This document shows, piece after piece, positions 1 through 33,917 of a DNA stretch of 33,917 nucleotides. Source of the stretch: Aquificaceae bacterium. Its GTDB lineage: Bacteria > Pseudomonadota > Gammaproteobacteria > Thiotrichales > Thiotrichaceae. Within the stretch, counting starts at the first letter, position 1. Each line of letters starts with the position of its first letter. The position numbers and the translations under genes are program-made. The notes beneath the pieces were generated by a model. That model did not search any database. It saw only the letters and a program-made list of their open reading frames with translations, and had not been told where the DNA came from. The stretch covers positions 1 to 33,917 of the forward strand of contig QOAQ01000079.1 in NCBI GenBank assembly GCA_003972955.1, given 5' to 3'.

Positions 1-148
1 TCTGGCTCGCCCGAAGGGAGCAACCCAAAGCATTCAATACGGCGTTATGGCTCTCGCCAAGGGAACAACCATTGGCTTCGAACCATGCCTTGTCTTGAAT
101 GCTTTGGATTGCTCTGTACCCATCAATACAATGTTGCTGGAGTACTAG
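1..148 (-). repeat. Palindromic dispersed repeat, family R1 (copy cut by window edge)
   Basis: The reverse complement of this stretch matches 27837-27973 almost base for base, at roughly 80% identity or better by eye. The match includes the shared start TAGTACTCCAGCAA, the block CAAAGCATTCAAGACAAGGC and the end ATGCTTTGGG. Each copy is itself a hairpin: a CCAAAGCAT… arm pairs with an …ATGCTTTGG arm. No coding capacity is seen. The left end runs out of the window, so the full length is unknown. It is probably a non-autonomous mobile element or extragenic palindrome. Confidence 0.85.
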
Positions 149-390
149 TTATTTAGTTTGGAGTCCTAAGCCACTATCTACCCTATAAAAGGGGTGAAAA
201 AATTGATCTAAGACAAAATATATGTCATTAATCTCACGTATGATTAAGCTCTCAGTTATATTTTATGTATAAAATACCATCTATCTATAGTTACTATAGA
301 TGCTTTTTATAAAATGCTATGTTTACGCCAAATTAAAGTAGATTATAAAAACATCATCGTTATTTAAATTTTTCTCATCTGTTTAGGAAT
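149..390. other. AT-rich intergenic stretch
   Basis: About 240 bases between repeat R1 and the inverted-repeat element at 391. No plausible reading frame, RNA gene or convincing promoter was recognised. The sequence is AT-rich, with scattered short inverted repeats such as ATCTATAG/CTATAGAT near 280-302. Whatever lies upstream of the window is unknown, so this may be the far upstream region of the PAS gene. Confidence 0.5.
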
Positions 391-556
391 GTGCATGAAA
401 TAACGTCGACATTCTAACTTGCCTTTTTATTCCAGCTTGGATAACTATGTACCTGTTGCGCTTCTAAGTTTCACTAAAGCTCAGCTAAGTTACAAGATCA
501 TCCAATCTGAGGTAAAGATTCTGCGTTATAAACGTTGCCAAACTTATTTCATGCAC
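391..556. repeat. MITE-like element R2 with 13-bp terminal inverted repeats
   Basis: GTGCATGAAATAA at 391-403 is repeated as its exact reverse complement TTATTTCATGCAC at 544-556, bounding 166 bp with no usable reading frame. This is the form of a miniature inverted-repeat element or the shrunken remnant of an insertion sequence. No target-site duplication is obvious. It ends 39 bases before the PAS gene start, so the promoter for that gene lies inside it, between it and the gene, or upstream of it. Confidence 0.7.
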
Positions 557-595
557 ACCCCTTAACAATCACAAATAAAAAAAAGGGAGATCACC

Positions 596-1054
596 ATGAA
601 ATTACACTATTATGATGGCAGTGAAAAAATAGTTAATATTGTTGATGAAGAAGTCCCATACCCCGATGGACGTCTTATAGTATCCCGAACTGATACAGCA
701 GGGATACTAACCCACTGTAACCAATCTTTTATTAGTATGTCAGGCTATACAGAAGAAGAGCTGATTGGGGAAAATCATTATATTTTACGTCACCCTGACA
801 TGCCAGCCGCTGCTTTCAAAGACTTATGGGATACGATCAAACAGGGTGAGAAATGGCATGGCTATGTGAAAAACCTACGCAAAGATGGCTTATATTACTG
901 GGTGAAAGCAACCGTTATTCCAAATATTCGTAATAATAAAATTATTGGTTATACCTCGGTACGTCGCAAGCCCTCTCGGAAAATGGTCAATAAATGTATT
1001 GCTCTCTATGCTGATATGTTAAAAGAAGAGGATGCATCATGCCCTACGTGCTAA
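596..1054 (+). CDS. Stand-alone Aer-like PAS domain sensor protein
   Basis: This 152-residue protein is essentially one PAS domain (about residues 22-125). It resembles the FAD-binding PAS domain of the aerotaxis receptor Aer: SGYTEEELIG near 49-58, RHPDMP at 65-70, and the W…VKN.RKDG…YWV block at 87-103. Aer family members use bound FAD to sense redox state or oxygen. Unlike Aer, this protein has no HAMP domain, membrane segment or methyl-accepting domain, so it must signal through a partner. The start has a good ribosome site (AGGGAGA just upstream). Its last 16 bases overlap the next gene, a PhnD-like binding protein, which implies translational coupling. FAD binding is inferred from similarity only. 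The C-terminus ends in two nearby cysteines (residues 149 and 152), which may be incidental. Confidence 0.8.
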   Translation: MKLHYYDGSEKIVNIVDEEVPYPDGRLIVSRTDTAGILTHCNQSFISMSGYTEEELIGENHYILRHPDMPAAAFKDLWDTIKQGEKWHGYVKNLRKDGLYYWVKATVIPNIRNNKIIGYTSVRRKPSRKMVNKCIALYADMLKEEDASCPTC

Positions 1055-1769
1055 CCGTCAGTCCAGACTTTACACCAAAACATATTGCAGGCTGGTATAT
1101 TTTCAATACTTGGTTGCAACTACAAGCTGATCTACCCATTCATTTAGAACTTTATAATAGCTTCGCAAAACAGCGTAATGCTATTGCAGAGGATAAAATT
1201 GATCTTATTTATGCAAATCCTTACGATGCTGCCATGTTAGTTCGTGATAAAGGTTTCACTGCTTTAGTGGCTCCTCTTAGCAAAGCAGATGAAGCAATTA
1301 TCGCCTGCAATAAAAATTATCCTATTAGCAATATTGAAGACCTACAAGAAAATTTGAACATTGTCAGCACAGATGACCCTGACGTGCATTTAATGGGTAT
1401 GATGATGTTAGAGCCAGCTGATCTTGATGCTAAAAATACAAATATTCAAGAAATGAGTAGCTATGTGCTCGTTGCCAAACAACTACTGCAAGATAAAGCT
1501 GATATAGGCTTCTTTTTGAAAGATGCTTATAACGATTTGTCAAACCTTATCAACACATACTTATTAGTAGTGAAATACAAATTATTCGTCATGTTTTATT
1601 AGCTAGTCCTAGATTGGCAGAACATCACGCTAAAATAAAAAATCTCTTGGTCGCAATGAGCGATGATCCTAAAGGTGCTAGTGTACTCTCTTCTATGGGA
1701 TTTTCTGGTTGGGAAGAACAAACTCAAGAAGATACCGAATTTATGATTGATCTTATGGATGCCTTATAA
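1039..1769 (+). pseudogene. PhnD-like phosphate/phosphonate-type binding protein, frameshifted
   Basis: The first frame (1039-1602) encodes 187 residues typical of PhnD-type ABC substrate-binding proteins, including DLIYANPYDAAMLVRDKG near 55-72 and FFLKDAYNDLSNL near 158-170, and then stops early. The family's C-terminal part continues in the -1 frame from about 1560 to a stop at 1767-1769 (EIQIIRHVLLASPRL, then MGFSGWEE). The intact product would be about 242 residues. A single lost base near 1550-1571 explains the break. There is no long homopolymer or classic slippery heptamer there. No signal peptide is present, unlike transport-type PhnD, so the ancestral protein was probably a cytosolic ligand-binding partner of the overlapping PAS protein. 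A sequencing or assembly error is the main alternative to true gene decay. Confidence 0.75.
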
Positions 1770-1801
1770 ATAAGGAATGACGTGTGAACCAACCGATAAA
1801 T

Positions 1802-2479
1802 TCATTCATCAGAAAATCCTTTATCTACACACTCACCCATTAAACCCGCATAGGTTTTATCATCAATTTTCCCATGCGTGAGTTGGTAGCGTAGGTATAT
1901 TTGATAGCTGTTCATGGCGTTACCTTCACAGTAGCGATATAAGTTATCAAAATCTTCTGCTAAATAGCTTTCCCAAATGCTACGGCTGTCTTTATTTTCT
2001 TCTGAAGGTAAACCTAATAAGGTGGCTATCTCATCTATCGAGGTTTTAGCGGTGCTTGAGACTAGGGCTTCATTTAGATTAAAGTGATTAGCTTTTTCTG
2101 CATAATGTGGTGCTATTTGTACGGCTTGTTTGATGCAACGATAGTTTATTACTTCGGAACTAAAGTTATCGCCATCCCATGTGACTAAGGTTGGTTGATA
2201 TTGTTGGATTATATCGAAGAAGGTATTGAGGTTATTGGCTTCGCTATCATCATTTAAGATGGTGGTTTGTATTTTTCCACTTTCATCACTTAGCACGATG
2301 GCTATTGCGACTATTTGCTGTAGGTAACTTGGCAGACATTCATCACCTGTTTTTTGTGCTTGTAGATGAAAGAGGGCTTTAGCTGCACCTTTATTATCTA
2401 GGTTTTGTAGATCGTGTAATTTTGCTCCTGTCTCAAAGTCTGGAATGGTGATAATGGAGTAGGCTAATGTATTATTCAT
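1802..2479 (-). CDS. PolB-type predicted 3'-5' exonuclease homologue, catalytic residues apparently lost
   Basis: The 225-residue protein matches, over its whole length, the predicted 3'-5' exonucleases related to the PolB exonuclease domain (DNA_pol_B_exo2 type). Familiar landmarks are TIPDFETG near the N-terminus, LPSYLQQIVAIAIVL at 49-63, LVTWDGDNF at 98-106, IDEIATLLGLP at 148-158 and YRYCEGNAMNSYQIYLR at 181-197. In active members motif I reads FDIET, the second motif N-G-x-x-F-D, a later motif H-x-D-L, and the last motif Y-C-E-x-D. Here these positions read YSIIT, DGDNFS, HFNL and YCEGN. All the expected metal-binding acids therefore appear replaced, while the fold-defining hydrophobic pattern survives. 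It is most likely catalytically inactive, perhaps with a binding or structural role, or in slow decay. It converges on the PhnD-like gene with a 32-base gap. Confidence 0.75.
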   Translation of the reverse strand: MNNTLAYSIITIPDFETGAKLHDLQNLDNKGAAKALFHLQAQKTGDECLPSYLQQIVAIAIVLSDESGKIQTTILNDDSEANNLNTFFDIIQQYQPTLVTWDGDNFSSEVINYRCIKQAVQIAPHYAEKANHFNLNEALVSSTAKTSIDEIATLLGLPSEENKDSRSIWESYLAEDFDNLYRYCEGNAMNSYQIYLRYQLTHGKIDDKTYAGLMGECVDKGFSDE

Positions 2480-2546
2480 AAAGTTCTTAGTTTTGTAGCC
2501 TGTGCTGAGGAACGAAACACAGGAGGATTATTTTTTCCTTATTAAT

Positions 2547-2892
2547 TGATGTTACGCAGTGGGGATTTTTCACTTTCACTGCAAGGTTTTCGTAGCCGAC
2601 TAAACTTTTATTCATTTGCAAAGAGTCTTAACGGCTACGAGTTCATTTCTTTTGCGTCGCCAGTCGATCCGAACCAAAGAAAAGGCGACCAGCTACCCGC
2701 TTTCTCCTGCGCTTCACAAGTAAAAATGGGCAGGGCAAAAACTCGCTACGCTCAAACAGCTTGCCCTGCTGATCTATTTTTACTTGCAAATGCTCGACGC
2801 AGTTAGAATGGGAAATACTGCTTCGCACTCGCTATCGCATCGTGCTATTTGTGCTTAAACGCACAAATAGAAATCTAAAGTGCGTAACATCA
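2547..2892. repeat. 346-bp element R3 with 12-bp terminal inverted repeats
   Basis: TGATGTTACGCA at 2547-2558 is matched exactly by TGCGTAACATCA at 2881-2892. Inside is a second inverted repeat, with CAAGTAAAAAT… at 2717-2738 pairing with …ATTTTTACTTG at 2761-2786. Short open frames exist on both strands but look like repeat-derived nonsense. The element fills nearly all of the space between the exonuclease-like gene (start 2479) and the end of cysM (2897), so it ends four bases past the cysM stop codon and may serve as its transcript end. It is probably a non-autonomous transposable element. Confidence 0.7.
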
Positions 2893-2896
2893 GCTA

Positions 2897-3799
2897 TTAA
2901 GCTGGAAATACGCCCGTTGAGATATAACGATCACCACGGTCTGGAATGATGGTTACTATGGTGGCGTTTTCTACAGTTTGTGATAATTTTAGCGCTGCGG
3001 CTACCGCTCCTCCTGCGGATACGCCACAAAATATACCTTCTTCTGTGGCTAAACGACGCATAGTATCTTCCGCTTCAGCTTGGGTCATATCAATTTTTTG
3101 ATCGACGATAGCATGTGCAAAAATAGAGGGCACGTAGTCGGGACTCCAACGGCGTATTCCTGGTATTTTTTCGTCATCGCCTAGCGGTTCTACGCCAATA
3201 ATTTGTACCGCTTTATTTTGCTGTTTGAGGAAGATACTGGTTCCTGTGATAGTTCCTGTTGTGCCCATTGCGCTGACAAAATGGGTGACTTCACCATTGG
3301 TATCGTGCCAAATTTCTGGACCCGTGGTATCTATATGGGCTTGGTAATTATCATTGTTTGAAAACTGATCCATAAAATAGCCTTTACCCTCATCATGCAT
3401 CTTTTGTGCTATATCGCGTGCGCCCTCCATACCCCCCTGCTCTTCTGAGACTAAAACTAACTCCGCACCATAAGCTTTCATCGAGGCACGACGCTCTGCG
3501 CTCATATTATCAGGCATAACTAGCACCATTTTATAGCCACGAATGGCAGCAGACATGGCAAGGGCAATGCCTGTATTTCCGCTAGTCGCTTCGATTAAGG
3601 TGTCACCTGCTTTAATCGTACCGCGCTCTTCTGCTAGACGAATCATGCTAAGTGCGGGACGGTCTTTTACAGAACCTGCGGGATTATTACCTTCTAATTT
3701 AACTAATAGTGTATTACTGGTTTCCCCACCTAAGCGTTGCAAACGCACTAAGGGAGTATTACCAATAAAGGATTCAATGGTTGGATAGTGCTGTGACAT
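2897..3799 (-). CDS. cysM: Cysteine synthase B (O-acetylserine sulfhydrylase B)
   Basis: CysM is a PLP enzyme that makes cysteine from O-acetylserine and sulfide. The B isozyme can also use thiosulfate to form S-sulfocysteine, which would suit a sulfur oxidiser. The 300-residue protein shows IGNTPLVRL at 12-20, the PLP lysine in GSVKDRP (Lys45), the substrate loop SGNTG at 73-77, a GTTGTITG phosphate loop near 179-186, and the CysM-type IPGIRRW segment. The length is normal for CysM. It is the last gene of the minus-strand operon. Its ATG overlaps the acpS stop codon by one base, with GAAGGTG within acpS as ribosome site. The CysM rather than CysK assignment rests on length and the IPGIRRW region. 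Confidence 0.92.
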   Translation of the reverse strand: MSQHYPTIESFIGNTPLVRLQRLGGETSNTLLVKLEGNNPAGSVKDRPALSMIRLAEERGTIKAGDTLIEATSGNTGIALAMSAAIRGYKMVLVMPDNMSAERRASMKAYGAELVLVSEEQGGMEGARDIAQKMHDEGKGYFMDQFSNNDNYQAHIDTTGPEIWHDTNGEVTHFVSAMGTTGTITGTSIFLKQQNKAVQIIGVEPLGDDEKIPGIRRWSPDYVPSIFAHAIVDQKIDMTQAEAEDTMRRLATEEGIFCGVSAGGAVAAALKLSQTVENATIVTIIPDRGDRYISTGVFPA

Positions 3800-4182
3800 T
3801 AGTTTTCACCTTCTAATACGACATAAGCTATGGCGTACTCTTTTTCATCGGATAAGGATAAGAAATAATTTTTCACCCCCATGCTCTCGGCAATTATTTT
3901 AGTTTGTCCGTGTAATTCTATCCGTGGTCGTCCAAAAGCATCATTACTGATTTCAATTTCACAAAAGCTGACACCTTTAGCAATACCTGTTCCAAGAGCT
4001 TTAGAAACCGCTTCTTTCGCTGCAAAACGCTTGGCAAGATAAGCACAAGGGTCGTAATGGCTGTCAAAAATCTCTAATTCATTCAGGTGCAAAACACGTT
4101 GAGAAAAGGTCTTAGGATGGCGCGCTAATACACGCTCGATGCGCGCCACATTCACTAAGTCAGTGCCTATTCCTTTTATCAT
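3799..4182 (-). CDS. acpS: Holo-[acyl-carrier-protein] synthase
   Basis: AcpS moves the 4'-phosphopantetheine arm from coenzyme A to a serine of acyl carrier protein, switching on fatty acid synthesis. The 127-residue protein has the two family signatures: GIGTDLV at 4-10 (metal-binding Asp8) and KRFAAKEAVSKALGTG at 51-66 (Glu57). The length is standard. Its ATG overlaps the pdxJ stop codon in an ATGA arrangement, so translation is coupled. The pdxJ–acpS pairing is common in gammaproteobacteria and supports the call. Confidence 0.95.
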   Translation of the reverse strand: MIKGIGTDLVNVARIERVLARHPKTFSQRVLHLNELEIFDSHYDPCAYLAKRFAAKEAVSKALGTGIAKGVSFCEIEISNDAFGRPRIELHGQTKIIAESMGVKNYFLSLSDEKEYAIAYVVLEGEN

Positions 4183-4904
4183 CCGCGTGCTTGTTCCAAA
4201 AGTGCCAACATTTCTTGAGTGGCTTGTTTTATACCGACAAAGACAGCACGAGCAACGATTGAGTGACCAATATTAAGTTCTTTGATTTGCGGAATAGCGG
4301 CAATTATTTGTGTGTTGTTATAATCTAAACCATGCCCTGCATTGACTTGAATACCTTGTTCATCAGCATATTCTGTTGCCGCAACAATACGCTCAAATTC
4401 ACGTTTTTGAGCATCACCTGTTGCGTTTGCATAGGTTCCTGTATGTAACTCGATAACAGGCGCACCAATATCTGGCACACGTTTTATATGTTCAATACTT
4501 GGCTCGATAAATAAAGAAATGCGAATACCTTCTTTATTCAGTGTTTGTGTTGATTTTTTTATACGATCAAATAAGCCGATAACATCCAAACCGCCTTCTG
4601 TGGTTAGCTCTTCACGTTTTTCTGGTACGACACAGGCATCACTAGGAGCAACATCACAGGCGATTGCGACCATCTCATCAGTTGCGGCTAGCTCTAGGTT
4701 TAAACGACGCTGACAGTGTTTTTTTATGGCATAGACATCAGCATCTTGGATATGACGACGGTCTTCACGCAAGTGGATCGTTATTGCATGTGCACCTGCA
4801 TCTTCGACGAGCTTCATCGCTTCTAATAAATCAGGATACATTGTTCCACGTGCTTGTCTGATGGTGGCAATGTGATCGATATTAACGCCTAGTTCTAAAC
4901 TCAT
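4179..4904 (-). CDS. pdxJ: Pyridoxine 5'-phosphate synthase
   Basis: PdxJ condenses 1-deoxyxylulose 5-phosphate with 3-amino-2-oxopropyl phosphate to form pyridoxine phosphate in the DXP-dependent vitamin B6 pathway. The 241-residue TIM-barrel protein shows the N-terminal LGVNIDHIATIRQARGT, HLREDRRHI near 45-53, and the C-terminal VNAGHGLDYNNT and NIGHSIVARA motifs. The start is supported by AAGGA nine bases upstream. It lies between recO and acpS in the usual gammaproteobacterial order. The PLP enzyme CysM two genes on uses the product of this pathway. Confidence 0.96.
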   Translation of the reverse strand: MSLELGVNIDHIATIRQARGTMYPDLLEAMKLVEDAGAHAITIHLREDRRHIQDADVYAIKKHCQRRLNLELAATDEMVAIACDVAPSDACVVPEKREELTTEGGLDVIGLFDRIKKSTQTLNKEGIRISLFIEPSIEHIKRVPDIGAPVIELHTGTYANATGDAQKREFERIVAATEYADEQGIQVNAGHGLDYNNTQIIAAIPQIKELNIGHSIVARAVFVGIKQATQEMLALLEQARG

Positions 4905-4963
4905 GGGGTTTCCTTAATTTCTCAAGAATTCTAATAAGGATAACTATAACATTTATACAATGA

Positions 4964-5656
4964 TTATAGTTTCAAAAACTTGCGTGAGTTAAGTGGTTTT
5001 CCGACTAATAATAGTATTATTTTATCAAGAAATGTGCGTAACTCTTGCCAATTTTCCACGTGCATTGTGTTTAAGTCACGTAGTGCTACGAGTAAGTTTC
5101 CTGAGAGGATAAATCCATCGGCTTGCTGTATTTCAGGATCATTTTTTATAATGCCATGCTGTGGGATATAACGATAACGTTGCTGTGGGATAATACCGTC
5201 ACTATTGCTATCTTCTTCATAAAGGTTGATGCCGTAACCTAAGGTTTCCAATAAAAATAATTCAAAACGCATTAAGGCTTTCGGGTTTGTGTATGGGTCA
5301 ATCATACGGTGTAAGGTTTGCTTGTAGGCTTGAAATAGCTCGGGAGTTGCTTGGTGTTGCTGGGACAAACGATAGACTAGCTCGTTTAAGTAAAGTCCTG
5401 TGAAGAGTTCACTATTGGGAAGATTATGACGACCTCGTTCATCGGCTTGCGTTAGGGTAAACACATCGCCACGCCCTACCCACTGCAAATGTAAGTAACG
5501 AAATGGCTCTAACGTCCCCGCCATGACTTTGCCACGTTTTTTTGCAGGACGCGCTATGCAGGGAATACGTCCACTTTCTTCGGTGAAAACATCCAATAAA
5601 CGGCTATTTTCTCGAAAAGGACGGTTTCTTAGAATGTATCCAAAAGATTCAGGCAT
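4964..5656 (-). CDS. recO: DNA repair protein RecO
   Basis: RecO works with RecR (and RecF) to load RecA onto SSB-coated single-stranded DNA and anneals complementary strands. The 230-residue protein has the N-terminal OB-fold region (FGYILRNRPFRENSRLLDVFTEESGRI) and the helical C-terminal region with FELFLLETLGYGINL near 151-165. The cysteines that form a zinc site in some RecO proteins are not evident, as in several gammaproteobacterial RecO. It starts 11 bases after the era stop codon without a strong ribosome site, suggesting coupled translation. Its place after era is classic. Confidence 0.93.
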   Translation of the reverse strand: MPESFGYILRNRPFRENSRLLDVFTEESGRIPCIARPAKKRGKVMAGTLEPFRYLHLQWVGRGDVFTLTQADERGRHNLPNSELFTGLYLNELVYRLSQQHQATPELFQAYKQTLHRMIDPYTNPKALMRFELFLLETLGYGINLYEEDSNSDGIIPQQRYRYIPQHGIIKNDPEIQQADGFILSGNLLVALRDLNTMHVENWQELRTFLDKIILLLVGKPLNSRKFLKL

Positions 5657-5667
5657 GAGGTGAGCGA

Positions 5668-6600
5668 TTAACGGGTGATGATACCTAAGTCACTCAAGTT
5701 TTTAGGGTTGTTCTGCCAGTTTTCTTCTACACGAACGAAGGTTTTTAGCACCACTTTAGTTTCTAGCAGTTCTTCTAAAATTTTACGTGCAGCAATACCA
5801 ACACGTTTGAGTGTCTCCCCTTTTTTACCAATCACAATACCTTTTTGACGTGCTTTACCTACCCAGATGGTAGCATCAATATCGGTACGGTATGGCATTT
5901 CTGTAAATTTTTCGATATTAACAGCAACAGAGTAAGGTATTTCTTGATGGAGCTGATTCATTAATTGCTCGCGTATCACCTCGGAGCAAATAGAACGTAA
6001 GCTTTGGTCGGTAATGCTGTCTTCATCAAATGCATATTCAGAAAAGGGTAATAAGGACTTGATTTTTTGTAGCAACTCTTCGGTATTAATACCTTTGGTC
6101 GCAGAAATAGGCATTATTTCTACAAAATCACGCTTTGATCTTACCGAGTCAATATAAGAGAACAAACGATTTTTTTCGCTAATACGATCTACTTTATTGA
6201 TAAGTAAAAAAACAGGGCATTGCATCTTTTCCAAACGTTGCAAGACTAAATCGTCTTCGGCAGTCCATTTTACAGCTTCCACCAGCATGACGACTGCATC
6301 CACTGAGTCTAAAGCTGCTACAGCGGCAATATTCAGTGTTTTATTCATTAATGTTTTAGAGTCGTGATGAATACCAGGGGTATCGGTAAAAATCACTTGG
6401 AAATTATCTTTTGTCACAATACCACGAACATTGGTTCTTGTGGTCTGAGGCTTATTAACAATCGCCGAAATTCGATAGCCTACTAAGTGATTTAATAAGG
6501 TTGATTTTCCAACATTTGGACGACCTACAATAGCAACATAACCACAACGCGTGGTTGGCAAAGCTGTATTATCATCTTCTGTCATTTTATTGTTGTCCAT
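5668..6600 (-). CDS. era: GTPase Era
   Basis: Era is an essential GTPase that binds the 3' end of 16S rRNA and helps assemble the 30S subunit. In the 310 residues the GTPase motifs are clear: GRPNVGKS at 26-33, DTPG at 72-75 and NKVD at 134-137. The C-terminal KH RNA-binding domain is marked by GIVIGKKGETLKRVG near 254-268. There is a short N-terminal extension before the G domain (about 17 residues), and translation could also begin at Met6. It lies between rnc and recO. Conservation is full and nothing is odd. Confidence 0.96.
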   Translation of the reverse strand: MDNNKMTEDDNTALPTTRCGYVAIVGRPNVGKSTLLNHLVGYRISAIVNKPQTTRTNVRGIVTKDNFQVIFTDTPGIHHDSKTLMNKTLNIAAVAALDSVDAVVMLVEAVKWTAEDDLVLQRLEKMQCPVFLLINKVDRISEKNRLFSYIDSVRSKRDFVEIMPISATKGINTEELLQKIKSLLPFSEYAFDEDSITDQSLRSICSEVIREQLMNQLHQEIPYSVAVNIEKFTEMPYRTDIDATIWVGKARQKGIVIGKKGETLKRVGIAARKILEELLETKVVLKTFVRVEENWQNNPKNLSDLGIITR

Positions 6601-6657
6601 TTGCTGTTAGTAATATCCGTATTTGAAAAATTAAAACAATATTAATATTGATGGGTG

Positions 6658-7332
6658 CTATTTAATACTCTGCATTACTTGCTCGAAGGCATACAATGCT
6701 GCTTTTTGCTCTGCTTTACGACGGCTGGTTGAGATACCTTGTGTGCGTATATTAAGCCCTTTGATATAACACTCCGCGGTGAATAGTTGTCTGTGGGCAT
6801 CCCCCGCTGTTGATAACAATTCATATTTTGGGATGGGGTAAGTACGAGATTGTAAGAATTCTTGCAAACGACTTTTTGGGTCTTTTAGCTCATCTTCAGA
6901 AGGCAAGTCTTGTAAACGCGTTTCAAATAACATGAGGGTAAATTGTCGCGCTGCATCCATACCTAATTCTAAATATACACTTGCAATGACTGCTTCTAAA
7001 GTATCAGAAAGAATGGATTTACGACGAAAACCGCCACTTTTAAGCTCTCCCGCACCAAGGTGCAAATAATCACCAAGAGAAATTTCTATCGCAATTTCTG
7101 CCAGCGTCCCTTCGTTGACTAAAGATGCACGTAAACGACTTAGGTAGCCCTCTGTTGCTCTTGGCATTTGCTTGTATAGTGCATCGGTAATAACAAAACC
7201 TAGTACACTATCACCAAGAAACTCCATACGTTCATTGTGCTTGCCACTGGCACTACGATGAGTTAATGCTTGCTTAAAGCAATCACTTTGTTGCAGAACA
7301 TCTGGTAATAGTTTTTCAAGTTTTTGTAACAC
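6658..7332 (-). CDS. rnc: Ribonuclease III
   Basis: RNase III cuts double-stranded RNA, including the rRNA precursor. The 224-residue protein has the signature ERMEFLGDSVLGF at 34-46, a second acidic site in DTLEAVIASVYLE, and a C-terminal double-stranded-RNA-binding domain (about 150-224, with KSRLQEFLQ and STSRRKAEQKAA). The start is GTG at 7332, supported by AGGAAGG eight bases upstream. The leader can fold so that this ribosome site falls in a hairpin loop. Autoregulation of rnc through its leader is known in Escherichia coli and is a reasonable guess here. Confidence 0.96.
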   Translation of the reverse strand: MLQKLEKLLPDVLQQSDCFKQALTHRSASGKHNERMEFLGDSVLGFVITDALYKQMPRATEGYLSRLRASLVNEGTLAEIAIEISLGDYLHLGAGELKSGGFRRKSILSDTLEAVIASVYLELGMDAARQFTLMLFETRLQDLPSEDELKDPKSRLQEFLQSRTYPIPKYELLSTAGDAHRQLFTAECYIKGLNIRTQGISTSRRKAEQKAALYAFEQVMQSIK

Positions 7333-7337
7333 GTTAT

Positions 7338-7421
7338 AAGACCTTCCTAGTCTTGAGAACTGAGAGCCAAAGTTATTTTATGCTCGTTCCTACTGAATTC
7401 ATATTGAAGGCATGGATTCAG
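7338..7421 (-). promoter_or_regulatory. Structured leader of rnc: two small hairpins, one holding the ribosome site
   Basis: Read on the minus strand, CTGAAT/ATTCAG (7416-7421 with 7393-7398) form one stem. AAGAC/GTCTT (7350-7354 with 7338-7342) form a second stem whose seven-base loop TAGGAAG carries most of the ribosome site for the GTG start. Both stems are short, five and six pairs, so stability is uncertain. Control of rnc translation by this structure is inferred from position alone. Confidence 0.35.
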
Positions 7422-7434
7422 ATCCTAATTAAAA

Positions 7435-7860
7435 TCAAGTGTTTTTCTCACCTAAAATAACAGCATACTTGAAATCGAGCAAATACGATATATTACCAAG
7501 CCATGGTATCTTAACTTCGTAATTAACACGTAAGCGTTTTCTATTATTACCTTTTTTCATTAAAGACAATTTAAACGGTTTTTTCTTTGCTGATATTTTT
7601 TCTAAAGCATACAGACCATTTATATTCATATACTTATTAATTTGTCCATAAACATATTTTGAGCTTTTGGTTTTAATACCTGGTTCTGCGGCAATACTGT
7701 TCATCATTGAACGCACTGAATTAAATTCTATATATGATGGTCCAATTTTCAAAGCTGCACTCAAAATAAGCATACCTACAGCGGCGACTATCAGCCATGA
7801 GATAAAGGTTAATCCTTGTTGATTTTTTCTATTTTTTTTCATGTTTAGCGATGCTTTCAT
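7435..7860 (-). CDS. DUF4845 single-membrane-segment protein
   Basis: This 141-residue protein has a basic N-terminus, one hydrophobic segment (LTFISWLIVAAVGMLILSAAL, about residues 18-38) and an extra-cytoplasmic remainder. It fits the DUF4845 family, typically encoded between lepB and rnc in gammaproteobacteria. The GLTF start of the membrane segment recalls type IV pilin-like N-termini, and a role in an envelope process linked to signal peptidase is possible, but the function is unknown. Two starts are possible: Met1 at 7860 and Met7 (MKKNRKNQQG) at 7842. Neither has a clear ribosome site, and homologues more often begin near the second. Confidence 0.8.
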   Translation of the reverse strand: MKASLNMKKNRKNQQGLTFISWLIVAAVGMLILSAALKIGPSYIEFNSVRSMMNSIAAEPGIKTKSSKYVYGQINKYMNINGLYALEKISAKKKPFKLSLMKKGNNRKRLRVNYEVKIPWLGNISYLLDFKYAVILGEKNT

Positions 7861-7904
7861 TATTTTTATAATATATTTGCCACCGTTTTTTCTTACGTTG
7901 TGAC

Positions 7905-7934
7905 ACCAAAGTCCTAATATATCAGGACTTTGGT
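7905..7934. promoter_or_regulatory. Perfect 11-bp hairpin between lepB and DUF4845 gene
   Basis: ACCAAAGTCCT at 7905-7915 and AGGACTTTGGT at 7924-7934 pair perfectly around an eight-base loop. In the direction of transcription no run of T follows, so it is not a typical intrinsic terminator. It could be an mRNA processing or stabilising hairpin within the operon, two genes upstream of the RNase III coding region, or a weak attenuator. The function is inferred from structure and position only. Confidence 0.5.
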
Positions 7935-7957
7935 TAAGCTAAACTTAAGAGATAGCT

Positions 7958-8749
7958 TTATTTGATACTGGTCCCTATACGCGAACCATTAAAGCCATCA
8001 CCATTTTCTAACCAATTCCAGTGCATCCAAATAAGTACCGCTTTACCTACAATATTTTCTTTTGGTACGAAGCCCCACACACGGCTATCGCTACTGTTAT
8101 CACGGTTGTCACCCATAACAAAATAGCTATCTTCTGGAACAACAATATCGGTTGTTTTAGATAGCCCTGCAAATAGTTGTATTGCGTGTTTAACCTCGCC
8201 CTCTTTACTTGGCAGCGTTTCTTGAATAATACGCGCAGGTCTTTCGCCATAAGGCGTATTAACTTTAATATTTTTTGGGTCGGAATATTCTACTGGCTTA
8301 TCATTAACAATTAACTTTTTATCTTCTGTCCAACTAATTCGGTCACCCGGTAAACCGATAACTCGCTTTATATAATTAATAGTAGGATCATTAGGGTAAC
8401 GGAATACCATAACATCACCACGTTGTGGGTCTGCCACATCTAATATTTTAGTATGCGTAACAGGTAGACGAACACCATAGGCATATTTTTGCACGAGAAT
8501 AAAGTCACCAATTTGCAGTGTTGGAATCATCGACCCTGATGGGATACGAAATGGCTCGGCAACGAAAGATCGCAAAATAATAACAATGAGCAATACGGGA
8601 AAAAATGAACGTGCATAATCCAATAGCAAAGGAGGATTTTTTAATGAACGTACTTTTTTAGAAGCAAACAAACGGTATAACAAAATAATTAAGCCTGATA
8701 ATGCGGTAATTGCTACTAACCAGAACTCTAAGCCAAAATTTATTTCCAC
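7958..8749 (-). CDS. lepB: Signal peptidase I
   Basis: LepB is the inner-membrane serine protease that removes Sec and Tat signal peptides. The 263-residue protein has two N-terminal membrane segments (about 8-28 and 47-64), the catalytic serine in PSGSMIPTL (Ser73) and the general-base lysine in YIKRVIGLPGD (Lys128), followed by GDNRDNSSDSRVWG, the family box near the C-terminus. Catalysis takes place on the periplasmic side. The start is GTG at 8749, with AAGGAAT six bases upstream. The gene follows lepA by 33 bases, the usual lepA–lepB operon. Confidence 0.95.
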   Translation of the reverse strand: MEINFGLEFWLVAITALSGLIILLYRLFASKKVRSLKNPPLLLDYARSFFPVLLIVIILRSFVAEPFRIPSGSMIPTLQIGDFILVQKYAYGVRLPVTHTKILDVADPQRGDVMVFRYPNDPTINYIKRVIGLPGDRISWTEDKKLIVNDKPVEYSDPKNIKVNTPYGERPARIIQETLPSKEGEVKHAIQLFAGLSKTTDIVVPEDSYFVMGDNRDNSSDSRVWGFVPKENIVGKAVLIWMHWNWLENGDGFNGSRIGTSIK

Positions 8750-8782
8750 TTTCTTATTCCTTTTCTGTAAACACAGATAAAT

Positions 8783-10585
8783 TTATTTATCAATTTTTAA
8801 TACGGCTAAAAATGCTTCTTGGGGTATTTCTACATTCCCTACCTGCTTCATACGTTTTTTACCTTTTTTCTGTTTCTCTAATAATTTACGTTTACGCGAG
8901 ACATCCCCCCCATAACATTTAGCTATTACGTTCTTACGTAACGCTTTCACATTTGATCGCGCTATGATGTTGCCACCAATGGCTGCCTGTATTGCAACAT
9001 CAAACATTTGACGCTGGATAATTTCACGCATTCTTTCGACTAAATCACGTCCACGTTTTTGTGCAAAATCTTTGTGGACAATAATCGAAAGTGCATCGAC
9101 CTTCTCACCATTAATAAGAATATCAACTTTCACTAATGGCGCAGGGTCAAAACGGTCTAGCTCATAATCAAACGAGGCATAACCACGGCTGACTGACTTT
9201 AGACGATCAAAAAAGTCGAGTACCACTTCACTTAAAGGCAGATCATAATTAAGTGTGACCTGATTACCTAAGTATTGCATTTGTTTTTGCACGCCACGTT
9301 TTTCGATACACAAGGCAATCACATTACCCACATATTCTTGAGGAACCATAACCGTGCCACGAATAATTGGCTCACGAATTTCGTCTATTTTATTGACAAC
9401 GGGTAACTCCGATGGATTATGTACCATCGTGATATTGCCATTCGTTTCAACAACTTCATAAATTACCGTCGGTGCAGTGGTAATAAGGTTGAGATCATAT
9501 TCACGCTCTAAACGCTCTTGAATAATCTCCATGTGCAACATACCAAGGAAACCACAGCGAAAACCAAAGCCCAACGCTTGCGAGGTTTCAGGCTCATAAT
9601 GCAATGAGGCATCATTTAAGTGTAATTTATCCAGTGCTTCACGGAAGTTTTCAAAGTCTTCTGCATTGACAGGAAAAATACCCGAAAATACCCGTGGTTG
9701 AACATCCTTAAATCCTGTTAATGGCGTTTTAGCTGGATTTTTTATTTCGGTTAAGGTATCACCCACTTTCACTGTCGTTATGTCTTTAAGACCCGCGATA
9801 ATAAAGCCTACTTCACCGATTTCTAAAGTGTCTCTATCTTCACTTTTAGGTGTATAAACACCCAAACGATCCACCTGAAATTCATTATTTGTTGACATGG
9901 TTTTGATTTTTTGATGCTTGCGTATTTGCCCCTGCATAACGCGCACCAAAGAGACCACCCCCAAATAAGTATCGAACCATGAGTCAATAATAAGGGCTTT
10001 TAAAGGGGCTTCAGGGTCACCTTTTGGGGGAGGTATCCGTTCGACTAACTGCTCTAATAGGTCTTCAATACCGATACCTGTTTTGGCACTCACATGCACT
10101 GCATCGGTTGCATCAATTCCAATAATTTCTTCAATTTCTTGACTGACTCTATCTACATCGGCAGCGGGTAAGTCAATCTTATTCAGAACAGGAACAACTT
10201 CTAAATTAAGGTCTATTGCGGTATAGCAGTTGGCAACACTTTGTGCTTCAACCCCCTGAGAGGCATCAACAACTAATAGCGCCCCCTCACAGGCAGATAA
10301 AGAGCGGGATACTTCATACGAAAAATCGACATGACCAGGGGTATCGATAAAGTTAAGATGATAAATTTCTCCATCTCTTGCTTTATAATCTAAAGAAACA
10401 CTTTGGGCTTTGATGGTAATACCCCGTTCTCGCTCAATATCCATTGAGTCAAGCACTTGTGTATCCATTTCTCTATCTGTCAAACCATCGCAATATTGTA
10501 TAAAACGATCCGATAATGTTGATTTACCATGATCGATATGGGCGATGATAGAAAAATTTCGTATGTTTTGATTTGCTTCAGCCAT
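8783..10585 (-). CDS. lepA: Elongation factor 4 (back-translocating GTPase LepA)
   Basis: LepA/EF4 is a ribosome-associated translational GTPase linked to recovery of stalled ribosomes and 30S biogenesis. The 600-residue protein has the G1 motif AHIDHGKS at 15-22, [10 protein letters not shown] near 52-61, [14 protein letters not shown] and NKIDLPAAD, then EF-G-like domains and the LepA-specific C-terminal domain ending near [16 protein letters not shown]. Length and motif order are standard. It lies downstream of mucD and the glutaredoxin-like gene and upstream of lepB, as in many gammaproteobacteria. Confidence 0.97.
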
Positions 10586-10620
10586 TAATTTTTATCACTA
10601 TAGTTTTCTATAAAGGTCTT

Positions 10621-10887
10621 TTAGATACTCTTCATAGTTGTCAAAATTCGTTCAAATTCGTCCTTATCAAAAAAGTGATAAAAAGCCACTTCTCCTTGAT
10701 ACATTACAACAGGAACATCAACATTGTATTTTTCTCGCAACGCAGGATCATCATCAATATCAATAATTTCAATTTTGATATTTAACTGTGGATATTGTTG
10801 CTGTTGCTCATACAAAGTGGCTGTCATCTGCTCACACAAATGACAGCCTTCGCGATAATACACTATCAGGGTATTCTTATTAGACAT
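10621..10887 (-). CDS. Glutaredoxin-family protein (DUF836 type)
   Basis: This is a small thioredoxin-fold protein with the N-terminal beta-alpha motif LIVYYREGCHLCEQM, giving a CxxC pair, the cis-proline segment VDVPVVMYQGEV, and an overall length near 88 residues. Such proteins of the glutaredoxin-like DUF836 group are common between mucD and lepA. The expected role is thiol-disulfide exchange in the cytosol, but no specific partner is known. I chose the ATG at 10887 (MSNKNTLIVYY) over an in-frame TTG at 10899 because it gives the usual family N-terminus. Neither start has a strong ribosome site. The gene follows the mucD stop codon closely, so coupling is likely. Confidence 0.82.
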   Translation of the reverse strand: MSNKNTLIVYYREGCHLCEQMTATLYEQQQQYPQLNIKIEIIDIDDDPALREKYNVDVPVVMYQGEVAFYHFFDKDEFERILTTMKSI

Positions 10888-10902
10888 TATTTTTAGCAAA
10901 CA

Positions 10903-12354
10903 CTATTTCTTCGACCTATTATCACTTGTATGCTCAATCATAAGCGCTACAAATTGAGCAGAACCTTCGCGTAGTACTAAAGCCGCGACAGGTGTTCCAT
11001 TTGGCAGACTATTGACGAGGGACTTAAATTGCTTGACGCTGATAACAGACTGACCATTTAAAACTTTAATAACATCATCTATTTGCATACCTGCTCGATA
11101 CGCTTTTCCTGAGTCAATACGTCTAACAATAACGCCACCGTTGCGTATTTGCAGTGATTTTCTCTCATTGACGGTTAAATCTTCTACTTCCATCCCCATC
11201 ACCGCATCGGACTTTGCAAGTTTTACAGGGTGTTTCACCTTTTTCTTGGCAATCTCCATTGGCAACTCTTTTAATTTAAGTTTAATAATTTGCGTGCTTC
11301 CTCCTCTGCGGACTTTTACATCGACCTCTTTCTCTGTCGAAGTACTACCCACAACAATCGGCAAGTCAGATGCTGTATTTATTTTTTTATGATTAAACTC
11401 AAGAATAATATCACCTTGTTTTAAAATACCTATCGCAGGACCTTCTGGCATCACTTCTGCAATTAATGCTCCCTTAGGTTTATCGAGACCAAACGACTTT
11501 GCTAGGCTAACTGTCACCTCTTGAATAAAAACGCCCAACCAACCTCGATTAACATAGCCCTTGGCTTTTAGCTGTGCCACCACATCTTTTACAACATCAA
11601 CAGGAATTGCAAATGAAACCCCTGCAAAACTACCAGACTGACTGTAAATTTGTGAATTAATACCAACCACTTCGCCTTTCATATTAAAAAGTGGACCACC
11701 TGAGTTTCCAGGGTTTATCGCTACATCCGTCTGAATAAAAGGCACATAGCTTTCTTCGGGTAGGCTACGACCTTTCGCACTCACAATACCCGCCGTGACA
11801 CTGTGATCAAAACCAAAAGGTGAACCGATTGCAATAACCCACTCACCGACTTCCAACTGGCTGGAGCTACCGGTTGTCAAGACAGGAAGGTCTTTTCCTT
11901 CTATTTTTAATAGCGCTATATCACTGCGCTTATCAGTACCAATTAATTGTGCAGGTAACTCGCGTCTATCACTGAGTTTGACAATTATTTTATCTGCACC
12001 AGCAATCACATGATGATTTGTAACAACATAACCATCAGAAGAAATAATAAAACCAGAACCTAATGAACTCGATTCATCCATCCCCCCTTCAGGGTTTTCA
12101 TTATAATCAAAAAAACGCTTCATTAAGTCATCAATAACTTCATTGCCGCTACTGTTTTTCTCTGGCAGAGGCTTTACAGAAGAAGTCATTGGTTGTTTAT
12201 ATTGATCATCACGTTCAGTGCTAATATTAACAACCGCAGCACTGTGTGTTTTTACCAGTTTAGTGAAGTTAGGTAATTCTGCCGCATTGAGCATCGACAC
12301 GAATAATAGCAATATTGCTATAGCCAAAGATCTGACTATAAATAGATTAGTCAT
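10903..12354 (-). CDS. mucD: Periplasmic serine endoprotease, DegP/HtrA family (MucD)
   Basis: This 483-residue Do-family protease performs envelope protein quality control. An N-terminal signal peptide (about residues 1-25, ending near LNAA) is followed by a trypsin-like domain with catalytic His115 (VTNHHV), Asp145 (RSDIALLK) and Ser218 (NPGNSGGP), and two PDZ domains (about 265-355 and 385-475). The linker at 50-95 is rich in polar residues, as in other members. The name mucD is chosen because in Pseudomonas the gene next to lepA is mucD. The usual upstream algU–mucABC regulators are absent here, where the intergenic region and purB follow instead. The ATG has AGGGAG 11 bases upstream. It is the first gene of the minus-strand operon running to cysM. 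Confidence 0.9.
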   Translation of the reverse strand: MTNLFIVRSLAIAILLLFVSMLNAAELPNFTKLVKTHSAAVVNISTERDDQYKQPMTSSVKPLPEKNSSGNEVIDDLMKRFFDYNENPEGGMDESSSLGSGFIISSDGYVVTNHHVIAGADKIIVKLSDRRELPAQLIGTDKRSDIALLKIEGKDLPVLTTGSSSQLEVGEWVIAIGSPFGFDHSVTAGIVSAKGRSLPEESYVPFIQTDVAINPGNSGGPLFNMKGEVVGINSQIYSQSGSFAGVSFAIPVDVVKDVVAQLKAKGYVNRGWLGVFIQEVTVSLAKSFGLDKPKGALIAEVMPEGPAIGILKQGDIILEFNHKKINTASDLPIVVGSTSTEKEVDVKVRRGGSTQIIKLKLKELPMEIAKKKVKHPVKLAKSDAVMGMEVEDLTVNERKSLQIRNGGVIVRRIDSGKAYRAGMQIDDVIKVLNGQSVISVKQFKSLVNSLPNGTPVAALVLREGSAQFVALMIEHTSDNRSKK

Positions 12355-12433
12355 ATTGGAATATTCTCCCTGAATTTATTCCATAAATATTACAAAGACA
12401 GCCGTAATATTATTATTTTATTATTTCGGTAGT

Positions 12434-12539
12434 GGTATCAATCTGTAGAATTATTATTCTATTACTCACTCTCTTTCAACAAGTTCCCTGAGTTTGTCGA
12501 AGGGGCGATGATAAAGCACAAAGTCATAAGATTGATACT
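12434..12539 (+). repeat. Palindromic repeat family R4, copy A
   Basis: GTATCAATCT at 12435-12444 and AGATTGATAC at 12529-12538 form a perfect 10-bp terminal inverted repeat around about 85 bases. The core contains CCCTGAGTTTGTCGAAGGGG and the tail reads AAAGCACAAAGTCATAAGATTG. It shares end, core and tail with copies at 19771-19858 (inverted) and 25600-25696 (same orientation). It is non-coding and probably a non-autonomous mobile element. Confidence 0.75.
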
Positions 12540-12544
12540 AATAT

Positions 12545-12561
12545 CTGAATCTATGAGGTTA
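12545..12561 (+). repeat. Solitary terminus of repeat family R7
   Basis: CTGAATCTATGAGGTTA differs at one base from the 17-base inner part of the terminal inverted repeat of the element at 25016-25210. No matching right end is seen within the following 200 bases. It is probably what remains after deletion or after insertion of the adjoining R4 element. With only 17 bases matched, chance cannot be fully excluded. Confidence 0.5.
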
Positions 12562-12588
12562 CTAAATAACTTATTCATTGCCTAATAG

Positions 12589-12616
12589 TTGACAGTACTT
12601 ACTACCGATTTATCTT
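12589..12616 (+). promoter_or_regulatory. Candidate sigma70 promoter for purB
   Basis: TTGACA at 12589-12594 is a perfect -35 box, followed after 16 bases by TATCTT at 12611-12616, which matches four of six -10 bases. It points toward purB and would give a leader of about 130 bases. A TATAAT at 12637 is an alternative -10 box without a good -35 box. Based on sequence match only. Confidence 0.4.
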
Positions 12617-12716
12617 TTCCAAACAAACTTTCGCGCTATAATATCCTTTTTCTATCAATTTCTTAACCCTTTTAAATGACCTTTTTACATTAATTCTAAG
12701 TAATATCAGTATTTAG

Positions 12717-14120
<1,404 letters not shown>

Positions 14121-14123
14121 ACT

Positions 14124-15272
14124 ATGAGCTACGTTATTAATGACAATCTTCTTGGTGGTTTAAGCCATCAAGAATTTTTAGATGAATATTGGCAGCAAAA
14201 ACCATTACTTATCCGCCAAGCCTTTAATGGGTCACCAGTAGATATTAGCCCTGAAGAACTAGCAGGTATCTCTTGTGATACCGATGCACCTTCGCGCATT
14301 ATTATTGAGCATGGAGAATCCCCTTGGGAGTCACTATTCGGGCCTTTTGATGACGAAACCTTTGCTAGCTTACCAGAGTCTCACTGGACATTATTAGTCA
14401 ACGATTTAGAGCGCTTTATACCTGAATTACGGGATATTATTCAGCAATTCAAATTCATTCCTGATTGGCGTATTGATGACCTTATGCTTAGTTATGCTGC
14501 CAAGCAAGGGTCTGTTGGTCCTCATACCGATGAATATGATGTTTTTTTAATACAAACCTCTGGAAAACGTCATTGGCAACTGGATACACACATTGACTAC
14601 CCCAAAGAAATACTTTCAAACTGTTCGCTGAGTATATTAAAAAAATTCAATAGCAATGCTGATTGGATTTTAGCCCCTGGCGATATGCTTTATCTCCCCC
14701 CTAACTTACCACATTACGGCATCGCTCAAGATGACAACTGTATGACACTTTCTGTCGGATTTCGCGCCCCCAGTCAGCAAGAGTTAATCAATGGTTGGAT
14801 AGAATCCATAACCGAAAAGCATCAGTTTAAGCAACGCTATAGCGATAAAAAACGACAATTGCAGAAGCACTCAGCTGAAATAACTCAGCATGATATTGAG
14901 ATACTTTCTAACATGATAGTCGAAGGAATTGACTCGCAAAAAGATAACTTATCGCTTTGGTTAGGGAAATACCTAACAGAAACAAAAGGAGAAACAAGGC
15001 ACAACTCCTTTTTATCTGCTGATACAACAAGCAACAATGAAACATTTATCCGTGAAAGCTGGCTAAGACTTGCTTACACCGAAAAGAGCAACAAACTTCA
15101 TTTTTTTGCTGATGGAGAACACTTTCCAGTAGAAGATGAAGCAAAAGAGGCTATTTTTTACCTCTGCGAACATGATACATACACAAAATCAAAAATAACA
15201 AACTACTGTAAAATTGACTCATTTAGAAAAATCTTTGAGAGTCTATTAGAGAAAGGGGGAATTAACCCATAA
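14124..15272 (+). CDS. roxA: Cupin-type ribosomal protein uL16 arginine hydroxylase (RoxA/YcfD)
   Basis: RoxA/YcfD is a 2-oxoglutarate, Fe(II)-dependent oxygenase of the JmjC-like cupin family that hydroxylates an arginine of ribosomal protein uL16. The 382-residue protein has the typical N-terminal WQQKPLLIRQAF, the iron ligands in GPHTDEYDVFLIQ (His134, Asp136) and a distal ligand in LPPNLPHYGIA (His197), followed by the helical winged C-terminal region. The length is that of YcfD. It is the second gene of the purB operon. Substrate assignment rests on family membership, and the motifs appear complete. Confidence 0.88.
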   Translation: MSYVINDNLLGGLSHQEFLDEYWQQKPLLIRQAFNGSPVDISPEELAGISCDTDAPSRIIIEHGESPWESLFGPFDDETFASLPESHWTLLVNDLERFIPELRDIIQQFKFIPDWRIDDLMLSYAAKQGSVGPHTDEYDVFLIQTSGKRHWQLDTHIDYPKEILSNCSLSILKKFNSNADWILAPGDMLYLPPNLPHYGIAQDDNCMTLSVGFRAPSQQELINGWIESITEKHQFKQRYSDKKRQLQKHSAEITQHDIEILSNMIVEGIDSQKDNLSLWLGKYLTETKGETRHNSFLSADTTSNNETFIRESWLRLAYTEKSNKLHFFADGEHFPVEDEAKEAIFYLCEHDTYTKSKITNYCKIDSFRKIFESLLEKGGINP

Positions 15273-15344
15273 AATAATCCCCTACACATAGCACTAGATT
15301 GTTATTTTAGTTTTGAATAAATAAAAATAAAACCTAAAAAAACA

Positions 15345-15950
15345 ATGAAAATGAATAATAAAAATATACTATTACTTCTTAGTCTTTCTGCTAGTTTTTT
15401 TATCCAATCATCTTATGCCGCAAGCTATTCAGAAAGACTTGTCAATGCCGCGATTGAAAGAACGTTTCACAAAGTCCGCTATGATGGTTCTTATCATCGC
15501 ATTGGCTTCCCCTACGGTGATGTCCCTCAAAACATTGGTGTTTGCACCGATGTTATTATTCGTGCTTACAGAAAACTAGGGATTGACTTGCAAGAACGTG
15601 TCAACGATGACATGAAGCACCGTTTTTTTGAATACCCTAGCTTTAGAAAATGGGGTATGTTGCACACAGACCCAAATATCGACCATCGACGTGTTCCAAA
15701 CTTACGTGCATTTTTTGCAAAAAATGCTATCAATTTTCCCATATCCTATAATGCTAACGATTATCGACCAGGTGATATAGTCACGTGGGACGTAACCCCT
15801 AGCTTACCGCATATTGGCATTGTGACGAATATCCTCTCACCAGATAACAAAAGACCTTTAATTGCTCACAATATAGGTAAAGGCCCACAACTAGAAGACA
15901 TGCTATTTAAACTAAAAATTACAGGTCACTATAGATACCTGCCGAGCTAG
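15345..15950 (+). CDS. Secreted DUF1287 protein (NlpC/P60-like fold predicted)
   Basis: The 201-residue protein has a signal peptide (about residues 1-25, ending in SSYA) and a DUF1287 domain. The conserved Cys67 (GVCTDVIIRAYRKLGIDLQ), His156 (LPHIGIV) and His175-Asn176 (IAHNIG) are arranged like the catalytic Cys-His-polar residue set of NlpC/P60-type cysteine peptidases and amidases. This suggests a periplasmic peptidoglycan or peptide hydrolase, but no substrate is known for the family. The start could be Met1 or Met3, as both lie in ATGAAAATG, and no clear ribosome site separates them. It stands 72 bases after roxA and may have its own promoter in the AT-rich gap. Confidence 0.8.
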   Translation: MKMNNKNILLLLSLSASFFIQSSYAASYSERLVNAAIERTFHKVRYDGSYHRIGFPYGDVPQNIGVCTDVIIRAYRKLGIDLQERVNDDMKHRFFEYPSFRKWGMLHTDPNIDHRRVPNLRAFFAKNAINFPISYNANDYRPGDIVTWDVTPSLPHIGIVTNILSPDNKRPLIAHNIGKGPQLEDMLFKLKITGHYRYLPS

Positions 15951-16087
15951 GCTACGCATTTTTTGAGGTTATAGAGCAATATCGCACCAACATCTGCTTA
16001 CCAATCCATAGCCCCATTGACGTATATCAAACTACTTACTATTCGGTATAAAATCTCCTTCATAATGGAAACCGAGTACTCATACAA

Positions 16088-17206
16088 ATGCAATTATCCA
16101 ACGCTGATAACCTTCGTCTCAATGTGTTGCTAGCTCAACCTTTAAAAGCTATTCGTATTAATGAAAGTAGTATGACGGTTCATGCGCTAACAGAAAAAGG
16201 TGAAGCTAAGGTTGTGCTAAACCCTACGGTGCGTGACGAACAATATTTGCTGTGGGTACGTGAGTTATTATCAATGAAAACGACAGGATCACCTGGCGGT
16301 TATCCTATGTATATCAAGCGTTGGACTCGTATGGGGCAAGCAGATAATACGCTAGAGCACATGCTGTTATTAGGTGAACCTGAGGCGGTGATTGCGGTAG
16401 TTTATTCGCCGAATGTAAGCCATGAAATTGGCGTGCGCGCGTGGTGGGCAAACCCTACGACAGAAGTAGCACGACGTTTAATGGAGTATCCTGAGGTTGT
16501 TGCGGGTGAACTTGGTAAAGAATTGGCCGAGTATCTAATGGAGTTTTTACCCTTTGAAGAACGCCAAGTTGATATTGTTGATATGGTACGTTTATGTTTA
16601 CAAGGCGAATTAATTACAGAGAAACAGAGAGAGGCTTTATGGACAAAGGCAAAGCGTCGTAATCCTTTTTATGTTGGCTTTCTTCATGCTGAACCTAAGC
16701 AAATTCCCCTCAATAAAAAACCTCATGCAAGCCACGCGGCGGTCACAGAAAACCTACACACACTTATTGGTAATAATATTTATGCGCAGGCTTTATGCAG
16801 AATATTGTCTGAAGATGGTCAAAAGTGGCTACAAACCTTAAAGAACGCCTTACAAAAACCTGTTGATCAAGACGTGGTTATTTCTTTGTTTAAATCAATT
16901 AAACAGTTTTTTAATCTACCCTACCCCGAGCGACGTGGCGCGCATTCAATAGAAGAAGCAATAGAACGCACTGATTTATTCTCTAAAATATCGGATAATA
17001 ATTACCCTGACTTAAATACTTTTCTAGAAACACTGGATGAAAAATATTTGGATAAGTTTTCAGCGCTTATCTTACTTTCACAGCTTGGAGAAAATACTTT
17101 AACCCCCATATTCAGTGGTAATGATTCCGTTGGTATTGTTATGCGGAGAAAATTACACCCACTAACATCACCTTTATTAGAAAAAGTAGATATACTTATG
17201 TCATAA
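16088..17206 (+). CDS. dsrS: DsrS, accessory protein of the reverse dissimilatory sulfite reductase system
   Basis: The 372-residue cytosolic protein (no signal peptide or membrane segment) resembles DsrS, the last gene of the dsr cluster of Allochromatium vinosum, which oxidises stored sulfur through reverse sulfite reductase. Recognisable stretches are LSNADNLRLNVLLAQPLKAI at the start, KTTGSPGGYPMYIKRWTRMG near 64-83 and GVRAWWANPTTEVARRLMEYP near 114-134. DsrS has no enzymatic motif that I know. It is thought to influence expression of dsr genes, but its mechanism is not settled. No other dsr gene is present within 16 kb downstream or upstream, so here dsrS is detached from the main operon. 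Its neighbours are two unknown small genes and cysG. The call rests on remembered similarity, not a search. Confidence 0.7.
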   Translation: MQLSNADNLRLNVLLAQPLKAIRINESSMTVHALTEKGEAKVVLNPTVRDEQYLLWVRELLSMKTTGSPGGYPMYIKRWTRMGQADNTLEHMLLLGEPEAVIAVVYSPNVSHEIGVRAWWANPTTEVARRLMEYPEVVAGELGKELAEYLMEFLPFEERQVDIVDMVRLCLQGELITEKQREALWTKAKRRNPFYVGFLHAEPKQIPLNKKPHASHAAVTENLHTLIGNNIYAQALCRILSEDGQKWLQTLKNALQKPVDQDVVISLFKSIKQFFNLPYPERRGAHSIEEAIERTDLFSKISDNNYPDLNTFLETLDEKYLDKFSALILLSQLGENTLTPIFSGNDSVGIVMRRKLHPLTSPLLEKVDILMS

Positions 17207-17297
17207 TAAGGATAGTTTCTAGGAATGATGAAAAAACACCCAATACTTATCATTAAACAATCCTAAGTCCTTACCCCTATTTTTTAAGGAGCACCAC

Positions 17298-17534
17298 ATG
17301 CCCTATTATGTTTTCAAAATAACGCAGCCTACGCCTTTACTCAAAAACCTTGAATTTTTAAAAGAATTTGATGCTTATAAAGATGCACGTAATTTCACAC
17401 GTGAACAACGCGCCACCGTACCTTTAGATGGTGGTATTTTATTCAAACTTGTCCATGCGGCAACGGAATTAGGTGCGGAAGAATTATTGATGGAAAAGCG
17501 TGAAGAATCTGTTGTGATGGAATGGGAAAAGTAA
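17298..17534 (+). CDS. Small conserved-looking protein downstream of dsrS, unknown function
   Basis: This 78-residue, highly charged protein (MPYYVFKITQP… and a Glu/Lys-rich end MEKREESVVMEWEK) has a very good ribosome site, AAGGAGC nine bases before ATG, so it is almost surely a real gene. There is no signal peptide, membrane segment, cysteine or known motif. The segment DARNFTREQRA near 27-40 and the length suggest a compact alpha/beta protein. It follows dsrS by 91 bases on the same strand and is probably part of the same functional group. I do not recognise a named family. Confidence 0.65.
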   Translation: MPYYVFKITQPTPLLKNLEFLKEFDAYKDARNFTREQRATVPLDGGILFKLVHAATELGAEELLMEKREESVVMEWEK

Positions 17535-17554
17535 TGACTCTATAAAGCTATAAT

Positions 17555-17600
17555 AAATACTCCCCCCCCTTTTTCCTTAATAAATAAGGGGATAGTATTT
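17555..17600. other. Imperfect hairpin with an eight-C run
   Basis: AAATACT at 17555-17561 and AGTATTT at 17594-17600 form a stem extended by CCCC/GGGG, with a run of eight C at 17562-17569. It lies just after the 78-residue gene and directly before element R5. It may end the dsrS transcript, although no clear T-run follows the stem, or be part of a larger repeat. The C-run is prone to length errors in sequencing. Confidence 0.4.
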
Positions 17601-17602
17601 AC

Positions 17603-17769
17603 CTAGGAGCTTGTCCGAGAATAGAACAAGCTACTGCAAATCCGCCTGATTGCACCTATTTTCAGTTCAAATTCGTCAAAGGGAACAACCATTCTCCTCA
17701 TTTAAACTAAAAATAGGCACTAATCAGTCAAATTTTCGCTACGCTTGCTATTCTCGGACAAGCTCCTAG
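17603..17769. repeat. MITE-like element R5 with perfect 22-bp terminal inverted repeats
   Basis: The left end, 17603-17624, starts CTAGGAGCTTGTCCGAGA. It is the exact reverse complement of the right end, 17748-17769. The arms continue to pair imperfectly further in (for example CTATTTTCAGTTCAAAT against ATTTAAACTAAAAATAG), so the whole 167 bp can fold as one long hairpin around a loop near 17673-17699. It has no coding capacity. It sits between the 78-residue gene and the Cys-rich gene, ending 23 bases before the latter's start codon, so it separates that gene from dsrS or supplies its promoter. Confidence 0.85.
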
Positions 17770-17792
17770 CCTTTTAGCATCCCCAAACCATT

Positions 17793-18266
17793 ATGGATGA
17801 AGACCAGTACCGCAGTACTTACAATAGTGTTAACCCCAATCGTTGTGTATTTGAAAAGTCGATAAATAATCGTCGCTGTAACTGCGACTTAAAACATCGT
17901 TTTTTAATTGCCACACGCGAAGGCGTTGCTTGTCGTTCTGAAAAGACATTATCGCACTGCACTAATTTACTCGATAAAATGCGTGACAATGCTCGTTTTG
18001 CGCTTAAAGTCATTATGGTTGACGGGCCTATGCCACACAATAAAGAGCTAAAAGTACAGGCGGGGGGCATGATAGGCTTACAAAAATTAATGTATGCCAA
18101 TGATGATAACTTGCCAGATAAAGCCCCTGATACGGTTGAGAACATCCACCAAGTCATTGATGCGACCTTATTACAATACGGCAGTCTCGATAACATACCC
18201 TATAACCTTATTGTTCAAGATATTGCAGCCTGTCAAGTACGCCCCAAACGACGTAGTAAAAAATGA
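17793..18266 (+). CDS. Cys-rich protein of unknown function beside dsrS and cysG
   Basis: The 157-residue protein has five cysteines clustered in the first 56 residues (18, 29, 31, 47, 56) and one near the end (147). The spacing C-x10-C-x-C-x15-C-x8-C would suit an iron-sulfur cluster or zinc site. The remainder is mixed charged and helical, ending in a basic KRRSKK tail. There is no signal peptide. No strong ribosome site precedes ATG 17793, and the palindromic element R5 ends just upstream, so the true start could differ by a few codons. Its place between dsrS and cysG suggests a role in sulfur oxidation or siroheme delivery, but this is inference. I do not recognise the family. Confidence 0.6.
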   Translation: MDEDQYRSTYNSVNPNRCVFEKSINNRRCNCDLKHRFLIATREGVACRSEKTLSHCTNLLDKMRDNARFALKVIMVDGPMPHNKELKVQAGGMIGLQKLMYANDDNLPDKAPDTVENIHQVIDATLLQYGSLDNIPYNLIVQDIAACQVRPKRRSKK

Positions 18267-18326
18267 TTACATTTTTAAAATCGTTCTATAATCAAGCTTT
18301 CAATAGTATCTCCTGATAGGAATAAT

Positions 18327-19769
18327 ATGAATCATTTCCCCCTCTTTCTTACTTTAAAGAACCGCCTTTGCCTCGTTGTAGGCGGTGGCTCAGTTGCGAC
18401 ACGTAAAGTTGATAATTTACTTGCAACAGGCGCAAACATCCGCCTTGTCTCACCACAAATAAGTACTGACTTACAACAAAAAGTTGATGATAAACAAATT
18501 ACTTACCTTGCAAAAAACTTTGAGCCAACAGATTTAGAAAATTGCTTTCTTGTCTTTGCCACAACTGACAATGCGGAGGTTAATACAGAAATAGCCTCAT
18601 TAGCGGATAGCAAAAATATTCCTGTTAATGTTGCTGATAACCCTGAGCGCTGTAGCTTTATTGTTCCTTCCGTACTAGACCGCTCTCCTGTGACGGTTGC
18701 AGTATCGACAGGTGGTGCATCGCCCGTGCTTGCTAGACAGTTACGCATGAAGCTAGAAACGATAATTCCCTCATCCTGCGGGCGACTTGCGGCTATCACT
18801 GAAGAATATCGTGCCAAAGTAAAAGCACATTTTCCTACTCAAGAGCAACGCAAGAAGTTTTGGGAGTCTGCATTAAAAGGCTCGTTTGCAGAATTAGTTT
18901 ATGCAGGTCAAGACAGTGCTGCCCGTAAATTATTAGACGATACCTTGGCAGCAGAGGAAGATGAAAACCCAATGGGTGAAGTTTACCTTGTCGGTGCAGG
19001 CCCTGGTGACCCTGACCTTCTCACGTTTAAAGCCGTGCGTTTAATGCAACAAGCTGATGTGATCGTCTATGACCGTCTTGTGTCGCAACCTATCTTGGCA
19101 ATGGCAAATAAAAATGCAGAACGCTTCTATGTCGGCAAAGAAAAAGATAATCATGCCGTCCCACAAGATAAGATCAATGATTTGTTGGTCGAACTAGCAA
19201 CACAGGGAAAACGTGTGTTACGCCTTAAAGGTGGTGACCCGTTTATTTTTGGTCGTGGCGGTGAAGAAATCGAAACCTTGGCAGAAAATAATGTACCGTT
19301 CCAAGTCGTCCCCGGTATTACTGCTGCTGCGGGTTGTGCCTCTTATTCTGGTATCCCCTTAACACATCGTGACTTTGCTCAGTCTGTGACCTTTGCGACA
19401 GGTCACCTTAAAGATGGCAGTATTAACCTTAATTGGGAGCAGTTAGTCCAACCGAATCACACCATTGTTTTCTATATGGGATTAACAGGTATCAGCGTTA
19501 TCAGCGAGCAATTACAGGCACATGGTATGTCTGCTGATATGCCTGCCGCATTAGTTGAGCAAGGTACAACACGCAATCAACGTGTACATATTGGTACAGT
19601 GGGTAATTTACCGCAGTTGGTAGAAGAGACAGGTGTGCGCGCACCGACGTTGACGATTATCGGTAATGTGGTACAACTCCATGAAAAACTAGCATGGTAC
19701 GTGCCAGAACGCCATGTGCAAGAAACAGAATTTAGTCGAAATAAGGACTCCAAACTAAATAACGGGTAA
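18327..19769 (+). CDS. cysG: Trifunctional siroheme synthase
   Basis: CysG converts uroporphyrinogen III to siroheme by methylation, NAD-dependent dehydrogenation and iron insertion. The N-terminal half (about 1-210) is the precorrin-2 dehydrogenase/ferrochelatase with the NAD-binding VVGGGSVATRKV at 17-28 and VSTGGASPVLARQLR near 130-144. The C-terminal half is the SAM methyltransferase with VYLVGAGPGDPDLLTFKAVR near 218-237 and LRLKGGDPFIFGRGGEE. The 480-residue length exceeds that of E. coli CysG by a short C-terminal tail. The start is set by AGGAATAAT right before ATG. Siroheme serves sulfite reductases; next to dsrS the likely client is DsrAB. Confidence 0.95.
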   Translation: MNHFPLFLTLKNRLCLVVGGGSVATRKVDNLLATGANIRLVSPQISTDLQQKVDDKQITYLAKNFEPTDLENCFLVFATTDNAEVNTEIASLADSKNIPVNVADNPERCSFIVPSVLDRSPVTVAVSTGGASPVLARQLRMKLETIIPSSCGRLAAITEEYRAKVKAHFPTQEQRKKFWESALKGSFAELVYAGQDSAARKLLDDTLAAEEDENPMGEVYLVGAGPGDPDLLTFKAVRLMQQADVIVYDRLVSQPILAMANKNAERFYVGKEKDNHAVPQDKINDLLVELATQGKRVLRLKGGDPFIFGRGGEEIETLAENNVPFQVVPGITAAAGCASYSGIPLTHRDFAQSVTFATGHLKDGSINLNWEQLVQPNHTIVFYMGLTGISVISEQLQAHGMSADMPAALVEQGTTRNQRVHIGTVGNLPQLVEETGVRAPTLTIIGNVVQLHEKLAWYVPERHVQETEFSRNKDSKLNNG

Positions 19770-19770
19770 T

Positions 19771-19858
19771 GGTATCCATTTGTGATTTTGTGCCTCACTC
19801 ACCGTACCCTGAGCTTGTCGAAGGTTGTGGGTAATAGAACAAATCGCACACTAATACC
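19771..19858 (-). repeat. Palindromic repeat family R4, copy B (inverted)
   Basis: It begins GGTATCCATTTGTGATTTTGTG directly after the cysG stop codon and ends …CTAATACC. The reverse complement ends GGCACAAAATCACAAATGG and matches the tail of copies A and C. The core CCCTGAGCTTGTCGAAGG at 19807-19824 is shared by all three. Terminal repeats are more diverged than in copy A. It may act as the transcript end of cysG. Confidence 0.7.
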
Positions 19859-19884
19859 ACAACCAAACAACACAGGAATACCCC

Positions 19885-20247
19885 ATGCAAGAAACTAAAA
19901 TACAAATTCAAGATGCCTTCAAACAAAATTTAAGTGATGGTGGTTGTTCGGCATCAGAGCCTTTTGCCCTGCGTACCCTTGATGACAGTATGGAGCCTGA
20001 GTTTGAAGCAGGTTGCATTATTATTATTGACCCCAGTGCCGCTTATCGTGATGGCTCTTACGTTTTTGCCAAAGACAATAAGGGTGAATATATTTTTCGT
20101 CAATTACGCATAGTGGGAGAAAAATACTTTCTTGCACCATTGAATGACTTGTATGAAACCTTTGAAATCTCTGGTGAAAGTCAAATAGAAGGGATTATTA
20201 CGCAACGTGCTGGCAAACGTCGCTCTTATCATAAAAGTTATTATTAA
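19885..20247 (+). CDS. S24/LexA-like domain protein without the catalytic lysine
   Basis: The 120-residue protein is a lone S24-type domain, with no helix-turn-helix. The serine motif TLDDSMEPEFEAG carries Ser35, as in LexA/UmuD-type self-cleaving peptidases. In E. coli LexA the catalytic lysine lies 37 residues after the serine. Counting 37 here gives Arg72 in EYIFRQLRI, where LexA has EVTVKRL. The Ser-Lys dyad therefore seems broken, and this is probably a binding or regulatory domain, not a peptidase. It has AGGA upstream of ATG and follows cysG by 115 bases across repeat R4. The YheT-type gene starts 21 bases downstream. The role is unknown. Confidence 0.75.
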   Translation: MQETKIQIQDAFKQNLSDGGCSASEPFALRTLDDSMEPEFEAGCIIIIDPSAAYRDGSYVFAKDNKGEYIFRQLRIVGEKYFLAPLNDLYETFEISGESQIEGIITQRAGKRRSYHKSYY

Positions 20248-20268
20248 GCATCGGCACTACAACATTCC

Positions 20269-21246
20269 ATGCCCATCATAAAAAGTAGTTTCAAACCTGC
20301 GTGGTGGTTACCAAATGCACACTTGCAAACGCTCTGGTCTACTTTTTTTCGCCATATTCCAGATATTACTTTAAACACTAATCGGCTAACATTGCCCGAT
20401 AATGACTTTTTAGATATTAGTGTGAGCACTAATATTGCGGACGAAAAAGACAATAAACCAATCGTACTTATTCTGCATGGTTTAGAAGGTTCTATTGACT
20501 CCCCTTATGCCAAACCATTAATCAACACCTTAGTCAATGCGGGATATGGCGTGTATTTTATGCACTTTCGTGGCTGTAGTGGCGAGATAAATAAGTCAGC
20601 TCGCAGTTATCACAGTGGCGAAACTGGCGACCTACAATTTGTAGTTGATTACCTCACAAAAAAACACCAATGCAAATTATCTACTATTATTGGTTTTTCA
20701 TTAGGAGGCAATGTACTGCTCAAATGGCTGGGAGAACAAGGCGAACAAGCCACAACATTATCTGCGGTTGCAGTTTCAGTGCCTTTTAAACTGGCGGATG
20801 CGGCAAAAAGAATGGAGAAAGGCTTCTCGAAGGTCTATCAAAGGCATTTAATTTCACGGCTACAAAAAAAATATCACGATAAATTTAGTCATATCAACTC
20901 TCCTCTATCCATTGATATAAAAAAACAAAACACATTTTATCAATTTGATGACCAAGTAACCGCTCCGTTGCATCACTTTAAAAGTGCTGAGGATTATTAT
21001 CTACGATGCAGTAGTCGCCAGTTTGTAAAAAAGATTTGTATCCCTACCCTTATTTTACATGCAACAGATGACCCCTTTATGTTTCCTAATACAGCACCAA
21101 GTGAAGATGAATTATCAAAAAATGTGCAACTAGAACTTTCATCATCAGGCGGTCATGTGGGATTCGTAGCAGGAAAATACCCATGGAAAGCCAAGTATTG
21201 GGTAGATATAAGGGTTTTGGAATGGCTTAAAGAAACTCTCAAGTAA
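20269..21246 (+). CDS. YheT-type alpha/beta hydrolase
   Basis: The 325-residue protein belongs to the alpha/beta hydrolase group typified by E. coli YheT. N-terminal FKPAWWLPNAHLQTLW at 8-23 is a hallmark. The oxyanion region reads LILHGLEGS near 67-75, the nucleophile elbow is GFSLGGN (Ser144), the acid is in HATDDPF (Asp267 or Asp268), and the base is His296 in SGGHVGF. It probably acts on an ester or similar small substrate in the cytosol, but no substrate is established for the family. It lies 21 bases after the S24-like gene and likely shares its transcript. Its end faces the convergent PiuC-type gene. Confidence 0.88.
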   Translation: MPIIKSSFKPAWWLPNAHLQTLWSTFFRHIPDITLNTNRLTLPDNDFLDISVSTNIADEKDNKPIVLILHGLEGSIDSPYAKPLINTLVNAGYGVYFMHFRGCSGEINKSARSYHSGETGDLQFVVDYLTKKHQCKLSTIIGFSLGGNVLLKWLGEQGEQATTLSAVAVSVPFKLADAAKRMEKGFSKVYQRHLISRLQKKYHDKFSHINSPLSIDIKKQNTFYQFDDQVTAPLHHFKSAEDYYLRCSSRQFVKKICIPTLILHATDDPFMFPNTAPSEDELSKNVQLELSSSGGHVGFVAGKYPWKAKYWVDIRVLEWLKETLK

Positions 21247-21267
21247 TGATTTTTTGCTGTACTCGTT

Positions 21268-21942
21268 TTAAACCTCACTCCACATACGCAATAAGTTAGC
21301 ATAGCTTCGACTAATTCTAGCGGTTTCATCTGCTTGAGGCTTCTCTGCAATTAATTTATCCCTAGCAAGGGACAAATCATATAAAAGCTCGCGTTTTTCT
21401 GAGTTTTTCACCAAACTTTGCGCCCACGTAACCGCAACAATACGCTCACCTTTTGTGACCTCGCTAACCTTATGTAAACTTTTTGACGGATAAACCACTG
21501 CTGCACCCGCATCTAATTTAACGGTTTGCTCACCAAAGTCTGTTTTAATAACAAGCTCCCCGCCCTCATACTCATCTTTATTTGACAAAAAAACAGTCGT
21601 CGAAATATCGGAACGATAACGTCCTGACATTGGCCCCATCACAGGGTCATCAACATGAAAGCCATAAGACATACCAGAAGTGTAACGGGCATAAAAAGCA
21701 GTGGCTAATTTAAGCGGTAAAGCAGCATTTTGATAGGTCGGATTCTGTACCAAAGCACCCATCACTATTTGGTTTAACTGCTGATGTAGTGGGCTTTGTT
21801 GTGATAGCTCCTCATTATTTTTAACCACTTTAGCTTCTTTACCTGCGGATAACTTACCATCAATAAAGTCAGCTTTTTTTAACATTTCTCTAACGACTTT
21901 TAAACGTTGTTGATCGAGCAAATTATCAATTGTTAATAACAT
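21268..21942 (-). CDS. PiuC/YbiX-type Fe(II)-dependent dioxygenase (PKHD hydroxylase)
   Basis: The 224-residue protein matches the PKHD-type hydroxylases YbiX/PiuC. Iron ligands lie in YGFHVDDPVMG (His96, Asp98) and KSLHKVSEV (His157), with Arg167 in GERIVAVTW for 2-oxoglutarate. The double-stranded beta-helix context DISTTVFLSNKDEYEGGELVI is complete, as is the usual C-terminal helical tail. Relatives often sit near iron-uptake receptor genes, but none is visible here. The substrate is unknown. It converges with the YheT-type gene and diverges from the 117-residue gene, so it is transcribed alone from the short region at 21943-22025. Confidence 0.88.
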   Translation of the reverse strand: MLLTIDNLLDQQRLKVVREMLKKADFIDGKLSAGKEAKVVKNNEELSQQSPLHQQLNQIVMGALVQNPTYQNAALPLKLATAFYARYTSGMSYGFHVDDPVMGPMSGRYRSDISTTVFLSNKDEYEGGELVIKTDFGEQTVKLDAGAAVVYPSKSLHKVSEVTKGERIVAVTWAQSLVKNSEKRELLYDLSLARDKLIAEKPQADETARISRSYANLLRMWSEV

Positions 21943-22025
21943 GCATTAACCTCATAGTTCATATAATTAAACACAAATAGTAGCGACTTAAGGTACTATT
22001 ACTATAAATCCTACGGAGAACACAA

Positions 22026-22379
22026 ATGGAACTCAAAGTTGTAGTTGATGGTCATTCTCATATCGTCAAATTTCCTGATGACATAATGACACAAGCCGCT
22101 GATTATTTTGACATGATGGATAACGATATGAATAAAGGTTATCAAATGAGTCAACAATGGGTCAGCAACCCCGATACCTTGCAACGCTGTCAAATAGCAG
22201 CCGATAAATTACTAACGGCATTAGAGACACAAAACGAGAAAACATCTCAACTGATGGCAGCCTATATTTTATCACGTATGCCGAATACTAAACTTGTCTC
22301 ATTAAGCCAAAGCGGTGACATGAGCACACATGATATTGACGATCAAAGTGATGGTGGTTTTGATATGAGCCTGTTTTAA
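22026..22379 (+). CDS. Hypothetical 117-residue acidic protein
   Basis: This is a small acidic cytosolic protein with no signal peptide, membrane segment or cysteine pair. The middle (about 55-100) is helical with leucine and alanine spacing (ADKLLTALETQNEKTSQLMAAYILSRMP). The tail is rich in Asp, Ser and Gly. A good ribosome site (GGAG, eight bases before ATG) supports it as a real gene. It is flanked by PiuC-type and 2OG-Fe(II) oxygenase genes on the opposite strand. I recognise no family. Confidence 0.6.
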   Translation: MELKVVVDGHSHIVKFPDDIMTQAADYFDMMDNDMNKGYQMSQQWVSNPDTLQRCQIAADKLLTALETQNEKTSQLMAAYILSRMPNTKLVSLSQSGDMSTHDIDDQSDGGFDMSLF

Positions 22380-22417
22380 CAAGCAAATATTATACCGATC
22401 TCTTATAAACCTATATT

Positions 22418-22482
22418 GTCCGTGTATTCCGTGATTTAAAGATAATTTATAACCACGGAATACACTGAATACACGGAAGACT
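22418..22482. repeat. Inverted repeat R6 between convergent genes
   Basis: GTCCGTGTATTCCGTG near 22418-22433 is opposed by CCACGGAATACAC and then TGAATACACGGA up to about 22478, giving a hairpin with one alternative register. It is a short extragenic palindrome of a common type. It lies between the 117-residue gene and the end of the convergent 2OG oxygenase gene and could end transcription in both directions. No T-run is present, so terminator activity is uncertain. Confidence 0.65.
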
Positions 22483-22528
22483 TATTTCATCAGATAACTG
22501 CTTCGCGCCCTTTAGCCAGCTCAGGCGT

Positions 22529-23116
22529 TTACTCTCGAAACACTACCCAAGTCGTCGCAATATACTTTGCGCCTTCCCCCACTATTGCCGCACGGTGTTC
22601 ATGCGTCCAAAAAGGCGGGAATAACACCAAACTGCCTTTTTTCGGGGTGATTTTCACGTCTTGAAATAAAAACTCAGTCTCACCGCCCTTGCCTTCCATA
22701 TCATTCAAATACCACAAAGCAACCAACTGCCGTTGTGCTAAAGCAGGGCTATCTCCATCAACATGCCAGTGATAGTACTCCCCAGGCTGATAACGCTGTA
22801 GGTTATAACCTTTATCACCAAAACGTTCCATTTTAGAAAAATAAGGATAAGCCTCACCAAACTCGCGCAACGCCAAGCTTAAAGAACGAAATAAATTATT
22901 ATTCACATCCTGCCAATGCGGTTTACCTGTTACCACTAAATCGGTGGTTTTTTTCAAGCCCGTGTTTGACCCCATCTCAGAGCCTACACGCCCTTTATAT
23001 TGATCTGCTTCATTTGCTTCAAAACGAGCAATCATGTCATCACATAGAAAATCAGGCAGTGCATTTTTGTATTCAAATATAAAACTATTGGGTTTTACTT
23101 CTTTGATATTTTTCAT
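22529..23116 (-). CDS. 2-oxoglutarate/Fe(II) oxygenase, prolyl-4-hydroxylase-like
   Basis: The 195-residue protein has a prolyl-4-hydroxylase-like double-stranded beta-helix: NLQRYQPGEYYHWHVDGD with ligands His118 and Asp120, LVALWYLND and GGETEFLFQDVKITPKKGSLVLFPPFW, then distal His172 and Lys184 in AKYIATTWV for 2-oxoglutarate. The iron site is complete, so activity is expected. The substrate is unknown: it could be a protein side chain or a small molecule. Its ATG overlaps the stop codon of the preceding 353-residue gene by four bases, so the two are co-translated and probably work together. It is cytosolic, since no signal peptide is seen. Confidence 0.88.
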   Translation of the reverse strand: MKNIKEVKPNSFIFEYKNALPDFLCDDMIARFEANEADQYKGRVGSEMGSNTGLKKTTDLVVTGKPHWQDVNNNLFRSLSLALREFGEAYPYFSKMERFGDKGYNLQRYQPGEYYHWHVDGDSPALAQRQLVALWYLNDMEGKGGETEFLFQDVKITPKKGSLVLFPPFWTHEHRAAIVGEGAKYIATTWVVFRE

Positions 23117-24174
23117 AAAAAACTTTTCTCCACCAGATTCTCAATATCGTCTGTAGCATTTGCACCTTTTTCTATAAATATCTGCAAACATTGCTGTGCA
23201 AGTTGCTCCCAATGCTGGCGAGATGGCTCGATAATATCAGCAATGTGTTTTAGATCACCGCTTGCATACCATGCTTCATAGGCTTCCATGAGTTTGGGGG
23301 CTATTTTCTTACGCATCGCCATCATGCTTCCAAAGTAAAAATGGATCGATGCAGGGTTGTTTTTTGCAACTACTTGCTCCAAGGTTGTTAAAGCATCGGC
23401 TAAATGATCTCGAATAGCCCGCAGCATTATTTCTGCCGTTGAACGCGGTAAGGTATTCAACATTTCATTCCACTGCTCACCTAATCGCTTGCCTGCTAAT
23501 ACTTCACCTAGCTCATGTTCGATAATAAAAGAGGACTCTACTGCTGCCATTTTATCTAAGGCTATTTCGGTATCTCCTTCAAAATCATAGGCTTCAACGG
23601 CACGACCTAAGGGGCTATCAACAGGACTCATGCGCCACTCTTCCACCTTCTCCCACAACATACGACGCAATGACTCGTTACGAATAAAAATCAAACCATC
23701 TTGCATCATCGCAGGAGGCGCAGCCATATCACGAGCATATTCAGCTCCTGAGATAAAAATATCCACACCATCACGCTGATAATGATTTTCCAACTTGGCG
23801 ATAAAAAAGTGCGGACGACAACGAATACCTAAACCCGCGCTATAAATAAAACCTTGAGGATTCAATACCGCGTTAATCTTTTCATTATCAAAAGCATCGT
23901 AAGATATACCCTCAATTTCTACAGGCATATAATCCAGCTCTTCCAGATCATCCCACAACTCTTCGCGCGCGGTTAGCCAATCGCCCACATCATCAACACC
24001 GATCACCTCATTAAAACTAATGCCCTGCTCCCAACGGTACATCTCACGCATTTTCAGCAAGTATACACACAAGGTAAAATTACCTGCATGACGTGCATCA
24101 GCTATATCGCAGTTTTTTTGCACGGTTTTTATCACATTTTTCATGGTGTCAATCATTTCATTTTTAATCATCAT
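23113..24174 (-). CDS. Conserved protein of unknown function (Sfum_1244-like), co-translated with a 2OG oxygenase
   Basis: The 353-residue cytosolic protein resembles, from memory, the family named after Sfum_1244 of Syntrophobacter fumaroxidans, which is found in sulfur-metabolising bacteria. Landmarks are KNVIKTVQKNCDIADARHAGNFTLC near 12-36, MREMYRWEQGI near 42-52 and AGLGIRCRPHFFIAKLENH near 113-131. Most of the rest is helical. Two cysteines (24 and 36) lie near the N-terminus. Translation may begin at 24174 (MMIKNEM) or at Met11 (24144), which would give a family-like N-terminus. The overlap with the following oxygenase (ATGA) implies one functional unit, perhaps an enzyme with its substrate or scaffold. 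The function is unknown. Confidence 0.75.
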   Translation of the reverse strand: MMIKNEMIDTMKNVIKTVQKNCDIADARHAGNFTLCVYLLKMREMYRWEQGISFNEVIGVDDVGDWLTAREELWDDLEELDYMPVEIEGISYDAFDNEKINAVLNPQGFIYSAGLGIRCRPHFFIAKLENHYQRDGVDIFISGAEYARDMAAPPAMMQDGLIFIRNESLRRMLWEKVEEWRMSPVDSPLGRAVEAYDFEGDTEIALDKMAAVESSFIIEHELGEVLAGKRLGEQWNEMLNTLPRSTAEIMLRAIRDHLADALTTLEQVVAKNNPASIHFYFGSMMAMRKKIAPKLMEAYEAWYASGDLKHIADIIEPSRQHWEQLAQQCLQIFIEKGANATDDIENLVEKSFL

Positions 24175-24204
24175 GCGCTAATACTATCAAGCTTCACATA
24201 GATA

Positions 24205-24233
24205 TTCGCATTTCTTTATGAGACCTTTATAAT
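24205..24233 (+). promoter_or_regulatory. Candidate sigma70 promoter for the 226-residue gene
   Basis: TTCGCA at 24205-24210 (four of six -35 bases) is followed after 17 bases by a perfect TATAAT at 24228-24233. It would start transcription about 30 bases before the GTG start codon at 24272. Sequence match only. Confidence 0.5.
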
Positions 24234-24271
24234 CCGTTCATCTTTTCAAAGAATTTAGGGAGCATCACACT

Positions 24272-24952
24272 GTGCGTATACGGATTAAAACGAAATGGAG
24301 CAATAAAGAGCGTGAGGTCTCGGTTGAAGAGACGGTGAGTATTTTGGCGTTTAACTGCTGGAAAATCGGTATGCAAACCTTGTTAGAGATCGAGAATGAG
24401 AATTTTCAGATTGATACACATGGGCAACGTATTGAGATTATGGAGGAGATTGTTGCTTTCTTAATTCATGCTTTAGATCGTATGGTGCATGACACGATTA
24501 ATGATGAAGACCGTGGTGCGCTTATTCAGCTTTATGCGCAAAAAATGGCAGATCATGTGCAAGACAATGCGCGTGATGTGCATGGTGCGGGAGATTATCG
24601 CACGCCTTTTTATGAGAAATTAAATCAACGTTTTGTGGGTTATGCTGATACAAAATGGGATAGCGAAAAAGATGAGCCTGGTTTTTCAATGGGGCGTGAG
24701 TTTGGCAATAATATTGCAGCGGTATTGGGTACACGTGATAAAAAATGGGTGTTAGATTATATTCAGCAGGTGTTGCTTCCTGAATTTTTTACGTTATATC
24801 GCAAAACCGTTAAATCGGTTGGCTTGATTGAAGATAAAATGGGCGAAGGCGCAACGCTTGATGGTCGTCACCACATGATTACCGACAAAGAAGAGAAACT
24901 AAAAAAGGTTAATATGCCTAAGTATGAGATTACCTCTAATGAAAAAGATTAA
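24272..24952 (+). CDS. Hypothetical 226-residue protein, divergent from the oxygenase operon
   Basis: This cytosolic, charged protein starts at GTG 24272 with AGGGAG ten bases upstream. The N-terminus is basic (MRIRIKTKWSNKEREVS); the centre is predicted helical (ETVSILAFNCWKIGMQTLLEI, then EEIVAFLIHALDRMVHD); the tail is basic. There is no signal peptide, metal motif or enzyme signature. A good -10 box lies in the 97-base divergent region shared with the 353-residue gene, so the two may be co-regulated. I do not recognise a family, though charge and length suggest a soluble partner protein. Confidence 0.65.
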   Translation: MRIRIKTKWSNKEREVSVEETVSILAFNCWKIGMQTLLEIENENFQIDTHGQRIEIMEEIVAFLIHALDRMVHDTINDEDRGALIQLYAQKMADHVQDNARDVHGAGDYRTPFYEKLNQRFVGYADTKWDSEKDEPGFSMGREFGNNIAAVLGTRDKKWVLDYIQQVLLPEFFTLYRKTVKSVGLIEDKMGEGATLDGRHHMITDKEEKLKKVNMPKYEITSNEKD

Positions 24953-24962
24953 GGCTCACTTA

Positions 24963-24990
24963 TTGACACATCTCAACGACAACATACATT
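24963..24990 (+). promoter_or_regulatory. Candidate promoter for the cytochrome c gene, upstream of element R7
   Basis: A perfect TTGACA at 24963-24968 is followed after 16 bases by TACATT at 24985-24990 (four of six -10 bases). It points to the cytochrome c gene at 25237. If used, the leader would contain the entire palindromic element R7. Sequence match only. Confidence 0.35.
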
Positions 24991-25015
24991 TTTTATTCTA
25001 AACTTTTGACTCAAA

Positions 25016-25210
25016 CCTGAATCTGTGAGGTTAATGCGGATATGAGGAGCAAGATATTGGTTTCATAGTGGAATTAAAAAATATTAGCTTCACCCATAGG
25101 TTTAGTGAGCTGTTTACACTCAATTATCCCTGTGGATAAGCGGGTATTTTTTAAACCGCTGTGAAATCAATAGCTTGTTCCTCATGCCGTAGTAACCTCA
25201 CAGATTCAGG
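25016..25210. repeat. MITE-like element R7 with perfect 18-bp terminal inverted repeats
   Basis: CCTGAATCTGTGAGGTTA at 25016-25033 is matched exactly by TAACCTCACAGATTCAGG at 25193-25210. The arms keep pairing imperfectly inward (GAGGAGCAAGATATTGGTTTCA against TGAAATCAATAGCTTGTTCCTC), so the 195 bp is close to one palindrome. It is non-coding. It ends 26 bases before the cytochrome c start codon, with only the ribosome site in between. A lone end of the same family is at 12545-12561. Confidence 0.85.
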
Positions 25211-25236
25211 TAATATTAATTTATGGAGAAAAAAGC

Positions 25237-25560
25237 ATGTCTAAACTTATAAAAATTGGCGCTACCCTACTTGTTTCTGCAACTGTTTTAATCAGTGGAG
25301 CGAGCTTTGCGGCAGATGGCGCAGAGTTATATAAAGCGAAAGGTTGTGGTGCTTGTCATGGCGCGGATGCTAAAACACCTATTATGCCTGCTTACCCTAA
25401 GATCGCAGGGCAAAATAAAGAATATCTCATACAACAAATGATGGATATTAAAAGTGGCGCAAGAAACAATGGTCAAACAGCGGCAATGAAGGGTATTATA
25501 GCGTCGGTTTCAGACGATGATATTAAAACAATTGCTGAGTATCTTTCGCAATTAAAATAA
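25237..25560 (+). CDS. Periplasmic class I c-type cytochrome (c553-like)
   Basis: The 107-residue protein has a Sec signal peptide (about 1-25, ending GASFA) and one haem-binding CxxCH, CGACH with Cys37, Cys40 and His41. A later methionine, probably Met84 in TAAMKG, is the likely sixth ligand. The mature protein, about 82 residues, is typical of small electron carriers that feed terminal oxidases or accept electrons from sulfur or other dehydrogenases. The partner is not given by context. The ribosome site TGGAG precedes ATG. Element R7 directly upstream probably lies in its leader. Confidence 0.9.
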   Translation: MSKLIKIGATLLVSATVLISGASFAADGAELYKAKGCGACHGADAKTPIMPAYPKIAGQNKEYLIQQMMDIKSGARNNGQTAAMKGIIASVSDDDIKTIAEYLSQLK

Positions 25561-25599
25561 TTTCTCGATAGACTATAAAGTGTTTCAAATAAGGGGAGT

Positions 25600-25696
25600 A
25601 GTATTAATTTGTGATTCTCTATTCGCCCCCTTCGACAGACTCCCTGAGCTTGTCGAAGGGGGTGGTGAGTTAAGCACAAAATCATAGATTGATACC
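25600..25696 (+). repeat. Palindromic repeat family R4, copy C
   Basis: It ends in ATTGATACC (25688-25696) and starts with the diverged GTATTAATTT. The core is a perfect 12-bp inverted repeat: CCCCCTTCGACA at 25626-25637 pairs with TGTCGAAGGGGG at 25651-25662. The tail AAGCACAAAATCATAGATTG matches copy A. It lies between the cytochrome c gene and moaD and could end the former's transcript. Confidence 0.75.
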
Positions 25697-25752
25697 ATTA
25701 CTCTTAATATTAATATTAACTCCAATCCTATCTATGTATTGAGACACTCTTA

Positions 25753-25989
25753 ATGAAAGTAAAAGTCAGCTATTTTGCGAGTCTACGCGAGGAACTGGGT
25801 CGTGCAGAAAATACGGTCAAGTCCGACGAAAGTACACTCAGTATCCACACACTCTGGACATTAGCCACACAGCAAAAAACCTTTCCTAGCAATATTCTTG
25901 TTGCGGTCAATCAAGAGTATGTTGATCTCAATAGCAATGTACTTGATGGTGATGAAGTTTCATTTTTTCCGCCTGTTACGGGTGGTTAA
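25753..25989 (+). CDS. moaD: Molybdopterin synthase sulfur carrier subunit
   Basis: MoaD is the ubiquitin-like small subunit whose C-terminal glycine is thiocarboxylated and donates sulfur to form molybdopterin. The 78-residue protein ends in FFPPVTGG, the required Gly-Gly terminus, and begins MKVKVSYFASLREELGR as expected. The large subunit moaE is not adjacent; moaB and moeA follow. The three genes form a molybdenum-cofactor operon (gaps of 35 and 22 bases). The product may serve periplasmic sulfur or nitrogen oxidoreductases, none of which is encoded here. Confidence 0.93.
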   Translation: MKVKVSYFASLREELGRAENTVKSDESTLSIHTLWTLATQQKTFPSNILVAVNQEYVDLNSNVLDGDEVSFFPPVTGG

Positions 25990-26024
25990 GGCTATATTGA
26001 AATCTACTTAGGATACCTTTCCCC

Positions 26025-26543
26025 ATGAGTCAAATCCAATTCAAAGCACTTAATATTGCGGTCTTAACCGTGTCTGATTCTCGTGATGAGGCAAGTGATA
26101 AATCGGGAAATATTCTGGTTGAGCGTTTAAAAAATGCAGGTCATCTTCTTGCAGACAAACAAATTGTTGCTGATGATATTTACCAATTACGCGCCACTGT
26201 TTCTAATTGGATAGCTAATCCTGATATTCATGCGGTTATCACCACGGGCGGTACAGGGTTAACAGGTAGAGATGTTACCCCCGAAGCCTTAAAAATTTTA
26301 TACGACAAAGAAATCGAAGGGTTTGGTGAAGTTTTTCGTATGATTTCTTATAAACTCATTAGCACATCAACCATTCAATCACGTGCTATTGCGGGTATCG
26401 CTAATGGTACGGTGATTTTCTCACTTCCTGGTTCTCCTGGTGCTTGTAAAGACGGCTGGGATGAAATTATCGAGCATCAACTTGACCTTCGTACTAAGCC
26501 TTGCAACCTTGTTGAGATGATGCCGCGTTTCTTGGAAAAATAA
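26025..26543 (+). CDS. moaB: Molybdenum cofactor biosynthesis protein B
   Basis: MoaB belongs to the MogA/MoaB fold that binds molybdopterin; relatives adenylylate it before molybdenum insertion. The 172-residue protein has LTVSDSRDEASDKSGN near 14-29, TTGGTGLTGRDVTPEA near 74-90, and FSLPGSPGACKDGWDEI near 130-146, all family marks. The length fits MoaB better than MogA. It lies between moaD and moeA. Whether it replaces MogA in this organism cannot be told from the window. Confidence 0.92.
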   Translation: MSQIQFKALNIAVLTVSDSRDEASDKSGNILVERLKNAGHLLADKQIVADDIYQLRATVSNWIANPDIHAVITTGGTGLTGRDVTPEALKILYDKEIEGFGEVFRMISYKLISTSTIQSRAIAGIANGTVIFSLPGSPGACKDGWDEIIEHQLDLRTKPCNLVEMMPRFLEK

Positions 26544-26565
26544 TCCTCAAAAAAGAGAAAAAACT

Positions 26566-27822
26566 ATGCCCTGCGGATGCGATGATCATTGCGATACCCA
26601 ACAAAGCTTAATAGCTGTCGATACAGCCTTAGATTTACTGCTTAACAAAGCAGGCGTTGTGACAGAAACTGAAACAATTGAGCTAATTGATGCAGGCGGG
26701 CGGATATTAGCGGAAGATGTTTGCTCCACTATTCAAGTTCCCCCACTGGATAATAGTGCGATGGATGGTTATGCCGTACGCAGTGCAAATTTTTCTGCTG
26801 CTGGAGAAACTAGCTGTATTATAAGTCAGCGAATTTGTGCGGGTGAAGTTGGCACAGAACTCGCACCTAATAGCGTAGCCCGCATTTTTACAGGTGCTCC
26901 TATTCCAGAAGGAGCGGATGCCGTCATTATGCAAGAGCGCTGTAAAGTTAATGACAACTATATGGTTTCAAGTGGCCCTATTACTGTAGGCGCAAATATT
27001 CGTAAAGCAGGTGAAGATATTGCCATCGGCGATACTATCCTCAAAACAGGCGATAGACTCAAGCCTCAAGACTTAGGGCTAGCGGCTTCCGTTGGTATTC
27101 ATAAACTTAGTGTTTACCGTCGTTTACGTGTCGGCATTTTCTTTACAGGTGATGAGCTTCAAGAGCCTGGCACGCCCCTAAAAGCAGGACAAATTTATAA
27201 CTCCAACCGCTACACCCTGCGCGGATTACTCGACAACCTTAATTGTGAGATTATTGATCTTGGTATTGTTGGTGATACCTTGGAAGCTACCCGCAATGCC
27301 ATGAGTGAAGCGGCTAAAAAAACAGACTTAGTGATGACCAGTGGCGGGGTATCTGTTGGTGAGGAAGATTATATTCGTATTGCATTAGAAGAGCTTGGAC
27401 AGCTCGAAATGTGGCACATTAATATTAAACCTGGCAAACCATTTACATTTGGTCATATTGCTAACACACCTTTTCTAGGTATGCCGGGAAACCCTGTCTC
27501 TGTATTTGCTACCTTCTGTATTTTTGCTCATCCTTATATTCTAAAAAAACAAGGCGCTAATCATACACAAAACAATAGTTTTATGGTTCCCGCTGCCTTT
27601 GATTGGCTCAAAGAAGAGAGCCGTTGCGAGTACTTAAGGGCAAAGCTAGAAACAAATGCATCAGGACAAAAGGTAGTAAACCTCTATCCACACCAAGGCT
27701 CTGGTGTGCTTACGTCTACCAGTTGGGCAAATGGATTGGTTGTTATTCCGCCTAATATAGTGGTAAACAAAGGGAATCCCGTGGAGTTTATTCCCTTTAG
27801 TGAGCTAGAGTGCAACCATTAG
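26566..27822 (+). CDS. moeA: Molybdopterin molybdotransferase
   Basis: MoeA inserts molybdenum into adenylylated molybdopterin. The 418-residue protein shows PPLDNSAMDGYAVRS near 60-74, RIFTGAPIPEGADAVIMQE near 106-124, GIFFTGDELQEPG, SGGVSVGEEDY near 260-270 and FLGMPGNPVSVFATF. The domain order is that of MoeA. The N-terminus, MPCGCDDHCDT, is an odd short extension with cysteines at 3, 5 and 9 before the usual LIAVDTALDLLL start. The start at 26566 follows moaB closely, but its ribosome site is weak, so a later start cannot be excluded; no Met lies close downstream before the conserved region. Confidence 0.95.
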   Translation: MPCGCDDHCDTQQSLIAVDTALDLLLNKAGVVTETETIELIDAGGRILAEDVCSTIQVPPLDNSAMDGYAVRSANFSAAGETSCIISQRICAGEVGTELAPNSVARIFTGAPIPEGADAVIMQERCKVNDNYMVSSGPITVGANIRKAGEDIAIGDTILKTGDRLKPQDLGLAASVGIHKLSVYRRLRVGIFFTGDELQEPGTPLKAGQIYNSNRYTLRGLLDNLNCEIIDLGIVGDTLEATRNAMSEAAKKTDLVMTSGGVSVGEEDYIRIALEELGQLEMWHINIKPGKPFTFGHIANTPFLGMPGNPVSVFATFCIFAHPYILKKQGANHTQNNSFMVPAAFDWLKEESRCEYLRAKLETNASGQKVVNLYPHQGSGVLTSTSWANGLVVIPPNIVVNKGNPVEFIPFSELECNH

Positions 27823-27836
27823 ATATGCAGGATAAT

Positions 27837-27989
27837 AATTAGTACTCCAGCAATATTATTTTGATGGATACAGAGCAATCCAAAGCATTCAAGACAAGGC
27901 ATGGTTCTCACTAATGGTTATTCCCTTGGTGAGAACCATAACGCGGTATTGGATGCTTTGGGCTACTCCCTGAGCGGAGTCGAAGGGAA
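27837..27989 (+). repeat. Palindromic dispersed repeat, family R1, complete-looking copy
   Basis: It matches the reverse complement of 1-148. Its arms CCAAAGCATTCAAGACAAGG and …GGTATTGGATGCTTTGG pair, with an inner perfect stem ATGGTTCTCAC/GTGAGAACCAT (27901-27911 with 27930-27940). The stem is interrupted by several unpaired bases. It lies 15 bases after moeA and before the aroQ leader, and may end the moeA transcript. It is non-coding. The remaining 158 bases to aroQ are AT-rich with no clear promoter. Confidence 0.85.
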
Positions 27990-28147
27990 ATTATTTAAGT
28001 GAATATCTATAGCACTGACTATTTAATAGGTGTAAACTCCGCAGAATTGTCGGCTATTGTTGTCAACGTCTTTGAAGTATGCTTTTACAATACAATTTTA
28101 ACATAAAATTATACTTCTCCTCTTTTTAAAAACAGTACCTAAAATCT

Positions 28148-28588
28148 ATGGCTAAAATACTCCTATTAAATGGTCCGAATCTTAATTTGCTAGGGCAACG
28201 AGAACCTGGACATTATGGAACGCTAACCTTAGAAAGTATTGAAAATAACTTACAACACCTTGCCAAACAAAAAAATTATCAATTAGATTGTTTTCAAAGT
28301 AATGCCGAATACGCATTAATTGACAGAATTCACACTGCACAGCTTGAGGAAGTTGACTTTATTCTCTTCAACCCTGCGGCGTTTACCCATACCAGTATCG
28401 CTTTGCGCGATGCTTTATTAGCGACCAAACTACCCTTTATAGAAATTCATTTGTCTAACGTATATAAACGTGAGGCATTTAGACATCACTCCTATTTTTC
28501 TGATATTGCAGAAGGTTGCATTATTGGACTGGGACCAAAAGGTTATGAACTTGCTTTGGAAGCTGCAATAGAAAAGCTCAAATCTTGA
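28148..28588 (+). CDS. aroQ: Type II 3-dehydroquinate dehydratase
   Basis: AroQ dehydrates 3-dehydroquinate to 3-dehydroshikimate in the shikimate pathway. The 146-residue type II enzyme has [19 protein letters not shown] near 5-23 (the active-site Tyr in the flexible lid), [17 protein letters not shown] near 74-90, and [19 protein letters not shown] near 97-115 with the catalytic histidine. The length is standard. aroQ upstream of accB–accC is common in gammaproteobacteria. No strong ribosome site precedes ATG 28148, but family alignment fixes the start within a residue or two. Confidence 0.96.
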
Positions 28589-28662
28589 GTATTAAATAAA
28601 CAACGATACCATGCACTGCTTAAATAGCATCGCCATTAAGGTAACTAAAACAGGAAATTCCA

Positions 28663-29109
28663 ATGGATGTTCGAAAAGTAAAAAAACTCATTGAATTAAT
28701 AGAAGATAGCGGCATAGCCGAGTTAGAAATAGTCGAAGGTGAAGAATCGGTACGGATTACACGATACAGCGCTCCTCCAACGGTTGCCGCCCCCGCGCCT
28801 GTATTAGCAGCAGCTCCTCAAGCTGTGACAGCAGTTGAAACCACAACAGCACCAGCAGACGATGGTGCGATCACAGGAACGACTATTGACTCTCCTATGG
28901 TGGGAACATTCTACCGCTCCTCGTCACCGACAGCAGCACCTTTTGTAGAAATAGGTCAAAGTGTTGCCGTTGGTGATACCTTATGTATTATCGAGGCAAT
29001 GAAAATGCTGAATGAAATTGAAGCAGACAAAGCAGGAACTATTACCTCTATTCTTCTCGAAAATGAGCAACCAGTAGAATTTGGTCAACCACTCTTCGTT
29101 ATCGAATAA
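28663..29109 (+). CDS. accB: Biotin carboxyl carrier protein of acetyl-CoA carboxylase
   Basis: AccB carries the biotin on which AccC places CO2 in the first step of fatty acid synthesis. The 148-residue protein has an N-terminal helix ([23 protein letters not shown]), an Ala/Pro-rich linker (about 37-68) and the biotinyl domain with Lys114 in EAMKM. It has a good ribosome site (AGGAAATT upstream) and is separated by 15 bases from accC. Confidence 0.97.
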
Positions 29110-29124
29110 TAGGAGCAAATATCC

Positions 29125-30468
29125 ATGATAAAAAAACTCCTAATCGCCAACCGTGGTGAAATTGCTCTACGCATTTTACGTGCCTGTAGAGAAATGGGCA
29201 TTAAAACAGTCGCTGTCCATTCGACTGCTGACAGAGACCTTAAACACGTTCGTCTAGCTGATGAGGCTGTCTGTATCGGACCGCCTAGCTCACTCAATAG
29301 TTACCTTAATATTCCCGCAATTATTAGTGCCGCAGAAGTAACCGATGCGGATGCTATCCACCCTGGTTATGGCTTTTTATCGGAAAATGCTGATTTTGCT
29401 GAACGTGTAGAGTCTAGCGGTTTTATCTTTGTGGGCCCGACAGCAGAAAGTATCCGCATTATGGGCGACAAGATACGCGCAAAAGAGGCAATGAATAAAT
29501 CTAACGTGCCTTGCGTACCCGGCTCTGAAGGTGCGATTCCAGACGACCCTGAAGAAAGTTTAGCGATGGCCGAACGCATTGGCTACCCACTTATCATCAA
29601 AGCAACAGGTGGTGGAGGTGGACGCGGTATGCGTACGGTATACGACAAGTCAGACTTGCTTGAAGCCATCACCATGACTAAAACAGAAGCGGGTGCTGCC
29701 TTCAATAATGACGTGGTCTTTATGGAGAAATTCCTACAAAAACCTCGTCATATCGAATTCCAAGTCTTAGCAGACACTCATGGTAATGCAATACATCTTT
29801 GCGAACGTGACTGCTCTATGCAACGACAAAATCAAAAAGTGGTTGAAGAAGCGCCTGCTCCCGGCATTACAGAAGAGCAACGTAATAGATTAGGTGCAAC
29901 AATCGCGAAAGCCTGTGTAGATATTGGTTATCGTGGCGCAGGTACTTTCGAGTTTTTATATGAAAATGATGAGTTTTACTTTATTGAAATGAATACACGT
30001 TTGCAGGTAGAACATCCTGTTACTGAATTTATTACCGGTGTTGATCTCGTCAAACAGCAGTTACTCATTGCATCAGGTGAAGAGCTTAAAATTAAACAGG
30101 AAGATATTGTTCCCCGAGGTCATGCGATCGAATGCCGTATTAATGCCGAAGACCCTGATACCTTTATCCCTTCCCCCGGTACTATCCAAAGCTTCCATCA
30201 ACCCGGTGGACTTGGGGTTAGAGTCGATACACATATATACGGTGGCTACAAAGTACCACCTCATTATGACTCTATGATTGGTAAGCTCATTGTACATGGT
30301 GAAGATAGAGCTGCTGCGATTACCCGAATGGAAGGCGCATTAACAGAAATGGTTATTATGGGGATTAAGACGAATATTCCATTACAGCTACGCATAATGG
30401 CGGACACTGCCTTTCGTAAAGGTGGCACAGGTATTGACTATCTAGAAAAGAAGCTTAGCCAAAAATGA
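29125..30468 (+). CDS. accC: Biotin carboxylase subunit of acetyl-CoA carboxylase
   Basis: AccC is the ATP-grasp enzyme that carboxylates the biotin on AccB with bicarbonate. The 447-residue protein starts [21 protein letters not shown]. It has [15 protein letters not shown] near 74-88, the glycine loop [12 protein letters not shown] near 159-170, and the catalytic [16 protein letters not shown] near 286-301. The length matches the family. It has an AGGAG ribosome site and its stop codon overlaps the prmA start by four bases, so accB–accC–prmA is one transcription unit. Confidence 0.97.
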
Positions 30469-31358
30469 CCACATCAAGCTGGCAACAAATAAACTGCCAC
30501 TGCAATACATCATTTCAAGATGAGATATGCGAATGTATGGAGAATGCAAATGCACTCTCCATTACATGGCAAGATGCGGGTGATACGCCTGTACTTGAGC
30601 CACTACCGGGTGAAACACCGCTATGGGATGAGCTAATCGTTACCGCATTATTTGATGGCAAGACAGATATTTCTGCACTGCTTGCTACGCTCGAGGCAAA
30701 TAAACAACAATGGCAGATTAGTAAAAATCTAATAGAAACGATTGAAGATCAAGACTGGGAACGCGCATGGATGGACGACTTTCATCCTATGCAGTTTGGT
30801 GAGAATCTATGGATTTACCCGAGTTGGAATAAAATTCCTGATGATGACAGCATCAAAATCATACTTGACCCTGGTTTAGCCTTTGGTAGTGGCACACACC
30901 CTACCACCGCTTTATGTTTGGAATGGCTAGATGCTAACCCACCTAAAGGCTTATCAGTAATTGATTATGGTTGTGGTAGCGGTATTTTAGCAATTGCTGC
31001 GGCTAAACTTGGCGCAACTAAAATCCTTGCAACCGATATTGATGAGCAAGCACTTATTGCCACAAAAGATAATATGCAGAAAAATCATCTTGCAGAAGAC
31101 GCTATTGAAACCTGCTTTCCTGATACTTTAGAGAAAGCCCCTGTCGATCTGCTCATTGCCAATATTTTATCAGGACCACTGGTTGAATTAGCCGAAACAT
31201 TTTCCCAACTCACAAAGACAAGCGGCTCGATCGTTCTCTCTGGTATTCTAGAAGAGCAAACCGATGATATTAAGGAAGCTTACACACCATACTTTGATAA
31301 TATCAGCGTCACACAGAAAGATGACTGGATAAGAGTAACTGGTATTCGTCACTCATAA
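30465..31358 (+). CDS. prmA: Ribosomal protein L11 methyltransferase
   Basis: PrmA trimethylates residues of ribosomal protein uL11 using SAM. The 297-residue protein shows the N-terminal substrate-binding domain, then [23 protein letters not shown] near 136-158, the SAM motif [19 protein letters not shown] near 166-184, TDIDEQA and [10 protein letters not shown] near 225-234. The length is normal. It overlaps accC by four bases (ATGA). The accC–prmA link is classic in gammaproteobacteria. A strong bidirectional terminator follows. Confidence 0.96.
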
Positions 31359-31428
31359 GAAAAAACTGTCCCGAATTTACCTTCGTTACTTTGCTCACAG
31401 CCCTGCCATCAATAAAAAAGGCAGGTAT

Positions 31429-31472
31429 AAAAAAGCCCTATTTAGACAATCATCTAATATAGGGCTTTTTTT
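31429..31472. terminator. Bidirectional intrinsic terminator between prmA and mrp
   Basis: AAAAAAGCCCTAT… at 31429-31441 pairs with …ATAGGGCTTTTTT (31459-31471), and the stem continues TTAGA/TCTAA with a one-base bulge around loop CAATCA. A T-run follows the stem on both strands, so it can stop prmA (plus) and mrp (minus) transcripts. A smaller CCTGCC/GGCAGG hairpin (31402-31425) lies just upstream. Confidence 0.88.
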
Positions 31473-31493
31473 AAGAACCATAAATCAACCAGT

Positions 31494-32585
31494 TTATGTA
31501 CTCTGAATAACTATATTAGGGAACTTCGTACTATAGTCTTTTGCTTGTGATGCTAAACGTGATGTCATTGCACGGGAAATATCTTTGTATAGCTCAGCAA
31601 CTTTTCCGTCAGGATCAGACACGACTGAAGGATTACCGCTATCTGCTTGCTCACGAATACTCATATCCAATGGCAATGCACCAAGGAAATCAACATCGTG
31701 CTCATCTGCCATGCGTTGTCCACCACCTTCTCCAAAAATATGCTCTGCATTTCCGCACTCGCTACAAATATGAATACTCATATTTTCCACTACACCCAAG
31801 ACAGGCACTTCAACCTTCTCGAACATTTTCAAGCCTTTACGCGCATCAAGTAATGCTATGTCTTGAGGGGTTGTTACAATAACAGCACCACTGACGGGTA
31901 TTTTCTGCGATAACGTAAGTTGTGTATCACCTGTTCCTGGAGGCAAGTCAACGATAAGGTAATCAAGGTCGCCCCAGTTGGTATCATTCAATAATTGCTC
32001 AAGGGCTTGAGTCACCATAGGGCCACGCCAAATCATTGGCGTATCTTCTTCCACCAAGAAACCAATCGACATTGCTTTTAAACCATAGTTTTCCATTGGC
32101 TCAAGTGTTTTGCCATCTTTCGATTCTGGACTTCCCGACATTCCCAACATACGTGGCTGGCTTGGTCCATAAATATCCGCATCCAAAATACCAACCGTTG
32201 CCCCATCAGCAACTAAAGCCAATGCCAAGTTAGCAGATGTTGTCGATTTACCTACACCACCTTTACCAGAAGCAACTGCAATAATATTTTTGATGCCTTC
32301 AATGCGCTTTAAACTTTTTTGTACTGAATGGGCTGAAATACGTTGCTCTACGACGATTTCAGCAGTATCAATAGCAGCATCTGCTTCTAAAACTGTTTTA
32401 ACTTCTGCTGCTAATTCGTCACGGTATGATCCCGCAGGATAACCTAGCTCAATACGTACGAAGACAATAGCGTCTTTTATCTCAACTGATTTGACCACAT
32501 TTGAAGAAATTAAATCCTTTTCTAAATAACGATCATTTATTCCTTTTAGCAACGCATCAATGTTCTCGCGTGATAGCTCTGACAT
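31494..32585 (-). CDS. apbC: Iron-sulfur cluster carrier protein Mrp/ApbC
   Basis: Mrp/ApbC is a P-loop ATPase that binds and hands over iron-sulfur clusters to target apoproteins. The 363-residue protein has an N-terminal MIP18/DUF59 domain (about 1-85), the deviant Walker A VASGKGGVGKST at 104-115, DADIYGPSQPRMLG near 135-148, LIVDLPPGTGD near 210-220, and the cluster-binding pair CSEC (Cys274, Cys277). The ATG has GGAGA upstream. It is transcribed alone and converges with prmA on a shared terminator. Nothing is unusual. Confidence 0.95.
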   Translation of the reverse strand: MSELSRENIDALLKGINDRYLEKDLISSNVVKSVEIKDAIVFVRIELGYPAGSYRDELAAEVKTVLEADAAIDTAEIVVEQRISAHSVQKSLKRIEGIKNIIAVASGKGGVGKSTTSANLALALVADGATVGILDADIYGPSQPRMLGMSGSPESKDGKTLEPMENYGLKAMSIGFLVEEDTPMIWRGPMVTQALEQLLNDTNWGDLDYLIVDLPPGTGDTQLTLSQKIPVSGAVIVTTPQDIALLDARKGLKMFEKVEVPVLGVVENMSIHICSECGNAEHIFGEGGGQRMADEHDVDFLGALPLDMSIREQADSGNPSVVSDPDGKVAELYKDISRAMTSRLASQAKDYSTKFPNIVIQST

Positions 32586-32904
32586 GCTTTATGTCTCCGT
32601 AAGTTTTAATAATAATTGGGGAAAACGCTAAAATTTAAGTGCTTTCGCTTTCATAGGGTAATAATAAAAGAGCTGTTAACAACTAACAATAACCCTAAAT
32701 TAATATACCCGACTAATTAAGTAGGATTATACATCAAGCTAATCCTAACAAAAACTAGACAATATCTATGGGCATTACAAAGAGACATCAAGGGGAGAAA
32801 CTAATATACCTGTTAAATAAGTTGCATAAGCCATTCCACAACCCTCTGTCAAGAATTTTATGTTATAATAAAAAAACCTATATGATGTAGTGGATAATCA
32901 CATA
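32586..32904. other. Divergent intergenic region between apbC and a lipoprotein gene
   Basis: These 319 AT-rich bases hold the promoters of two divergent genes. A TATAAT at 32864-32869 is a plausible -10 box for the lipoprotein gene starting at 32905, but no good -35 box is found at the right spacing. The region contains no repeat of the families seen elsewhere in the window, and no small gene or RNA was recognised. Confidence 0.5.
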
Positions 32905-33917
32905 ATGAATACAAAAATTATAATTGCATGTGTGTCGTTAGCTTTAATGCTAAGTGCTTGCGGTGGAGGTAAATCAAGTAAAGCTGAAATACAGTCACCT
33001 ATAGCTAATCAAAATACTAGACTGCAACGAAGCATTAGTAATGACACCCTTGAAAAAAGTATTAAGCAACTAATGCTGGCTACTTATGGAAAGATAGCAC
33101 CACCGATTATGATGATGGACTCTACAGCAGAATCGAGCAATGCAGATACAAGCAAAAACTACTCTACTACTAATACACAAGAAACTGCGGTTGATGAGGC
33201 TGACCGCTTAAAAAATGATGCATCCTATTTATATGTTGCTTCTTCTAAAACACCATCTATTAAGGTCTTTTCTACACAAGGTGGAGAGGCGGTTTTAAGT
33301 AGCACAACAACTATTGCTACCGACAACTCGCAAATGATATCTGGGCTTTATTTATCTGATAATAAACTAATCACTCTATCAGGCGATAATAGCTATTTTT
33401 GGGATCAATGGTTTGCACCCAATTACTGGAATGATCGTGCCACTAAGCTTGATTTCTTTGCTACACAAAATGGTCAGCTTAGTAAAATTAATAGTTTAAA
33501 GGTTGATGGACAACTAATTAGTAGCCGTCGCATAGGAAATACACTTTACCTAGCAACGCGCCATACTCCCTCTTTAAAAGGGCTAATAGATTACCCATCA
33601 ACAGAACAAGAAGTTACAAAAAATCGTGCATTAATAGAATCGGCTTCGCTTAGCGATTTTCTACCTAACTATGCGATTAACGGAGAGGATAAAGGCGATG
33701 TTTTATCATCAGCCTTAGCAAATAATCCAGGAGGGGCTCATGTCTGTGTTGATGCTTATGGTCGTTTGAAATTATGTAATGGTGGTACAGGGTCACTTAT
33801 CCAAATGGGTATTTGCGGAACATCAAACAACCAAACATTCTCATCAACTCCAAACACAAATCTATGTTCAGCAGGAACAGCATCAGTGGTAAGCCTTATA
33901 ACAAACCAAGCAAGCGG
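32905..33917 (+). CDS. Lipoprotein with C-terminal beta-propeller-like domain (incomplete at window edge)
   Basis: The open frame runs from ATG 32905 to the window end, 337 codons without a stop. A lipoprotein signal peptide ends in the lipobox LSAC (Cys19). The QETAVDEADRLKNDASYLYVASS segment near residues 92-114 matches the start of the secreted beta-propeller family (Beta_propel, PF09826). Strand-rich repeats follow to about residue 270. From about residue 275 the character changes to a Cys/Ser/Thr/Gly-rich segment (GGAHVCVDAYGRLKLC…), ending with GICGTSNNQTF…NLCSAGTAS. The last part resembles a short Cys-bearing repeat of bacterial surface proteins and seems inserted in the propeller. It is exported and outer-membrane or surface anchored; the function is unknown. 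Confidence 0.75.
   Translation, partial: MNTKIIIACVSLALMLSACGGGKSSKAEIQSPIANQNTRLQRSISNDTLEKSIKQLMLATYGKIAPPIMMMDSTAESSNADTSKNYSTTNTQETAVDEADRLKNDASYLYVASSKTPSIKVFSTQGGEAVLSSTTTIATDNSQMISGLYLSDNKLITLSGDNSYFWDQWFAPNYWNDRATKLDFFATQNGQLSKINSLKVDGQLISSRRIGNTLYLATRHTPSLKGLIDYPSTEQEVTKNRALIESASLSDFLPNYAINGEDKGDVLSSALANNPGGAHVCVDAYGRLKLCNGGTGSLIQMGICGTSNNQTFSSTPNTNLCSAGTASVVSLITNQAS

Follow-up and report, generated by a model that had tools for sequence, protein, structure and literature searches.

A conserved companion gene set of the reverse-Dsr sulfur oxidation genes in Gammaproteobacteria

Gene layout in the window

The window analysed was the contig QOAQ01000079.1 (33,917 nt), in which a three-gene set occupies positions 22529-24952. 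The 226-aa protein p226 is encoded on the plus strand (24272..24952), its GTG start being supported by the N-terminus RIRIKTKW, which is conserved in relatives. The minus strand carries the genes of a 353-aa protein of the DUF6866 / Sfum_1244 type (23113..24174) and of a 195-aa, prolyl-4-hydroxylase-like 2OG-Fe(II) oxygenase, here termed OG2 (22529..23116). As reported in a first-pass annotation made from the letters of the sequence, the latter two genes are joined by a four-base overlap of the DUF6866 stop and the OG2 start (ATGA, minus strand, 23116..23113), and the p226 gene diverges from them across a short region, with 97 bp between the two starts (24175..24271). The ATGA overlap is confined to part of the family, including the genus of the window; elsewhere a gap or an intervening gene is found. 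A single promoter-like match was placed inside the 97-bp region (24205-24233, plus strand), by a scan that gave 7 matches against 8.7 expected in shuffled sequence and hence no excess over background.

Next to OG2, the gene of a 117-aa uncharacterised protein (p117; 22026..22379, plus strand) is followed by that of a PKHD-type (PiuC/YbiX-like) Fe(II)/2OG hydroxylase (21268..21942, minus strand; NF003974 at E 5e-77, and PKHD_C). The 3' ends of OG2 and p117 converge on an inverted repeat (22419..22468; 18-nt arms, 89% complementary) that possibly functions as a two-way terminator. A search of the window for structured RNA gave no match at gathering thresholds.

The 2OG-Fe(II) oxygenase OG2

OG2 was assigned to PF13640 (E 3e-15; 57.3 bits versus a threshold of 27). 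Residues H118, D120, H174 and K184, corresponding to the HxD...H iron ligands and the basic 2OG residue, were invariant in 62/62 relatives, so that OG2 should be active and is predicted to be catalytically competent. The nearest solved structures were bacterial and viral prolyl 4-hydroxylases (5c5t, 3itq, 5hv0; E 6e-9 to 3e-8 versus the OG2 family profile), which have the HxD...H iron triad and the 2OG lysine in common with OG2; the match is, however, limited to the catalytic core, and OG2 forms a distinct clade linked to the reverse-Dsr (rDsr) genes. At the level of sequence, the description of this gene as an intact prolyl-hydroxylase-like enzyme was thereby confirmed. In a sample of 199 genomes, OG2 orthologs were present in 44, all of which also carried p226 and 6 of which lacked DUF6866; OG2 is therefore tied to the rDsr setting and not to DUF6866 alone.

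The DUF6866 protein

The 353-aa protein consists of the N- and C-terminal domains of DUF6866 (Pfam PF21739 and PF21740; E 2e-63 and 1e-65) and matches the NCBIfam model NF045620, 'Sfum_1244 family', with E 2e-136 (454.8 bits versus a cut-off of 150). The match extends over the full length and lies far above the cut-offs. The family, named for sulfate reducers (Desulfobacterota), is on record without function or structure. The protein had been listed as a 353-residue unknown, which holds in that no function is recorded, but it is no orphan and belongs to this named family.

The AlphaFold model of DUF6866 (pLDDT 93.6) gave nothing below E 0.001 when compared with the PDB by Foldseek alone. With a second structural aligner, dipeptidyl peptidase III (DPP III; 5zum, Z 10.8 over 274 residues) and PolE (9j3g, Z 10.2 over 262 residues) were retrieved; these two proteins filled all of the top 11 rows, and the next unrelated protein scored 5.6. 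On the predicted model, DUF6866 would thus have the DPP III/PolE fold, the matches being weak to moderate. PolE and DPP III have structure in common, and PolE, an amino-acid desaturase, carries the motif H(E/D)xxH-x(21-23)-E (PMC12614342). The predicted fold of DUF6866 resembles that of PolE / DUF6421, an Fe(II)-pterin oxidase, over nearly the whole chain.

A putative metal motif of DUF6866, HExGE-x23-E, is encoded at 23431..23517 (minus strand). H220, E221, G223 and E224 (HExGE) were invariant in 73/73 relatives, and E248, 23 residues after HExGE, was found in 70/73; this conservation makes metal binding likely. In PolE, too, an HE motif is followed by a Glu, and the spacing to E248 fits the PolE range. 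Membership in PolE / DUF6421 was nevertheless rejected on the motif, the second His of PolE being Glu224 in DUF6866. DUF6866 was likewise rejected as a dipeptidyl peptidase III (M49), the HExxGH zinc motif being absent and HExGE present in 73/73 relatives. No sequence-level similarity of DUF6866 to PolE or DPP III was detected, and a search of PDB sequences with the DUF6866 profile returned chance matches only.

The p226 protein

As the first-pass annotation had it, the 226-aa product is without a known family, no match being obtained in Pfam, NCBIfam or PHROGs. Its AlphaFold model is all-helical (pLDDT 81.5); Foldseek alone gave nothing below E 0.001 versus the PDB, and the p226 profile gave chance matches only versus PDB sequences. 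The best structural row was the Cbp3/UQCC1 chaperone (6rwt, PF03981; Z 8.8, rmsd 4.9, 160 residues), a score that lies within the range of unrelated helical proteins (next row 6.6). A relation to Cbp3 that is detectable in sequence was rejected by the tests: there was no Pfam hit, the hhalign probability was below 1%, the profile alignment reached z 0.8 with a higher value for the reversed control, and a DT...R motif apparently in common vanished after cleaning of the Cbp3 alignment (D48 and T49 in 54/114 each). Only the description of p226 as helical and possibly chaperone-like, taken from the model, was therefore kept.

Co-occurrence with dsrA

The reverse dissimilatory sulfite reductase (rDsr) pathway is a main bacterial route from stored sulfur to sulfite, and its maturation, sulfur carrier and regulation are only partly known. 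A class-level sample of 369 gammaproteobacterial genomes was used, comprising 118 with and 251 without dsrA, in which p226 was found in 116 genomes, spread across more than 50 families (manual count), and DUF6866 in 81. p226 was present in 107/118 dsrA-positive versus 9/251 dsrA-negative genomes, leaving 11 genomes with dsrA alone and 242 that lack both genes (Fisher P 3.5e-68), and the counts for DUF6866 were 72 with both, 9 with DUF6866 only, 46 with dsrA but without DUF6866, and 242 with neither (Fisher P 1.2e-34); both Fisher values treat species as independent, and kinship within families means that independence is overstated. All DUF6866-positive genomes (81/81) were also p226-positive.

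The exceptions were inspected individually. Seven of the 11 genomes with dsrA and without p226 were below 90% complete. Two of those with p226 only (G090, G292) carry dsrB fragments, in another (G149) the contig ends right after a TauD-like gene, where dsrA starts in other genomes, and several of the remaining ones are incomplete assemblies. In the window's own assembly, which counts among the nine and is 70% complete, neither dsrA nor dsrB was detected; its genus-mates carry dsrA or dsrB. Outside the Gammaproteobacteria, DUF6866 was found in 0/44 dsrA-positive genomes, and p226 was absent from every genome of the phylum sample besides the window's own; neither protein is therefore needed for rDsr generally.

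The conserved neighbourhood upstream of dsr

p226 and DUF6866 were adjoining and divergent in 77/81 DUF6866-positive genomes, far more often than chance would allow; the gap between them had a median of 176 bp. The question raised by the first-pass annotation, whether the genes stay together, is thus answered with yes, across many families. The trio is found again in relatives from the Thiotrichaceae, where it is flanked differently, and therefore represents a unit, not a common background. OG2 was present at 54/79 DUF6866 loci and lay within 1 kb of DUF6866 at 45/79, always on the same strand. Relatives of p117 were found at 36/79 DUF6866 loci and 9/38 p226-only loci, and those of the PKHD hydroxylase at 47/79 DUF6866 loci.

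Among the 72 genomes that carry DUF6866 as well as dsrA, the two were no more than 30 kb apart in 37, of which 34 had DUF6866 upstream and on the same strand, usually at 3-15 kb. For p226 the same distance applied in 49 genomes, in 41 of them upstream and divergent. The gene order was read from 20-kb stretches and then from family models over all loci; dsrA and dsrB were assigned by search, and the other dsr names from order and sequence. Taking the direction of dsrA as forward, the recurrent order is p226 (reverse), DUF6866, OG2 and in some cases a GNAT gene (all forward), p117 (reverse), PKHD (forward), and then a DsrC paralog, a Cas6-like gene, in some cases the gene of a 238-aa protein, and a TauD-like gene (all reverse), followed by dsrA, dsrB, dsrE, dsrF, dsrH, dsrC, dsrM, dsrK and dsrL (all forward). 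Streamlined genomes of about 1 Mb retain p226 and OG2 beside dsr.

The window carries the first five genes of this island (226, 353, 195 and 117 aa, and the PKHD hydroxylase) without dsr. In its genus the block is located away from dsr, and in two genomes of its family some 20 kb, into which signalling genes have been inserted, separate the block from dsrA; the window is therefore seen as a displaced piece of the dsr-upstream island. The three genes of the first-pass annotation were confirmed in position and length; it had missed both the link to rDsr and the membership of p117 and the PKHD hydroxylase in the same block. The presence of p226 and DUF6866 tracks dsrA even where they are unlinked to dsr, as in the window genus and the Thiotrichaceae relatives.

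Further genes of the island were recorded. A protein of the Cas6/Cmx6 family is encoded upstream of dsrA (L059-L078; PF09559 at E 1e-57, TIGR02807 above cut-off). No other cas gene was seen alongside, and in this setting the CRISPR name of the protein probably misleads. In most linked genomes a DsrC-family paralog (L060:11755-12093 and relatives) lies between the block and dsrA; it is without the C-terminal cysteines of DsrC and terminates in AGLPQSTRKGGY. Directly upstream of dsrA and divergent from it, most linked genomes have a TauD/gamma-butyrobetaine-dioxygenase-like enzyme (L071:7168-8112 and relatives), the third 2OG oxygenase of the island. At two loci (L163 and L147, genomes G037 and G287) p226 stands beside the Cas6-like gene and dsrA without DUF6866, OG2 and PKHD, which suggests that p226 and the Cas6-like gene are the most ancient companions of dsr or the most basic ones.

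Relation to the described rDsr cluster

The rDsr cluster of sulfur-oxidising bacteria was described as dsrABEFHCMKLJOPNRS in Allochromatium vinosum (PMC3368242). As named, it begins at dsrA, and p226, DUF6866 and OG2 are not among its named genes in the literature searched; the block described here is found immediately upstream of dsrA in many genomes, and its occurrence follows that of dsrA. DsrS is the last gene of the A. vinosum cluster, whereas DUF6866 was upstream of dsrA in 34/37 linked genomes, and at the locus L223 no DUF6866 was present among the genes downstream of dsrL; gene position, the sole comparison made, thus argues against an identity of DUF6866 with DsrS.

A literature search for DUF6866/Sfum_1244 found no mention, and the dsr gene surveys in the literature searched leave p226, DUF6866 and OG2 unmentioned; subscription papers on A. 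vinosum lay largely outside this literature, so that an earlier mention is possible. As far as the literature searched shows, the link between DUF6866 and rDsr is new and provides a first functional context for this family, and the gene set is probably a new accessory part of the known rDsr system.

Proposed role of the gene set

An association of the gene set with rDsr can be stated with high confidence. Being conserved alongside the reverse-Dsr genes, the three genes probably represent undescribed helper parts of sulfur oxidation, and a functional accessory module of rDsr in Gammaproteobacteria is the interpretation that we consider likely. p226, which follows dsrA almost one for one in this class, would be the near-constant part, and DUF6866 and OG2 frequent additions; together with OG2 and DUF6866, it is a concrete candidate for a missing part of the pathway.

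As for the task of such a module, we tentatively favour a maturation or regulation of the Dsr proteins that depends on O2. With O2 and 2-oxoglutarate as cosubstrates, OG2 would hydroxylate one of the proteins or cofactors of the Dsr machinery; DUF6866, as a metalloenzyme with the DPP III/PolE fold, would act in the same process, and p226 may serve as a helical chaperone or adaptor. An oxygen-dependent step may accordingly be built into the rDsr sulfur pathway. A more demanding proposal, which we regard as rather doubtful, is that gammaproteobacterial rDsr needs undescribed O2- and iron-dependent enzymes (OG2, DUF6866, often PKHD and the TauD-like enzyme) with p226 as their dedicated partner, a set that would serve to mature the Dsr machinery or to produce the sulfur carrier.

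Alternatively, OG2, PKHD and the TauD-like enzyme, along with DUF6866 if it is PolE-like, could build or modify a low-molecular-weight compound, e.g. a hypothetical organic perthiol carrier. Such a pathway would agree with the presence of up to three 2OG-Fe(II) oxygenases, a protein of PolE-like fold and sometimes a GNAT acetyltransferase in one island, with the amino-acid desaturation by PolE (PMC12614342) and with the perthiolic carrier to the Dsr system postulated for A. vinosum (PMC3368242). It appears rather unlikely, however, as the block is without a ligase, synthetase or other scaffold-building enzyme, its members are lost independently of one another, and p226, its most constant member, is without an enzyme-like signature.

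Also considered unlikely is a regulatory module in which OG2 and DUF6866 would respond to O2, iron or redox state and so adjust how much Dsr protein is made or how active it is, and in which the Cas6-like gene and the DsrC paralog would act at the level of RNA or transcription. 2OG oxygenases act as O2 sensors in other systems, and the stretch that separates the block from dsrA encodes a DsrC paralog and a Cas6/Cmx6-like protein next to which no further cas gene was seen; the searches of the three proteins in Pfam, NCBIfam and PHROG, on the other hand, gave no DNA-binding domain. Passive hitch-hiking of genes that have an unrelated role and merely lie in the same conserved chromosomal region as dsr would fit the generic appearance of other genes of the region (MoxR/VWA/Sel1), but is made very unlikely by the tracking of dsrA without linkage and by the retention of p226 and OG2 in streamlined genomes.

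The first-pass annotation had proposed a protein-modification or small-molecule oxidation system with the 353-residue protein as substrate or scaffold; the oxidation or modification part is reasonable, and the part on a substrate or scaffold for the oxygenase is not supported. Hydroxylation of DUF6866 by OG2 is the least probable of the readings considered, as the ATGA overlap in the window genus and the close, same-strand arrangement at 45/79 loci are set against OG2 beside p226 without DUF6866 at six loci (G062, G105, G164, G277, G309 and G372; divergent, gaps of 51-217 bp; genomes of about 1 Mb each except for G105), against DUF6866 without OG2 at at least 17 loci having at least 2.9 kb of sequence downstream, and against the predicted enzyme-like fold and invariant metal-type motif of DUF6866 itself; as an obligate relation it is refuted, each protein being found without the other.

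Repeat elements in the window

A MITE-like element of about 197 bp (25015-25211), with 25-nt terminal inverted repeats that are 92% complementary, lies directly 3' of the p226 gene, and a repeat end related to it was found at 12543-12561. Repeats of the CCCTGAGCTTGTCGAAGG type are interspersed in intergenic DNA at 12475-12505, 19807-19830 and 25631-25665.
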